64,000 bases of DNA from assembly GCA_025450195.1 (NCBI GenBank), contig JANWHW010000015.1:1-64000 (forward strand), in the 5' to 3' direction. A program made the position numbers and the translations under genes. The notes below the pieces were generated by a model, which saw nothing but the letters and a program-made list of their open reading frames with translations, was not told the origin of the DNA and ran no database searches. This DNA comes from Solirubrobacterales bacterium (lineage in GTDB: Bacteria > Actinomycetota > Thermoleophilia > Solirubrobacterales > 70-9). Below are positions 1 to 64,000 of the stretch, in pieces; the first letter of the stretch is position 1, and every line of letters starts with the position of its first letter.

Positions 1-105
1 CGTGCGGCGGACCGCCGCCCTGACGTGGGGCACGCCTCGCCCTCCGGCCCGCCGGGCCCCTCCCGCACGGTCGAGCGCCACGCGCCGCGCTAGCCGTCCG
101 GCCCG

Positions 106-2328
106 GTGTCGTTCATGCGCGGTGCTGACGCGAGCGCGGGAACGATCAAGTCCGGTGGCAAGACGCGGCGCGCCGCGAAGATGGTCGTGCTCGACGTCGA
201 CCATCCCGACGTCGAGGACTTCATCTGGTGCAAGGCCAAAGAGGAGGAAAAGGCCGCGGCCCTGCGCGACGCGGGCTTCGACATGTCGATCGACGGCGAG
301 GGCTTCACTTCGATCCAATACCAAAACGCCAATAACTCGGTGCGCGTAACCGACGAGTTCATGGAGGCGGTCGAGGCTGGCGAGGAATGGGACCTAACCG
401 CGCGCAAGGACGGCACAGCGACCAAGACACTACCGGCGCGCGACCTGATGAACCAGATCGCCGACGCAGCGTGGCGCTGCGCCGATCCCGGCGTCCAGTA
501 CGACACGATCATCAACCGCTGGCACACCTGTCCTGAGTCGGGGCGGATCAACGCGTCGAACCCGTGCAGCGAGTACATGCACGTCGACGACTCGGCCTGC
601 AACCTCGCCTCGCTCAACCTGATGAAGTTCCGCCGTCCCGACGGCAGCTTCGACGCCTCCGACTTCGAGCACGCGGTCGACGTCGTCTTCCTCGCCCAGG
701 AGATCGTCGTCGGCTTCTCCAGCTACCCGACTGAGGAGATCGGCGCCAATGCCAACGCCTTCCGCCAGCTCGGCCTCGGCTACGCCAACCTCGGCGCGCT
801 GCTGATGTCGGATGGGCTGCCCTATGACTCAGACGAGGGCCGCAACGTCGCTGCCGCGATCACGGCGCTGATGACCGGCCGCGCCTACCGACAGTCGGCG
901 CTGATCGCCGCCGGGGCTACCGGCCCCTACGACGCGTACGAGCGCAATCGCGAGCCCCACAACGGCGTGATGCGGATGCACCGCGATGCCTCCTACGACA
1001 TCGACCCGACCGGGATCAAGGGCGAGCTGCTCGAGTCCGCGCAGCGAGCCTGGGACGAGGCGGTCGAGCTTGGCGAGGAGCACGGCTACCGCAACGCGCA
1101 GGCGACGGTGCTCGCCCCGACCGGCACGATCAGCTTCCTGATGGATTGCGACACGACCGGGATCGAGCCCGACTTCTCGCTGGTCAAGTTCAAGGAGCTG
1201 GTCGGCGGCGGGCAGATGACGATCGTCAACAAATCGGTGCCGCTGGCGCTGCGCACGCTCGGCTATGCCGAGCCGCAGGTCGAGCAGATCGACGCCCACA
1301 TCGCCGAGAACGCGACGATCATCGGTGCCCCAGCCCTAAAGGACGAGCATCTGCCGGTCTTTGACGTCGCGGTGGGAGAGCGGGCGATCTCGCACACCGG
1401 CCACATCGACATGATGGCCGCGACTCAGCCATTCATCTCCGGTGCGATCTCCAAGACGGTCAACCTGCCGCAGTCGGCAACGGTCGAGGACATCGCCGAT
1501 GCCTACACGCGGGGCTGGAAGGGCGGCCTGAAGGCGCTGGCGATCTACCGCGACGGCTCGAAGACCGCGCAGGCGCTGCGCACCGACGCGCAGGAGGAAC
1601 AGGAGGCCGAGAGCGACGCCACGGCTGTCGCGCCGCCGGAGCGCAAGCGGATGCCGAAGACGCGCGAGTCGATCACCCACAAGTTCTCGATCGCCGGCCA
1701 CGAGGGATACATCACCGCCGGCAAGTACGAGGACGGCTCGGTCGGCGAGATCTTCCTCACCGACATCGGCAAGGAGGGCTCGACTATGCGGGGGCTGCTC
1801 AACGCCTTCGCCACAGCGATCTCGATCGGCCTCCAATACGGCGTGCCGCTGGAGACCTTCGTGCGCAAGTTCAGCTACATGCGCTTCGAGCCGGAGGGGA
1901 TCACCGGCAACCCCGAGATCCCCTTCGCCAAGTCGATGCCCGACTACATCATGCGTGGGGTGGCAAGCCGCTTCATCGACGACCCAGACACGCTGGAGGA
2001 CCTTGGCATCCTCACCGCCGAGGTGCGGGCCCGCCAGGAAGCACAGCAGACCCTGCCGATAGAGGAAGGGCCAGCCGGAAACGGCGGCAACGGCCACTCC
2101 AAGCCGGGGAACGGAAATGGACATGGCAATGGCGCCGAGAAGGCCAAGGCAACGGGTGGAGAGGCAGTCCCCGCGACGGAGGCGCTCACCGAAACGCCAC
2201 CGGTCGTCCCAGCCAAGATGTCAGGGCTCGAGCTAGGGCCAGCTTGCGAGCAGTGCGGCGGCATGATGCAGCGCACTGGGTCCTGCTACACCTGCAGCAG
2301 CTGCGGCAACAACACCGGCTGCGGCTGA
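106..2328 (+). CDS. nrdJ: Vitamin B12-dependent (class II) ribonucleoside-diphosphate reductase, C-terminal portion; N-terminal part not in frame in this window
   Basis: Translation contains SGPVSFMR, NPCSEYMHVDDSACNLASLNL, ATVLAPTGTISFLMDCDTTGIEPDFSLVKFKELVGGG and the Cys-rich tail CEQCGGMMQRTGSCYTCSSCGNNTGCG. In-frame TAG at 91-93 just upstream. Confidence 0.93.
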   Translation: MSFMRGADASAGTIKSGGKTRRAAKMVVLDVDHPDVEDFIWCKAKEEEKAAALRDAGFDMSIDGEGFTSIQYQNANNSVRVTDEFMEAVEAGEEWDLTARKDGTATKTLPARDLMNQIADAAWRCADPGVQYDTIINRWHTCPESGRINASNPCSEYMHVDDSACNLASLNLMKFRRPDGSFDASDFEHAVDVVFLAQEIVVGFSSYPTEEIGANANAFRQLGLGYANLGALLMSDGLPYDSDEGRNVAAAITALMTGRAYRQSALIAAGATGPYDAYERNREPHNGVMRMHRDASYDIDPTGIKGELLESAQRAWDEAVELGEEHGYRNAQATVLAPTGTISFLMDCDTTGIEPDFSLVKFKELVGGGQMTIVNKSVPLALRTLGYAEPQVEQIDAHIAENATIIGAPALKDEHLPVFDVAVGERAISHTGHIDMMAATQPFISGAISKTVNLPQSATVEDIADAYTRGWKGGLKALAIYRDGSKTAQALRTDAQEEQEAESDATAVAPPERKRMPKTRESITHKFSIAGHEGYITAGKYEDGSVGEIFLTDIGKEGSTMRGLLNAFATAISIGLQYGVPLETFVRKFSYMRFEPEGITGNPEIPFAKSMPDYIMRGVASRFIDDPDTLEDLGILTAEVRARQEAQQTLPIEEGPAGNGGNGHSKPGNGNGHGNGAEKAKATGGEAVPATEALTETPPVVPAKMSGLELGPACEQCGGMMQRTGSCYTCSSCGNNTGCG

Positions 2329-2336
2329 GCCGCTAA

Positions 2337-2355
2337 GGCCAGCGCTGCGCTGGCC
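2337..2355 (+). terminator. Short perfect hairpin after nrdJ
   Basis: ggccagcgc-t-gcgctggcc immediately after the nrdJ stop; no T-run, so termination is uncertain. Confidence 0.45.
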
Positions 2356-2367
2356 GATAAGAAATCT

Positions 2368-3114
2368 GTGACGGATGGGGACGATCCGACTAGGTTGATC
2401 GTGCGGGCGCTGATTGTGGTGCTCTGCGGTGCCGCATTCCTGTTGATCGCCGTGATCCTCTCCGGGGAGAGGCTCGACGACACCAGCGGCAAGGCAATTG
2501 CCACGGCGATGGCGTTCGCAATCTTCTCGCTGACCGGAATGGCCGGGATCAGCCTGAGCAGCCGCCCCCAACCGGCCGCGAGCATCTTCGGCGGCGCCGT
2601 CACGATCATCTCAGTTGCTGCCTTCCTCAGCGGCACCTTCGCCTTCTGGACCGAGCCCGGCGGGGACGGCTGGGAGCTGCCAGGGATCCTCTTCGTCCTC
2701 GCTCTCGGCGGTGGCCACGCTGCTCTGCTGATGAAAGGTATCCGCGAGGATGATGCCGACAGCGTGCGGGTCATTCGTGGGGGAGTCCTGCTGACTATCG
2801 CGGTGATTTGCCTGCTGGCCATCTCCGAGATCTCCTCCAACGGCAGCGACGTCGACCCCCGCACCTTCGGCGTGCTCGCGGTGCTCTACCTGCTTGGCAC
2901 CGTCCTCCTGCCGCTGGTCCGCCGAAGCTCGACGTCATCCCCGCCCGCCGCGGGATCGGCACCCCTGTCCGCCTCGGAGCTGCTGCGCGCGAACGGCCAC
3001 GTACTCGTCGAAGGGCCAGTGTCTCGGGGTGGCGCCCACGGCGGTGGCGAGAACGTCTGCCTACGCACCCCCGACGGGACACTGATCGAAGTGATCACCT
3101 ACAACGAAGGTTGA
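2368..3114 (+). CDS. Hypothetical multi-pass membrane protein
   Basis: Open frame with several hydrophobic helices (LIVRALIVVLCGAAFLLIAVIL, FGVLAVLYLLGTVLLPLV); GTG start. Confidence 0.6.
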   Translation: MTDGDDPTRLIVRALIVVLCGAAFLLIAVILSGERLDDTSGKAIATAMAFAIFSLTGMAGISLSSRPQPAASIFGGAVTIISVAAFLSGTFAFWTEPGGDGWELPGILFVLALGGGHAALLMKGIREDDADSVRVIRGGVLLTIAVICLLAISEISSNGSDVDPRTFGVLAVLYLLGTVLLPLVRRSSTSSPPAAGSAPLSASELLRANGHVLVEGPVSRGGAHGGGENVCLRTPDGTLIEVITYNEG

Positions 3115-3134
3115 GTCGCCAAGTCAAATCGTCG

Positions 3135-4478
3135 CTAGAAGAGAACGACTTCGGCGTCGTGGCGCGGGGTCTCGGTAATCGCGCGGCGGAGGGAGCGCTC
3201 TGACTCGGGACGAGCCGGGCGGATCTGGTGGCGCTTGACCAGCTCCTTGAGGACGACCGCCATCTCGAACTGAGCGAAGGAAGCCCCTAGGCAACGGCGC
3301 ACGCCGCCGCCGAAGGGGATCCAGGTGTAGGTACCCGGCGGATTGTCGAGGAAGCGCTCCGGCAGGAAGCGGTCGGGCTCTGGGTAGATCTCAGGGTCGC
3401 GGTGCATGAGGTGGATGCAGGGCGTCACCGTCACGCCCGCCGGCAGCTCGTAGCCGCCGATCTCGACCGGCTCGGTGAGCCGTCTGGCGACGAGCACGAT
3501 CACCGGGCGCAGGCGCAGCGTCTCTTGGATCGTCGCAGTCAGGTAGTCCTCTTCGCCCGCGAGTGTCTCCTCGCGCAGTCGCTCCAGCTTCTCCGGATGG
3601 CGGACCAGTCGCTCCATCGCCCAGGAGAGCGAGGTGGCCGTAGTCTCGTGGCCGGCGACGAGCAGGGTGAGCAACTCGTCGCGCATCTCCGCCTCGCTCA
3701 TCGGGCTGCCGTCCTCGTGGCGAGCGGCGACCAACATCGAGAGGATGTCGTCGCGCTCCTCGAGGTCGCCTGCCGCCTGCCGCTCGGCGATCTCACGATG
3801 GATCAGTTCGTCGACGCGGTCGATGCGGCGGCGGAAGAGCGGGACGCGCCTCAGCCTGTCCGGCCCGACAAGGAGGGCAGGGCCGAGAGCCATCGGATTG
3901 GTCGTCAGGTCGAGAATCTCGCGGAGGGCAACTCGCAGTGCATCCATTCGCTCGTCCCCGGCGTGGACCCCGAAAACGGTCTCGAGGATGATCTCGAGGG
4001 TCATCGCCTGCATCCGGGGGCGCAACTTGTAAGGGGTGCCGGTCGGCCAGCTCTCGATCTCGCGAGCTGCGATCTCGGTCATCTTCTCTTCGTAGCCCTG
4101 CATGCGAGCCCCGTGGAAGGGCGGCAGCAGGAGCTTGCGCTGGCTCATGTGCGGCTTCTCGTCGAGAATGAGGACCGAGTTCTCGCCAAGCACCGGTTTG
4201 AGGATCTGGTTGCCCTCGCCAGCGTGGAAAACCTTGGGGTCGCCGGTGAAGATCTGCTTGACGTCATCGGGGTCGGAGACGACCACCCAGGTTCCTTCGT
4301 AGGCGATCTTGAGGGTGAACATCGAGCCAAAGCGGGCCCGGCACTGCTCGAGCATCCACTGCGCGTGCCGTGCCCAGATCATCGTCTGCGGCACACGCCC
4401 CATCCGCGGCCCGGGGGGAAGACCCGGAATCGCCGGCTCCGTGGCCCGCTGCTCTTTGACTGTCGCAGTTGCCTCCAT
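3135..4478 (-). CDS. Cytochrome P450
   Basis: I-helix AGHETTATSLSWAM, ETLRLRP (ExxR), heme loop FGGGVRRCLGASFAQFE. Confidence 0.95.
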   Translation of the reverse strand: MEATATVKEQRATEPAIPGLPPGPRMGRVPQTMIWARHAQWMLEQCRARFGSMFTLKIAYEGTWVVVSDPDDVKQIFTGDPKVFHAGEGNQILKPVLGENSVLILDEKPHMSQRKLLLPPFHGARMQGYEEKMTEIAAREIESWPTGTPYKLRPRMQAMTLEIILETVFGVHAGDERMDALRVALREILDLTTNPMALGPALLVGPDRLRRVPLFRRRIDRVDELIHREIAERQAAGDLEERDDILSMLVAARHEDGSPMSEAEMRDELLTLLVAGHETTATSLSWAMERLVRHPEKLERLREETLAGEEDYLTATIQETLRLRPVIVLVARRLTEPVEIGGYELPAGVTVTPCIHLMHRDPEIYPEPDRFLPERFLDNPPGTYTWIPFGGGVRRCLGASFAQFEMAVVLKELVKRHQIRPARPESERSLRRAITETPRHDAEVVLF

Positions 4479-4556
4479 CGCGCCTCTGCCGATCAGGGTA
4501 CCCGGCCCACCGCCTGTCTCATGTGAGATTTGGCCACTGCGGCCAAAGGTTGCCCG

Positions 4557-4778
4557 CTACGGCAGGTCCTCGCAGGCAATCCCGTCGTTGTCCCCGTCGA
4601 GCCCATGCGGGTCTCGCTTTGGGTGGTGCTTCTTGAAGAACTTCTGTGCCTGCCTATGAGTATTGAAGTCAGAGCAATCCCTATCTAGAAAAGCGCCGGC
4701 AGATTGCGAAGCGGATGCCGCGCTGAAGAAGAGGCCGGTCACCAACGCAATGGCAAATCGGCGCTGTAAGCGGGTCAA
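4557..4778 (-). CDS. Small secreted protein with excalibur calcium-binding domain
   Basis: DRDCSDFNTHRQAQKFFKKHHPKRDPHGLDGDNDGIACEDLP is typical excalibur; TTG start proposed at 4778 followed by a signal-like hydrophobic stretch. Confidence 0.75.
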   Translation of the reverse strand: MTRLQRRFAIALVTGLFFSAASASQSAGAFLDRDCSDFNTHRQAQKFFKKHHPKRDPHGLDGDNDGIACEDLP

Positions 4779-4845
4779 GATAGACTTCCCAGAGTTTGTC
4801 GCTCGGAAACAGTCCGAGCATACCCCGGGCCTCTGTGACGCAGCT

Positions 4846-5103
4846 CTAGTCGGGAATCGAGACGCGGACGAGGATGCGGCGGCCGCAGCGGAGCTGGGCG
4901 GAGCCATCCTCAAAGCGGATGAGGCGAAGAGTCGCCGGATGCTCACAGCGCACAGCGAGCGCGGTTCGGGCATCCCCCGGCGCACTGGTGACGACGGTCG
5001 CCTTGCCGAGGCGAGGCCCGGGGGCAGCACTAGTCCCGGTGGTGAGAAGCATCGACACGACAACGGCAAGAGCTGCAATGAGCAGCTGAAGCGACCGACT
5101 CAT
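4846..5103 (-). CDS. Small secreted hypothetical protein
   Basis: MSRSLQLLIAALAVVVSMLLTTGTSAA signal-peptide-like N-terminus, two Cys in the mature part. Confidence 0.5.
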   Translation of the reverse strand: MSRSLQLLIAALAVVVSMLLTTGTSAAPGPRLGKATVVTSAPGDARTALAVRCEHPATLRLIRFEDGSAQLRCGRRILVRVSIPD

Positions 5104-5162
5104 GTCTCAATAAGCCTCGAGATGCGAAAGCTCGCCCCCAGCCGATCCCGTAGCCTGCCGGC

Positions 5163-6218
5163 GTGGAGCTTCCCCGCCTTCCCCCCCGTCTCGAGCATCT
5201 GATCGTTCGGTCCGTCTGTGGGCTTCCCGGCTGGGCGCAACGAAGGCTCTTCGGCCCCCCGCCCACGGCCGACGGGCAGGAGCTTGCACCCGATCTCCAT
5301 GCCCTGCTGCGACTGGCGGCGCTGGCCGGCGAGACCCCACTCAGCGATGGCCGCACGCCGGAGGAAGCGCGAGCACTCAACCGGGCCGGAGCCAAGGCGG
5401 CCGCCGGGCCCCCACAGCCGATGGCAGCGGTAGAGGGCTTGGAGATCCCTGGGCCCGGACGGGCTATCCCGGTCAGGCTCTACGTCCCGCCCAACCTACC
5501 CCCCTCGGCTCAGCCCCTGATCGTCTACTACCACGGCGGCGGCTGGGTGGTTGGCGATCTCGACACTCACGACGGGGTCTGCCGTTTCCTCGCCTCCAAC
5601 GTGGGCGCGCGAGTCATCTCGGTCGACTACCGCCTCGCACCCGAGCATCCGTTCCCAGCAGCTGTCGAAGACTGCTTTACCGCATTCCACTGGGCAACGC
5701 AGCAAGCAACGCAGCTCGGCGCCGACCCGTCCCGCATCGCTGTCGCCGGCGACAGCGCGGGCGGAAACCTGGCCGCCGCGGTCAGCCTGCTGGCCCACGC
5801 CGGCGGCGGTCAGCAACCCGCCATGCAACTGCTGCTCTACCCCGTGACCGACGCAGTCGGAAGCCACCCATCGCGCGACCAGTTCGCGGATGGATTCCTG
5901 CTCACAAAATCGGACATGGATTGGTTCGAGGCCCACTACCTGTCCAACGGCGCCGATCGGGAGGATCCGCGTATCTCGATGCTCCGCGCCGCCAATCTGT
6001 CGGGACTTCCTCCGACCTACATCGCCACAGCCGGCTTCGATCCACTGCGCGACGAGGGTGAGCTCTTCGCCGAGCGCGCACGGGCGGCCGGCGTCGACGT
6101 CGCCCTGCACCGCCACCCGGAACTGATCCACGGCTTTGCGAACATGACAGCGATCAGTCGCACAGCCCGCTCCGCGATGCACGAGGTCGCAGGGGCCCTG
6201 CGCATGGGCCTCACCTAG
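5163..6218 (+). CDS. Alpha/beta hydrolase, HSL-family esterase/lipase
   Basis: YYHGGGWVVGDLDTHD, GDSAGGNLAAAVSLLA and C-terminal HPELIHGFANM motifs. Confidence 0.92.
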   Translation: MELPRLPPRLEHLIVRSVCGLPGWAQRRLFGPPPTADGQELAPDLHALLRLAALAGETPLSDGRTPEEARALNRAGAKAAAGPPQPMAAVEGLEIPGPGRAIPVRLYVPPNLPPSAQPLIVYYHGGGWVVGDLDTHDGVCRFLASNVGARVISVDYRLAPEHPFPAAVEDCFTAFHWATQQATQLGADPSRIAVAGDSAGGNLAAAVSLLAHAGGGQQPAMQLLLYPVTDAVGSHPSRDQFADGFLLTKSDMDWFEAHYLSNGADREDPRISMLRAANLSGLPPTYIATAGFDPLRDEGELFAERARAAGVDVALHRHPELIHGFANMTAISRTARSAMHEVAGALRMGLT

Positions 6219-6262
6219 CAACTCACCCTGCGAGACATCCACCGAAGGCAGGCAGAGAACGC

Positions 6263-6853
6263 GTGGACGCAACCAGCCACACCCACGATCACCACCATCA
6301 CCACCATGAGATGCCCACCGAGGGAGCGGCCCTCACCGCCGTCGCGGTCAGCGCGACGTTGCACTGCCTGACCGGCTGCGCGCTGGGCGAGATCGCCGGG
6401 ATGGCGATCGGGACCGCGGCCGGCTTCTCAAACCTCGGGACGATCGCGCTCTCTGTATTCCTCGCCTTCCTCTTCGGCTACACACTGACCAGCCTGCCAC
6501 TGCTGCGTGCCGGGCTGGCGCTGTCGGCAGTGATCCCGATCGCCCTCGCCTCCGACACCTTCAGCATCGCGACGATGGAGATCGTCGACAACGTGATCAT
6601 GTTGGTCGTGCCCGGCGCGATGGACGCCGGCCCGGGCACGCTCCTCTTCTGGGGCAGCCTCTGCGTCGCGCTGGTCGTGGCCGGAGCTTTCGCGGTGCCG
6701 GTCAACCGCTGGTTGATCGCACGCGGAAAAGGCCATGTCGCGGTCCACGAAACGGGGATCCACGGCGGGCCACCAGTGCGAGTCGTCGCCTGGGCGGCGG
6801 GAATCGCGGGAGTGTTCGGGACGATCGTCCTGCTGGCCGAGGCGCTCAGCTGA
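6263..6853 (+). CDS. DUF4396-type membrane protein with His-rich N-terminus
   Basis: MDATSHTHDHHHHHHEMPTEG followed by a DUF4396-like four-helix region (LHCLTGCALGEIAGMAIGTAAGF). Confidence 0.75.
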   Translation: MDATSHTHDHHHHHHEMPTEGAALTAVAVSATLHCLTGCALGEIAGMAIGTAAGFSNLGTIALSVFLAFLFGYTLTSLPLLRAGLALSAVIPIALASDTFSIATMEIVDNVIMLVVPGAMDAGPGTLLFWGSLCVALVVAGAFAVPVNRWLIARGKGHVAVHETGIHGGPPVRVVAWAAGIAGVFGTIVLLAEALS

Positions 6854-6871
6854 CGAAAGCCTCTGGGTGAC

Positions 6872-6974
6872 TCCACACCAGGCGGGTGGCGCCGTAGGGA
6901 CCCGCCCCCGAGGAAGCTTTAGCTACCGGAGGGGGTGGGGGGTCCCCTGCGGCGACAGACCCGCCAGGTGTGGA
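6872..6974. repeat. Palindromic repeat element, copy 1 (intergenic)
   Basis: Ends tccacaccaggcgggt / acccgccaggtgtgga (15/16 complementary); the core (cccccgaggaagctttagctaccggagggggtggggggtcccctgcgg, 48 nt) is identical to the reverse complement of nuoC-internal sequence at 19096-19193. Confidence 0.85.
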
Positions 6975-6983
6975 ATTAGACCG

Positions 6984-9536
6984 CTACTCGTAGTGCAATG
7001 CCTCGAGCACGTCGAGGCGTGAAGCACGGATCGAGGGCGGGATCGCCGCCAATATGCCGGCGAACGCAGCAAAGATCAGCATCAGGACCAGTTGTAGGAC
7101 CGGGTAGGAAAGCGTGAAGCCTTCGTCCTTCAGCGGCTGCGCGATCAGCGCCGCGAAGATGACGCCGATCACCATCCCCAGCAACGCACCGATCAGGGCT
7201 GTGATCACCGCCTCGTAGCGGATCATCGTCCGCGCCTGGCTGCGCGACATTCCGATTGCCCGCAGCATCCCCAGCTCGCGGGTGCGCTCGTGGATCGAGA
7301 GCGCCAGCGTGTTGGCGATACCGAAGAGAGAGACGATCACCGCCAGGGCAAGAAGGGCATAGATCAGCCCGAGCAGCTGGTTGATCTGTTCTTCCTGGTT
7401 TTCCTTCAGTTCCTGCTGGTTGCGGACCTCTACCACCGGGAACTCGCGGTCCATCGACTTGATCAGCGCTGCCTGGATCTTTTCCGCACTGGCACCGGGG
7501 GCGAGCTTGACGAAGTCGATCGTGTCGTCGCGCTGGTCGAAGGCGGTCGCCATCAGCCGCTGAGTGACGATCGCCCCACCCAAGAGTTCGGCCTTGTCTT
7601 CGTACTTCCCAACGATTCGCAGGCGTGGCTTCGCCCCGATCTGAGTCAGGAAGGAGGCCTCGTCGCCAACGTCAACGCCGTTGCTGGAAGCGAAGGACTT
7701 GTCGACGATCACCTCGTCGTCGTTGAGATCGCGCAGGGTCTGCGAGCCGCCCTCGGACCAATCGATGTCGATCACCGCGCCGGCATCGCGATCGAGCGCC
7801 GAGACCCGCTCTGTGCCGCCCCCGTCGAGCAGCTCCGCCTGAGCGACGCGCATGGTCGAGACCAGCTCGACACCCGGAATTTTGCGGGCGAGGCTGGCGG
7901 CGCGGGGTGAGATCGGCGAGAAGCCGTCGGAGTTCTGCAGCACCAGCTCGCCCTGGAAGCTCTCGTCGACCGCGGTCGCGATCGAGCCCTTGATCCCGGC
8001 GGCAAAGACGGTCACGAAGGCGACGACGGCTAGGCCGATCATCAGCGCCGCCGCGGTGACCGCGGTGCGGGCCGGGTTGCGCTGCGTGTTCTCCCGCGCG
8101 AGGCGCCCGGTGAGGCGGCGCAGCCTTTCAAGCGGGCGCCCGGTGAGCGAGGCGAGGGGGCGAACGAGGCGTGGGCTGAAGAGGGAGACCCCGAGCAGTA
8201 CGGCGACCGCCCCACCGCCGATCAGCCCGGCCGCCGAGCCGCCGTCCGCACCGCCGAAGAGGCCGACGGCAACCATCCCCAGTCCCACCAGCCCAAGCAA
8301 CACCGCGAGCACAGCGAGGACGACGCCACGGCGGCGGCTCTGCGGCAGCTCGAGCGCCAGCAGGGCGGCGATCGGCGGCACGCGGGTCGCACGCAGGGCC
8401 GGGATGAAGGAGGAGATCAGGGTGATGCCGATCCCGATCAGCAGCGCAATAACGATCGTGCGGGTCTTGGTGACGAGGGCGGTGGTCGGCAGGTCGATGC
8501 CGACCGCGACGAAGAGCGCATTGAGTCCGACCGCGATCGCGTAGCCGCCGGCGAGGCCGAGCAGGGCGCCGAGGATGCCGATCGCCAGCGCCTCGACCAC
8601 GACCGAGCCGAGGATCTGCCCGCGGCCGGCGCCGAGCGTACGCAGCATGCCGAACTCTTTGATCCGCTGGGCAACCGTGATCGAGAAGGTGTTGAAGATC
8701 AGGAAGGCGCCGACGAAGAGGGCGACGAAGGCGAAAACCAACAGGGCGATGCGCAGGAAGCCGAGGTCTTCATGGATCTGGTCTGAGTTGCGCTTGGCGT
8801 TCTCCTCCGCGGTCTCGATCAGCAACGAGGGGTCCGCGACCTTCTGCTGCACGCGCCGCTTCAGGGTCTCTTCGGAGACTCCGCCGGAGGCGGCGATCAG
8901 GACCTGGTCGAATTCGCCGCGCTTGTCGGTGATCCGCTGCGCCTCGGGCAGGATCAGCCCGGCGATGCTGGCCCCGCCCCAGGAGGCCTCACCGAGCTTG
9001 GTCAAGCCGACGATTCGGTAAGCGGCGACCCGTTCGACCGAAGCGAGCTTGAGCGTGTCACCGACCCCTAGCCCGGCCTCTTCGGCGGCACCCTGATCGA
9101 GCGCGGCCTCTTTCGCGTCGCGCGGCTTGCGTCCCTCGACATAGGTCTGCGTCTCGAGGCTCTCGGGGATGTTCGACGTAATGAACTTCGGCGCGAATTT
9201 GGTCCCGATCTGCTCGTTCTTTGCGTCGAAGAAGGCGCCGACGGTGAAGATCTGCCCGACTGCAACCCGTACCCCGTCGACCTGCCTTACCTTTGGCAGC
9301 ACCGTGGCCTTGAAGCTCGGTGTCTCACCGGTTTCCTGGCGCACTTCCTCTTTCGCCGTGATCACGACGTCGGTCTTCGCCAGCGAGTCTTCGAAGATTT
9401 CGTCGAAAGCGGCGAAGGTCGTATCGGTGAGGATGTAGGTGCCGGCGACGAAGGCGACGCCGATCACCACCGCCAGCGTCGTCGTCAGGGCGCGAACCTT
9501 GCGGGCCCAGAGGCTCTTGATGGCGAATCGAGCCAA
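6984..9536 (-). CDS. ABC transporter permease (FtsX/MacB-like, two FtsX domains)
   Basis: MacB-like periplasmic regions, two FtsX modules (RIKEFGMLRTLGAGRGQILG; RTRELGMLRAIGMSRSQARTMIRYEA). Confidence 0.93.
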   Translation of the reverse strand: MARFAIKSLWARKVRALTTTLAVVIGVAFVAGTYILTDTTFAAFDEIFEDSLAKTDVVITAKEEVRQETGETPSFKATVLPKVRQVDGVRVAVGQIFTVGAFFDAKNEQIGTKFAPKFITSNIPESLETQTYVEGRKPRDAKEAALDQGAAEEAGLGVGDTLKLASVERVAAYRIVGLTKLGEASWGGASIAGLILPEAQRITDKRGEFDQVLIAASGGVSEETLKRRVQQKVADPSLLIETAEENAKRNSDQIHEDLGFLRIALLVFAFVALFVGAFLIFNTFSITVAQRIKEFGMLRTLGAGRGQILGSVVVEALAIGILGALLGLAGGYAIAVGLNALFVAVGIDLPTTALVTKTRTIVIALLIGIGITLISSFIPALRATRVPPIAALLALELPQSRRRGVVLAVLAVLLGLVGLGMVAVGLFGGADGGSAAGLIGGGAVAVLLGVSLFSPRLVRPLASLTGRPLERLRRLTGRLARENTQRNPARTAVTAAALMIGLAVVAFVTVFAAGIKGSIATAVDESFQGELVLQNSDGFSPISPRAASLARKIPGVELVSTMRVAQAELLDGGGTERVSALDRDAGAVIDIDWSEGGSQTLRDLNDDEVIVDKSFASSNGVDVGDEASFLTQIGAKPRLRIVGKYEDKAELLGGAIVTQRLMATAFDQRDDTIDFVKLAPGASAEKIQAALIKSMDREFPVVEVRNQQELKENQEEQINQLLGLIYALLALAVIVSLFGIANTLALSIHERTRELGMLRAIGMSRSQARTMIRYEAVITALIGALLGMVIGVIFAALIAQPLKDEGFTLSYPVLQLVLMLIFAAFAGILAAIPPSIRASRLDVLEALHYE

Positions 9537-9540
9537 GGGG

Positions 9541-10275
9541 CTAGTCGATTTGCTTCATTAGCTCGATCACATCGGCGGTCGAGCCCGGCACTGCGTCATG
9601 AACGATGTGTCCGTCGCGGAGGGTGATCAACCGGTCGGCATGGGCGGCGGCGTCTGGGTCGTGAGTGACCATGACCACCGTTTGATCGAACTCGTCGACG
9701 GCCTGGCGCAGCAGGCGCAGAACGTCGGCGCTCGCTTTCGAGTCAAGATTGCCGGTCGGCTCGTCGGCGAAGACAACGGCGGGTTTGGAGATCAGGGCGC
9801 GTGCGACGGCGACCCGCTGCTGCTGGCCTCCCGACAGCTCCGAGGGTCGGTGCGTGCGCCTGTCCTCGAGGCCAACCGTTCGAACCAGCTGGTCCACCCA
9901 AGCCTGGTCGGGCTTGCGCCCGGCGATCGAGAGGGGAAGCACGAGGTTCTCCTCGGCGGTGAGAACCGGGAGCAGGTTGAAGAACTGGAAGATGAAGCCG
10001 AGCTTGTCGCGGCGCAGCTTGGTGAGGGCTGCGTCATCGAGCTTGGTGATCTCGACATCCTCAATGTGGACCGTGCCGGCGGTCGGCTTGTCGAGCCCAG
10101 CGAGGATGTGCATCAGCGTCGACTTCCCCGAGCCCGAGGGGCCCATGATCGCCGTGAAGCGTCCCCGCTCGAACCCGGTGGTTATCCCAGCCAGGGCGTC
10201 CACTGCGGCATCCCCCTCGCCATAGCGCCGGGCAACTTCTGAGGCCGTGACGACATTTCCATTCGATTCGCTCAT
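9541..10275 (-). CDS. ABC transporter ATP-binding protein (LolD/MacB type)
   Basis: Walker A GPSGSGKST, signature LSGGQQQRVAVARAL, Walker B VVFADEPTGNLD; start MSESNGN at 10275. Confidence 0.95.
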   Translation of the reverse strand: MSESNGNVVTASEVARRYGEGDAAVDALAGITTGFERGRFTAIMGPSGSGKSTLMHILAGLDKPTAGTVHIEDVEITKLDDAALTKLRRDKLGFIFQFFNLLPVLTAEENLVLPLSIAGRKPDQAWVDQLVRTVGLEDRRTHRPSELSGGQQQRVAVARALISKPAVVFADEPTGNLDSKASADVLRLLRQAVDEFDQTVVMVTHDPDAAAHADRLITLRDGHIVHDAVPGSTADVIELMKQID

Positions 10276-10336
10276 TGACCGGACCGTATCGTTCCCGCCC
10301 GGTCGGCGACCCCGCGTCTGAACTAGCCTGCGACGG

Positions 10337-11113
10337 ATGTCGCTTGCCGATGAATTCGATGGCTTCCTGGTCGACCTGGACGGGGTGGTCTGGGTTGGGC
10401 GCGAGATGGTTCCCGGCAGTTGCGCCACGCTGCAGGAGTTGCTCGATCGCGGCAAGCAGCTCGTTTTCGTGACGAACAACCCCGGCAAGCCGGCATCTAC
10501 CTATGCCGAGCGGCTGCGGGAGGCGGGCGCGGGGATCGGGGAGAAGAGCATCGTGACGGCGGGTGAAGTCACTGCCCGTCTCGCCGCCGCCGGGTCAGAG
10601 CGCAATGCATTCGTGATCGGCTCCCCCGCCTTCAAGGCGACCGTGGCCACGACTGGACTGGAGCTCCTCGACGGCGAGGCGGCGCGAGAGGCGGGCGTTG
10701 TGCTCGTCGCCGGCCATCGCGATGTCGACTACGAGGAGCTGCTCACAGCAACGCTGGCGCTACAACGTGGCGCAAAGCTGTTCGCGACCAGCCGCGACCC
10801 GACCCTGCCGATGCCGGGCGGCGCCTGGCCGGGGACCGGTGCGATCCTCGCGGCAATCGAGACGGCCACCGGGGCAAGGGCCGAGATCGGGGGCAAGCCC
10901 GAACAGCACCTCTTCGAGGCGGCACGGGAGCGAATTGCCGGAGCGGAGCGAGTGGCGATGATCGGCGACCGGATCTCCTCCGACATCGAGGGAGGCCGCC
11001 GAGCCGGGCTCGAGACGATCCTCGTACTGAGCGGTGCGACTTCGCGCGAGGAGGCAGAAAGCGCCGCGCCTCCCCCAGATCACATCCTCGAGAGCATCGG
11101 CGATCTACTGTGA
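10337..11113 (+). CDS. HAD-superfamily hydrolase, NagD/PGP-like
   Basis: DGFLVDLDGVVWVG, FVTNNPGKPASTYAERL, GDRISSDIEGGRRAGLETILVLSG. Confidence 0.92.
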   Translation: MSLADEFDGFLVDLDGVVWVGREMVPGSCATLQELLDRGKQLVFVTNNPGKPASTYAERLREAGAGIGEKSIVTAGEVTARLAAAGSERNAFVIGSPAFKATVATTGLELLDGEAAREAGVVLVAGHRDVDYEELLTATLALQRGAKLFATSRDPTLPMPGGAWPGTGAILAAIETATGARAEIGGKPEQHLFEAARERIAGAERVAMIGDRISSDIEGGRRAGLETILVLSGATSREEAESAAPPPDHILESIGDLL

Positions 11114-11168
11114 GCGCGGAGGGAGCAAGCGTCGCAATCTGTTTCTTCGCGCCGCGAGCGAAGCGCGA
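11111..11168 (+). repeat. 58-bp leader repeat, copy A
   Basis: tgagcgcggagggagcaagcgtcgcaatctgtttcttcgcgccgcgagcgaagcgcga; about 49/58 identical, ungapped, to 37687-37744. Both end 9-10 nt before a start codon. Confidence 0.75.
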
Positions 11169-11177
11169 GGTGCTCCT

Positions 11178-12359
11178 GTGAGTAGTGCCATACATCGGCC
11201 CGGTGTCGCCTTTGCCGGCGTCTGGGCCGTCACCTTCTCCGGCCTGCTCGCGGTCGGCGCCGTCCTACCGGTCTTGCCGCGCTACGTGCACGGGCCGCTC
11301 GACGCCGGCAACATCGCCGTGGGGATCGTGGTCGGCTCCTATGCGGTCACCGGGCTTCTGCTCCGCCCTCTCGCCGGCCGGCTCGCTGACCGGCGGGGCC
11401 GCCGGCCGGCGGTTCTGCTCGGATCGGTAGCCGTAGCGATAGCCGGGTTCCTCTACCTCTTGCCGCTTGGCGTGGCGGGACTGATTGGGGCACGGCTGCT
11501 GCTGGGCGCCGGCGAGGGCGCCGTGTTCACCGCCGGCTCCGCCTGGATCGTCGACATCGCGCCACCGGAGCGGCGCGGACGGGTTATCGGCCTCTACGGG
11601 CTGGCCATTTGGGCCGGGCTGAGCGTGGGGCCGCTGATCGGCGAGCTCCTTCTCAGCGCCTCCGGCTACACGGCTGTTTGGCTCTTCGCCGGCGTGGCGC
11701 CGCTGATTGGGGCGCTGATCGCAATGCGGCTGCCGGACCCGTTCCGCCCGGTCATCCATCCCGAAGAGCACCACCCGCTGATCGCCCGTGAGGCGATCCG
11801 TCCCGGCGCCGCGCTGGCGCTCGCGTCGATCGGGTACGCCACGGTGGCGGCCTTCGTCGTCCTCCACCTCGACACCCGGGGCGTTGGGCACGGGGCAACG
11901 GTGTTCGGCGCCTTCGCGACGATGGTCGTGCTGACTCGCCTGATCGGCGGCGACCTTCCCGACCGGGTCGGCCCGGCCCGAGTCGCGACCGCGGCCGCGA
12001 CTGTCGAGGCGATCGGCCTGACGATGATGGCCGTGGCCCAGAGCCTGCCGGTCGCACTGGCCGGCGCGCTGGCGATGGGTGCCGCCTTCTCGCTGCTCTA
12101 CCCCTCCCTCTCGCTGATCGTCGTCAACGGCTTGCCCGAGACGCGGCGCGGCGCGGCACTCGGCACCTTCACCGCCTTCTTCGATGCCGGGGTCGGCCTG
12201 GGAGCGCCGCTCGCCGGGCTCGCAGCCGCCCTCGGCGGCTATGAGAGCGCCTTCCTGCTCGCTGCCTCGATTGCCATGGCCTCGGCGATCACGATCGCCT
12301 TCGCGATCTCCGGTCGCGGCCGCGCGCTGATCGCGACGCGCTCGGCCGAGGGCGGCTGA
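11178..12359 (+). CDS. MFS transporter
   Basis: 12-TM pattern, GRLADRRGRRPAVLLGS loop motif; GTG start after the repeat proposed at 11178. Confidence 0.88.
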   Translation: MSSAIHRPGVAFAGVWAVTFSGLLAVGAVLPVLPRYVHGPLDAGNIAVGIVVGSYAVTGLLLRPLAGRLADRRGRRPAVLLGSVAVAIAGFLYLLPLGVAGLIGARLLLGAGEGAVFTAGSAWIVDIAPPERRGRVIGLYGLAIWAGLSVGPLIGELLLSASGYTAVWLFAGVAPLIGALIAMRLPDPFRPVIHPEEHHPLIAREAIRPGAALALASIGYATVAAFVVLHLDTRGVGHGATVFGAFATMVVLTRLIGGDLPDRVGPARVATAAATVEAIGLTMMAVAQSLPVALAGALAMGAAFSLLYPSLSLIVVNGLPETRRGAALGTFTAFFDAGVGLGAPLAGLAAALGGYESAFLLAASIAMASAITIAFAISGRGRALIATRSAEGG

Positions 12360-12364
12360 GGCGA

Positions 12365-13150
12365 TCAGCCTCGTTCGGCGACCAGCAGTGTCTGTGCGGC
12401 GCGGCCGATCCGGCCTCGCTCGTCCGAAAGAACCGACTCGGCGGTCCCAACTCCATTTGGCTGTGGCAGCGTCACCGCATCGACACAGACCCATTCGCCC
12501 TCGGGCATCCGCTCCAAGTGAACGGTGAGGTCGACGTTGATGAACAGGAACCTCTGCCAGTCCAGTACGGCGCTGATCCCGTTTCCAACGTCGGCAGCCA
12601 CCAGAGTGCGTTGCAGCGGAGTCGGCTCCTCGCCGGCGACGAGAGCGCAGCGAATCCGCATCCAGACGGTCGCCGGCCCAGGCTCGATGAAGCCGCCACT
12701 GACCGAGCGCCACTCCATGGCGGTGTGGTAGCCGACCTCCTGGCCGGTTGGGAAGAAGTCGCCGGTGGAGCCCTGATCGGGCCCAGGAGGCGCCGATGCC
12801 GCCCCGAGCGCGTCGGGGGGCAAATCGACCTTCGCCTTGCGGATCCGCCAGGCGCGGGCGCGCATCAGCTCTCCGTCGTCGTTGCTGAGCGAGGCCTCGA
12901 CCAGTTGCACGCTGCGACCCGGCCGGACCACCTTCGCCTCGACGCTCACAGGCCCGATCGGGATCGAGCGCATGATCTCGAAGGTGACGCGCCCGACCTG
13001 AAACTCCTCGGCACCGTCGAGGTGCTCGATCTCGCGGCCGACCAGAGCAGCGGGAGGCCCGGCGTGCTGGGCGCCCGGGTCCCACGGCCCACGGGTCAAC
13101 TCAGTCGCAAGGTACGCACCGGCGTCGGGCTCATAGAAGGCTCCTTCCAC
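12365..13150 (-). CDS. Acyl-CoA thioesterase-like (hotdog) protein
   Basis: WDPGAQHAGPPAALVGREIE, TFEIMRSIPIGPVSVEAKVVRPGRSVQLVEASL. Confidence 0.8.
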   Translation of the reverse strand: MEGAFYEPDAGAYLATELTRGPWDPGAQHAGPPAALVGREIEHLDGAEEFQVGRVTFEIMRSIPIGPVSVEAKVVRPGRSVQLVEASLSNDDGELMRARAWRIRKAKVDLPPDALGAASAPPGPDQGSTGDFFPTGQEVGYHTAMEWRSVSGGFIEPGPATVWMRIRCALVAGEEPTPLQRTLVAADVGNGISAVLDWQRFLFINVDLTVHLERMPEGEWVCVDAVTLPQPNGVGTAESVLSDERGRIGRAAQTLLVAERG

Positions 13151-13205
13151 ACTCGCATCCTATGAAGGACGGGTGGCAGTAGTGAGCGACCCCTAACCTG
13201 TAGTC

Positions 13206-13601
13206 ATGACTGAGAAGATCGAGAAGTCAGAGCAGGAATGGCGTGACCAGTTGACGCCAGAGCAGTACGAAGTGACCCGACAGGCCGGCACCGAGAGAGC
13301 CTTCAGCGGCCCTTACTGGGACGAGAAGAGCGAGGGTATGTACCGCTGCGTCTGCTGTGGCGCCGAGCTCTTCTCCTCCGACACCAAGTTCGACTCGGGC
13401 ACCGGCTGGCCCAGCTTCACCGAGCCGGTCAACCTGGAGCACGTCGAGCTGCGCCCCGACAACAGCCATTTCATGCGCCGCACCGAGGTGGTCTGCAAGC
13501 ACTGCGACGCTCACCTCGGCCACGTCTTCGACGACGGGCCCGGGCCGACCGGGCAGCGCTACTGCATCAACGGCTGCGCCCTAGAGCTCGAGGGGAAATA
13601 G
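13206..13601 (+). CDS. msrB: Peptide-methionine (R)-S-oxide reductase
   Basis: [53 protein letters not shown]. Confidence 0.97.
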
Positions 13602-13646
13602 GGACAATCCAGTCCCGATGCCGAGCAAGGCGCTCCCGGACGCGGA

Positions 13647-13687
13647 GGTGGGGGCCAATCCATCTCTGATTCCTCTTGGCTCCCACC
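13647..13687. terminator. Hairpin between convergent msrB and response regulator genes
   Basis: ggtgggggccaa ... ttggctcccacc, 11/12 paired. Confidence 0.6.
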
Positions 13688-13705
13688 GAGCAGAGGAAGC
13701 GCCGC

Positions 13706-14359
13706 TTATTTAATCCCGCCGCCGGCGCCCAGGTAGCTGAAGCGAACCGCGAGGGCGACCGCCTCGGTGCGGGTGTCGACCTCGAGCTTGGCGATCGCGT
13801 TGCGGACGTGGGTGTGGACGGTGGCGGGGCTGAGGCCGAGCCGCTCGGCTATCTCTTTGACCCGCAGCCCCTCCGCCAGCAGCTCGAGGATCTGCCGCTC
13901 GCGCGGCGAGAGGTCGAGCAGCTTCTCGACCTCAGACGGCTTGCCTCCGGCGAAATCGCCCCCGAGGAACGTGCCGCCGCCGGTCACGGCTTTCACGGCC
14001 CTGGCGATGTCCTCGGCGGGAGCGGACTTCAAGACGTATCCCGAGGCACCCGCCCTCAGCGCCAGCGCCAACAGGTCCGGCTGGGCATGAGCGGTAAAGA
14101 TGATGACTTTGGTCCGCGGCCGCGCCTTGAGGACCTCCTTCGTCGCCTCGATGCCATCGCGTCTGGGCAACTCGACGTCAATGATCAGGACGTCCGGTTC
14201 GAGCTCCTTGACAACATCGACCACATCGCGGCCGTTCTCCGCCTCACCGACAATCTGCAGAATGTTCGAATCTGCCATGCGCGCCTTGATCGCCTCTCGG
14301 ACGATCTCGTGGTCATCGCAGAGAACTACCCGCTTTGCCTCACGAACGCTGGTGCTCAT
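13706..14359 (-). CDS. NarL/LuxR-family response regulator
   Basis: Receiver DDHEIVREAIKARM, PDVLIIDVELP; LuxR HTH LSPRERQILELLAEGLRVKEIAERLGLSPATVHTHVRNAI. Confidence 0.95.
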   Translation of the reverse strand: MSTSVREAKRVVLCDDHEIVREAIKARMADSNILQIVGEAENGRDVVDVVKELEPDVLIIDVELPRRDGIEATKEVLKARPRTKVIIFTAHAQPDLLALALRAGASGYVLKSAPAEDIARAVKAVTGGGTFLGGDFAGGKPSEVEKLLDLSPRERQILELLAEGLRVKEIAERLGLSPATVHTHVRNAIAKLEVDTRTEAVALAVRFSYLGAGGGIK

Positions 14360-14417
14360 GTCCGACTCCCGGCTTGATCGACGGTAGAAAGGCCATGAAC
14401 GCCTTGGGGTTCCGCGC

Positions 14418-15689
14418 TCATCGTGTTCCGATCCTCTCAGGCGCGCCGTAAGAATGCAAAATATTGGGTAGGGTGAAATCGCCCTCTCGCTCTTGGCGAT
14501 TCTCCATCAGAGCGATGATCGTGCGCCCTATGGCCACCGCCGTGCCGTTCAGCGTGTGCACCGCCGTGGGCGCGTCCCCCTCGGCGGATCGATACCTGCA
14601 GCCAAGCCGCCGGGCCTGATAATCGGTTGTGTTCGAGCACGAAGTGACCTCCCGGTAGCGGTCCTGACTGGGGATCCAGGCCTCGCAGTCGAACTTCCTG
14701 GCTGCCGGGGCGCCGAGATCGCCGATCGCGACGTCGACCACGCGATAGGGAATCTCCAACTCGGTGAGGATCCGCTCCTCGATCGCCAGCAACCGTTCAT
14801 GCTCGGCGACCGACTCGGATGGCTCGACGAACGAGAACATCTCGACCTTGTCGAACTGGTGGACGCGGAATATGCCCCGGGTGTCGCGGCCGGCAGCACC
14901 GGCCTCGCGGCGAAAGCAGCTCGAGAAGCCCGCGTAGCGGAGGGGCAACTCGTCGCCGACGAGGATCTGGTCTGCATGCAGCGAGGCCAGCGCCACCTCG
15001 GAGGTGCCGACCAGGAACAGCTCGTCCTTCGGTATCTCATAGATCTGGTCGCGGTCGCCGGGCAGGAAACCTGTTCCGTAGAGCGCCTCTTCACGGACCA
15101 GAACGGGCGGGATCACCGGTTCGTGGCCCTCGCCGCGAACGACGTCGAGGGCAAAGCGAACCAGCGCCATCTCCAGTAGTACGAGGTCGCCTTTGAGGTA
15201 GGCGAAGCGGGAACCGGAGAGCTTGGCCGCCGCCTCGACGTCGATCAGGCCCAGCTCAGTACCCATCTCGAGATGATCACGGGGCTCGAAGCCGAAGCTC
15301 GGCTTGTCGCCCATCTCGCGGATGACGACAGCGTCCTCCTCCTTCATCCCATCGGGAGCATCCGGGTCAGGGAGGTTGGGGAGGGCGACGACGACAGCGC
15401 TCAGATCGGCCTCTACCCGCTCCAGCTCGGCTTTTCCGGCCTCGATCTTGTCCTTCAGCTCCCCGACCTTCTGGACCAAGTCCTCGGCATCGGCGCCCTT
15501 TTGCTTTGCCTCGCCGATCTGCTTGGAGAGCGTCTTGCGCTCAGCCTGGGCGCCCTCGATCTCTGGCAGCAGGTCACGGCGGCGGGCGTCGATCTCGAGC
15601 AACCGGTCCACATCGGCAGCGGCGCCTCGGCGCGCCAGCGCCGCTTTGACCCGCTCGGGGTCGGAGCGGATCAGCTTTAGATCGAGCAT
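14418..15689 (-). CDS. serS: Serine--tRNA ligase
   Basis: MLDLKLIRSDPERVKAAL N-terminus, coiled-coil arm, class II motifs SSCFRREAGAAGRDTRGIFRVHQFDKVE, TSCSNTTDYQARR. Confidence 0.97.
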   Translation of the reverse strand: MLDLKLIRSDPERVKAALARRGAAADVDRLLEIDARRRDLLPEIEGAQAERKTLSKQIGEAKQKGADAEDLVQKVGELKDKIEAGKAELERVEADLSAVVVALPNLPDPDAPDGMKEEDAVVIREMGDKPSFGFEPRDHLEMGTELGLIDVEAAAKLSGSRFAYLKGDLVLLEMALVRFALDVVRGEGHEPVIPPVLVREEALYGTGFLPGDRDQIYEIPKDELFLVGTSEVALASLHADQILVGDELPLRYAGFSSCFRREAGAAGRDTRGIFRVHQFDKVEMFSFVEPSESVAEHERLLAIEERILTELEIPYRVVDVAIGDLGAPAARKFDCEAWIPSQDRYREVTSCSNTTDYQARRLGCRYRSAEGDAPTAVHTLNGTAVAIGRTIIALMENRQEREGDFTLPNILHSYGAPERIGTR

Positions 15690-15701
15690 TGGAAGGGGGC
15701 G

Positions 15702-16196
15702 TTAGGGCGAGGTGTTCGTGCCGTGGGGCTGAGCCTCGCCTGAAGCGTTCTCGCTATGGCCCTCGGGCTCGGAGGCTTCCTCGCTCGAGCCTGACGATTT
15801 GGTGTCCCCACTTGGAGTCGGGCGTGGAGATTCTTCAGCTTCGTCGCCCGCGTACTTGGCGACGAAGCGGGCCACAGCTTCGGCCTCGGCGCCGACGACG
15901 ATGTTCTGGGGCATGATCGCGCCGGAGAAACCACCGTTTTGGATGGCGAAGAGAGCATCTTCATATGTCTCGGTTCGCTGATCGAGGTTCGGCCCCTGCG
16001 TACGCACGTTGCGGTTCCCCGTTCCCTGGGTGCCGGCCGCCGCCAGCGTGTGGCAGCCGGAGCATCGCGTGGCGAACAGGACGGCTCCGTTGTAGTTCGG
16101 ATCGCCCTTGGAAACGGAGATCCCCTCCTCGCCGAAGCCGCAGGCACTGAGACCGAGAGCGGCCGTCACCGCCACTGTGATCAGAATGGGACGCAC
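15702..16196 (-). CDS. c-type cytochrome lipoprotein
   Basis: LGLSACGFG lipobox, ATRCSGCHTLAAAGT heme motif, GFSGAIMPQ distal Met. Confidence 0.88.
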   Translation of the reverse strand: MRPILITVAVTAALGLSACGFGEEGISVSKGDPNYNGAVLFATRCSGCHTLAAAGTQGTGNRNVRTQGPNLDQRTETYEDALFAIQNGGFSGAIMPQNIVVGAEAEAVARFVAKYAGDEAEESPRPTPSGDTKSSGSSEEASEPEGHSENASGEAQPHGTNTSP

Positions 16197-16216
16197 GCGG
16201 CGCGCATCATATTGTC

Positions 16217-16717
16217 TTGCGCCGATCCCGCTTTCCGACGATGACGCCTCCAGACCCAGCTAGTTTCCGGACCGCCATGGGAATGTTGCCCACAGGGGTC
16301 ACGGTCGTGGCCGCGACGGGGCCGGATGGGCCGGCGGGCGCAACCGCAAATGCCGTCTGCTCGCTCTCGATTGAGCCGATGCTGATGCTCGCCTGCCTCG
16401 ATCGCGGCTCCCGCACGCTGCTCGCGGTGCAGGCGGCAAATCGCTTCGCGATCAGCGTTCTACAGGCGGGCCAAGAGCAGATCGCCCGCGCCTTCGCCAC
16501 CAAGGCGCCGGTGGCGGACAAGTGGGAGGGCGTCGCCTGGCACGACCGCGGCGGCCTTCCGGCCATCGACGGCGCCCTGGTCTGGGTCGCCTGCGACCTG
16601 CGCGACGTGATCGCCGGCGGCGATCATGTGATCGTCACCGGCGAGGTTTGCGAGCTGGAGACAAACGAGGGTGACCCCCTCGTCTTCCACAGCGGCGACT
16701 ACCGCCCTTTGGATTGA
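16217..16717 (+). CDS. Flavin reductase family protein (FMN-binding split barrel)
   Basis: FRTAMGMLPTGVTVVAATGPDGPAGATANAVCSLSIEPMLMLACLDRGSRT; start may be downstream at MTPPDPASF. Confidence 0.9.
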   Translation: MRRSRFPTMTPPDPASFRTAMGMLPTGVTVVAATGPDGPAGATANAVCSLSIEPMLMLACLDRGSRTLLAVQAANRFAISVLQAGQEQIARAFATKAPVADKWEGVAWHDRGGLPAIDGALVWVACDLRDVIAGGDHVIVTGEVCELETNEGDPLVFHSGDYRPLD

Positions 16718-16747
16718 GAGCTTGGGCAGGAAGTAGGGTGCGCGGCG

Positions 16748-17179
16748 ATGGAGGCGGCAGCCGCTCCCCCCGAACAGTGGACCTTTGCCCAGAAGGGGAT
16801 CGTGGTTTTGGCGGCGCTGCAGCTGCTGTGGGCGCTGGTGGGTTTGATCGCGGAGCCGAGCATCGACTTCGGGGATGACGCGGTCACCGAGCGAGTGCTG
16901 GGGGTCGACTTCAACGGCGTCCACGCGCTCTCGGGATTCCTGCTCTTCCTCCCCGCCTTCTACTTCGCGCTGCGACCCAAGTGGGCCCTCTATTACGCGA
17001 TCTACGTTGCTGTGGCCCTGGTCGTGACCGGGATCTGGGCGCTCTTCGACACCCAGCCGGCCTGGGTCTTCACCTTCCCCAACAACTACTCCGACGCGGT
17101 CTTCCACCTCGCCACCGGCACCCTGTTCGCGATCGTCGCCGTCATCCAAATCGCCCAGGACCGTTCAGCTCCAGGGTAG
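16748..17179 (+). CDS. DUF4383-like membrane protein
   Basis: VDFNGVHALSGFLLFLPAF ... NNYSDAVFHLATGTLFAIVAV. Confidence 0.65.
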   Translation: MEAAAAPPEQWTFAQKGIVVLAALQLLWALVGLIAEPSIDFGDDAVTERVLGVDFNGVHALSGFLLFLPAFYFALRPKWALYYAIYVAVALVVTGIWALFDTQPAWVFTFPNNYSDAVFHLATGTLFAIVAVIQIAQDRSAPG

Positions 17180-17181
17180 GC

Positions 17182-17616
17182 CTAGAAGATGCTGCTGGTG
17201 CCGGCAGCGCGGAGGGCGATGGAGAAGATCACGCCGCAGCTGACGGCCATGATCCCCATCTCGCGGCGAACGATCCCCAGGGCGATCGACTGCTGCTCGT
17301 CGGCCGGCAGGGACTCGAAATCGAGGTCCCCCAGCTCTCGCTCGGCGGCGCCGGCTCGGGCGCCCTCCGCGAGGAAGGAGATGACGAGGGGGAGGATTCC
17401 GTAGAGGTAGTGGAGATCGTCAGGGGCCTCATGGCCGGTGAAGACGAGGAGGCCTCCGAGCATTGCCTGCACGAAGACCGTGACCTGAGCCACGCGCAGC
17501 AGGTACCAGAAGGGCACAGAGGGCCGGTGGCGGAACCAGGCCACGCCGCCGACCGCCCCGGCGGCGAGGTTGAAGAGGATCAGGGTGACGCCGACGATCA
17601 GGTGGACCTCGGCCAT
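17182..17616 (-). CDS. Hypothetical membrane protein
   Basis: Start MAEVHLIVGVTLILFNLAAGAVGG; four hydrophobic segments. Confidence 0.65.
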   Translation of the reverse strand: MAEVHLIVGVTLILFNLAAGAVGGVAWFRHRPSVPFWYLLRVAQVTVFVQAMLGGLLVFTGHEAPDDLHYLYGILPLVISFLAEGARAGAAERELGDLDFESLPADEQQSIALGIVRREMGIMAVSCGVIFSIALRAAGTSSIF

Positions 17617-17772
17617 AGCTATATCCGCCTGAGTGGGTCGGGATTCCGCTCCCTGATGCGGAAAATCACTATGTAGCAATGTGTCACAAGGTGGGTGTAT
17701 AACAGCGCGTGAGCGTGGGTAGCGCGGGCGTCGAGTCCGCGGTCGGCCCCGCCCAGCCAGTAGACCTCCCCC

Positions 17773-18150
17773 ATGTTGAACAGTTACCTGCCGATACTCG
17801 TCTTTGCCTTCCTTGGCGTCGCCGTAGGCGGCGCCTTCGTGATGCTCAACCACCTGATCGGCCCCAAGCGGCCAAACCGCCAAACCGCCGCAAGCCGTCG
17901 TCAGTTGGAGCCCTATGAGTCGGGGATCCCGGTCGAGCCGGCGCGAGGGTTCCGCTTCGGGATCAGCTTCTACCTCGTCGCGATGCTGTTCATCCTCTTC
18001 GACATCGAGGTCGTCTTTCTCTACCCGATTGGGGTGATCCTCAAGGACGCCGACAGCATCTTCGTACTGGGCGAGCTGGTCCTCTTCGTGGTCTTGCTGC
18101 TCGTCGCCTTCGTCTACGTGTGGAGGAAGGGGGCACTCGATTGGAAATAG
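17773..18150 (+). CDS. nuoA: NADH-quinone oxidoreductase subunit A
   Basis: [41 protein letters not shown]. Confidence 0.96.
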
Positions 18151-18812
18151 AGCGCCAAACGATGCGTGACCGCCAGCTCCGTGCCCGCGACATGCTGCGC
18201 GGAGACCTCGAGGGCGAGGAGCTGGAGCGCTACGTCGAGGAAAAGGTCGTGGTGACCCGCTTCGAGGAGATGCTCAACTGGTCGCGCGCCAACTCGATGT
18301 TTCCGTTGTCCTTCGGTCTCGCCTGCTGTGCAATCGAGGGGATACCGATGTCGGCCGTCACCGCCCGATACGACATCGCCCGCTTTGGCGCTGAGGCGGG
18401 GCGCGCCTCGCCGCGCCAAGCCGACATGATCATTCTGTCGGGCCGGGTCTCGATCAAAATGGCGCCGGTCGTCCGCCGCCTCTACGACCAGATGCTGGAG
18501 CCGAAGTGGGCGATCTCGATGGGCGCCTGCTCCTCCAGCGGCGGCATGTTCTCCAACTACGCCGTGGTCCAAGGGGCCGACAAGTTCATGCCGATCGACG
18601 TCCATATCCCGGGATGCCCGCCGCGCCCCGAGGCTGTCCTCTACGGGTTCACCAAGCTGCAGCGCAAGATCATGGGCAACCCCGACCAGGGTTGGCGTCA
18701 GCGCTACAACGCCGCCGGCACCGAGGAGTGGGCCCGGGGCGGGCCGGCCAGCACGCCGAGCCCGGAAGCGGTCGAAGCCTACGAAGTGGCCAGGGAGCTG
18801 GCTCGTGCCTGA
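18120..18812 (+). CDS. nuoB: NADH-quinone oxidoreductase subunit B
   Basis: [44 protein letters not shown]; true start may be TTG at 18141. Confidence 0.96.
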
Positions 18813-19407
18813 CGCACCGGGACTGGAGCTGATCAGGGGCGAGATCGAGCAGGACCACCCCGGGGCAATCCTCGACACCAGCTTCGACCGGGGGCAGGCG
18901 ACGCTTGTGGTCGACTCCGAGCAGGTCCTCGAGGTGCTGCGCTGGCTCTGCGACGCACCCGGCCAGGGCTATCGCTTCCTCTCCAGCCTGCATGCGGCCG
19001 ACTACCTGCCGGCTACCCCTCGCTTCGCGGTCCACTACGAGCTGCTCAATCGCAATCGTGTGGAGCGCCTCCGCGTGAAGGCGCTTCTGGCCGATCCCTC
19101 CGCGGGTCCTGTCACCGCAGGGGACCCCCCACCCCCTCCGGTAGCTAAAGCTTCCTCGGGGGTGGGCAGCCCTACGGCGCCACCCGCGGAGGGCCTGCCG
19201 GAAATCGACTCTTGCGTGGAGTTGTTTCCGACCGCGGACTTTCAGGAGCGAGAAGTGTTCGACTTCTTCGGGATCGTCTTCCGCGGCCATCCGGACCTGA
19301 CCCGGATCCTGCTGCCCGAGGATTACGTCGGCTGGCCGCAGCGCCGCGATTTCCCGGTCGGCGGCGAGCCGGTCACCTTCACCTACAACGAGCGGCAATA
19401 TGGCTGA
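18805..19407 (+). CDS. nuoC: NADH-quinone oxidoreductase subunit C, with in-frame insertion of a palindromic element
   Basis: [46 protein letters not shown]; about 33 extra residues [33 protein letters not shown] between RVKALLAD and [12 protein letters not shown]. Confidence 0.94.
19096..19193. repeat. Palindromic repeat element, copy 2 (inside nuoC, inverted relative to copy 1)
   Basis: Ends ccctccgcgggt / acccgcggaggg (12/12 complementary); core matches 6872-6974 in reverse complement. Confidence 0.88.
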
Positions 19408-20611
19408 CGGCCTCAGCTCACCTCTCTCGGCGCCACCCGCGGTTGAGACCGAGGTGATGACGATCAACATCGGGCCGCATCACCCGGCTACGCACGGTGT
19501 GCTTCGGCTCGTAGTTGACCTCGAAGGCGAGGTGGTTAGAGATCTGAAGCCGGTGATCGGCTACGTCCACACCGGGATCGAAAAGTCCTGTGAGGACAAG
19601 AGCTACTGGAAGGTCATCCCCTTCGTCGAGCGGATGGACTACGTCTCCTTCTTCTTCCAGATGGAGGCCTTCTGCGGCGCGGTGGAGCGACTGGTCGACC
19701 TCGAGATCCCGCCCCGCGCCAAGTACCTACGGATGATCTTCCTCGAGCTGAACCGGATCCATTCCCACCTGGTCTGGCTGGGAACGACGGCTCTCGACCT
19801 CGGCGCGATCTCGATGCTCTGGTACTGCTTCCGCGAGCGCGAGCGGATCCTCGACCTGTTCGAGATGGCAACCGGTCAGCGGATGCACACCCGCTACTTC
19901 CAGGTCGGCGGCGTAATCGAGGACATCCCGGTCGGCTTCGAGGAGAAGCTGCGCAAGTTCATCGCCGACATGCCGGTGCGGGTCGGCCAGTACGAAGCGC
20001 TGCTCGACCGCAACGAGGTATTTCTGCAGCGGACCAAGGGGACCGGGATCGTCCCGCGCGAGCGACTGCTGGAGCTGGGAGTGACTGGGCCGCTGCTCCG
20101 CGCCGCCGGCGAGCCCTGGGACATGCGCAAGACGTTTGACTACCTCGCCTACCCCGAGATGGACTTCAAGATCCCGGTCGGCACGGTGGGTGACAACTAC
20201 GACCGCTATCGGGTGCGGCTGGCCGAGATAGTCGAGTCGGTGCGGATCGTCGAGCAGTCGCTCGACGCGCTGCCCGAGGGACCGTTCATCGCCGATGACC
20301 GCAAGTACGTGCTGCCTCCGCGCTCGGAGCTCCCAACCTCGATGGAGTCGCTGATCCATCACTTCAAGCTGGTCACCGAGGGCTACCGGGTGGCACCCGG
20401 CGAGGTCTACTACGCGATCGAGAGCCCGCGTGGCGAGCTGGGGTGCTTCGTCCTCGCCGACGGCTCCGCGAAGCCGGCCCGTGTCCACTTCCGTGATCCG
20501 TCATTCATCAACCTGCAGGCCTTCAAGGACATGGCGGTCGATACCTACGTCGCCGACATGATCGTCAGCCTCGGGATGCTCGATCCAATCCTGGGAGGGG
20601 TGGATCGATGA
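19400..20611 (+). CDS. nuoD: NADH-quinone oxidoreductase subunit D
   Basis: NIGPHHPATHGVLRLVVDLEGE, GYVHTGIEKSCEDKSYWK, ESPRGELGCFVLADGSAKPARVHFRDPSFINLQA. Confidence 0.97.
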   Translation: MADGLSSPLSAPPAVETEVMTINIGPHHPATHGVLRLVVDLEGEVVRDLKPVIGYVHTGIEKSCEDKSYWKVIPFVERMDYVSFFFQMEAFCGAVERLVDLEIPPRAKYLRMIFLELNRIHSHLVWLGTTALDLGAISMLWYCFRERERILDLFEMATGQRMHTRYFQVGGVIEDIPVGFEEKLRKFIADMPVRVGQYEALLDRNEVFLQRTKGTGIVPRERLLELGVTGPLLRAAGEPWDMRKTFDYLAYPEMDFKIPVGTVGDNYDRYRVRLAEIVESVRIVEQSLDALPEGPFIADDRKYVLPPRSELPTSMESLIHHFKLVTEGYRVAPGEVYYAIESPRGELGCFVLADGSAKPARVHFRDPSFINLQAFKDMAVDTYVADMIVSLGMLDPILGGVDR

Positions 20612-21270
20612 GTCCCGTTGACGGGCCCGGCGTCAGCAACCCCAACCTGCCGGTCGATCCGGCTCTGGTCGAGGGGCGAGTCCCGGATCGGGTTCCGGAG
20701 CAGGTCCCCGAGCTTCACGAGGTGGACTGCCCACCGGATCTGAAGGAGCACATCGAGACGCTGATGGGCCGCTACCCAGACCGGAAATCGGCCTCGATCC
20801 CGGCACTCTGGGCGGTGCAGCGACTCTATGGCTGGTGCACGCCGGAGGGGATACGGCAGGCGGCAGCGGTGATGCGGGTGACGCCCGCCTACCTGGAGTC
20901 AGTCGCCAGCTTCTATGACCTGCTGCACACCGAGCCTGTCGGCACCCACAAGGTCGCCGTCTGCACCAACATCAGCTGCTGGATGCGCGGTGCGGACGAG
21001 CTGCTCGAGGCTTTCCGCAGCGCCGCCGGGGGCGATGAGGACATCTTCGTGACCGGCTTCGAGTGCCTCGGAGCCTGCGACATCGCTCCAATGGTCTCTA
21101 TCGACGAGCGCTACTTCGGCCCACTTGAGGCCGCCGAGGCGGAGACCGCAATCGAGCAGCTCAGGACAGGCAAGGACGTACTGCCGGAGAAGGCGTTGGA
21201 GAAGCGGCCGCTGGCGGGCGACGCAGGCTCGACCGGCGGTGTCCCCAGAGCGGGTGATGCAGATGCCTGA
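20608..21270 (+). CDS. nuoE: NADH-quinone oxidoreductase subunit E
   Basis: VASFYDLLHTEPVGTHKVAVCTNISCWMRG, FECLGACDIAPMVSIDERYFG. Confidence 0.95.
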   Translation: MSPVDGPGVSNPNLPVDPALVEGRVPDRVPEQVPELHEVDCPPDLKEHIETLMGRYPDRKSASIPALWAVQRLYGWCTPEGIRQAAAVMRVTPAYLESVASFYDLLHTEPVGTHKVAVCTNISCWMRGADELLEAFRSAAGGDEDIFVTGFECLGACDIAPMVSIDERYFGPLEAAEAETAIEQLRTGKDVLPEKALEKRPLAGDAGSTGGVPRAGDADA

Positions 21271-22534
21271 GACAAGGGTGCTGTTGAAGCACGCCGAGGA
21301 CCCGGAGCTGCGCACGCTTGCCGGCTATAAGCGCTACGACGGCTACGGCGCCCTGGAGAAGGCCTACCGCCAGATGGAGGCCGAAGAGGTGCTGAAGGAG
21401 CTCGAGGACTCCGGCCTGCGCGGGCGCGGCGGAGCCGGCTTCTCGATGGGGAAAAAGGCCTCCTTCCTGCCGCGCGGCGAAATGCAGAAGTACCTCTGCT
21501 GCAACGCCGACGAGTCAGAGCCCGGCGCCTTCAAGGACCGCGAGCTGATGCAGCGCAATCCACACCAGCTGATCGAGGGGATCGCGATCGCCGCCCTCGC
21601 GGCCGACGCCGGCCACGCGTTCATCTTCATCCGTGGCGAGTACGACCTGCAGGCCGACATCCTCGACGCGGCGGTCGCCGAAGCCTATGAGGCCGGCTAC
21701 CTGGGCGAGAACATCCTCGGCACCCGCCGCGACCTCGAGCTGGTCGTCCATCGCGGCGCCGGTGCCTACATCTGCGGTGAGGAGACGGCGCTGCTCGATG
21801 CGCTCGAGGGCAAGCGCGGCAACCCGCGGCTGAAGCCCCCCTTCCCCGCTGTGCAGGGCCTCTACGGAGGGCCAACCCTGATCAACAACGTCGAGACGCT
21901 CTCCAACGTGCCGCGGATCGTCGCCCACGGCGCCGAGTGGTTCCGGGGCTTCGGCACCGAGCAGTCGCCAGGGACCAAGGTGGTCTCGGTTTCAGGCTGC
22001 GTGCAGCGCCCGGGAAACTACGAGGTCGAGCTCGGTGTCCCCACGCGCGAGCTGATCTATGAGCTGGCCGGCGGGCCCGGCGGCGGGCGCGAGGTGAAGG
22101 CCTTCTATCCGGGCGGCTCCTCCTCGCCAGTCCTCACTGCGGAGGAGGGCCTTGACCTGCCCTATTCCTTCGAGGACATGGCAGCAGCGGGTTCGATGCT
22201 GGGCTCGGGCTCGATCATCGTCGCCGACGACAGCGTCTCGATCCCGCACATGGCGCTGCGCACCGCGCGCTTCTACCACCACGAGTCCTGCGGCAAGTGC
22301 ACACCCTGCCGCGAGGGGACCAACTGGACGGTGAAGATGCTGGAACGAATGGTGCACGGCGAGGCGACCCCGATGGACCTCGACATCGTCGCTTCGGTGC
22401 AGGAGAACATCATCGGCCATTGCCTCTGCGTGCTCGGCGACTCGATGGCAATGCCGGTTGGGGCGATGGTCCGCAAGTTCCGCGGAGAGTTCGAGCAAGT
22501 GATGGCCGAGGCCGGCACGGCGGTGGCGGCGTGA
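21257..22534 (+). CDS. nuoF: NADH-quinone oxidoreductase subunit F
   Basis: GLRGRGGAGFSMGKKASF, CNADESEPGAFKDRELM, ESCGKCTPCREGTNW; start internal to the listed ORF. Confidence 0.97.
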   Translation: MQMPETRVLLKHAEDPELRTLAGYKRYDGYGALEKAYRQMEAEEVLKELEDSGLRGRGGAGFSMGKKASFLPRGEMQKYLCCNADESEPGAFKDRELMQRNPHQLIEGIAIAALAADAGHAFIFIRGEYDLQADILDAAVAEAYEAGYLGENILGTRRDLELVVHRGAGAYICGEETALLDALEGKRGNPRLKPPFPAVQGLYGGPTLINNVETLSNVPRIVAHGAEWFRGFGTEQSPGTKVVSVSGCVQRPGNYEVELGVPTRELIYELAGGPGGGREVKAFYPGGSSSPVLTAEEGLDLPYSFEDMAAAGSMLGSGSIIVADDSVSIPHMALRTARFYHHESCGKCTPCREGTNWTVKMLERMVHGEATPMDLDIVASVQENIIGHCLCVLGDSMAMPVGAMVRKFRGEFEQVMAEAGTAVAA

Positions 22535-24990
22535 GCGGGAAAGAGATAACTCTGATCGTCGACGGGCGCGAGGTGGCGGCGACCGAGGGTGAGATGCTGC
22601 ACGACGCGGCGAAGCGCGGCGACGTCGAGATCCCGGTCTTCTGTTACGAGCCGAAGCTCGGCGAGCCGGTCGGGGCCTGCCGCATGTGCCTGGTCGAGAT
22701 CGAGGGCATCCCAAAGCTGCAGACCTCCTGCTCCACCCCCGTCCGCGACGGGATGGTCGTCCACACCCGCACCGACCAGGTCAAACACGCCCAGAGCGCG
22801 GTGGTCGAGTTCCTGCTCGTCAACCACCCGCTGGACTGCCCGGTCTGCGACAAAGGCGGCGAATGCCCGCTGCAGGACATCACGATGGGTTGGGGGCCCG
22901 GCAAGACCCGCTTCACAGACGACAAGCGCCACTTCCAGAAGCCGATCGAACTCTCGCCGCTGGTCGCGATCGACCGCGAGCGCTGCCTCCACTGCTACCG
23001 CTTCGTCCGCTTCAGCCAAGAGGTCGCCGAGGACGAGCAGCTGCAGTTGCTGGAGCGCGGCGACCGCACCTTCGTTGGGACCTTCGACGACCGTCCCTAC
23101 GTGGCGCCTTTCCACGGCAACATCACCGACCTCTGCCCGGTCGGCGCCCTGACCAACTACACCTACCGCTTCCGCGCCCGGCCCTGGGACGTCGAGCAGG
23201 CCGGCTCGGTCTGCACGCTGTGCCCGAGCCAGTGCAACGTCAGCTTCACCGTCCGCGACGAGCAGGTGAAGCGGGTCGTCGCCCGCGACAACCCCGACGT
23301 CGACGACGGTTGGCTCTGCGACCGCGGCCGCTACGGCTTCGAGATGTTCGCCGCCGAGGAGCGGGTCACCGAGCCACGGCTGAAAGGTGCCGCCGGGGGG
23401 GCTGACTGGCAAGCGGCAATCGAGAAAGCCGCCGCCGGCCTCAAGGCCGCCGGTGTGGGCAAGGTCGCAGCGATCGTCGGCGACGCCTCCAACGAGGAGG
23501 GCTATCTGGTCCAGCGCATCATGCGCGAGGCACTGGACTCGGAGAACGTCGCTGCCGGGCGTGCCTACGGCATCTTGCGGCATGACCTCGTCGACATCTC
23601 TCAGCCTGCCCTCTCCGCCAGGGTGCGAGACATCGACGCGGCCGACGCCATCCTCGTGATCGGCACCGACCCGCTACATGACTCGCCGATCCTCGACCTG
23701 CGGATCCGCAAGGCGGTGCGTCGCAACGGGACGAAGCTGGCGGTTGCGACGGAGCGGCCGACGACCCTCGACGGCGGCGCCGACGCCGCCGTTCGCTACA
23801 TCCCGAACGCGACGGGGGCCTTCCTTGACGATCTGGTGAAGAGCCTTAGCGGCAGCGGGGACGGCGAGTCGCATTTCGGCGCCGACGCCTCCCAGATCGC
23901 CGATGTCCTCCGCGACGCAGAGAAGGTCGTCGTCGTCTGGGGCGAGAACGTAGCCTGGGGAGACGGTCGCGGCCTGCTGGCACTGGCCGAGGCCCTGAAC
24001 ATCGCCGAGCACGACGGGGCCGGGATGCTCGAGGTTCCGGAGTTAGCGAACGCCCGCGGTCTGCGCGAGGTCGGCTGCATGCCCGAAGCCGGGCCTGGAC
24101 TCAGCCAGCGGCTCGGGGGGATGGGCGTCGCGGGGATACGTGACGGCCTTCAGTCGGGTGAGATCGAGTCGCTGATCCTCTTCGGGGTCGACCCGATCCG
24201 AGATTTCCCCAATACCGCCAGGTGGAAGTCGGCGCTGGCCGCCGCTGATCACGTCGTCTGCTTCTCGATGTTCGAGAACAAGACGACCGCCCTCGCCGAC
24301 GTCGTCTTCCCGCTGGAGTCGCACGCCGAGAAAGACGGCACGATCACGCATCCAGACGGTCGCCTGCAACGAGTGCGGCCCAGCGCCTCCCGTCCAGGTG
24401 ACATCCGCCCGAACTGGGGAATCCTCGCCGAGCTGTCGCTGGCGCTCGGGTTTGACACTGGCATCTCCTCTCAGCCTTCCGCCTTCGCGGCCCTGGCCGG
24501 CGAGGTTCCCTTCTATGCCGGCATCACCGACGGCGACATCGGCGGTCGCGGCATTCGCTGGCAGGAGGGGCCGGCGGCGGCGGCCTTCCCGACCAGGCCC
24601 GAGCCGAGCGGCGATCCCGTCGAGCTCGTCTTCGAGAACGAACCCGGCGAGACGACCTACACCGAGGCCCGCAGCTACGACCTGGATGTCTCGACGTACC
24701 GGGATCTCTGGGTCGGCCCGATCACCGAGCTGAACCCGCCGCTGCGGTTCCTGTCCCCACGGCAGACCCTGGAGCTGTCCCCTGGCGATGCGGAGCGGCT
24801 GAAGCTGGAGGGCGGCGACGAGGTCACCGTCAGCCAGAACGGGTCCACCATCCGGGCGCGGGTCGCAGTCAGGGAACGGATGCGCGACGGCACCGGTTTC
24901 CTGATCGAGGGCACCGCGAGCGACAACGCCAATGCCCTCCCTGACCTAGCGGGAACGATCGCTGCAAAGATCGCGAAGGTGGGCGAGTGA
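22531..24990 (+). CDS. nuoG: NADH-quinone oxidoreductase subunit G
   Basis: N-terminal 2Fe-2S VGACRMCLVEIEG, CDKGGECPLQD, RCLHCYRFVRF, molybdopterin-oxidoreductase domain; GTG start at 22531 overlapping nuoF stop. Confidence 0.96.
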   Translation: MSGKEITLIVDGREVAATEGEMLHDAAKRGDVEIPVFCYEPKLGEPVGACRMCLVEIEGIPKLQTSCSTPVRDGMVVHTRTDQVKHAQSAVVEFLLVNHPLDCPVCDKGGECPLQDITMGWGPGKTRFTDDKRHFQKPIELSPLVAIDRERCLHCYRFVRFSQEVAEDEQLQLLERGDRTFVGTFDDRPYVAPFHGNITDLCPVGALTNYTYRFRARPWDVEQAGSVCTLCPSQCNVSFTVRDEQVKRVVARDNPDVDDGWLCDRGRYGFEMFAAEERVTEPRLKGAAGGADWQAAIEKAAAGLKAAGVGKVAAIVGDASNEEGYLVQRIMREALDSENVAAGRAYGILRHDLVDISQPALSARVRDIDAADAILVIGTDPLHDSPILDLRIRKAVRRNGTKLAVATERPTTLDGGADAAVRYIPNATGAFLDDLVKSLSGSGDGESHFGADASQIADVLRDAEKVVVVWGENVAWGDGRGLLALAEALNIAEHDGAGMLEVPELANARGLREVGCMPEAGPGLSQRLGGMGVAGIRDGLQSGEIESLILFGVDPIRDFPNTARWKSALAAADHVVCFSMFENKTTALADVVFPLESHAEKDGTITHPDGRLQRVRPSASRPGDIRPNWGILAELSLALGFDTGISSQPSAFAALAGEVPFYAGITDGDIGGRGIRWQEGPAAAAFPTRPEPSGDPVELVFENEPGETTYTEARSYDLDVSTYRDLWVGPITELNPPLRFLSPRQTLELSPGDAERLKLEGGDEVTVSQNGSTIRARVAVRERMRDGTGFLIEGTASDNANALPDLAGTIAAKIAKVGE

Positions 24991-25985
24991 TCCCGATCGC
25001 CGACACCAACTTTGTCGAAGCGACCTGGATCATGATCGTCAAGTCGCTGGTGATCTTTGGGGTGATCTTCGCGATCTTGCCGCTGATGACGGTCCTGGAG
25101 CGCAAGCTGATCGGCCGTTTCCAGCACCGCTACGGGCCAAACAGGGTCGGCCCATTCGGCATCCTGCAGCCGCTTGCGGACGTCGGCAAGCTCCTCGGCA
25201 AGGAGGCGTTCATGCCGGCCAACGCGATCCCAACGCTGTTCGTGCTCGGACCCCTGCTGACCGTCCTCTCGGGTGTGCTGGCGCTGGCGATCATCCCCTG
25301 GGGCGACGTGCAGGATGGTGTCGGCCTCTACGGGATCGACGTCCCGATCGGGATCCTCTACTTCTTCGCGGTCGGCTCGATCGCCTTCTACGGAGTGCTC
25401 CTGGGTGGCTGGTCCTCGGGCTCGAAGTACAGCCTGCTGGGAGCGATGCGGGGTGCCGCGCAGCTGATCTCCTACGAGGTCTCGATGGGCCTGGCGCTGC
25501 TCGGCGCGGTCATGATGGCCGGCTCGCTCTCTCTGGTCGACGTGGTCCATGCCCAGGGCGAGGTCTGGTTCATCGTGCCCCAGATCGTCGGTTTCCTGAT
25601 CTTCATGCTCGCCGGCTTTGCGGAGACCAACCGCACCCCGTTCGACATGCCCGAGGCCGACGCCGAGCTGGTGCAGGGCTTCATGACCGAGTACGGCGGG
25701 ATGCGCTTCGGCAGCTTCCTGCTGGTCGAATATATGGAGATCATCGTCGTCTCCGGAATCGCCGCCGCGATGTTCCTGGGCGGCTGGATGGGGCCCGGGC
25801 CGGGCTTCCTCGACCCGATCTGGATGCTGACGAAGATGCTCGGGCTGGTGCTCCTCTTCATCTGGATACGGGCGACGCTGCCGCGCCTGCGCTACGACCA
25901 GCTGATGAGCCTGGGTTGGAAGATCCTCCTACCGCTCGCCACCCTCAACGTCCTCGTCACCGCCGTTCTGGTGGTGCTCACATGA
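24987..25985 (+). CDS. nuoH: NADH-quinone oxidoreductase subunit H
   Basis: ERKLIGRFQHRYGPNRVGPFGILQPLADVGKLLGKE, AETNRTPFDMPEADAELVQGF. Confidence 0.97.
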   Translation: MIPIADTNFVEATWIMIVKSLVIFGVIFAILPLMTVLERKLIGRFQHRYGPNRVGPFGILQPLADVGKLLGKEAFMPANAIPTLFVLGPLLTVLSGVLALAIIPWGDVQDGVGLYGIDVPIGILYFFAVGSIAFYGVLLGGWSSGSKYSLLGAMRGAAQLISYEVSMGLALLGAVMMAGSLSLVDVVHAQGEVWFIVPQIVGFLIFMLAGFAETNRTPFDMPEADAELVQGFMTEYGGMRFGSFLLVEYMEIIVVSGIAAAMFLGGWMGPGPGFLDPIWMLTKMLGLVLLFIWIRATLPRLRYDQLMSLGWKILLPLATLNVLVTAVLVVLT

Positions 25986-26010
25986 CCAGGCGAGGCGACT
26001 TGGGGTCGCT

Positions 26011-26589
26011 ATGCGGCACCAACCCGCCTCAGCGGGGGTTTCGCTCATGACCGAATTTCCGTATCTGAAAGACCAGGATGCGGTGGAGGTCCAGCGGGGG
26101 CCCGAGCCCGGCGGGGTGGGTGGCGCCTACCGCGCCTTTGGAGAGACGCTGCGCGGTCTGAAGACGACGATGGCCCGCCTGATCGAGGGGCCGCTGACGA
26201 TCCAGTACCCGGAGGAGAAGACCCCGGTCTACCCGCGTTTCCGCGGTCGCCACAAGCTGCATAAGTTCGAGGACACCGGGTTGGAGAAGTGCGTCGGCTG
26301 CTCGCTCTGCGCCGCCGCCTGCCCGGCCGATTGCATCCGGGTCGTCGCCGCTGAGAACATCCCCGGCGACCGCGTCTCGGCCGGCGAGCGCTACGCGGCC
26401 GTCTACGAGATCAATCTCTCGCGCTGCATCTTCTGCGGCTACTGCGAGATCGCTTGCCCCTTCGACGCGATCACGATGGGCCACGACTACGAGATGGCCG
26501 ACTACGACCGCGACGACCTGATCTTCACCAAGGAGATGCTGCTCGCGGAGCCGATCGAGCGCACGCCGCTGCGGGCGGAGGGCGAGTGA
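26011..26589 (+). CDS. nuoI: NADH-quinone oxidoreductase subunit I
   Basis: CVGCSLCAAACPADCI and CIFCGYCEIACPFDAI ferredoxin motifs; start probably at MTEFPYL (26047). Confidence 0.95.
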   Translation: MRHQPASAGVSLMTEFPYLKDQDAVEVQRGPEPGGVGGAYRAFGETLRGLKTTMARLIEGPLTIQYPEEKTPVYPRFRGRHKLHKFEDTGLEKCVGCSLCAAACPADCIRVVAAENIPGDRVSAGERYAAVYEINLSRCIFCGYCEIACPFDAITMGHDYEMADYDRDDLIFTKEMLLAEPIERTPLRAEGE

Positions 26590-26672
26590 GCGGCCCAATC
26601 GTCACGGTCATCGCCGGGTGTTCGAACCCGTGGCGATTGGGGTGCGAGCAAAAAGGTCGTTCGCGGGGCGCG

Positions 26673-26957
26673 CTACTCCGGATCCGGCCGAACCAACACC
26701 GTGTCCGCGACCGGGATGACCTCGTCGACAGGAAGGTCGGCGCGCTCGGCGTGTTCCCGTATCGCCTCGGGACTCGTCGCCTGGTAGATGCAGACTGTGC
26801 CGACCGAACCGCCGCCCTCCTCGAGGACGTAGCTGCGGATCCAGCGGATGTCGTCGGACATCTCCTCGTCTCCAACCTGACGGGAACGCTCGGCGGCCGT
26901 TTCCAGATCGCCCGGAGAGCGCCAGCCGCTCCGTCGAAGAATCACATACGTGTTCAT
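26673..26957 (-). CDS. DUF4242-like protein (SCO4226-type family), antisense gene inside the nuo operon
   Basis: MNTYVILRRSGW ... DIRWIRSYVLEEGGGSVGTVCIYQATSPEAIREHAERADLPVDEVIPVADTVLVRP. Confidence 0.75.
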   Translation of the reverse strand: MNTYVILRRSGWRSPGDLETAAERSRQVGDEEMSDDIRWIRSYVLEEGGGSVGTVCIYQATSPEAIREHAERADLPVDEVIPVADTVLVRPDPE

Positions 26958-27056
26958 AGTGCCTCCGTTTCGCTTGCAAGCGGGAATGCCGCAGCGTCTA
27001 GAACCATCGAACCATGCCGCGGATGTGGCGTCAATGCCCGAAGGGCAGGCGCATAG

Positions 27057-27731
27057 ATGGAAGCGGTGCTCTTCTTCGCGGCAGCCATCGGCGCCCTCGG
27101 GGGCGCGATGGGAGTGGTGGCCCTACGCGACCCCTTCTACGGGGTGCTGGCCCTGGTCATCCACCTCTTCTCGCTGGCAGTCCTCTTCCTGCTTCTCAGC
27201 GCAGCCTTCCTCGCGGCCGCGCAGGTGGTCGTGTACGCCGGCGCCGTGGTCGTCCTCTACGTCTTCGTCGCGGCCTATGTCGGCGGCGATCGGGAATCGG
27301 AGTTGGAGCCGATCCGCGGCCAACGGTTCCTCGCCCCGCTGCTCGGTGCCGCCCTCTTCATCGAGCTGGCGATCGCCGTGCTCGGCTCCTCGCTGCTGGC
27401 ACTGGGCACGGATGGGCCTGACGTCAAGGCCGGTTTCGGCGATCCAGCCGAGATCGGCTACCTGCTCCTGGAACGCTTCCTGCTCCCCTTCGAGGCCTCC
27501 TCGATCCTCCTTCTCCTGGCAGCAGTCGGCGCCGTCATCCTCGCGGGCAGGAGGGTGGACCTTGGGTCGGGCCCGTCGGGCTCGCATTCGCGAGGAGTTC
27601 CCGCCGGACCCAACCCAAGCTCCGCCGAGCTGCACGACGAGGAAGCTCCGCAGCCCGTCGGGGGACGTCAGCCGGGGGACACCTCCGACGAACACTCGGC
27701 GAAGCGTTCGGAGGGGGTGTCCCCCGCCTGA
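27057..27731 (+). CDS. nuoJ: NADH-quinone oxidoreductase subunit J with repeat-derived C-terminal extension
   Basis: FFAAAIGALGGAMGVVALRDPFYGVLALVIHLFSLAVLFLLLSAAFLAAAQVVVYAGAVVVLYVFV; low-complexity tail after ILAGRR encoded by hairpin-rich DNA. Confidence 0.93.
   Translation: MEAVLFFAAAIGALGGAMGVVALRDPFYGVLALVIHLFSLAVLFLLLSAAFLAAAQVVVYAGAVVVLYVFVAAYVGGDRESELEPIRGQRFLAPLLGAALFIELAIAVLGSSLLALGTDGPDVKAGFGDPAEIGYLLLERFLLPFEASSILLLLAAVGAVILAGRRVDLGSGPSGSHSRGVPAGPNPSSAELHDEEAPQPVGGRQPGDTSDEHSAKRSEGVSPA
27561..27725. repeat. Palindrome-rich tract encoding the nuoJ C-terminal tail
   Basis: Hairpin 1: cttgggtcgggcccg...cggacccaacccaag (27561-27619). Hairpin 2: gggggacacctcc...ggagggggtgtccccc (27674-27725). 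Confidence 0.65.
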
Positions 27732-28030
27732 TGGCCATCGAGTGGTACGTGGTGCTGTCGAGCCTGATCTTTGCGGTCGGCGCGATGGGCATCCTGACCC
27801 GGCGGAGCCCGATCGTGATCCTGCTCTGCCTCGAGCTGATGCTGAATGCCGGCAACCTGGCGCTGATCGCCTTCAGTCGGATGGTCGGCAACCAGGAGGG
27901 GCAGGTGTTCGCACTGGTCGTAATGGTTGTCGCCGCCTGCGAGGTCGTGATCGGCCTCGGGATCATCGTCGCGATCTTCCGGCGCAAACTGCCGCTTGAC
28001 GTCGATGAGCTGAGGGAGCTGCAGGGATGA
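27731..28030 (+). CDS. nuoK: NADH-quinone oxidoreductase subunit K
   Basis: YVVLSSLIFAVGAMGILTRRSPIVILLCLELMLNAGNLALIAF. Confidence 0.97.
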   Translation: MAIEWYVVLSSLIFAVGAMGILTRRSPIVILLCLELMLNAGNLALIAFSRMVGNQEGQVFALVVMVVAACEVVIGLGIIVAIFRRKLPLDVDELRELQG

Positions 28031-30036
28031 GCTGCACTTCCTGGGCCTGGCTGGTCCTGCTCTTCCCGCTGCTTGGCTCGATCGTCATCGGCCTCGGCTT
28101 CCGCGCGCTGCCGGCCAAGACGGCCGGGATCATCGGCACGGCTGCGATCGGGCTTGCCTTCGCCTGCGGCGTTGCGACCTTGCTCTGCCTACTCGGCGAA
28201 GACCCCGAGGCGCGCCACCACGCCTCTTCCCTCTGGGACTACGCCAATGCCGCCGGCCTCGACATCAAGCTCGGGATCTTCGTCGACCCGCTATCGGTCT
28301 TCATGGTGCTGGTGGTGACCGGGGTTTCGACCCTGATCCACCTCTACTCGTTCGGCTACATGCAGTCCGACGAGGGCTACCGGCGCTTCTTCAGCTACCT
28401 CAACTTCTTCGTCTTCTCGATGCTGCTGCTGGTCCTCGCCGGCAACTTCGTCCTGTTGATCGTCGGCTGGGCCTTCGTCGGCTTCGCCTCCTATGCGCTG
28501 ATCAGCTTCTGGTACCGGCGCGGAACCGCGACCGGGGCCGGGATGAAGGCCTTCGTGATCAACGTCGTCGGCGACATTGGCCTCGTCCTCGCCGCCTTCC
28601 TGATTTTTCGCGAACTCGGCAGCTTCGACTACGAGACGGTCTTCACCAAGGCGCCGCAGGTGTTCAGCGTCAACGAGTGGACAATCACCGCGATCTGCCT
28701 ACTGCTGCTGGTCGGGGCCTTCGCCAAGTCGGCACAGCTGCCGCTCCACACCTGGCTGCCCGACGCAATGGAGGGGCCGACGCCGGTCTCCGCTCTGATC
28801 CACGCGGCAACGATGGTGACCGCCGGCGTCTATCTGATCGCCCGCACCCACGTCCTCTTCGACCTCGCCCCGACCGCCGCCGACATCGCGGCCTTCACCG
28901 GCCTGGCGACGCTGCTGGTGGCGGGGACGATCGCCCTGGTGATGACCGACCTGAAGCGGGCGATCGCCTACTCGACAATGAGCCAGATCGGCTACATGGT
29001 CGTCGGCGTCTCGATCGGCGCGTACTCGGCCGGGATGTTCCACCTGATGACCCACGCCTTCTTCAAGGCGCTCTTGTTCATGGTGGCCGGCTCGATCATC
29101 GCCGCGATGGCGAACCGCCAGAACATCGACGAGATGAGCGGCTTCGGCAAGGCGATGCGCTTCACCTCGGCGATGCTGCTGATCGGCGGCCTGGCGCTGG
29201 CCGCCTTCCCGCTCACCTCGGGCTTCTTCTCAAAGGACGAGATCCTCGCCTTCGCCGAGGCGCGCGGTGGCTTCTACGTGATCTTCACCTGGCTCGGCTA
29301 CGTGGGCGCGCTGCTGACCGCGATCTACACCTTCCGACTCGTCTTCCGGATCCTCCCAGGCAAAGCGTGCAAGGAGGCGCAGGAGCTGATCGACACCGGC
29401 CATGTGGTCCACGCCGAGCCGGAGAACCCGGCGACCGGTGAGGTCGAGGACACCGACGTAGGTTTCCCCGGCTCCGAGCATCACATCGCCGAGCAGTCCT
29501 GGCCGATGAAGGTGGCTATGGGAGTGCTCGGGTTCCTGGCGCTGGTCGGCGGCCTGGTCCAGGTCCCTGGCGTCGACGACGTGATCGGCAAGTTCCTCGA
29601 GCCCACATTCGCCGACTCGCCGCTCAGCCACATCCACCCGACGGTTGGCGCCGAGTGGGAGGGCCTCGGGATCGGCGGCGTGATCTCGATCGTCGGCATC
29701 GGCATCGCCTACTTCCTCTACGTCGCCCGCCCCGAGACGCCGGCGATGCTGATCCAGCGCCTCCGCCCCGCCTACACCCTGTTCCACAACAAGTGGTACT
29801 TCGATGAGCTGATCGACTTCTTGATCGTGCGCCCAATTCTTGGCGTCGGCCGCTTCGCCAACCGCACCTTCGAGCGGCTGGTGGTCGATGGCCTGGTCAC
29901 CGGCACAGCCGGGACCGTGCGCGGCGCCGGCGGCATCGTTCGCCTCGTGCAGAGCGGCTTCGTGCGCAGCTACGCGCTGCTGCTGATCGCCGGCTTTGCC
30001 GGGCTCGCCCTCTACTTCCTGATCCAGAGCTCATGA
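28027..30036 (+). CDS. nuoL: NADH-quinone oxidoreductase subunit L
   Basis: QLPLHTWLPDAMEGPTPVSALIHAATMVTAGVYLIAR, FFKALLFMVAGSIIAAM. Confidence 0.97.
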   Translation: MSCTSWAWLVLLFPLLGSIVIGLGFRALPAKTAGIIGTAAIGLAFACGVATLLCLLGEDPEARHHASSLWDYANAAGLDIKLGIFVDPLSVFMVLVVTGVSTLIHLYSFGYMQSDEGYRRFFSYLNFFVFSMLLLVLAGNFVLLIVGWAFVGFASYALISFWYRRGTATGAGMKAFVINVVGDIGLVLAAFLIFRELGSFDYETVFTKAPQVFSVNEWTITAICLLLLVGAFAKSAQLPLHTWLPDAMEGPTPVSALIHAATMVTAGVYLIARTHVLFDLAPTAADIAAFTGLATLLVAGTIALVMTDLKRAIAYSTMSQIGYMVVGVSIGAYSAGMFHLMTHAFFKALLFMVAGSIIAAMANRQNIDEMSGFGKAMRFTSAMLLIGGLALAAFPLTSGFFSKDEILAFAEARGGFYVIFTWLGYVGALLTAIYTFRLVFRILPGKACKEAQELIDTGHVVHAEPENPATGEVEDTDVGFPGSEHHIAEQSWPMKVAMGVLGFLALVGGLVQVPGVDDVIGKFLEPTFADSPLSHIHPTVGAEWEGLGIGGVISIVGIGIAYFLYVARPETPAMLIQRLRPAYTLFHNKWYFDELIDFLIVRPILGVGRFANRTFERLVVDGLVTGTAGTVRGAGGIVRLVQSGFVRSYALLLIAGFAGLALYFLIQSS

Positions 30037-31598
30037 CCAGCTCGCTGCTCTGGACACCCCTGCTCTTCGGCCTGATCGGCCTCGCCCTGCCAAAGCGGCT
30101 GACCGGCTGGTGGGCGACAGCCGGCACGGCGGTGACGCTGGGGCTGGCAATCGCGTTGCTTGCCGGCTTCGACTCCGGCGCCGCGGGCCTCCAGGATACG
30201 GTCGATGCCGAGTGGATCCCCGGGCTCGGCGTCGACTACAGCCTTGGGATCGACGGGCTGAACGTCTTCCTGCTGCTGCTGACCGCGGTCCTGTGGATGG
30301 CGGGGACGGCGTTCGCCGCCTTCCGCGAGCAGGAGCGGCCCCACCTCTTTTTCCTGATGCTGCTGCTCGGCGAGACCGCGACCCTGGGCGCGTTCCTGGC
30401 CCAGGACCTGCTGCTCTTCGTCCTCTTCTTCGACCTGATGCTGGTCCCGTTCTACTTCCTCTTCGGAGTCTGGGGGAGCGACCGGCCCGACGGGACGACC
30501 GCTTCGGCGGCAACCCTGAAGATGATCGTCTACACGCTGATCGGCTCGCTGCTGATGCTGGTCGCGGCGATCGCCACCGCGATCATCGCCGCCGACGGCG
30601 GGCAGATCAGCTTCTCGATCGCCGAACTCTCCCAGCACCCGATCGCGGAGGGTAGCCAGCGCTGGATCTTCTGGTTCTTCGCCGCTGCCTTCCTGGTCAA
30701 GATGCCGGCCTTTCTCCTGCACGGCTGGATGCCGGATGCCTACCGAGCCGCACCGCTGCCGGCGCTGGCGATCTTCTCCGGAGTGTTGGCAAAGGTCGGC
30801 GCCTATGGCTTCCTGCGCGTCGTGCTGCCGCTCTTCCCCGACGCGACGGTCGAGTTCCAAGAGGTGGTGCTGGTGATCGCGCTGGCCTCGATCCTCTACG
30901 GCTCGGTGATGGCCTTCACCCAGACCAACGTGCGGTTGATCGCCGGCTACTCCTCGGTGGCCCAACTCGGCTTCATCACTGCCGGGATCTTCGCGCTGTC
31001 CGCCGACGGGGCCGACGGCGCGGTTCTGCAGATGGTCAACCACGGGCTCGTGGTCGCGCCGCTGTTCGTCATCGTCGCGATCCTCGCCGAGCGCTCCGGG
31101 ACGGAGGACCTGCGCGAGATGGGCGGAATGGCGATGAAGGCCCCGGTCCTCGCAGCGCTCTTTTTGATCGTCACCCTGGCGACCCTGGCGATGCCGGGAT
31201 CGGCCAACTTCATCGGCGAGTTCTACATCCTCAACGGCCTCTTCGACTCGAAGATCGTCTTTGCCATCGTCGCGATCTCCGGCGTCGCGATGTCGGCCTA
31301 CTACGCGCTGCGCCTCTACCAGCGCACGATGCACAACCGCAGGCCTGACGGCCTCGAATCGCGCGAGATCGGACTGCGTGACCGCATCGTCCTCGTCCCG
31401 CTCGTCCTTTGCATCGTCGGCCTCGCCCTTTACCCACAGCTGATCCTGAAGCGGATAGACGCTTCCGTGCAACAGAGCGTCACGGCAGCGACCGGGGCTC
31501 CGGAACCGAAGTCGACCGTCGCGTCGACGCCGCCCAGCAACGGCGGGAACACAGCGATCAGTATCGCCGTTCCCAACTTCGCTGGAGACACACCATGA
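30033..31598 (+). CDS. nuoM: NADH-quinone oxidoreductase subunit M
   Basis: MPAFLLHGWMPDAYRAAPLPALAIFSGVLAKVGAYGFLRV, VKMP; ends GDTP overlapping nuoN start. Confidence 0.96.
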   Translation: MTSSLLWTPLLFGLIGLALPKRLTGWWATAGTAVTLGLAIALLAGFDSGAAGLQDTVDAEWIPGLGVDYSLGIDGLNVFLLLLTAVLWMAGTAFAAFREQERPHLFFLMLLLGETATLGAFLAQDLLLFVLFFDLMLVPFYFLFGVWGSDRPDGTTASAATLKMIVYTLIGSLLMLVAAIATAIIAADGGQISFSIAELSQHPIAEGSQRWIFWFFAAAFLVKMPAFLLHGWMPDAYRAAPLPALAIFSGVLAKVGAYGFLRVVLPLFPDATVEFQEVVLVIALASILYGSVMAFTQTNVRLIAGYSSVAQLGFITAGIFALSADGADGAVLQMVNHGLVVAPLFVIVAILAERSGTEDLREMGGMAMKAPVLAALFLIVTLATLAMPGSANFIGEFYILNGLFDSKIVFAIVAISGVAMSAYYALRLYQRTMHNRRPDGLESREIGLRDRIVLVPLVLCIVGLALYPQLILKRIDASVQQSVTAATGAPEPKSTVASTPPSNGGNTAISIAVPNFAGDTP

Positions 31599-33100
31599 TC
31601 GCCGCCTTCCACGCGCCGGACATCTACTACGCCGGGCTGTCGCCCGTGATCGCACTGACGGTCGCCATCTGCGTCGTACTGCTGACCGCGGTCTTCCAGC
31701 CGCTGCGCCGGACGGCGCCGGCGCTGACCCTGATCGCGCTGGCGACGACGGCGGGGCTGCTGATCTGGCAAGGGGGCGAAGAGATCGACCTCGTCTCCGG
31801 TGCCCTGCGGCTCGACGACCTGGCGATCGCGATCTCGTTGATCGCGGTCCTCAGCGCCGCCTTCGCGGTGCTGCTCTCGATCCGCGAGCCGGCGGTCGAG
31901 CAGGCTGGGTCGGGCGAGTACCACGCGCTGCTGCTCGGCTCGGTGCTGGGCATGGCCCTGCTGGCGCAGGCCCAAAACCTGGTCAGCCTCTTCGTCGCGA
32001 TCGAGACGCTCTCGATCCCCCTCTACATCCTCTGCGCGACCGACCTGCGCCGCGAGCGCTCGCTCGAGGCTGGCCTCAAGTACCTGATCATCGGCTCGCT
32101 CGGCTCGGCGACGCTGCTCTATGGGCTCGCCTTCCTCTACGGCGGCTCGGGATCGACCGACTTTGCCGGGATCGCCGCTGGAATCGGGCAGAAGGGGGTA
32201 ACCGGCGACCCGCTGGTCCTGATCGGGATCGCTTTGGCTGCGGTCGGACTCGCCTTCAAGACCTCGATCGCCCCCTTTCACCAGTGGACGCCCGACGTCT
32301 ACCAGGGCGCACCGACCCCGATCACCGGGTTCATGGCGGTGGCGACCAAGGCGGCCGCGTTCGCGGTGTTCGTCCGCTTCTTCGACGTCGCGCTGATCTC
32401 GGAGGCGAGCGAGTGGCAGCCGGCCCTGGCCGTGCTCGCCGCCGCCTCGATCGTGATCGGCAACGTCGGAGCGCTCGGCCAGAGCTCGCTGAAGCGACTG
32501 CTCGGCTACTCGGGCATCGCTCAAGCCGGCTACATACTCGGCGGGCTGGTCGTCGCCAGCGAGGCGGGGGTCAACGCGCTCGTCTTCTACCTGGTCGCCT
32601 ATGCCTTCATGAACTTCGCCGCCTTCGCTGTGGTCGTGGCCCGCGAGCGCGAGACGATCTACGGCGACGACATCCGCGCCGTACAGGGACTCGGGGCCGA
32701 GCGGCCACTGCTCGCCTGGCCGCTGACGATCTCCATGCTTGGCCTGGCGGGCCTGCCGGCGACGGCGGGCTTCATCGGCAAGCTCTACCTGATCGAGGCG
32801 CTGGTCGAGGGCGATTACACCTGGCTTGCCGTCTTCATCGCGGTCGGGACGATGATCTCTCTTGCCTACTACCTGCGGGTGGTCGCGGCGATGTGGATGC
32901 GCCCTGGGGGCGAGACGTCCGCCGCCGCCCCGGCGATAGTCGGCGCCTCGCCCGAGGCCGACCCGATCGATCCCGAAGCGGGCCGCCGCATGTACCTGGT
33001 CGCTCCAGCGCTACTCGCTGCCGCGGCGGTCGTCATCTTCGGTGTGATCCCGCAACCGCTGGTCGAGTTCGCCGAACACGCGGGCGCGTCTCTCTTCTAA
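31595..33100 (+). CDS. nuoN: NADH-quinone oxidoreductase subunit N
   Basis: TSIAPFHQWTPDVYQGAPTPITGFMAVATKAAAFAVFVRFF; ATG at 31595 inside the listed ORF. Confidence 0.96.
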   Translation: MIAAFHAPDIYYAGLSPVIALTVAICVVLLTAVFQPLRRTAPALTLIALATTAGLLIWQGGEEIDLVSGALRLDDLAIAISLIAVLSAAFAVLLSIREPAVEQAGSGEYHALLLGSVLGMALLAQAQNLVSLFVAIETLSIPLYILCATDLRRERSLEAGLKYLIIGSLGSATLLYGLAFLYGGSGSTDFAGIAAGIGQKGVTGDPLVLIGIALAAVGLAFKTSIAPFHQWTPDVYQGAPTPITGFMAVATKAAAFAVFVRFFDVALISEASEWQPALAVLAAASIVIGNVGALGQSSLKRLLGYSGIAQAGYILGGLVVASEAGVNALVFYLVAYAFMNFAAFAVVVARERETIYGDDIRAVQGLGAERPLLAWPLTISMLGLAGLPATAGFIGKLYLIEALVEGDYTWLAVFIAVGTMISLAYYLRVVAAMWMRPGGETSAAAPAIVGASPEADPIDPEAGRRMYLVAPALLAAAAVVIFGVIPQPLVEFAEHAGASLF

Positions 33101-33144
33101 CGCTCCTAACGCTCGCGCATAAGTGACCTGAAAGGGTCTGGGCA

Positions 33145-34068
33145 ATGGGCGTCCTGCTCACAGCCGCTGCGATCGTCGCTGCCGTCGCCGTCGGCGTCTG
33201 GGCAGAGCGGCGCTGGCCGCTAGGCGCCGGGGTGGCCGCTCGCCGGTCCCTGGTGCTGATGCTCTACGTGCTGCTTCCACCGGTGATCTTCTTCAACCTC
33301 GCCGCCAGTGAGATCGACGTCGCCCACGGAGTGGGGCTGGTGCTTGGGATCGTCGCCGTCTCGCTTGCCGGACTACTCGCGTGGTGGGTGGCAAGCAACA
33401 TCCTGGAGCTGCCGCGATACAAGACAGGAGCGGTCATCTGTGCTGTGTTGAGCGTCAACACGGGCTATCTCGGCTACCCGCTGACCGTGGCCCTGCTCGG
33501 GCACGACCAACTCTCCACCGCCGTCCTCTACGACGTCCTGGTAACCGGCCCCTGTCTGCTGCTAGGGGCTTTTGCGGTCGGCGCCGCTTTCGGCACCAAG
33601 GCAGGAGAAGGGACACGCGAGCGGGTGCGCGCTTTCTTCACCCGCAATCCCCCCCTCTACGCGGCGGTGGCAGGCCTACTTGCCCCGCAGGCCTTGGCGC
33701 CCGAAGTGCTCGTTGACTTCTCGCAGGCGCTGGTCGTCGCGATCCTGCCGATCGGCTTCTTCGCGGTCGGGGCGACTCTGGCCGAGAACGCCGAACACGG
33801 CGACCTGCCCATGCCACCGCCGCTCACCCGACCGGTGTCCCTCGTCTTGATCTCGAGGCTGGCCGTTGCGCCAGCCCTGCTGATGCTTCTCGCGGCCCCG
33901 CTGATCGACCTTCCCGCCGCATACCGCCTGCTCTCCGCAATGCCATCCGGGCTCAACTCAATGGTCGTAGCTCACGCATACGGGCTGGACATGGAGATCA
34001 CCGCCGAGGCCGTTACCTGGTCAACCGCGATCGTCGTTGCGGCCGCCCTCGTCTCCCTCCTAATCTGA
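33145..34068 (+). CDS. AEC-family transporter (auxin efflux carrier-like)
   Basis: About 10 TM helices, VLLPPVIFFNLAASEID, VLSVNTGYLGYPLTVALLG. Confidence 0.82.
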   Translation: MGVLLTAAAIVAAVAVGVWAERRWPLGAGVAARRSLVLMLYVLLPPVIFFNLAASEIDVAHGVGLVLGIVAVSLAGLLAWWVASNILELPRYKTGAVICAVLSVNTGYLGYPLTVALLGHDQLSTAVLYDVLVTGPCLLLGAFAVGAAFGTKAGEGTRERVRAFFTRNPPLYAAVAGLLAPQALAPEVLVDFSQALVVAILPIGFFAVGATLAENAEHGDLPMPPPLTRPVSLVLISRLAVAPALLMLLAAPLIDLPAAYRLLSAMPSGLNSMVVAHAYGLDMEITAEAVTWSTAIVVAAALVSLLI

Positions 34069-34072
34069 CCCG

Positions 34073-34438
34073 ATGCTCCACCACGTCTCGATCGAGGTTG
34101 ACCCAGAGCAGGTTGAGGCCTGCGTCGCCTGCTGGGAGCTGCTCGGCTTCGAGGCGATCGAGGCGCCGGAGGAGCTGGGCGGCTACGTCACCTGGCTAGA
34201 ACGCAGCGGCACCCAGATCCACCTGATCCACACCGAGGCGGCCACCGTCCCTCAACTCGGCCACGCGGCAGTTGTCGTGGAGGACTTCGAGGCGACGTTC
34301 GCAGCTCTCGAGAAAGCCGGGCATGAACCCGAGCGCCATCGCGAGCTCTGGGGCCAGCCGCGGGCGTTCGTCACGATGCCCGGCGGTCACCGCGTCGAGC
34401 TGATGGTGGCTCCCCCTCCCCCAAGCGATCGGCACTAG
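34073..34438 (+). CDS. VOC-family (glyoxalase-like) protein
   Basis: MLHHVSIEVDPEQVEACVACWELLGFEAIE ... RAFVTMPGGHRVELMV. Confidence 0.88.
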   Translation: MLHHVSIEVDPEQVEACVACWELLGFEAIEAPEELGGYVTWLERSGTQIHLIHTEAATVPQLGHAAVVVEDFEATFAALEKAGHEPERHRELWGQPRAFVTMPGGHRVELMVAPPPPSDRH

Positions 34439-34463
34439 CAACCCCGCAAAGCCCGGCGGCAGC

Positions 34464-36155
34464 TTGCCGACCGACCCGCGCATGTTTTCGGCCATCGGGG
34501 CGCGCGGCTACGATGCGTCGGTGCGCTACCCGGTCGAGGACTTCAGCCAGGAGGAGCGGGCGCTTCTGGCGCCACACTTCACCAACCTGGACCGGCCCGT
34601 GTTCGCGCTGGTCAACCTGCCCGAGACCGTAAAGGGGGCGCTTTTTGCCCGCTATTCACGGTATTCGGGGACCGTGCGGCGTCTTTTCCTCGACGAGTTC
34701 GCGGACGACATCGCGGCGGGCGAGCGGCCTTTCGACGGTGCTGAGGGCGACCGAGCGGCAAAGCTCTACGAGCGAGTCTTCCTCGGCTACGGCGACGACT
34801 CGATCGCCCAGGTCGGCGGCGCCCACATCGCCTGTGAGTGGATCTCCAACGTCCTCACCAAGATCTTGCAGCGCGGCCGCCTCGCGGCCTACCTCGAGCA
34901 ATCCACCCGCTACATCCCCTATGACAAGCCGCTGCCGGCGGACGCGGGTGGCAGCTACCGCTACTACCGCGACGAGGAGCTGGGCCCAGAGTTCGGGGCG
35001 GCGATGGATGAGCTGTTCTCGATCTACTCCCGCTCGCTGAGCCAGGTGGAAACGTGGGCCGCTGAGCGCTGGCCACGCGGAGATGGGGAGCCAGAGGGAG
35101 CGTGGGAGCGCTCGATTCGGGCCAAGGCCCTGGACCTTCTGCGCGGCCTGCTGCCCGCGGCGACCCTGAGCCATGTCGGGATCTACGCTTCCGGTCAGGC
35201 ATACGAGCAGCTGATCATGCGACTGATGGCCTCGCCGCTACCCGAGGCGAGGGCCTTCGGCGGGATGATCCTGAGCGAGCTGCAACAGGTGATGCCGAGC
35301 TTCGTCTCCAGGGTCGAGCGACCCGATCGCGGCGGCGAGTGGATCTCCTACCTCGAGCGCCGCCGCGAAGCAACTGAGAGCTGGGTGGAGCGGCTCGGGC
35401 TGGATCGTCGCGCGAGCGGCGACGACGCGCCCTCGGTCGAGCTGGTCCACGTCGACGGCACCGAAGAGGACCTACTTGCCGCCTGTCTGTATGAGGCAGC
35501 CAACGCGCCGCAGGCGGAGATCGGCGCTCGCGTCGACGTGCTCGATCGCGAAGATCGAGCCCAGCTCCTGGCGGCGCTCGTCGGTGAGCGAAGCAATCGT
35601 CGCCACCGGCCCGGCAGAGGCTTCGAGGCGCTCCGCTACCGCTTTGAGATCGTCTCCGACTACGGAGCCTTCCGTGACATCCAGCGCCATCGAATGCTCA
35701 CCTGCCAGTGGCAGCGGCTCGGGCCGGACCTCGGCGCCGGCGTCCCCGACGAGGTTCGTGAGGCCGGCGTTGGCGGCGAGTTCGAACGAGCCCTCGAGAT
35801 CTCCCGGGTCGCGTATGAGCAGTTGCTCGAGAGAGGGCAGCAAGAGGCCGCCCCATACGCACTTTGCCTTGCCTACCGGATTCGCTACGTGCTCGACCTG
35901 AACGCACGGGAGGCGATGCACCTGATCGAGCTTCGCTCTGGACGAGAGGGCCATCCCACCTACCGCGCGGTCGCCCAGGCGATGCACGAGCGCATCGCCG
36001 CGATCCATCCCGCGGTCGCCGCGGCAATGAGCCACGTCGACACCTCGCAGGAGCCACGCCTGGAGCGCATCCTCAGCGAGATCCGAACTCAGCGCAAGCG
36101 CACCCAGGCAACCGGCCGTACCGAGGCCCCGCACGGGCTCAGCTCACTCGGCTAA
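34464..36155 (+). CDS. Tandem-domain FAD-dependent thymidylate synthase (ThyX)-like protein
   Basis: First half LQRGRLAAYLEQSTRYIPYDK, second half ERSNRRHRPGRGFEALRYRFEIVSDYGAFRDIQRHRMLTCQWQR, C-terminal MHLIELRSGREGHPTYR. Confidence 0.82.
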   Translation: MPTDPRMFSAIGARGYDASVRYPVEDFSQEERALLAPHFTNLDRPVFALVNLPETVKGALFARYSRYSGTVRRLFLDEFADDIAAGERPFDGAEGDRAAKLYERVFLGYGDDSIAQVGGAHIACEWISNVLTKILQRGRLAAYLEQSTRYIPYDKPLPADAGGSYRYYRDEELGPEFGAAMDELFSIYSRSLSQVETWAAERWPRGDGEPEGAWERSIRAKALDLLRGLLPAATLSHVGIYASGQAYEQLIMRLMASPLPEARAFGGMILSELQQVMPSFVSRVERPDRGGEWISYLERRREATESWVERLGLDRRASGDDAPSVELVHVDGTEEDLLAACLYEAANAPQAEIGARVDVLDREDRAQLLAALVGERSNRRHRPGRGFEALRYRFEIVSDYGAFRDIQRHRMLTCQWQRLGPDLGAGVPDEVREAGVGGEFERALEISRVAYEQLLERGQQEAAPYALCLAYRIRYVLDLNAREAMHLIELRSGREGHPTYRAVAQAMHERIAAIHPAVAAAMSHVDTSQEPRLERILSEIRTQRKRTQATGRTEAPHGLSSLG

Positions 36156-36157
36156 GG

Positions 36158-36263
36158 GGTGGGCTGGGCAGGGGTTTCGCTTAACTTTTTTGAGGGTCGG
36201 CAGAGGCTCAATAAAGGCTTGGAGCAAAAAAGTGCAAGACGCTTCGCCCCTACCCAGCCCACC
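36158..36263. terminator. Long nested inverted repeat between convergent genes (probable bidirectional terminator)
   Basis: Outer arms ggtgggctgggcagggg / cccctacccagcccacc (16/17); inner arms acttttttg / caaaaaagt (9/9). Confidence 0.75.
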
Positions 36264-36265
36264 AG

Positions 36266-37216
36266 CTAATCGCGCTGCTTGCGCTTGCGCTTGCCCTCGC
36301 TGGACGGCTCTTCTTCGCCCTCACTTTCGGCGTGTTCGGGCAGACCTGCATCGCCTTCCAGCTCAGCACTGGCCTTCTCGCCGGGCGTAGGCCAGGGGAT
36401 CGCCACCCCAGCGGCCCATGCCGGCGGTCGCTTAGGCACCCAACCGGCGACGAGCAGCGCGAAGTAGAGGAACCAGATCAAAGTGAACTGGACCAGGAGG
36501 AGAAGGGCAGCGACGCCAAGCGCCATCCCCAGCGAGCCCCAGAAGCGGGTCAGCAACCCTGTCCGCAACCCGTAGAGACAGCAGTAGACGAGTGCAAACG
36601 CAAGCCCCAGTCGCCCGCCGAGCGAGAACCCGGTGGCAGCATCGCGAGCCTCAGCGTCGTTGATCGCGTTTTCGGCTTCATCGTCGGAGATCTTTGTCTC
36701 GACGCAGTCCTGAATAAGGGCCTCGGCATCGCCCTTCCCGCCGAATTCCTCGCGAAAGGACGCGGCTCCAACGTCTTCCCTTTGGGTGCGACATTCGTCT
36801 TTTGCCTTCTTGACCGTGAGGTCGGCAGTCGCTTTGCCGGCGACGAACTCGGAAGACGCGTCATTGGTGGCGACCCCGTTGAGCACTGACGCAACGGCCA
36901 GGAAGAGAGGGGCGGCAACTATCAGCCCGATGAGCTGGCCGCGCATCTGGGTACTGCGACCCCCGGCGGCGCGGAACAGATAGACCAGAGGCGCAACCAG
37001 AAGCGTGAACGCCAGGGCCTGCAGGAGGCTGGAGCTGGTGATCGCCGAGCTGTGTTCGTGCGCCGAGAGCAGGACCTCGCCGTCGTCGTCGCCATTAACC
37101 GACCCGACGACGATCGTGGCCACGACCAGCAACCCGATCGCAGTAAGCGTCGCAAGCGCAACCGGCAATGACCAGCGCTTCTCCCGAGAAAGCAGTTCCT
37201 CCCTGCTCGGCTGCAC
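36266..37216 (-). CDS. Hypothetical membrane protein
   Basis: Several hydrophobic segments, charged C-terminus EEEPSSEGKRKRKQRD. Confidence 0.7.
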   Translation of the reverse strand: MQPSREELLSREKRWSLPVALATLTAIGLLVVATIVVGSVNGDDDGEVLLSAHEHSSAITSSSLLQALAFTLLVAPLVYLFRAAGGRSTQMRGQLIGLIVAAPLFLAVASVLNGVATNDASSEFVAGKATADLTVKKAKDECRTQREDVGAASFREEFGGKGDAEALIQDCVETKISDDEAENAINDAEARDAATGFSLGGRLGLAFALVYCCLYGLRTGLLTRFWGSLGMALGVAALLLLVQFTLIWFLYFALLVAGWVPKRPPAWAAGVAIPWPTPGEKASAELEGDAGLPEHAESEGEEEPSSEGKRKRKQRD

Positions 37217-37220
37217 GCCC

Positions 37221-37667
37221 CTAGCCCCGCTCCCGGAAGTAAAACTGAGGTAGGGCGCCTTCGATGACCTCGGCGGTCATCTTCTGAGCGATCTCGAGGT
37301 TCCCGGTGCGAACGGCGATGTCATCGAGGGTGACGATTCCGACCAGGCGATCCCCCTCGATCACAGGCAGGCGTCGCACCCGGTGCTGGACCATCTGAGC
37401 CGCAGCCTCGTCGAGCTCCATCGCGGGCTCGCCGCAGATCAGGGGCCGGGAGGCGTGGTCCCCCACCCGGACCTCAGGGTCGAGGCCCTCGGCGAAGATC
37501 CGCACAGCGAGGTCGCGGTCGGTGACCATCGCGACCGGGGAACCGGCCGGATCGACGACCACGACCGATCCGACCCTGTGGTCGCGCATCATCCGCGCCA
37601 CCGAGACGGCACTCTCCTCGGGCGCGGCCGTGATGACTCCACTGGTCATGATCTCGCTGAGCTGCAC
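37221..37667 (-). CDS. CBS-domain pair protein
   Basis: IMTSGVITAAPEESAVSVARMMRDHRVGSVVVVD, VRRLPVIEGDRLVGIVTLDDIAV; GTG start at 37667 proposed, shorter than the listed ORF. Confidence 0.88.
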   Translation of the reverse strand: MQLSEIMTSGVITAAPEESAVSVARMMRDHRVGSVVVVDPAGSPVAMVTDRDLAVRIFAEGLDPEVRVGDHASRPLICGEPAMELDEAAAQMVQHRVRRLPVIEGDRLVGIVTLDDIAVRTGNLEIAQKMTAEVIEGALPQFYFRERG

Positions 37668-37686
37668 GGCGCGTACGCTATCGGCC

Positions 37687-37744
37687 TGAGCGCCGAGCGA
37701 GCAAACGTCCTGATCTGATTCTTCGTGGCGCGAGCGAAGCGCGA
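37687..37744 (+). repeat. 58-bp leader repeat, copy B
   Basis: tgagcgccgagcgagcaaacgtcctgatctgattcttcgtggcgcgagcgaagcgcga; see copy A. Confidence 0.75.
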
Positions 37745-37754
37745 AACTACGTAC

Positions 37755-38384
37755 ATGGACCAGACCCAGCGCAAGCCGGTCGTTCCTCTCGAGGCCGGCG
37801 GTGGCCCTGAGAACCCGCCCTGCCCCGCCTGCGGGGAGCCGCTGTTCGGTTGGATCGACGCTCGGCCGGGGATGGCAGGGCCGGTCAGTCGTTGTGAGAG
37901 TTGCGGGCTTGGCGCCGTCGGACAACCGGGCAATGCCGAGGACGCACTGGTCGAGCTCGATCGGTTGCGGGTCGAGAACAGGATGACAATCGCCAATCGG
38001 TCGGGCTTTTCGGCTTCCCTTGGTGGAGCCGGATGGGCCGGCTTGGAGCCCGGCGTTCGCTACCTGTTCACAGTCGAGGCCGTTAGTCGCCTGATCGCCC
38101 ACCGCGATCAGGTCGTCACGGCCCGCCGCTGGGCGCCCGGCCCGGCGATCCTGGCGATGTGGCAGACGGTCCTCAATGGCTTCACATTCGGCCGAAACGT
38201 GGCGCTGGGAGCCATCCACCGCAAGGACGCGGTACCGGCGGACAGCCGCTGGCAGCGTCGACTCGATGCGCTGATCAGCGTCGTCGTCGCGGTCCCGGCG
38301 ATGCTGGTCGCACTCCCGCTGGAGCTCCTCGCCGCCGCCTCACGCCGTGGCGGAGCCATCTCACTGCGCTTCGAACTCCTCTAA
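37755..38384 (+). CDS. Hypothetical protein with N-terminal zinc-ribbon-like CPxC/CxxC
   Basis: PPCPACGEPLFG ... SRCESCGLG; C-terminal hydrophobic VVVAVPAMLVALPLELLA. Confidence 0.7.
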   Translation: MDQTQRKPVVPLEAGGGPENPPCPACGEPLFGWIDARPGMAGPVSRCESCGLGAVGQPGNAEDALVELDRLRVENRMTIANRSGFSASLGGAGWAGLEPGVRYLFTVEAVSRLIAHRDQVVTARRWAPGPAILAMWQTVLNGFTFGRNVALGAIHRKDAVPADSRWQRRLDALISVVVAVPAMLVALPLELLAAASRRGGAISLRFELL

Positions 38385-38413
38385 GTCCTAAAGCGTCTCT
38401 CGCGCCGAGACGT

Positions 38414-38698
38414 CTAGGACAGGCCTTCGCGGGCCTCTCGCACCAGCGTCACAGCCTCCGGAAAGAGCACGCGGATCGCGTCTCGAACCTGCATCGCCTG
38501 CTGATCCGGGCTGCCCGACAGGTCGAGCTGGCTTACCGAAGCAACCGTCATCTCAACTGCCAGCTTGATCGCATTGTCGGCCCAGGCCACCCGCTGGGAG
38601 GATTGCATCTGTTCGGAGAGCTCCTCCATGCGTGCTCGGAACTCATCCGGGTCGCCGAACAGGTTGAAGCCTCCTTCCTCCATGCTCGACATGTAAGC
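38414..38698 (-). CDS. Small hypothetical protein
   Basis: Start MSSMEEGGFNLFGDPDEFRARMEELSEQ; helical, compact ORF. Confidence 0.6.
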   Translation of the reverse strand, partial: AYMSSMEEGGFNLFGDPDEFRARMEELSEQMQSSQRVAWADNAIKLAVEMTVASVSQLDLSGSPDQQAMQVRDAIRVLFPEAVTLVREAREGLS

Positions 38699-38774
38699 AA
38701 AACGCCGATCTGGCGGCACAGAGAGTTTGCTTTCGGCGCGCCACATGAACGCCCAGGCATCCTAGCTTCGGCCC

Positions 38775-39446
38775 ATGCACGAGCGGAGCAAGGCGGAGCG
38801 GGGAGCTGCCAGCGTCGAGCATGTGGGCTTGGTGGCATTGATCGCGCTGGTGGCGATCGGGATGCTCGCCGTTGTCGCTGCCGAGGGCGAGATCGAGGCG
38901 GGACGCGAGGTGGCGAGGAGCCTCGCCAAGAAGATCTCCTGCGCACCTCGAATGCCCGACAGCTGCCGGCATCACCCGCTGGTACCGGCCTACGGGTGGC
39001 CGGTGGCGCGGCTGGTGCGGGCGCTGGCCCCGCAACCGGTGGCGAAGCCAGGGCGCTCGGGGCTGCCACTGGTGCCGGTTGACTTCCGCCGCTGTCGGCA
39101 GGAGAGCTGCTCGGTGCCTCAGCCGGGCGCTGGTGGAGCTCACCTCACAACCTCCGGTCGCCGCACCACGGCCTTCACTGAGGTAATCGACCGGCGTCGC
39201 TCGATGGGCTGGGTCGAAGTCACCTACTGGCTCTACCGCCCGTCGCTGGGCTGGGAGCGCATATCGCGCCGGGCCGATCGGCTCCAGGTTGAGGCCGCCA
39301 GCGGAGTCAGCATCCTGCTGGCGGACGATCCCGCATTGGTTCCGCTCGAGACCCTGCCGGGGCGCGACCACTACGAGTTTCCAGCGGGAGAGCGTCCCCC
39401 CTGGCAGTGGCGGGTCCAGAGCGTCTACCCGGGCTGGTCAAGCTAG
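38775..39446 (+). CDS. Hypothetical protein with Flp/TadE-type prepilin-like N-terminus
   Basis: AERGAASVEHVGLVALIALVAIGMLAVVAAEGE: G, Glu at about +5, long hydrophobic helix; remaining ~190 aa unrecognised. Confidence 0.65.
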   Translation: MHERSKAERGAASVEHVGLVALIALVAIGMLAVVAAEGEIEAGREVARSLAKKISCAPRMPDSCRHHPLVPAYGWPVARLVRALAPQPVAKPGRSGLPLVPVDFRRCRQESCSVPQPGAGGAHLTTSGRRTTAFTEVIDRRRSMGWVEVTYWLYRPSLGWERISRRADRLQVEAASGVSILLADDPALVPLETLPGRDHYEFPAGERPPWQWRVQSVYPGWSS

Positions 39447-40111
39447 TCGAGCGGTACCCAACCTTCCCCTTCTGTCACTCGCTCGAAGCCAAACCAGAGG
39501 GAGTTCATCGCGGTCGCGACGACCTGCTCGCGAGGGACGCCTGGGTGGTCGGTCCACCAGATCGCCAGCCCCTGCAGAACGCCGCGGAGCACAACCCAGG
39601 CCATTTCCAGGCCCTCGCCGATGACCGATCCGGCCAGGCCCTCGGCGCCAGGCTCGGCAGCGAAGAGAGGAAGGATCGCGGCGCGGCTTCTAGCTGCCAC
39701 CTCGGCGTGCATCGCATCGACGTCGGGATCGCCGCTGGCCTCTCTGAAGAGCATGAGCCCTGCGAAGGGGTGGCTCTCTATATACGCGAACCATGCATCG
39801 ATGGAGCGTGCGAAACGCTCGCGGGGCGGATCGTCGCCCGGCAGATGCCGCCGCCAGACCTCCCGCAGCTCGGCGAAGTGACGTTCGAGCAGCCGCCTGT
39901 AGAGATCGCGCTTGGAGGCGAAGTGGTCGTAGACGACCGGGGGCGTCACCCCCGAACGGCGAGCGATCTCGTCGATCGCCGCCCCCGGGTAGCCCCGCTC
40001 CGCGAAGACCTCGGTGGCCGCGGTTTCAATCACTTCGCGCCGCGCTGCGGCGGTCATCCGTCTGCGCGGTGCTTCTTCCTTCTTCGTCTTTGTTGACAAC
40101 CTAACGCTCAC
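39443..40111 (-). CDS. TetR-family transcriptional regulator
   Basis: TAATEVFAERGYPGAAIDEIARRSGVTPPVVYDHFASKRDLYRRLL; actual start may be TTG at 40099. Confidence 0.93.
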   Translation of the reverse strand: MSVRLSTKTKKEEAPRRRMTAAARREVIETAATEVFAERGYPGAAIDEIARRSGVTPPVVYDHFASKRDLYRRLLERHFAELREVWRRHLPGDDPPRERFARSIDAWFAYIESHPFAGLMLFREASGDPDVDAMHAEVAARSRAAILPLFAAEPGAEGLAGSVIGEGLEMAWVVLRGVLQGLAIWWTDHPGVPREQVVATAMNSLWFGFERVTEGEGWVPLD

Positions 40112-40150
40112 TAGGTAGTTTCTCGGACCCTTACCTAACGGATACTAGGT
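40099..40150. promoter_or_regulatory. Two copies of a TetR-type operator palindrome
   Basis: ACCTAACGCTCACTAGGT (40099-40116) and ACCTAACGGATACTAGGT (40133-40150): ACCTA-N8-TAGGT twice with 34-nt spacing in the divergent TetR/CrtA-like promoter region. Confidence 0.8.
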
Positions 40151-40178
40151 TAGCCAGCCAGGTAGATGGGAGGGCCAA

Positions 40179-40870
40179 ATGGTCGTCTCCGTGCAGATCG
40201 CCGAACTAAGCGCCAGAGCAGGATTGGCCGTTCTCGCCAAGCCCCCGCGCCCCCGTGACGTGCCGGGGCTGCGTTACGCGGAGCGGTCTTCACGGCGCCG
40301 CTCGGCGGAAGCCTGCTACCCGCACCCCACCTCGACGCGGTGGCGCTAATCGCCGCTTGGGACGACGACTCGGCCTTCGAGCGCTTCGCCTCGCATCCGC
40401 TCGCCGAACGTCTTGCCGGCGGCTGGCAAGTACGGCTGGAGCCGCTGCGCCTCTCCGGAGCCTGGCCCGAGATCCCCGGGCTGCCCGAACGTCAGCTGCC
40501 GGTTGCCGACGAGGAGTCGGTTGCGGTCCTCACTCTGGGCCGGGTTCGACCCTGGCGCGTCCTGCCGTTTCTGCGCGCTGCCGCTCCGGCAGAACGCGAG
40601 GTCGTCAACGAGCCTGGCCTGCTGGCCTCAACCGGCTTTGGCCGTCTACCGCGCCTTGTCTCGACCTTCTCGCTCTGGCGCACCGCGGCAGCGATGCGCA
40701 ACTACGCCTACCGCGACGGCGGCAGCCACCTGGCGGCTGTAAACGCCGACAAGGCACGCCCCTTCCACGGCGCCTCCGCCTTCATCCGCTTCCGCCCCTA
40801 TGCCTCCAGCGGCAGCTGGGGCGGAGGCGACCCACTGGGTCAGGATGCTTTGGCGGACAGCTTCTCCTGA
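40179..40870 (+). pseudogene. CrtA-like (spheroidene monooxygenase family) gene split by a -1 frameshift near 40283
   Basis: Frame 1: MVVSVQIAELSARAGLAVLAKPPRPRDVPGLRYAE (40179-40283). Continues in the next frame as AVFTAPLGGSLLPAPHLDAVALIAAWDDDSAFERFASHPLAERL...LVSTFSLWRTAAAMRNYAYRDGGSHLAAV. Confidence 0.72.
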
Positions 40871-41826
40871 TCGGCCTCTTCTTCCGCCTGCCGAATCAGC
40901 CCCCGCCAGTCGGTGGTTCGGAAGACGAGCAACGTGGCAATGAAGCCGAGCACGATCGACCATGCCGACATCGCGATCTGCGTGCCAACCGAGTAGGAGA
41001 GGACAGCTGAGCGGGAGGGGCCGTGAAGCGTCGCGACAAGGAGCGCCTGCTGGGCGCCGATCCCGCCTGGCGTAAAGGGAACAACGCTCGAGATCGCCTG
41101 CACGCTCATCACCAGCATCACATTGCCGAACGAGCCGCCGATGCCGAACGCCTCGAGGAAGAACCAGAAGGCACCAAAACGACAGAGCCATCCGACCCCC
41201 TGCCAAGCGGCAACCCGACGCAGATAGCGGCGCGGCTGGGTGAGGATTGCGACGCCCTGCTTGACCTTCTCCCAGAACCTCCGCACCCGTTTCGCAAGCA
41301 GAGCTATTGCGACGACGATCGCGACCAGGAGCACCGCCGTGGTGATCGCCAATGCCTTCGGGTGGGCGGCCCAAAACGAGATCTCGAAGGCAGGCAGCTT
41401 CGGCAGGCGAGGCGGGCGGGGCAGCAGGCCTTGAGTGATCGCGTAAAGAAGGACGAGCACCCCCGCCGCGACGTCGAAGATCGTCTGCACGAGGAAGGAC
41501 GAGGTGACCGCCGGGTAAGAGGAGTTGGGGATCTGGCGCTTGACCAGGAAGACTTTGGTCACGTCACCGGCTCGCGCCGGGAGGATTGCGTTGATCCCCG
41601 CCCCCACAAGGTAGGCGCCGCTCAGCCTCAAAAACGAGATGCGAGCGTTGGGATAGGCGACGCACAACACGTTGCGCCACGCCCACGCCCGAGCCAGCTG
41701 CATCGCAGTGAGCAAGCCGAGAGCCACAGCGAAGGGCACCCAATCGATCCGGGAGAGATGTGTGAAGAACTCCCCGGTTGCGTTTCCGAACGATTCGAGG
41801 CTGGAGGCGAGGTCCGCTGGGTGCAT
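40840..41826 (-). CDS. Lysylphosphatidylglycerol synthase TM-region/UPF0104-like integral membrane protein
   Basis: RLSGAYLVGAGINAILPARAGDVTKVFLVKR ... SVVPFTPGGIGAQQALLVATL. Confidence 0.88.
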   Translation of the reverse strand: MHPADLASSLESFGNATGEFFTHLSRIDWVPFAVALGLLTAMQLARAWAWRNVLCVAYPNARISFLRLSGAYLVGAGINAILPARAGDVTKVFLVKRQIPNSSYPAVTSSFLVQTIFDVAAGVLVLLYAITQGLLPRPPRLPKLPAFEISFWAAHPKALAITTAVLLVAIVVAIALLAKRVRRFWEKVKQGVAILTQPRRYLRRVAAWQGVGWLCRFGAFWFFLEAFGIGGSFGNVMLVMSVQAISSVVPFTPGGIGAQQALLVATLHGPSRSAVLSYSVGTQIAMSAWSIVLGFIATLLVFRTTDWRGLIRQAEEEADQEKLSAKAS

Positions 41827-41910
41827 CGCAGCTACACTAGCCCGCTCTTGTCAGACGCTGAGACCATCCAGTCCGCCCATGCGGCGACGCGAGATTCCGC
41901 CGATGAGGCG

Positions 41911-42837
41911 ATGTGCGCGCGAGCCCGCGAGCGCTACACCGGCGACCGCAAAAGCAGCTTCCGCCGCCGAAGAAAGCGCCACGCCCAGCTGCCCAATCTG
42001 ATCATCGTCGGCGGCCTGAAGTGCGGCACCACCAGCATCCACCACTACCTCGGCCTGCATCCGGAGATCCAGATGTCGAAGCCGAAGGAGCTCAACTTCT
42101 TCGTCGAGGAGCTGAACTGGGACCTCGGCCTCAACTGGTACGCGAGCCGCTTCGACGACCGCTTCAAGGTGCGTGGCGAGTCCTCGCCTCACTACACCAA
42201 CCTGCCCCGCTTCACCGGCGTGCCCGAGCGCATCCAAGAGCACTGTCCCGATGCGAGGCTGCTCTACATGGCGCGCGACCCGATCAAGCGCATCCTCTCG
42301 CACTGGGTGCACGCTACCGGCGCCGGCTATGAGACCCGCGAGCTGACGCCAACCCTGTCAGCGCCCGACTCCTCCTACATCCAGCGCTCGCTGTATTGGA
42401 TGCAGCTCCAACCCTATTTGGAGCTGTTCGACCGCTCGCAGATCGAAGTCATTACCCAGGAGGAGCTGCAGTCAGAACGCGAGGAGACGATGCGAAGGGC
42501 CTTCCGCTTCGCGGGGGTCGACGAGGGCTTTACCTCCGAGCAGTTCGACCGCGAGTGGGAGAAGTCGAGCGCCAAGCAGGGTGACAAATACCAGCTGATG
42601 GAGAAGCTGGTCAGGCTGCCTGGCCTCCGCTCCTTCGACCGCAACTTCGACCGACTGCCAGAGTCGCTGCGCTGGCTCGTCGAGAAGGTCGTCCACGACC
42701 CTGAGAAGCCACCGGCGCCAAAGCCGGAGCTTCCCGATGACCTCTTCGAGACGATCCGCAGCCACTTCGGCGATGATGTCGCCTCACTTCAGCAGTTTGT
42801 TGGCCGCGAGTTCGCCGGCTGGCATGATTACCGATGA
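41911..42837 (+). CDS. Sulfotransferase family protein
   Basis: NLIIVGGLKCGTTSIHHYLGLHPEIQMSKPKELNFF (5'-PSB loop) and ARLLYMARDPIKRILSHWVH (3'-PB). Confidence 0.92.
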   Translation: MCARARERYTGDRKSSFRRRRKRHAQLPNLIIVGGLKCGTTSIHHYLGLHPEIQMSKPKELNFFVEELNWDLGLNWYASRFDDRFKVRGESSPHYTNLPRFTGVPERIQEHCPDARLLYMARDPIKRILSHWVHATGAGYETRELTPTLSAPDSSYIQRSLYWMQLQPYLELFDRSQIEVITQEELQSEREETMRRAFRFAGVDEGFTSEQFDREWEKSSAKQGDKYQLMEKLVRLPGLRSFDRNFDRLPESLRWLVEKVVHDPEKPPAPKPELPDDLFETIRSHFGDDVASLQQFVGREFAGWHDYR

Positions 42838-44339
42838 GTATGGGCCCAGGGGAGAGACAGCCGATGCGCAAGCGCGCCCGCCGCCGCTTGGCCATTGTCG
42901 CGTTTTTCGCGATCGCCATGCTGCCGGCGCTGGATGCAGGCGCCGCCGGCGCCTCGACCACGACCTACCTGCGGCCCAACGCCGACATTTCCTCGTCCGG
43001 GTCCTGGGCCGTGGTCGGCGCGGGGACGGCGTGGGAAGCGCTGGCCGACAACGTGACCGAGGCACAGGTGCCTTCCAGCTCCGGCTACATAGCCTCCAGC
43101 GGAGCCGCGGGCCAGACCACGGTCGGCCTGAAAACGATGTCGCTGGCGGGAGCCACCGCGGTTCAGATGACCGCCTGGGTGTACACGGCCAACGCTAACG
43201 AAGCGATCGTCGATGTATTCAAATCAAGCGCGGGGGGCAGCGTTGCAAAAGCTTCCATAACCAGCCCTGGTTGGAACCCCATCCCCCTTGAAGAACCCCT
43301 GAAACAGCCCGAACTCGACACTGCGGTGCTGAAGATCAGATCTCTGCTGTCACAGCCCCAACAGGTGAAGGCGGCATTCCTCGCGGTCACCTACACCCCG
43401 TCTCCGCCGAAGGTGTACTGGGGCTCATGGATCGACGGTGATGTCTACGGGAGCAGCGGCGACGCACCCTGGACCAGCTCGACCTGGGACCTCTTCGAGG
43501 CCCATGCCGGCAGGGCGCCTTCGATCGTGCACTTCGGCCAGCCCGCACCGTGGACCCAGGCCTTCGCCGCCAAACCGCTCGAACTGACCAGGACGCGGGG
43601 CGCCATCCCGCTGGTAGACATGGGAAGCAACGGAGCCAGCCTTGCCGAAATCGCCAGCGGGGCGAAGGACTCCTACCTCATCAGCTGGGCAAGCGCGGTT
43701 CGGAGCTATGGGAAGCCGTTCTTCCTGCGCTGGGACTGGGAGATGAACGGCACCTGGTTCCAATGGGGGAAAGAAGCCGCTACGGACCCTGCCCAGTACA
43801 AAAGCGCCTGGCGTCATTTTCATGACATCGTGGAAGCCAAGGGCGCCACCAACGTAACGTGGGTGTGGTGCCCAAACGTGAGGTTCACAGGCAGCACCTC
43901 GCTGCCCTCGCTGTACCCAGGTGCGGAATACGTCGACTGGACTTGCGCCGATGGCTACAACCGCGGGACCAATCCGCTCAAGCCGAGTAGCTGGACCAAG
44001 CTCTACCCCTTGTTCTTGTCCACCTACAACGCATTGCTGAGCCTGGCGCCGGAAAAGCCGATCATGATCGGCGAGATGAGCTCAACCGAGTACGGCGGCT
44101 CGAAGGCGTCGTGGATCGCCGATGCGTTCTCGACCCAGCTGTCGGTCAAGTTCCCGAAGATCAAGGCAGTGAACTGGTTCAACTGGAACATCGCCAAGGA
44201 CGGGGGTCGCTGGGACTGGCCAATTGAGTCCTCAGAATCCGCTCAGGCGGCCTTCTCCAACGTGATCTCGTCGCCCTATTACGCAGGAAACACCTTTGGG
44301 GGCCTGCCAAGCCTGACGCGCATCCAGCCGCTGCCGTGA
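42834..44339 (+). CDS. Secreted GH26-like glycoside hydrolase with N-terminal beta-domain
   Basis: Signal peptide RLAIVAFFAIAMLPALDAGAAGA; FFLRWDWEMNGTWFQWGKEA and KPIMIGEMSSTEYGGSKASWI. Start overlaps the sulfotransferase stop. Confidence 0.82.
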   Translation: MSMGPGERQPMRKRARRRLAIVAFFAIAMLPALDAGAAGASTTTYLRPNADISSSGSWAVVGAGTAWEALADNVTEAQVPSSSGYIASSGAAGQTTVGLKTMSLAGATAVQMTAWVYTANANEAIVDVFKSSAGGSVAKASITSPGWNPIPLEEPLKQPELDTAVLKIRSLLSQPQQVKAAFLAVTYTPSPPKVYWGSWIDGDVYGSSGDAPWTSSTWDLFEAHAGRAPSIVHFGQPAPWTQAFAAKPLELTRTRGAIPLVDMGSNGASLAEIASGAKDSYLISWASAVRSYGKPFFLRWDWEMNGTWFQWGKEAATDPAQYKSAWRHFHDIVEAKGATNVTWVWCPNVRFTGSTSLPSLYPGAEYVDWTCADGYNRGTNPLKPSSWTKLYPLFLSTYNALLSLAPEKPIMIGEMSSTEYGGSKASWIADAFSTQLSVKFPKIKAVNWFNWNIAKDGGRWDWPIESSESAQAAFSNVISSPYYAGNTFGGLPSLTRIQPLP

Positions 44340-44384
44340 TCGCATAAGGCGAGCAACCCCGGCGGACGCGGTTACGCTGCGACG

Positions 44385-45116
44385 ATGCGCCGTCTGATCC
44401 CCGACCTCAGCGAGACCACGGTCGGGCAGCAGCTCGACTCATACCGGCCGTGGGAGTGTGCCCATGAGGATCGGCCCTACCTCGCGATGAACTTCGTCGC
44501 CACCGTGGACGGGCGGGCGACGATCGGCGGCGTCTCGGGGCCGATTGGATCGGATGCCGATACGGCGATGCTGGTCGGCCTGCGAACCCGCTTCGATGCG
44601 GTGATGATCGGCGCCGGGACGATGCGCGCCGAGCGCTACGGACGGCCCGTGGCCGACCAGGCGGTTCGCGAGAGCCGGGAGCGGAGCGGCCTCCCGCCCG
44701 ACCCGTTGATGGTGATCGTCAGCGGCCGCCTGGACCTGCCCTGGGACGCGCCGCTCTTCACCGAAGGCGCCGGGCAGGTGCTCGTCTTCACCGCCTCTGA
44801 GGTCGAGCCGCCAGACACAGCGACCTCGCTGCGGGTCGTACACCACGAAGACGACGTCGATCTCATCGCGGCATTGCGTCACCTGCGCCACGAGCACGGC
44901 GTACGCGCCGTCCTTTGCGAGGGGGGGCCGCACCTCTTCGCCGAGCTCCAGGGCCTCGGCCTCGTCGACGAGCTGTTCCTGACGACCGCGCCGAAGCTGG
45001 CCGGCGGCGGTGCCCCTCGCATCCTCGAGGGAGAGCTGCCGGCGGCGGGCGAGCTTGAGCTTGCCTGGCTGCTGGAGCAAGACGGCGAATTGTTCGCCCG
45101 TTACCGCCGACCCTGA
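44385..45116 (+). CDS. RibD C-terminal/dihydrofolate reductase-like pyrimidine reductase
   Basis: RPYLAMNFVATVDGRATIGG, DAVMIGAGTMRAERYGRP, VLCEGGPHLFAELQGLGLVDELFLTTAPKLAGG. Confidence 0.88.
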   Translation: MRRLIPDLSETTVGQQLDSYRPWECAHEDRPYLAMNFVATVDGRATIGGVSGPIGSDADTAMLVGLRTRFDAVMIGAGTMRAERYGRPVADQAVRESRERSGLPPDPLMVIVSGRLDLPWDAPLFTEGAGQVLVFTASEVEPPDTATSLRVVHHEDDVDLIAALRHLRHEHGVRAVLCEGGPHLFAELQGLGLVDELFLTTAPKLAGGGAPRILEGELPAAGELELAWLLEQDGELFARYRRP

Positions 45117-45173
45117 GCGGCGCCGGCCCGCTAGCGTTGCGGCGACCCAGACCCGAAGAGAGGACCGAGCCCG

Positions 45174-46436
45174 ATGGACTTCAAGCCCAGCCCCGCGGTC
45201 GAGACGTTGCGCGAGCGCATCCTCGACTTCATGGACGAGCACATCTACCCGCAGGAGCGGGAGATCATGGAGGCGCTCGACGCGGAGGTAGCTCCCGGCG
45301 TCCCCTACCCGAAGATCCTGGTCGAGATCCGCGAGCGTGCCCGGTCGGAGGGCCTCTGGAACCTCTTCATGCCCGACGAGCGCTTCGGCCCCGGGCTCAC
45401 CAACTGGGAGTACGGGCTGCTCTGCGAGGAGATGGGGCGAAGCCCGGCAGCAGCGCCAATGGCCTTCAACTGTTCGGCGCCGGACACCGGCAACATGGAG
45501 ATCCTTGCGGAGCATGGCAGCGACGAGCAGCGCGAGCGCTGGCTGGAGCCGCTGCTGGAGGGACGAATCCGCTCCTGCTTCTCGATGACCGAGCCCGAGG
45601 TCTCGGGCTCAGACCCGACCCTGCTCCAGGCGCGAGCGGTGCTCGACGGCGATGAGTGGGTGCTCGACGGCCACAAGTGGTTCACCTCCGGCGCGGTCGG
45701 GGCCGATCTGGCGATCGCAATGGTCGTCACCGACCCTGAGGCCAATCCCTATGCCCGCGCGTCAATGATCTGCGTCCCAACCGATACGCCCGGCTTCAAC
45801 CTCGTCCGGCCGATTCCGGTGATGGGGCACGCTGCCGGGCCCGGCCACTGCGAGATTCGCTACGAAGAATGTCGCGTGCCCGCCTCCAACCTGCTCGGTG
45901 GGCAGGGGATGGGCTTCGTCGTCGCCCAAGACCGGCTAGGCCCCGGCCGCATCCACCACTGCATGCGGGCGATCGGCACCGCCGAGCGAGCCCTGGAGAT
46001 GATGTGCCGCCGCGCCAACGAGCGAGAAGCGTTCGGCGGGCCGCTCGGCGAGAAGCAGTTCGTCCAGGAGGCGATCGCCGCCTCGCGGATGGAGATCGAC
46101 CAGGCGCGCCTGTTGACGCTGTATGCGGCGTGGAAGATGGACACCGAGGGCAAGCGCGCCGCCCGCCAGTCGATCTCGGCTATCAAGATCGTCGCCGCCA
46201 ACATCGTGATGAACGTCCTCGACCGGGCGATCCAGGTGCATGGCAGCCTCGGCATGACCGACGACACCCCGCTGGCCGCGCTGTGGCGCTTCAGCCGCAT
46301 GCTGCGCCTCGCCGACGGCCCCGACGAGGTCCACAAGATGGTCCTCGCCCGCCGCGAGCTGAACCGTTGGGCAAAGCGCGCCGAGGCCGCGGCGGCCGGG
46401 GAACTCGAGCCGAAGCACGCCACGCGGATGGTTTGA
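45174..46436 (+). CDS. Acyl-CoA dehydrogenase family protein
   Basis: CFSMTEPEVSGSDPTLLQARAVLDGDEWVLDGHKWFTSGA, QVHGSLGMTDDTPLAALWRFSRMLRLADGPDEVHKMVLARRELNRW. Confidence 0.95.
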   Translation: MDFKPSPAVETLRERILDFMDEHIYPQEREIMEALDAEVAPGVPYPKILVEIRERARSEGLWNLFMPDERFGPGLTNWEYGLLCEEMGRSPAAAPMAFNCSAPDTGNMEILAEHGSDEQRERWLEPLLEGRIRSCFSMTEPEVSGSDPTLLQARAVLDGDEWVLDGHKWFTSGAVGADLAIAMVVTDPEANPYARASMICVPTDTPGFNLVRPIPVMGHAAGPGHCEIRYEECRVPASNLLGGQGMGFVVAQDRLGPGRIHHCMRAIGTAERALEMMCRRANEREAFGGPLGEKQFVQEAIAASRMEIDQARLLTLYAAWKMDTEGKRAARQSISAIKIVAANIVMNVLDRAIQVHGSLGMTDDTPLAALWRFSRMLRLADGPDEVHKMVLARRELNRWAKRAEAAAAGELEPKHATRMV

Positions 46437-46475
46437 AAAAGAGGCCAGGCCACACCTCAGCCTGGCCTCTTTTTC
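46434..46475. terminator. Perfect-stem bidirectional terminator hairpin
   Basis: gaaaaagaggccaggc-cacacctca-gcctggcctctttttc. Confidence 0.88.
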
Positions 46476-46490
46476 GAGAACTACTCGGTT

Positions 46491-47186
46491 CTAGCCGGCG
46501 ATAGCGAAACCGCCGACGAAGCATTCGGCCTGCGCCGAGGTCCCTGGGAACACCGGTTCAACTTCGGGATCAACGTCCCGAATCTCGACCGTGACATTGG
46601 TTCCACCTGGTTGGTTGTAGCTGAGGCTGTAGATGTCGGTGAAGGTCCCCTGGTCATGACCGTCATCTGCATCGAAAGTCTCGCCCGGGTTGAAGTCTTC
46701 ATCTACGTCGTAGTCATGATCCTGGGGGGTAAAGAAGTCAATCCAGGCATGGGCCACAGAAGTCGTAGCCTCGAGCTGGACGCTTCCCCCTTCCGCGCAG
46801 AGCGCAGTGATCGTCAGCCCACCGAGGCTGAGGATCGTCTGCGTGCCTGGCCCTTCATTGGCGGTGTAGAAGATCTTCGCTACCTGATCCGACTTCGCCG
46901 CGCTGTTAGCCCTATTCGCGCTGGGCACGGTGCCAAGGGTGCCTAGGTCGACATCGGCGCCGGTCAGAGAGCCGTCTTTGACCTTGGAGCCATTAACCGC
47001 GTTGTTCTTTATCTTCGCCGTCGTCACCGCGTTCTTCTTGATCTTGCTGGCGGTGACCGCGTTGGCTTTCAGCTGGTTGGTGCCGATCTTGCTCGCCGCG
47101 ATTGCCGTGGCACCGCCGAGCACCATAAACACGGCGATCGAAGACATCACGTTGGCGTAGGTAATCCGTTTGCGTATCTGCTTCAC
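46491..47186 (-). CDS. Repetitive stalk-head surface protein 1
   Basis: MKQIRKRITYANVMSSIAVFMVLGGATAIAA anchor/signal; QLKANAVTASKIKKNAVTTAKIKNNAVNGSKVKDG repeats; LGTVPSANRANSA linker; unique C-terminal domain. Confidence 0.85.
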   Translation of the reverse strand: MKQIRKRITYANVMSSIAVFMVLGGATAIAASKIGTNQLKANAVTASKIKKNAVTTAKIKNNAVNGSKVKDGSLTGADVDLGTLGTVPSANRANSAAKSDQVAKIFYTANEGPGTQTILSLGGLTITALCAEGGSVQLEATTSVAHAWIDFFTPQDHDYDVDEDFNPGETFDADDGHDQGTFTDIYSLSYNQPGGTNVTVEIRDVDPEVEPVFPGTSAQAECFVGGFAIAG

Positions 47187-47280
47187 AGAGCGATCTCCTT
47201 AGTGAGGGAAGGCGTTCGGGAACAATTCAGAGATGGCGTTCGGGCACAACCCTGAGATCCCTGCACTCTGCCGAGATCCA

Positions 47281-47354
47281 CCGTTGGGCAAAGCGCGCCG
47301 AGGCCGCAGCGGGCCGAAGACTCGAGCCGAAGCACGCCACGCGGATGGTCTGAA
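47281..47354 (+). pseudogene. Duplicated 3'-end remnant of the acyl-CoA dehydrogenase gene
   Basis: ccgttgggcaaagcgcgccgaggccgcagcggg...catgcc-like match to 46364-46437 (about 67/74 nt); still reads RWAKRAEAAAGRRLEPKHATRMV-stop. Confidence 0.88.
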
Positions 47355-47377
47355 CCCGGCCCAATTCTCAGAGACGC

Positions 47378-47404
47378 AGAGAGGGCGGCCAATGGCCGCC
47401 CTCT
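47378..47404. terminator. Hairpin following the dehydrogenase remnant
   Basis: gagagggcggcca-atggccgccctctc palindrome between remnant and stalk-head gene 2. Confidence 0.72.
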
Positions 47405-47429
47405 CGCAAAACACGTAGATGCAGACCGG

Positions 47430-48092
47430 CTAGCCGATCGCGTTAACGATGCCGCCAATCACACAGCCGGCGTTGCCATAGTTCAAGCCGAGAGCGATCC
47501 CCTCGGAGTTGGAGGTGAGCATCTTGCCGTCGGGACCGATCACGAAACCGAAGTCGATATCGCTTTCGACGTCTGTAACACCACTCGTCGCCGTGTTGCT
47601 GACAAATACACGGTCTTCTTCAAGCGTGGTGGTGTTGAGGAAATCTCCTCCTTCGCCATCGAAGCTGTCGTCGCCTTCGGCTACAGCACCATTCTGTGTC
47701 GTCGCCATCAGGATCCTGGCGCGATCGAGGCCTTCTTTCTGGTCACATACCGCGATTAGAGAAACCGAGCCATTGCTGGCAATCGTCTGAGTGCCACCAA
47801 AGCCGAGCCGGATGAAGAAGGGGGTCTGGCCGGCCAGATTCGAAGCGGTGGTCGCGCTGGGAACCGTGCCGAGAGTCGCCTCGTTCACCTTGGCACCGTT
47901 CACAGCGTTGTTCTTGATCTTTGCCGTCGTCACCGCGTTCTTCTTGATCTTGCCGGTGGTGACCGCGTTGGCCTTTAGCTGCTTGGTGCCGATCTTCTTC
48001 GCGGCGATCGCCGTGGCGCCCCCGAGCACGAGAAATACCGCGATCGATGACATCACGTTGGCGTAGGTGATTCTCTTGCGTATCTGCTTCAC
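47430..48092 (-). CDS. Repetitive stalk-head surface protein 2 (tandem paralogue of protein 1)
   Basis: MKQIRKRITYANVMSSIAVFLVLGGATAIAAKKIGTKQLKANAVTTGKIKKNAVTTAKIKNNAVNGAKV, then LGTVPSATTASNLAGQTPFFIRLGFGG and a different C-terminal domain. Confidence 0.85.
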   Translation of the reverse strand: MKQIRKRITYANVMSSIAVFLVLGGATAIAAKKIGTKQLKANAVTTGKIKKNAVTTAKIKNNAVNGAKVNEATLGTVPSATTASNLAGQTPFFIRLGFGGTQTIASNGSVSLIAVCDQKEGLDRARILMATTQNGAVAEGDDSFDGEGGDFLNTTTLEEDRVFVSNTATSGVTDVESDIDFGFVIGPDGKMLTSNSEGIALGLNYGNAGCVIGGIVNAIG

Positions 48093-48257
48093 AGGCCGAT
48101 CTCCTTAGGTAGGGGGAACGAGCACGGGCACGCTGACAGCCCTGCACTCCATTGCTGAGACTCCAAGACCCTTGCAAGCCGATGGTGGGGTTGTCAAGGC
48201 AATTGGACGCGTCAAGCCGCCGTGATGACCATTGGCCATAACGCAACAAGCGGGAAC

Positions 48258-49457
48258 CTACATGCGTGAGCGGCGGCTTGATCGAAGCACCTCTTTGAAC
48301 GACCTGTACTTCAATCGCATCAACGGACGCTCGATCAGGTAATAGCTGGCCGCGGCCAACGGGATCGCGATAACGACCGTCCCGATCAGCACCGTCGCGA
48401 ACCCTTCATTCGCTCCACCGAAGCCGAGGTCGATCCCGATCGTCACCTGCCAGAGGTAGAAGCCGTAGGAGATCAGTCCCAGCCAAAGCAGGGGGCGGTT
48501 GGCGAGAATTCGACGGGGTACTCCGACGTTGGGATTTCCGAACACGACTGGAATAACGAGCAGAATCGCAATCCCGCACTGAAGAAGATGAATCGCAAGG
48601 AATTCCAGGTCTGTGAAATCTGCAACCGTGAAGGGAATGGGTTTGAAGGCGATGACCGTTACGAAGTACAAACCCAGGGCCCCAGCCCAGCACATGCCCG
48701 GATTGGATGCGGCGACGCGAAGCGGGCGGGGGAGTGTGGGCTCCTGCCTTCCATAGACAGCCGACAGAACGGCCAGCGCAAGCCCCATGCCAAGCCAGTC
48801 GAAGTGAGCGGCGAAGGTGTAGGTGAACCAGGATTTCTCCCGGAGCGACGATAAGTCGAGCGCCAGCGAGGCAAGGGCCAGTAAAGCGATCAGGACGAGC
48901 TCGACACGAAGCCATGAGCGCACGGTGCGGCCTCGGGCAAGCCATGCCGTTAGCGCCGCATAAATTGGCAGGATTGCGTAGAACGTCAGCTCGACGGTGA
49001 GGGTCCAGGACTGGAGCAATCCACAGCGGAAGCCCTGTCCTTCGCAGGCTGCCGTGTCAGTAACGGGGTGAAGATACTCCGTGAGGCTGTAAAAAACCCA
49101 CCACTTGTCGCTGAAGACCCCGGTCAGCCCGAAAACGATGGTGAGGCAGGTGAGGGCGACCCAGTAGGCGGGGTAGATTCGGAGGAAGCGGCGGCGTGCG
49201 AAATCCCTGACCCGGGGCGCAGCCGGGCCCCCAGCACGGTACGCGATCATTGGTCGGTAGAGGAGGAAGGCGGAGAGGAGGAAGAAGATCGCCACCATCG
49301 AGTCGAGCCTGACCACCATGCGATCCGTCAGGCCCGCACCGCTACCGAAGCTACCGGCGAACAGCCAGCTGTGAACCACGACCACGCCGATCGCCGCAAT
49401 GCCCCGCACTCCGTCAGAGAGCGGAAACCGCGGATGGCGCGGGGGCGGGGCAACCAC
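48258..49457 (-). CDS. Acyltransferase family 3 membrane protein (O-acyltransferase)
   Basis: DGVRGIAAIGVVVVHSW, RRFLRIYPAYWVAL, 10+ TM helices, LIERPLMRLKYRSFKE. Confidence 0.92.
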   Translation of the reverse strand: MVAPPPRHPRFPLSDGVRGIAAIGVVVVHSWLFAGSFGSGAGLTDRMVVRLDSMVAIFFLLSAFLLYRPMIAYRAGGPAAPRVRDFARRRFLRIYPAYWVALTCLTIVFGLTGVFSDKWWVFYSLTEYLHPVTDTAACEGQGFRCGLLQSWTLTVELTFYAILPIYAALTAWLARGRTVRSWLRVELVLIALLALASLALDLSSLREKSWFTYTFAAHFDWLGMGLALAVLSAVYGRQEPTLPRPLRVAASNPGMCWAGALGLYFVTVIAFKPIPFTVADFTDLEFLAIHLLQCGIAILLVIPVVFGNPNVGVPRRILANRPLLWLGLISYGFYLWQVTIGIDLGFGGANEGFATVLIGTVVIAIPLAAASYYLIERPLMRLKYRSFKEVLRSSRRSRM

Positions 49458-49501
49458 GTCGGGAACCGCCGCCCGCCCGCCGTCCGGGTTGACCCCTTGT
49501 C

Positions 49502-50071
49502 CTACGCTGAGCCTCCCAGTGCGCGGGTGAAGTACACACTGCAGGCACGGAGACCGAACCGGCGCGCGGCGGCACTTTGCTCGTTTCCGAGGCCGGAGAT
49601 CATCAGCTCGAGGCTGTGTGCTCGCTCAGGTTCATCTGCCGTTCCGGCCCGCAAGCGCTCGCGAGCTAGCGCGATGATCGGGTCGAACAAGCCCAGGTAG
49701 ACCTTAAGCGCTCGCGAGTTCGGTGCCGGCCCAAGCCCCCTCAGGTCGCTTGCCTGGCGGCTCAGGATTTCGATTCCCGGCTTGACGAGACCGATGGTGA
49801 TTGCTTCCTGTGCAGAACTAGACCGCGAAAAGACCTGAGGAAGCTTACGGCCTAGGGCGCGGGTGTCTCGAGTACTCCGGCTGCAGATGGCTTCTGCCCG
49901 CTTGAGGTACTGGGTCCTGTCGACACGGGGAGCAGACCGATGCGCGCTGCGCCCACTTGCGTCCGAGGCAGTTCTGGGGCTCGTTTCATTGGAGCCACCG
50001 CAGCCACTAAAGGCTGCGGTGGCGATCACGGCTATCAACGACAACCACGGAATGTCAGCGCGATAGTCCAT
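49502..50071 (-). CDS. Putative lipoprotein, hypothetical
   Basis: MDYRADIPWLSLIAVIATAAFSGCGGSNE lipobox. Confidence 0.7.
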   Translation of the reverse strand: MDYRADIPWLSLIAVIATAAFSGCGGSNETSPRTASDASGRSAHRSAPRVDRTQYLKRAEAICSRSTRDTRALGRKLPQVFSRSSSAQEAITIGLVKPGIEILSRQASDLRGLGPAPNSRALKVYLGLFDPIIALARERLRAGTADEPERAHSLELMISGLGNEQSAAARRFGLRACSVYFTRALGGSA

Positions 50072-50168
50072 GTGTCCGCCACAGGCGAGGCGGGGGCTCA
50101 AAAACGACGGGCGCCATCCCTAAAGGAGGCGCCCGTCCTCTGCCGGTTGCAGCGGTTCGACCTTACCC

Positions 50169-50738
50169 TTACTCCGCGCAGACGACCGAGACCCTGACGC
50201 TCCACGTGTTGGCGCCACCAGGAATCCGCTCCAGGCTTGTCAGCCACGCGTCTCCGTAGGAGTTGTTGAAAGTCGGGACAACTTCGTTGGCGCCCACGCC
50301 GGTGACTTCAAAGCCGCCCCCCGTAACCTGGCTACCCGCGGGGCAAGTGGTCAGACCGAAGCCCGATCCCGCGTTCGGGCCTTCCGTAGTGCCAAACTCC
50401 GTGGAGGTGCTGCCGAACTTGGAGTTAGCCGTCGCTTGGGCGGCTTCGGCTGCTGATTTTGCAGAGTTTGCGGTGCTCTGTGCGATGTTGGCCGCGCTTT
50501 GCGCCGAGTTTGCCGTGCTCTGTGCGGTGTTAGCGGCTGTTTTCGCCGAGTTTGCCGTGCTCTGTGCGGTGTTAGCGGTGCTCAGCGCGGTGTTGGCCTT
50601 TTTCAGCGCTTTGTTAGCCGTGCTTTTGACACTGGCGGAGATGGACGCGATGGGGTTCGTCGGTCCGCCGAGAGCAGGGACGGCCAGGGCAAGAGCCAAG
50701 ACTGAACTCAAAAGCAGGACTGCGTAACGACTCTTCAT
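50169..50738 (-). CDS. Secreted heptad-repeat (TAQSTANSA) coiled-coil protein with C-terminal globular domain
   Basis: MKSRYAVLLLSSVLALALAVPALGG signal; SVKSTANKALKKANTALSTANTAQSTANSAKTAANTAQSTANSAQSAANIAQSTANSAKSAAEAAQATANSK; two Cys in the C-terminal domain. Confidence 0.8.
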   Translation of the reverse strand: MKSRYAVLLLSSVLALALAVPALGGPTNPIASISASVKSTANKALKKANTALSTANTAQSTANSAKTAANTAQSTANSAQSAANIAQSTANSAKSAAEAAQATANSKFGSTSTEFGTTEGPNAGSGFGLTTCPAGSQVTGGGFEVTGVGANEVVPTFNNSYGDAWLTSLERIPGGANTWSVRVSVVCAE

Positions 50739-50832
50739 GTTGCCTCCTGGCGCCACCGTGCGGACGCTGTTGCCTGTAGGGGGGACGCTATTCCACCACA
50801 GCCCGACGGGGAGTGCAAGCTTGCCTATGGAC

Positions 50833-51471
50833 TCAAGGACGATCGACGCCCACGAGCCCGACCCCGACGTCAGAGCAGTGCGTGAGCCCAAGACCCTCAA
50901 TCGCCTGGTCGACCTGAACGCCAGCGTCGTCTACCAGCTGAGCCTTGACAGCGATCTGGGCAGGGCTTCCGCTGCGCGCGACTCGAGCCAAGGCTCCCGC
51001 CCTGATAAGGACGTCGAGGAGAGCTGAATCGAGCGACCTGACTGCCTCGGCGTGGGTCAAGGGCACGGGCGACTGCCGGAGACTCATGCGCCATTCCTCA
51101 ACGATCGAGACAAGGGCCGCAGAGAACTGCTCGACATTTAGCCGCTGCTGCACCTTTTGCTGCTCCAGAGTCGAGATCCTCCCCTTTTCTTCCACGCAGC
51201 TTCGATCCACCGCCTGCGTAAAGGAATCTTCGGTGATCCCATCTTCGCTGGGCTGCAGAGCCAGGAAGGCGCCTACGGCAACCACAATGGCCCCGGCCGT
51301 TGCAGCACTAAGCAAGCGTGCGCGACGGGTGGTGCCGATCAGACGCGCGATCCGCTCGCGCAATGGAATCCCAGTGGCAGCTACCACGCCTGACCGCGAC
51401 AGTTCTGAGCCACAGCCTACGCAATAGCGGTTCTCCTCCTGGTTCTTCTCGCCACAATGAGGGCAGTACAT
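50833..51471 (-). CDS. Zinc-ribbon membrane-anchored hypothetical protein
   Basis: MYCPHCGEKNQEENRYCVGCGSEL double-zinc-ribbon half, one TM LLSAATAGAIVVAVGAFLAL. Confidence 0.78.
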   Translation of the reverse strand: MYCPHCGEKNQEENRYCVGCGSELSRSGVVAATGIPLRERIARLIGTTRRARLLSAATAGAIVVAVGAFLALQPSEDGITEDSFTQAVDRSCVEEKGRISTLEQQKVQQRLNVEQFSAALVSIVEEWRMSLRQSPVPLTHAEAVRSLDSALLDVLIRAGALARVARSGSPAQIAVKAQLVDDAGVQVDQAIEGLGLTHCSDVGVGLVGVDRP

Positions 51472-51543
51472 GAGGGAGCCAAGCTACCCGATCATGGGTG
51501 GGACGAATGGCTGCGATCTATCGCCGCGGAAACGTCACTAGGA

Positions 51544-52254
51544 CTAGTTGTAGAGCACCACGTAGAAGGCGGCGGGTTTCGCCATGGTGTTGAGCTTGAA
51601 CGTCTGCACTTCAACCGCCGGAGCCGGGCAAGAGACTCCGGCGATCTTGATGTGCGCGATCGTCTCTTCGTAGGTGGGCTCAACCTGCGGCGTCACCTGG
51701 CCTCCCTTGGGGTTGAACCCCGGGACTTTGATGCAGTAGACGTTTCCTTTCCCAGGAGTGCTGACGTCGGCGCTTGTGATGCCCTTGGAGTTTGAGGAGT
51801 CGACGCTTCCATCTTGGTTGACCTCGGCGAAGATGACCGGGTTCGCCGATTCAGCCGTTTTGGCGGAGTTAGATTTGTTCGCGCTGGGGACCTCGCCCAT
51901 CGATGACTCGACGATCTTGTCGCCGGTGACTGTGTCGTTGGCGATCTTCTCGCCGGTGACGGCTCCATCGGCGAGCTTGTCGCGGGCAACAGCCCCGGTG
52001 CCGAGCTTGTTGACCGTTACCGCGCCGTTCGCGAGCTTGCCGCCCTTCACCGCCAGAGCCTTGATCTTCGGCGCAATCACCGCATTCTTGCGCAGCTTGC
52101 TGGCGGTCACGGCGCCCGGCCTCAGCTGTCTCTCCCCCACCGACTTGTCCGCGATCTGCTGCGCCGCGTAGGTGGTGGCACCGCCGACCGCGATGAACAG
52201 CGCAATCGAGGAGACCACGTTTGCGTACGTCAGCCGCTTGCGAACCTGCCCCAC
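51544..52254 (-). CDS. Repetitive stalk-head surface protein 3
   Basis: MGQVRKRLTYANVVSSIALFIAVGGATTYAA; RQLRPGAVTASKLRKNAVIAPKIKALAVKGGKLANGAVTVNKLGTGAVARDKLADGAVTGEKI; GEVPSANKSNSAKTAESA linker. Confidence 0.85.
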   Translation of the reverse strand: MGQVRKRLTYANVVSSIALFIAVGGATTYAAQQIADKSVGERQLRPGAVTASKLRKNAVIAPKIKALAVKGGKLANGAVTVNKLGTGAVARDKLADGAVTGEKIANDTVTGDKIVESSMGEVPSANKSNSAKTAESANPVIFAEVNQDGSVDSSNSKGITSADVSTPGKGNVYCIKVPGFNPKGGQVTPQVEPTYEETIAHIKIAGVSCPAPAVEVQTFKLNTMAKPAAFYVVLYN

Positions 52255-52296
52255 AACATCCTCCCTCGCTCCCTTTAAGAAACCCGGCGGGTCATC

Positions 52297-53361
52297 TTAG
52301 TAGCGTCGCTCGGCCTCGTCGGCGGCCTCCGCGAGGCTCTCGACGATCCGGGCGAACTGCTGGATCCCCTCATCCACCTTCCCGTACTGACCCGCCGAGT
52401 AGCGGGCGAGCACGCCCTCGAGGATGATTGCCAGCTTCCAGTAGCCGAGCGCGACGTAGAAATCGAGCTGGGAGAGGTCGCGGCCGGAGCGCTCGGCGTA
52501 GCGCTGCCTGAGCTCATCCCGGTGCGGGAAGCCCGGGGCCAGGTTCGCCGGCTGCCCGAGCGTGGTCCCCTCATCGCCCTCCTGTGGCCAGTAGACCATC
52601 AAGAGGCCGACGTCGGCGAGCGGATCGCCGAGCGTGCAGAGCTCCCAGTCGACCACCGCGGCCACCTCCCCCATCGGGGTCAGGATCATGTTGTCGAGCC
52701 GGTAGTCGCCATGGACGATCGTCGCCGGCCCCTGCTCGGGAATACGGGCTGCGAGCCGCTCGTGGATCTCGTCGATCACAGGGAGCTCCCTGGTCTTCGA
52801 CTTCTCCCACTGCCCCTGCCAGCGGTGCAGTTGGCGAGCAACGTAGTCCTCCTTGCGCCCCAACTCACCGAGGCCAGCGGCGTCGGGATCGACAGCATGG
52901 ATCTCGACCAGGGTGTCGACAACCCGCTCGCCGATTGCCCGTCTGTCGTCGTGGTCGGGGAAGATCTCGGCATCGGGGAGGAAGCGGAGGATCGGGCCCT
53001 CGACGAACTCCATCACGTAGAAGGGCGCGTCGTTGACGGCCTCGTCCTCGCAAAGGCCGACCACCGGAGCAACGGGGACGGGCGTGGCGGAGAGCGCCGA
53101 AACGACCCTGTGCTCGCGACCCATGTCGTGGGCGGAGCCAAGCCGCTTGCCCAGTGGCGGTCGCCGCAGCGCCCAGCGGCCACTGCCGGAGTCCCCCACG
53201 CCGTAGGTCAGGTTGGAATGACCTCCGGAAATCCGCTCGAAGGAGAGCGGCAACTCGACCGTCGGGACATGCTCGGCGAACCAGGACTCCACACCAGTCC
53301 GGTCGATCCCCTCCGGCACCTCGCCGCTACCGTCGACAGTCCCTGTAGCCTCGTCGCTCAT
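52297..53361 (-). CDS. Phosphotransferase family protein (APH/ACAD10-11-like kinase fold)
   Basis: FERISGGHSNLTYGV, TIVHGDYRLDNMILTPMGEVAAVVDWELCTLGDPLADVGLLMVYW. Confidence 0.93.
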   Translation of the reverse strand: MSDEATGTVDGSGEVPEGIDRTGVESWFAEHVPTVELPLSFERISGGHSNLTYGVGDSGSGRWALRRPPLGKRLGSAHDMGREHRVVSALSATPVPVAPVVGLCEDEAVNDAPFYVMEFVEGPILRFLPDAEIFPDHDDRRAIGERVVDTLVEIHAVDPDAAGLGELGRKEDYVARQLHRWQGQWEKSKTRELPVIDEIHERLAARIPEQGPATIVHGDYRLDNMILTPMGEVAAVVDWELCTLGDPLADVGLLMVYWPQEGDEGTTLGQPANLAPGFPHRDELRQRYAERSGRDLSQLDFYVALGYWKLAIILEGVLARYSAGQYGKVDEGIQQFARIVESLAEAADEAERRY

Positions 53362-53395
53362 AGCCTCGCAAGCATATTCACGACCACGCTTTCGG

Positions 53396-54664
53396 TTGAG
53401 CTCGTCGCTCGCCAACAGGCTCACGATCGGCTTCGCGATCGCGTTTGCCGTCTTGACAGGCCTCGCGGTGATCGGGGTTGCCCGCTTCCTCCAGCAGCGT
53501 CAGGACTTCGAGGACGCGACCGCCCGCTCCTACCAGCATGAGATTGAGGCCCGCAATCGGCTGGCGCAGGGACAGAGGCCCGCCAGCGCCCGCGTGGCGA
53601 TCGTCGCCGAGGCACAGAGCAGACAGGTGCTCCGCGAGGAAATCGCCGATGAGACCAGGGACACGGCGCTGCTCGTCGGAGCGGGGTTGATAGCCGGCCT
53701 CACCGGCGCCGCGCTGCTATTTAGCGGCCTGATCTCCTCGATGCGCCGTCCCCTGGAGGAGCTCGTCGAGGCATCGGGCAAGCTCGCGAGCGGCAACCTC
53801 GAGGCCAGGGTCAAGATCGGCGGCCTGTCCGAGACGGCGGCGCTGGGAAAGGCATTCAACGAAATGGCCGAGGAGATCCAGCGCCGGGCCGGAGAACGAG
53901 ACCGCCTGGACCAGATGAAGGACGAGTTCGTCCTCACCGCCTCACACGAGCTGCGCAGCCCACTTACGTCCGTCCAGGGCTTTGCCGAGCTGTTGATGCT
54001 GGAGCGCGAAAAGCTCAGCCCGAAGCAGGCCGAGACCGTCGAGATCATCCTCGACAGCACTCGCCACCTGGTCCATCTCCTCAATGACCTACTCGACCTC
54101 GCTCGCAGCAATGCAGGCAGGCTCGCGATCAAGCCGGTCCCAACCGAGGTCGAGTCGCTGGTCGAAGACGCCGTGAGGACGATGCGCAGTCAGACCGAAG
54201 CGCGTAACCAGCTGCTGAGCGACGAGGTTGAGCCTGACCTGCCCCGTGTCAGCGCCGATCGCGACCGGATTCGCCAAGTACTGGTGAATCTGCTTACTAA
54301 CGCAAATGAGTACTGCCCGCAAGGAGCGGCCATATGCGTGAAAGCCAGGCGCATTGGTGCTGAAGTGGAGATCGCTGTGATTGATGACGGGCCAGGAATT
54401 CCAGCGGAGCAATTGGAGCAGATCTTCGATCGCTTCACGCGCGGCGATGCCGGACTGACCCAGCGGGTCGGGGGCACCGGCCTGGGCTTGGCAATCTCGA
54501 AATCTCTGGTCGAGCTGCACGGCGGGACCATCTCCGCCGAGTCTCGTCCGGGTGACGGCTCCGAGTTCCGAATGCGCCTTCCCTCCATCGCCAAGAATCC
54601 GGTTGGCGCAGATGGAAACGGAGCTGAGATACCCAGCTACTCCGACGAGTCGGAGGTCAGGTGA
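53396..54664 (+). CDS. Membrane sensor histidine kinase (HAMP-HisKA-HATPase)
   Basis: FVLTASHELRSPLTSVQGFAELL, VLVNLLTNANEYCP, DDGPGIPAEQLEQIFDRFTRGD, GGTGLGLAISKSLVELHGG. Confidence 0.95.
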   Translation: MSSSLANRLTIGFAIAFAVLTGLAVIGVARFLQQRQDFEDATARSYQHEIEARNRLAQGQRPASARVAIVAEAQSRQVLREEIADETRDTALLVGAGLIAGLTGAALLFSGLISSMRRPLEELVEASGKLASGNLEARVKIGGLSETAALGKAFNEMAEEIQRRAGERDRLDQMKDEFVLTASHELRSPLTSVQGFAELLMLEREKLSPKQAETVEIILDSTRHLVHLLNDLLDLARSNAGRLAIKPVPTEVESLVEDAVRTMRSQTEARNQLLSDEVEPDLPRVSADRDRIRQVLVNLLTNANEYCPQGAAICVKARRIGAEVEIAVIDDGPGIPAEQLEQIFDRFTRGDAGLTQRVGGTGLGLAISKSLVELHGGTISAESRPGDGSEFRMRLPSIAKNPVGADGNGAEIPSYSDESEVR

Positions 54665-55032
54665 TGACCAGGATCCTGGTGGCGGACGACTCCGAGACGA
54701 TCCTGCTGTTGCTGCGGACCCGGCTCGAGATGGAGGGTTACGAAGTCGAGACGGCGGCAGACGGCCAGGAGGTGGTGGACGCTCTGCACGGTGACCCCAA
54801 CCGAATGCCCGACGTGCTTTTGCTGGACGCGATGATGCCCCGCAAGTCCGGGATCGACGCGCTCCGCGAGCTGCGCGGCGAGGGTGTGGACACTCCGGCG
54901 CTGATCGTCAGCGCCCACCAGAGTGAAATGGACAACGGCTCACCCAGCGATCTCGAGGTGAGTGGCTACCTGACCAAGCCGATCGACTTCGACCGGCTCT
55001 TTGCCCGCCTCGCGGAGCTGACCGGCAGCTGA
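54661..55032 (+). CDS. Single-domain response regulator
   Basis: ILVADDSETILLLLRTRLEMEGYEVETAADGQE, DVLLLDAMMPRKSGIDAL, GYLTKPID. Confidence 0.95.
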   Translation: MMTRILVADDSETILLLLRTRLEMEGYEVETAADGQEVVDALHGDPNRMPDVLLLDAMMPRKSGIDALRELRGEGVDTPALIVSAHQSEMDNGSPSDLEVSGYLTKPIDFDRLFARLAELTGS

Positions 55033-55038
55033 GCCGGG

Positions 55039-56541
55039 TCAGCTCTTGGCGACCTCGAGGCGGATTTCCTTTCCCTTCAACTTGGTGCCGTCGAGGAACT
55101 CGACGGTGCGGTCCGCCTTCTCCGGAGCCACCTCTACGAACGAGAAACGCTGCAAGACGCGGACATCGTGGATCGCCTCCTCGGGCAGGACGGCGCCCTC
55201 GCGAAGCGCCCAGCGCAAGTCCTCCTCGGTGATCCCACTGCGCTCCCCGCGGTTGACGAAGAGCTTTACCGTGTCGTGCCCCTTTTCATCCTCCTGCTTC
55301 TCAGGAGCTGCATCCTCGTTTTGCTCCTTGCCGGTCGGGGCGTCCTCTTTGGGGCCGCCATCTCCCTCGGTCGGCTCGCTCGGCTCCGCTCGCTTGCGCC
55401 GCCGTGGCGGCGGCGCGTGCTCGAGGCGCTCCTCGGGTGTCTCCCAGGCGCTGATCGAGGTCTTCACGTCCCGCTCGATCCGGTCGATCTCGTCGCGTTG
55501 CGCGGGGGTGACGAAGGTGATCGCTCGGCCAGTCCGCCCCACTCGCCCGGTCCGCCCGATGCGGTGTACGTAGACCTCGGATGAGGCCGGCACGTCGTAG
55601 TTGATGACGTGGGTGACATGCTCGATGTCGAGCCCGCGGGCGGCGATGTCGGTCGCCACAAGCAGTCGGACCCGGTGGTCCTTGAAGGCGATCATCACGC
55701 CGTCGCGCGAGCCCTGGCTCATGTCGCCGTGCAGCGCCTTTACGTCGAGCCCGCGGGCCTTCAGCGTTTTCTCAAGCCGCGAGGCGCCGATCTTGGTGCG
55801 GCAGAAGATGATCGCCTGCTCGGGCTCCTCGGCTCGCAGCAGCTCGACTAGCCGATCCGGCTTCTCTTTTGCGGAAACCTCGACGAAGGCCTGCGCGATC
55901 GCGTCGACGGTCAGCGTTTTCGGCGTGATCCGGATCGTCGTCGGGTCATACATGTAGCTCTCGGCCAGCCGCTGGACCGGCGGCGGCATCGTCGCCGAGA
56001 AGAGAGCGGTCTGGCGCCCGCTCGGACACATGCGAAGGATTTTCTCGACGTCCTCGATGAAACCGAGGTCGAGCATCTCGTCGGCCTCGTCGAGAACGAT
56101 GTAGCGGACTCCCGTGAGCACCAGCGAGTGGCGCGACATCAGGTCCATCATCCGCCCGACCGTGGCGACGACGACCTGGCCGCCGGCACGTAGCTGCGCC
56201 TGCTGGGATTTGATCGGAGCGCCGCCGAAGACGGCGACGATCTCGATCTCGAGGTGCTCGGCGTAGGCGCGCAGCGCCTGGGTCACCTGGATGCAGAGCT
56301 CCCGGGTCGGCGTCAGGACGACCGCCTGCACCTCGTCGCTGGCCGGATCGAGGTACTGCAACAGGGGCAGGCCAAAGGCGGCCGTCTTGCCGGTGCCGGT
56401 CTGGGCCTGGCCGATCACGTCGTGGCCGGCGAGCAGCTCGGGAATGGCCTGCTCCTGGATCGGGGTCGGCTCGGAGTAGCTCAACTCGTCGAGAGCGAGC
56501 TGGATCTCGGAAGCAAGGCCGAGGTCTTTGAACGCGGTCAA
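55039..56541 (-). CDS. DEAD-box RNA helicase with DbpA-type C-terminal RNA-binding domain
   Basis: AQTGTGKTAAFGLPLL, VLDEADEMLDLGF, HRIGRTGRVGRTGRAI; C-terminal VKLFVNRGERSGITEEDLRWAL. Confidence 0.96.
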   Translation of the reverse strand: MTAFKDLGLASEIQLALDELSYSEPTPIQEQAIPELLAGHDVIGQAQTGTGKTAAFGLPLLQYLDPASDEVQAVVLTPTRELCIQVTQALRAYAEHLEIEIVAVFGGAPIKSQQAQLRAGGQVVVATVGRMMDLMSRHSLVLTGVRYIVLDEADEMLDLGFIEDVEKILRMCPSGRQTALFSATMPPPVQRLAESYMYDPTTIRITPKTLTVDAIAQAFVEVSAKEKPDRLVELLRAEEPEQAIIFCRTKIGASRLEKTLKARGLDVKALHGDMSQGSRDGVMIAFKDHRVRLLVATDIAARGLDIEHVTHVINYDVPASSEVYVHRIGRTGRVGRTGRAITFVTPAQRDEIDRIERDVKTSISAWETPEERLEHAPPPRRRKRAEPSEPTEGDGGPKEDAPTGKEQNEDAAPEKQEDEKGHDTVKLFVNRGERSGITEEDLRWALREGAVLPEEAIHDVRVLQRFSFVEVAPEKADRTVEFLDGTKLKGKEIRLEVAKS

Positions 56542-57485
56542 CTACTCGGGTCCAAGAGGAGCTTGCCAGACGTGCGGCGACCGACCAGATCTTCGTGCGC
56601 ACGCGCAGCATCCGAAAGTGGATAGACACCGCCAACTGTCACCTCGAGCTCCCCGGTGGCAACGGCCCCGAACAGCTCGGCGATCATCGGTGCCGCTACC
56701 TCACGGCGCAGCAGCAGATGAACGAGCCAAAAGCCGATCACCGACTTGGACCCGCGCAGCAGAGCCGCGGTGGAAACCTCGCGCTGTTCGCGGGAGGCGA
56801 TCCCGAAGACGACCATCCTCCCCAGCGGCGCCAGCGCGGAGAGCTCGGCGTCGAAGGCGTCGCCACCGCTCATGTGGAGGACCGCATCGACGCGCTCACC
56901 GTCGTTCGCGGCCAGGATCTCCTCCTTGAGGTCCTCGCTGCGGGAGTCGACTGTGGCGTCTGCCCCAAGACGCTCGACCAAGGCCCGCTTCTCCTCGCTG
57001 GAGGCGAGACCGATCACCTTCGCGCCGGCTCGCTTCGCCAGCTGCACCGACAACGATCCGGTCCCTCCGGCGGCGGCCTCGATGAGGATCGTCTCTCCGG
57101 CCTCAATCCGCGCACAGCGGCGCACAAGCGCCATCGCCGTCAGGCCCTGCAGGAGCAGCGCCGCCGCTCGGTCGTCGTCGACCTCGTCGGGAACCGGGAC
57201 CAGCCAGCTCTCAGAAACCGCGACCTTCTGCGCGTAGCCGCCGGAACCTAGGATCGCCGCCACCCGGCGCCCGTCCGGCGTCCTCCCGCTCACCTCGGCA
57301 CCGGGGATGAGGGGCAGCGCCTGCTCGGCCAGGTAGTCGTTGCGGGTCGCGTGCGTGTCGGCGAAGTTGATCCCACTGCGGGCGACGTCGACTATGACCT
57401 CGCCCTCGCCCGGCTCGGGATCGGGCAGCTCGAGGTGCCGGAGCACCTCCGGCCCACCGAACTCCTCTATCTGGACAGCCTTCAT
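56538..57485 (-). CDS. Zinc-type alcohol dehydrogenase/quinone oxidoreductase family protein
   Basis: MKAVQIEEFGGPEVLRHLELPDPEPGEGEV, ETILIEAAAGGTGSLSVQLAKRAGAKVIGLAS. Confidence 0.94.
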   Translation of the reverse strand: MKAVQIEEFGGPEVLRHLELPDPEPGEGEVIVDVARSGINFADTHATRNDYLAEQALPLIPGAEVSGRTPDGRRVAAILGSGGYAQKVAVSESWLVPVPDEVDDDRAAALLLQGLTAMALVRRCARIEAGETILIEAAAGGTGSLSVQLAKRAGAKVIGLASSEEKRALVERLGADATVDSRSEDLKEEILAANDGERVDAVLHMSGGDAFDAELSALAPLGRMVVFGIASREQREVSTAALLRGSKSVIGFWLVHLLLRREVAAPMIAELFGAVATGELEVTVGGVYPLSDAARAHEDLVGRRTSGKLLLDPSS

Positions 57486-57619
57486 GGCGTGCTAGAGGCG
57501 GGGAGCAACCCGGAGCGGGTTTGGAGAAGATGGCTTCGGGCCGGCAGCCACAGCCCGACAGATGGCGCAGTTCGTGAGTCTTTGTTCACGAGGGCGATCC
57601 TACGGATACTGTTCGCGGT

Positions 57620-58549
57620 GTGTCGCTGACTGTTGTCGGATCCATTGCTTTCGACTCTGTCCGCACCCCGTTTGGGGAGCGCGATCGGATGCTCGGCGGG
57701 GCCGCCGTCCATTTCTCCCTCGCCGCCAGCTTCTTCACCGAGGTGCGGCCGGTGGGACCCGTTGGGGACGACTTCGGGGCCGCCGAGTTCGAGGTGCTGG
57801 AGAGACGTGGGGTGCTGACCGACGACATCGAGCGCGTCGAGGGGGGGAAGTCCTTCTTCTGGCGGGGACGCTACGAGTACGACCTCAACGTCGCCCACAC
57901 CGAGGACACGCAGCTCGGCGTCTTCGGCGAGTTCGAGCCTAAGCTCTCAACCGCATCGCGGGACGCCGACGTCCTCTTCCTCGCAAACATCCAGCCCGAC
58001 CTGCAGCAAAAGGTCCGCGCCCAGTGCGCGGGGGCCCGCTTCTGCGGCCTGGACTCGATGAACCTCTGGATCGACACCGCCAAGGACTCCCTGCTGGCGG
58101 CGATCGCCGAGGTCGAGTGCGTGATCCTCAACGATGCGGAGATTCGCCAGCTGACCGGCGAGCCCAACCTGGCACGAGCCGCTCGCGCGGTTATGGACAT
58201 GGGCCCCCAGGCAGTCGTCGCCAAGCAGGGCGAGTACGGAGCGGCGCTCTTCACCAAGGAGGGCTTCTTTGCGCTGCCCGGCTTTCCGCTCGAGGACGTG
58301 CGGGATCCAACCGGCGCCGGAGACAGCTTCGCGGGTGGCTTCCTCGGCTACCTCGACAGCCACGATGGCGAGCTGGACGAGATGAGCCTGCGTCGGGCAA
58401 TGGGCTACGGCACGGTGCTGGCCTCTTTCAACGTCGAGGAGTTCGGCACGGAGCGGGTCGCCGGCCTCAGCCGCGAGGAGATCGACGAGCGCCTCGGGAC
58501 GCTGCGCAAGATGACGCAGTTCGAGGAGCTGCCGGCAGTCGCCGAGTAG
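57620..58549 (+). CDS. PfkB-family carbohydrate kinase
   Basis: MLGGAAVHFSLAASFF, DPTGAGDSFAGGFLGYL. Confidence 0.92.
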   Translation: MSLTVVGSIAFDSVRTPFGERDRMLGGAAVHFSLAASFFTEVRPVGPVGDDFGAAEFEVLERRGVLTDDIERVEGGKSFFWRGRYEYDLNVAHTEDTQLGVFGEFEPKLSTASRDADVLFLANIQPDLQQKVRAQCAGARFCGLDSMNLWIDTAKDSLLAAIAEVECVILNDAEIRQLTGEPNLARAARAVMDMGPQAVVAKQGEYGAALFTKEGFFALPGFPLEDVRDPTGAGDSFAGGFLGYLDSHDGELDEMSLRRAMGYGTVLASFNVEEFGTERVAGLSREEIDERLGTLRKMTQFEELPAVAE

Positions 58550-58638
58550 CGCCTCCGGCTTCTCCGAAGAATCACAGCCCGCGCAAGCCAAGCTGCGATA
58601 CTGGCGACTCCGTCGCAACCCGAGCTCGAGGAGGGGTG

Positions 58639-60039
<1,401 letters not shown>

Positions 60040-60056
60040 GTGGCCGATTCCATCTA

Positions 60057-60398
60057 GTGGCGGCCTGGAAGCTGACGGTCCGGCATGGGTCGGATGTCGA
60101 TAGCGCGTCGTTCGACGATCTCGCGGAGGCGATGGCGGAGATGAGGCGACGGGCGTTGGCAATCCGAGCGGAGGGACCGGTGCCAACCGCCTCGATGCTG
60201 CGCGAGTTCAAGCCGGAGGACCAGGTCCACGCGCGCTTGCAGCTGACGGGGAGAGGCCTGGTGCGAAAGCCGGTCGCGGGGATAGACGTGCGCGGCAACG
60301 GAGAGCTCGTCCCGTTCCGAGGCGGAATCCGGCGGGAGGAGCTGGACCCAAGCCATCACGACACGCCTTTCGACATCGTCCGGGAGACTCTGGAATAA
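60057..60398 (+). CDS. Small hypothetical protein
   Basis: VAAWKLTVRHGSDVDSASFDDLAEAMAEMRRRAL; GTG start proposed downstream of the citrate synthase stop. Confidence 0.6.
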   Translation: MAAWKLTVRHGSDVDSASFDDLAEAMAEMRRRALAIRAEGPVPTASMLREFKPEDQVHARLQLTGRGLVRKPVAGIDVRGNGELVPFRGGIRREELDPSHHDTPFDIVRETLE

Positions 60399-60448
60399 CT
60401 GAGCTGGGCGCTTTCCTCTCGTATGCGAGAGCAAGTCGCCCAGAACCG

Positions 60449-60787
60449 ATGAGCGAAGCCGAAGCAGAGATCCCAAAGGGCAGCTACGCCGCGGGTCGCC
60501 GTGTGAAGCTGCCGACGGGCGCCGAAGCGCCGTACACCGTTTTCATCAACGGCGTGGAGCAGCGCCAAGGAGCGGACTACAACCTCCACGCCGGAGAGAT
60601 CGTCTTCACCCGCCAGATCGTCAAGGAGAGGGTCGGCGCCGGTCGCTGGCTGGCCATGTACCTGGGGCTGTTCGGCACCTACCGCAAGGACGAGACGGTC
60701 GACCTCCAGTTCCGTCGCGCGGGCAAGGTCGAGCTGCTCTCCGATCTGCGGGTCGAGCCCGACGCTAGGCGCGACGTCGGTCGCTAG
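60449..60787 (+). CDS. Small hypothetical protein
   Basis: PYTVFINGVEQRQGADYNLHAGEIVFTRQIVKERVGAGRWLAMYLGLFGTYRKDETVDLQF. Confidence 0.72.
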   Translation: MSEAEAEIPKGSYAAGRRVKLPTGAEAPYTVFINGVEQRQGADYNLHAGEIVFTRQIVKERVGAGRWLAMYLGLFGTYRKDETVDLQFRRAGKVELLSDLRVEPDARRDVGR

Positions 60788-61755
60788 TTGAAGACGTAGA
60801 GCAGCAGGAAGGCGACGGTCACGAAGGCGGCGCCGGCGGCGATCATCCCCTTGTCTTTGGAGACCATGGCGGCGATGGAACGGTCATCGGAGCGGTCGTA
60901 GATCAGGTAGAGGTAGCGGAAGATGCCGTAGACCATCGGTGGGATCGTCCACATCATCTCGCTGCCGACAATCGGCGAGTTGACCGCGTAGATCGAGTAG
61001 CTGATCACGGTCCCGGTGGTGACCATGGCGACCATCTGGTCGAGGAAGGGCAGCGAGTAGTGCTCGAGGACCGGGCGGCTGCTGGTGCCCTCGTGCAACT
61101 CGGAGACCGCCTCCTGGCGGCGCTTGGTGAAGCCGAGGAAGAGAGCGATCATGCCGGTGCAGAGAAGCAGCCATTCCGAGGCGTGGGCGTCGACGGCGCT
61201 GGCACCGGCCGCCACTCTGAGGATGAAAAGACCGGCCAGCACCATCACATCGACGATCACGATCTGCTTGAGCCCGAGGCTGTAGGCGACCTGGGCGATC
61301 CCGTAACCGACCACCATCAGGCCGACCTCCCAGTTGACGGTGGCGAAAGCGAGCCCGACTGCGCCAATCGCCAGCAGTGGGGCAATCGTCATCGCCGCCC
61401 GCTCCGACAGCTCGCCTGCTGCCAGCGGCCGGAAGCGCTTCTTGGGGTGCATGCGATCGAGCTCTACGTCGACCAGGTCGTTGACGTAGTAACCGGCACT
61501 GGAGATCCCGCAAAAGGCGATGAAGGCGAGGGTCGCCTCCAGCACCGCGCTGGGATCGTTGAACTTGCCCGAGAACAGCAGGCCTGCGAAGACGAAGACG
61601 TTCTTGATCCACTCCTGCGGACGCCCCGTCTTGATTGCCGCTCGCAGCGGGGAGCGTCGCGGCAGCACGGACTCGTCCGCAGATGCGTCAGCGTGTCCGG
61701 CTGGGACCGTCGGCTGTTCCGAAGTGATCGTTTCCATCTCGAACGAGGCGAGCAC
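60784..61755 (-). CDS. UbiA-family prenyltransferase, decaprenyl-phosphate phosphoribosyltransferase-like
   Basis: RPQEWIKNVFVFAGLLFSGKFNDPSAV, AGYYVNDLVDVELDRMHPKKRFRPLAAGELS. Confidence 0.88.
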   Translation of the reverse strand: MLASFEMETITSEQPTVPAGHADASADESVLPRRSPLRAAIKTGRPQEWIKNVFVFAGLLFSGKFNDPSAVLEATLAFIAFCGISSAGYYVNDLVDVELDRMHPKKRFRPLAAGELSERAAMTIAPLLAIGAVGLAFATVNWEVGLMVVGYGIAQVAYSLGLKQIVIVDVMVLAGLFILRVAAGASAVDAHASEWLLLCTGMIALFLGFTKRRQEAVSELHEGTSSRPVLEHYSLPFLDQMVAMVTTGTVISYSIYAVNSPIVGSEMMWTIPPMVYGIFRYLYLIYDRSDDRSIAAMVSKDKGMIAAGAAFVTVAFLLLYVFN

Positions 61756-61874
61756 AAGCCGCCTGACTGGGCCAAACTGGTCGCGACAGGGTAGCGCCGT
61801 TGGCCGTCAGTCCTTTCCGCCGTTACCGCCCGGGCAGCTTCAGGCATCAACGATGGGTGGCGGGTGAGCTGGGC

Positions 61875-63479
61875 TCAGGCCGGATCGATCAGAACGCCCG
61901 GGTTGAGTAACCCGGCGGGGTCCAGCTCCGCCTTGGCGGCACGCAAGCCGGCGGCGAAGGGTGCGGGCCGCTGCTGGTCATACCAGGGACGATGGTCGCG
62001 GCCTACTGCGTGGTGATGGGTGATCGTGCCGCCGCCCTCGATCACGGCCTCGGAGGCCGCCGCCTTGATCTCGTCCCACTGCTCGACCTCGCCGCCTCGC
62101 ACCGCCGGCGCCATCACCGTGATGTAGGGGGCAGGCCCATCGGGATAGACATGGGTGAAGCGACAGCTGACCCGCGGGGCGCCGGGCCCCTCAGTGGGGG
62201 CGTCGCAGACCTCGGCGATCTTGGCCCGTACCGCTTCCATCGCGTTCGCATGGAACCCCTCGAAACGGTCCCAGGTGATCGCGGTCTCGAAGGTCTCCGA
62301 CAGAACGCCACAAGCAACGAAGGTGTCGCGCAGATAGGGCGCCAAGAGAAAGGCGTTACGCCAAGTGCCAACGGCGTCGGAGCCCTTGCCACCTCCTCGA
62401 ACCTCACCAGGGGCACCACCATGCTCGCGGGCGATCTCCAGCGCCAGCTCCATCGGCGCGTCGACCGGGTGATGCGCCGACTCGAACCCCAGCACCAAGA
62501 GGCTGCTCTCCCCCGACCCCGCCCCGGTAGTGGCGGCCTCCAACGCATCGAGCAGGCGGCAGTTCGAGGGATATAGGCTCGATTGAGATATCTCACGGAC
62601 CGCGGCGGCGGCGGCGAGGAAATCTCCGAACTCAACGCCGCAGGACGCCTTGAACTCCGGGCGGGGACGCACCCGGACCCAGGCCTCGGCGATCACCCCG
62701 AGGATGCCCTCGGAGCCGATCAGCATCCGGTCGGGCGAGGGTCCGGCGCCGGACCCCGGCAATCGGCGGCTCTCCCAGGTGCCCCGCGGGGTGATCGCCC
62801 GCACCGACTCGACCAGGTCGTCGATGTGGGTGTAGAGCGTGGCGAAATGACCGCCGGCACGGGTCGCCACCCAGCCGCCAAGCGTCGAATACTCAAAGGA
62901 CTGCGGGAAGTGGCGCAGGGTTAGCCCCTGCTCGCGCAGCTGATCCTCCAGCCGGGGACCGGTGGCTCCCGCCTGGATGCGGGCAGCCAGCGACTTCGCA
63001 TCGACCTCCAGCACCCGGTCCAGGCGCCGCAGGTCCAGGGATACGAATGGCCGCTCGCCGAGCCGCCCCTCGACCCCGCCGACGACGCTGGTCCCGCCGC
63101 CGAACGGAATCACCGCGGCGCCCTCCGCCTCACACCAATTGAGCACGACCTCGATCTCCGACTCGTCGCGGGGAAATGCGACGAGGTCGGGTGGGTTCTC
63201 GAACTGGCCTCGGAAGCCGCGCACCACATCCCGGTAGGCCTTACCCAGCGCACGGCTAACCCGCTCGTACTTCTGGTCAGAGAAGAGATCGCCTAAATCG
63301 GCCGGCGCCTTCAACCTGGAGGGCCGGATCTCAACCTGGTCCAGCGGCACCGGCTCCTCGGGCTCTCCCCCAAACCCCAACCGCTCCCTTATCCCAGTCG
63401 CAGCCTCTGCGAGCTCCTCCCGCGAGGGCGCCTGGTCCTCATACCCCCACCCCCAATGCTTCAGCCTCCGCCCGGTCAT
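61875..63479 (-). CDS. FAD-binding oxidoreductase, alkyldihydroxyacetonephosphate synthase (AGPS)-like
   Basis: LKHWGWGYEDQAPS N-terminus, VIPFGGGTSVVGGVEG, FPQSFEYSTLGGWVATRAGGHFATLYTHIDDLV, TITHHHAVGRDHRPWYDQQRP. Confidence 0.87.
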   Translation of the reverse strand: MTGRRLKHWGWGYEDQAPSREELAEAATGIRERLGFGGEPEEPVPLDQVEIRPSRLKAPADLGDLFSDQKYERVSRALGKAYRDVVRGFRGQFENPPDLVAFPRDESEIEVVLNWCEAEGAAVIPFGGGTSVVGGVEGRLGERPFVSLDLRRLDRVLEVDAKSLAARIQAGATGPRLEDQLREQGLTLRHFPQSFEYSTLGGWVATRAGGHFATLYTHIDDLVESVRAITPRGTWESRRLPGSGAGPSPDRMLIGSEGILGVIAEAWVRVRPRPEFKASCGVEFGDFLAAAAAVREISQSSLYPSNCRLLDALEAATTGAGSGESSLLVLGFESAHHPVDAPMELALEIAREHGGAPGEVRGGGKGSDAVGTWRNAFLLAPYLRDTFVACGVLSETFETAITWDRFEGFHANAMEAVRAKIAEVCDAPTEGPGAPRVSCRFTHVYPDGPAPYITVMAPAVRGGEVEQWDEIKAAASEAVIEGGGTITHHHAVGRDHRPWYDQQRPAPFAAGLRAAKAELDPAGLLNPGVLIDPA

Positions 63480-63506
63480 CAACGAAGAATCGCAGGATTC
63501 AGTTCC

Positions 63507-63688
63507 GGCGGGTGTGGGCGGTTGGCGTGCAAGCGGGGTGGTCGTGGGGGCGTCGCAAGCCAAGTCGAGGGCCGCGGGTTGAGGAGTGAATGACAGAGCC
63601 ATTCACGACGAAAACTGTGGTCATCCGACGCCGGCATGCGGCGTCATCCAGGGCCCGCACCGACAAGCGGCGCCCGCCCACACCCGCC
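63507..63688. repeat. Structured inverted-repeat element upstream of the AGPS-like gene
   Basis: Terminal ggcgggtgtgggcg / cgcccacacccgcc (14/14) with two internal perfect hairpins: gtgaatg-acagagc-cattcac (63586-63606) and gacgccg-gcatg-cggcgtc (63627-63645). Confidence 0.65.
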
Positions 63689-64000
63689 TACCAGTGCACA
63701 CCTTTCATCAGGTGAGCGAAGGCAACGGCCTCGGTGGTGGGGGCGAGGTCAGGCGCCTCGTCCCCCTTCCCCTTGGCCGCCTGGGACTCGGGGAAGAGCC
63801 TGTAGGCGGTGCTGAGGACTTTGTCGCTGACCGTCGGCGCCACCAAGTAGAGCAACTCGCCGAAGGTGCCGAGTCGCGTCGCCACCTTCTTGGGCCGACC
63901 GGTCATCGCCCCCGCGATCATCTCCGCGGCCTCCTCCGGTGTGATCGCCGGGAACATGTCGTACATCCTGGTCGGGGCGATCATCGGGGTGCGAACGAGC
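63688..64000 (-). CDS. Short-chain dehydrogenase (SDR), C-terminal part; continues beyond window
   Basis: MIAPTRMYDMFPAITPEEAAEMIAGAMTGRPKKVATRLGTFGELLYLVAPTVSDKVLSTAYRLFPESQ resembles the C-terminus of acyl-CoA-reductase-type SDRs. Confidence 0.7.
   Translation of the reverse strand, partial: LVRTPMIAPTRMYDMFPAITPEEAAEMIAGAMTGRPKKVATRLGTFGELLYLVAPTVSDKVLSTAYRLFPESQAAKGKGDEAPDLAPTTEAVAFAHLMKGVHW

What the first reader, a model, noticed from the sequence alone, without database searches (positions are those of the whole stretch)
46491..52254. Cluster of modular 'stalk-head' surface proteins with conserved anchors and divergent tips
Three proteins share RKRxTYANVxSSIAxFxxxGGATxxAA, then 10-residue repeats of the type (K)xxxNAVTxxKI, then a GTVPSA/GEVPSA Ala/Ser/Asn linker, and then unrelated C-terminal domains, two of which end near a Cys-containing motif. 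The repeats resemble AVTTAKI-type repeats in phage and bacterial trimeric fibres (inference from established families). Conserved stalk plus variable head, together with tandem duplication, suggests a diversifying adhesin or recognition set.
Basis: partly seen in the sequence, partly recalled or inferred. Interest (0 to 1): 0.75.

Follow-up and report, generated by a model that had tools for sequence, protein, structure and literature searches.

The report
Exported stalk proteins with exchangeable heads
A soil-type actinobacterium and most of its order carry many unnamed exported proteins built from one conserved export signal, a repetitive stalk and one of dozens of different tip domains, and at one fixed chromosome site both the number and the tips of these genes change from species to species, probably because tips are exchanged between copies.

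Summary
Three genes share a conserved N-terminus, 10-residue AVTxxKI repeats, a G(T/E)VPSA linker and dissimilar C-terminal domains. A fourth stalk-head gene (50169-50738, alanine-zipper stalk) was missed. The family is unnamed in Pfam and NCBIfam. It has 7 members in this genome, occurs in 23 of 25 sampled genomes of the order, and is rare outside the class. In 154 sampled members the N-terminus precedes AVTxxKI or collagen stalks and 67 BLAST-level head clusters, nearly all without a known domain. One head family sits on three stalk types.

The genes lie between convergent acyl-CoA dehydrogenase and APH-kinase genes. In most relatives that junction is empty. In two genera it holds 1-4 cassettes with different heads.

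P0001 and P0002 are a tandem duplication: a copy of the dehydrogenase 3' end lies between them. Their 5' halves are 85% identical but their heads are unalignable; P0001's head instead matches another genus. This indicates exchange of heads (or of 5' ends). Where orthologues share one head, it is as conserved as the stalk (omega 0.4-0.6).

The 'anchor' looks like a Sec signal sequence. Adhesin function, trimerisation and surface retention are inferred, not shown.

The parts
46491..47186 (-). P0001: signal sequence (about residues 1-31), basic AVTxxKI stalk, GTVPSA linker, acidic head with two Cys
   Evidence: head homologous to G012B in the same syntenic place
47430..48092 (-). P0002: same 5' half as P0001 (85% DNA identity), different head with two Cys
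   Evidence: head relatives in other families of the order
51544..52254 (-). P0003: signal sequence, longer AVTxxKI stalk, GEVPSA linker, third head type
50169..50738 (-). P0004: signal peptide, alanine-zipper stalk (STANTAQ repeats), head of the family's largest head cluster
   Evidence: Pfam PF11839 E 1.3e-7; head relatives on collagen and AVTxxKI stalks; no full-length relative in 49 other genomes of the family
47272..47354 (+). Truncated copy of the dehydrogenase 3' end between P0001 and P0002: footprint of a tandem duplication
   Evidence: 83 nt, 88% identical to 46355-46437, E 1e-24
46967..47208 (-). 5' module of P0001 (ribosome-binding site, signal sequence, stalk), duplicated at 47871-48114
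   Evidence: 85% over 244 nt; sisters in the 5' tree, support 95/94
45174..46436 (+). Acyl-CoA dehydrogenase, left flank of the variable interval
   Evidence: 82-94% identical in genera g1 and g11
52297..53424 (-). APH-family phosphotransferase, right flank of the variable interval
   Evidence: PF01636 E 7e-50; position conserved across the family
48258..51471 (-). Other cargo of the interval in this genome: acyltransferase (48258-49457), possible lipoprotein (49502-50101), P0004, zinc-ribbon protein (50833-51471)
   Evidence: PF01757 E 7e-17, PF13240 E 5e-7; tblastn with these proteins gave no hit in the fetched syntenic loci

Best explanation
These are exported fibre-like proteins made as self-contained cassettes: a conserved Sec-type signal, an extended stalk of basic 10-residue repeats, a linker, and a small Cys-paired head that is displayed outside the cell and probably binds something (glycan, polymer, other cells or phage). 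Cassettes collect at the junction of two convergent housekeeping genes, multiply by local tandem duplication, and diversify because recombination between the conserved 5' ends of cassettes exchanges whole heads. Shown from sequence: family, architecture, distribution, locus variability, the duplication footprint and the 5'/3' incongruence. Inferred: export, display, oligomeric stalk and binding function.
For: N-terminal motif with signal-sequence shape in 154 members. Paired Cys: 97 of 154 have exactly two, and 354 of 390 Cys lie in heads. Stalk shared with phage tail fibres. Stalk types interchange behind the same head family: the largest cluster has 18 collagen and 18 non-collagen members, and P0004 carries that head on an alanine zipper. 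One member ends in Peptidase_S74, the chaperone of trimeric fibres. Locus: empty junction in most genera, 1-4 cassettes with different heads in g1 and g11. Dehydrogenase-tail copy between P0001 and P0002. 5' tree joins P0001 with P0002 and rejects P0001 with G012B (p-AU 0.004), whereas P0001's head matches G012B (z 46) and not P0002.
Against: No experiment. No usable structure. No wall-anchoring motif, so retention at the surface is unexplained. The 5' alignment is short (200 nt), so the incongruence rests on few sites. P0001 and P0002 heads share one short motif and could be very remote homologues. Orthologous heads show no positive selection.
Confidence: 0.6

Rival explanations
1. Exported structural or cell-wall matrix proteins with no recognition role: basic stalks bind anionic wall polymers and the heads are packing domains that vary with little consequence.
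For: Stalks are basic and heads acidic (median +7.1 and -3.4 net charges per 100 residues in 93 members without collagen). No known binding domain in heads.
Against: Orthologous heads are under purifying selection (omega 0.4-0.6). Presence of dozens of distinct folded-looking heads with paired Cys is easier to explain by binding.
Confidence: 0.2
2. No head exchange: P0001 and P0002 heads descend from one duplicated head that diverged very fast, while gene conversion kept the 5' ends alike.
For: A 17-residue motif and a Cys near the C-terminus are shared; gene conversion would also give the 5' tree.
Against: P0002's head type has clear relatives in other families of the order, so it is older than the duplication. 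No DNA-level head similarity.
Confidence: 0.15
3. Remains of a prophage or tailocin: the proteins are tail fibres.
For: Stalk similarity to tail fibres.
Against: Signal sequence on every member; flanks are housekeeping genes conserved across genera; no relative found in viral contigs.
Confidence: 0.03
4. Heads are varied by a diversity-generating retroelement.
For: A conserved N-terminal part with a variable C-terminal tip is the usual target layout (general knowledge).
Against: No reverse transcriptase in this genome (91% complete), G001, G012, G444 or G446. Heads differ as whole domains, not at scattered positions.
Confidence: 0.02

Closest known systems
Fibrillar adhesins / FA-like proteins (PMC8286594, PMC9210967)
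   Same: Exported stalk that projects a terminal domain; fast change of tips; poor coverage by domain libraries.
   Different: Known ones have recognised stalk and adhesive domains and usually a wall anchor. Here the head is C-terminal, no anchor motif is found, and the proteins are small (about 190-270 residues).
Phage tail fibres with AVTxxKI-type stalks (PHROG phrog_892 and others)
   Same: Stalk repeats match by profile (E 4e-12).
   Different: Cellular genes with a signal sequence, in no phage context.
Bacterial collagen-like surface proteins (Scl, Lcl, BclA)
   Same: Some family members use collagen stalks with C-terminal heads.
   Different: Different N-terminus; collagen is only one of the interchangeable stalks, and P0001-P0003 have none.
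YSIRK-G/S signal peptides of staphylococcal surface proteins (PMC11898559)
   Same: A conserved motif inside the signal sequence shared by otherwise different surface proteins.
   Different: Different motif and lineage; any trafficking role is untested.
Trimeric autotransporter adhesins
   Same: Stalk-head plan; one relative (L044:12589-14703) has YadA-head-like repeats by eye and Peptidase_S74.
   Different: Head at the C-terminus, no C-terminal beta-barrel anchor.

Membership tests
Fibrillar adhesin | Repetitive stalk | tested here: met
   10-residue repeats
Fibrillar adhesin | Known adhesive domain | tested here: not met
   No Pfam or NCBIfam adhesive domain in P0001-P0003; heads of 75 representatives nearly all unrecognised
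Fibrillar adhesin | Cell-surface anchoring | tested here: inconclusive
   Signal-like N-terminus; one LPXTG match in 154 members; cleavage not testable
Fibrillar adhesin | Binds a ligand or surface | not testable with these tools
   needs experiment
Phage tail fibre | Fibre-type stalk repeats | tested here: met
Phage tail fibre | Phage or prophage context | tested here: not met
Trimeric autotransporter adhesin | C-terminal YadA-type membrane anchor | tested here: not met
   no such domain
Trimeric autotransporter adhesin | Homotrimer | not testable with these tools
   only single-chain prediction was available; models poor
Collagen-like surface protein | Gly-X-Y repeats | tested here: not met
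   absent from P0001-P0003; present in 55 of 154 relatives
Diversity-generating retroelement target | Associated reverse transcriptase | tested here: not met
   none in G000, G001, G012, G444, G446

The most novel reading that the evidence does not exclude
A dedicated, order-wide recognition repertoire: a lineage-specific export signal delivers stalks whose heads are shuffled as cassettes at hotspots, giving each strain its own set of surface tips (kin or neighbour recognition, or phage-receptor variation), with dozens of undescribed binding folds.
Probability: 0.2. Interest if true: 0.78.

Novelty: new variant of a known kind. Interest (0 to 1): 0.55.

Why it matters
A large, unnamed exported protein family in a widespread but poorly studied lineage carries dozens of undescribed head domains. 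It offers a clean natural record (empty site, duplicated gene tail, mismatched 5' and 3' histories) of how bacteria may change the tips of surface fibres by swapping whole domains. It also gives a conserved N-terminal motif by which such proteins can be found in genomes where annotation sees nothing.

Tried and rejected
AlphaFold of P0003 alone (pLDDT 35) and of P0001 with two homologues (pLDDT 46; head predicted all-beta, 9 strands) was too poor, and Foldseek gave no match at E below 0.001. By eye some heads in relatives looked like C-type lectin (L006, L022, L015) or C1q (L031, L123), but Pfam did not support either, so no such claim is made. An iterated search with P0003's head was contaminated by stalk sequence and was redone on trimmed heads. 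Positive selection on heads was tested on one orthologous trio and not found; synonymous sites are near saturation in the more distant pairs. Prophage origin and retroelement diversification were rejected. No Rfam RNA in 44000-54000; terminator and promoter scans were no better than shuffles. Literature searches for stalk or collagen-like proteins in Solirubrobacter or Thermoleophilia found nothing relevant.

Full report
Setting. The window is contig C15 of a 2.18 Mb, 91% complete genome. Named near relatives found by sequence are uncultivated Actinobacteria and Solirubrobacterales metagenome bins, so I place it in that order (class Thermoleophilia); this placement is an inference.

Observation. 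Repeat periodicity at lag 10 is well above shuffled stalks. The heads show no mutual similarity by profile comparison.

Family. No Pfam or NCBIfam model covers P0001-P0003. The stalk matches phage tail-fibre profiles and 88 phage records, but a scan of viral contigs found no relative. With a profile of the N-terminal region the genome has 7 members. In a 397-genome phylum sample, 23 of 25 genomes of the order have matches (up to 14 per genome), as do 15 more genomes of the class and only 10 elsewhere. Genomes without a match are not all listed, so the class denominator is unknown (at least 33).

Modularity. I assembled 154 members. Fifty-five have collagen-like stalks, the rest mainly AVTxxKI-type repeats, and a few have almost no stalk, so the N-terminus is separable from the stalk. 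BLAST groups the heads into 67 clusters; that is an upper bound, since profile searches merge some. The largest head cluster (36) is split 18:18 between collagen and non-collagen stalks, and P0004 puts the same head on an alanine zipper. Of 75 representatives, Pfam recognises almost only the collagen stalk, one pentapeptide head and one Peptidase_S74. The N-terminal motif runs roughly R.R[LP][TS][YP]ANV..S.ALF.ALGG..AYAA, with Ala at 98% at the likely cleavage position. This fits a Sec signal; a non-cleaved signal anchor cannot be excluded. Ninety-seven of 154 members have exactly two Cys, and 354 of 390 Cys lie in heads, which fits disulphides outside the cytoplasm.

Locus. The three genes sit between convergent acyl-CoA dehydrogenase and APH-family genes, part of a conserved run (RibD, dehydrogenase, [interval], APH, histidine kinase, response regulator) found in genera g1 and g11. 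I located both flanks in the 50-genome family sample. In many genera the junction is 24-156 bp, and in two g11 genomes 89 and 213 bp (empty). In g1 and g11 it holds 1-4 stalk-head cassettes: G000 (P0001, P0002, P0003, P0004 plus other cargo), G001 (3), G002 (at least 1), G012 (2), G023 (2), G441, G443 and G444 (1 each, same head), G438 (1, another head) and G446 (1, collagen stalk, opposite strand). G445 holds an unrelated secreted-looking protein and G021 another ORF, so the junction is a general insertion site. In g1 and g11 the dehydrogenase and APH proteins are 68-94% identical to the window's while the heads differ as whole domains.

How heads changed. An 83-nt copy of the dehydrogenase 3' end (88% identical) lies between P0001 and P0002; this marks a tandem duplication of dehydrogenase-tail plus cassette. 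The two copies keep 85% DNA identity from 22 nt upstream of the start through the stalk, yet their heads do not align at the DNA level. In a tree of the 5' 200 nt, P0001 and P0002 are sisters (95/94), and grouping P0001 with its positional counterpart G012B is rejected (p-AU 0.004). P0001's head, however, is clearly homologous to G012B's (z 46) and not to P0002's (z 3.8 over one short motif). P0002's head type occurs in other families of the order. The simplest history is duplication followed by replacement of P0002's head; gene conversion of the 5' ends is the main alternative. Where a head is shared by orthologues (G441, G443, G444) it is as conserved as the stalk and under purifying selection. 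A second, apparently independent copy of the dehydrogenase tail occurs in G446, and in G002 a 99-nt repeat overlapping the APH 3' end lies beyond the cassette.

Interpretation. The best-supported model is an exported, fibre-like display protein family with exchangeable heads. Export, oligomerisation, retention and binding are inferences. No reverse transcriptase is present in this genome, so retroelement diversification is unlikely, and the surroundings speak against a prophage. Structure prediction was uninformative.

Novelty. The architecture class (stalk plus variable tip) is known, for example fibrillar adhesins (PMC9210967), collagen-like adhesins and phage fibres. I found no description of this signal-stalk-head family, its order-wide spread, its interchangeable stalks, or the dehydrogenase-APH hotspot; only open-licence papers were searched.

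Noticed in passing
window 46000-52000: G+C drops to 61-62% across the interval against 64-70% elsewhere, consistent with acquired or fast-changing DNA.
   Followed up: partly
L044:12589-14703: A family relative in G013 carries, behind the same N-terminus, YadA-head-like repeats (by eye), a Peptidase_S74 chaperone domain and a C-terminal hydrophobic segment.
   Followed up: partly
L045:4215-4880: The conserved N-terminus directly joined to an NlpC/P60-like domain (weak, E 0.024) without a stalk: the signal may be used by other exported proteins too.
   Followed up: no
L144:645-5329: Three tandem relatives in G291, each with a collagen stalk and an unusual repeat head (about 40 residues per unit, Cys-pair per unit; 15 Cys each).
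   Followed up: no
window 50833-51471: Small protein with an N-terminal zinc ribbon, one hydrophobic segment and an unknown C-terminal part, inserted in the interval only in this genome among those compared.
   Followed up: no
window 42834-44339: Exported glycoside hydrolase family 26 protein next to a sulfotransferase (41023-42837), just outside the variable interval.
   Followed up: no
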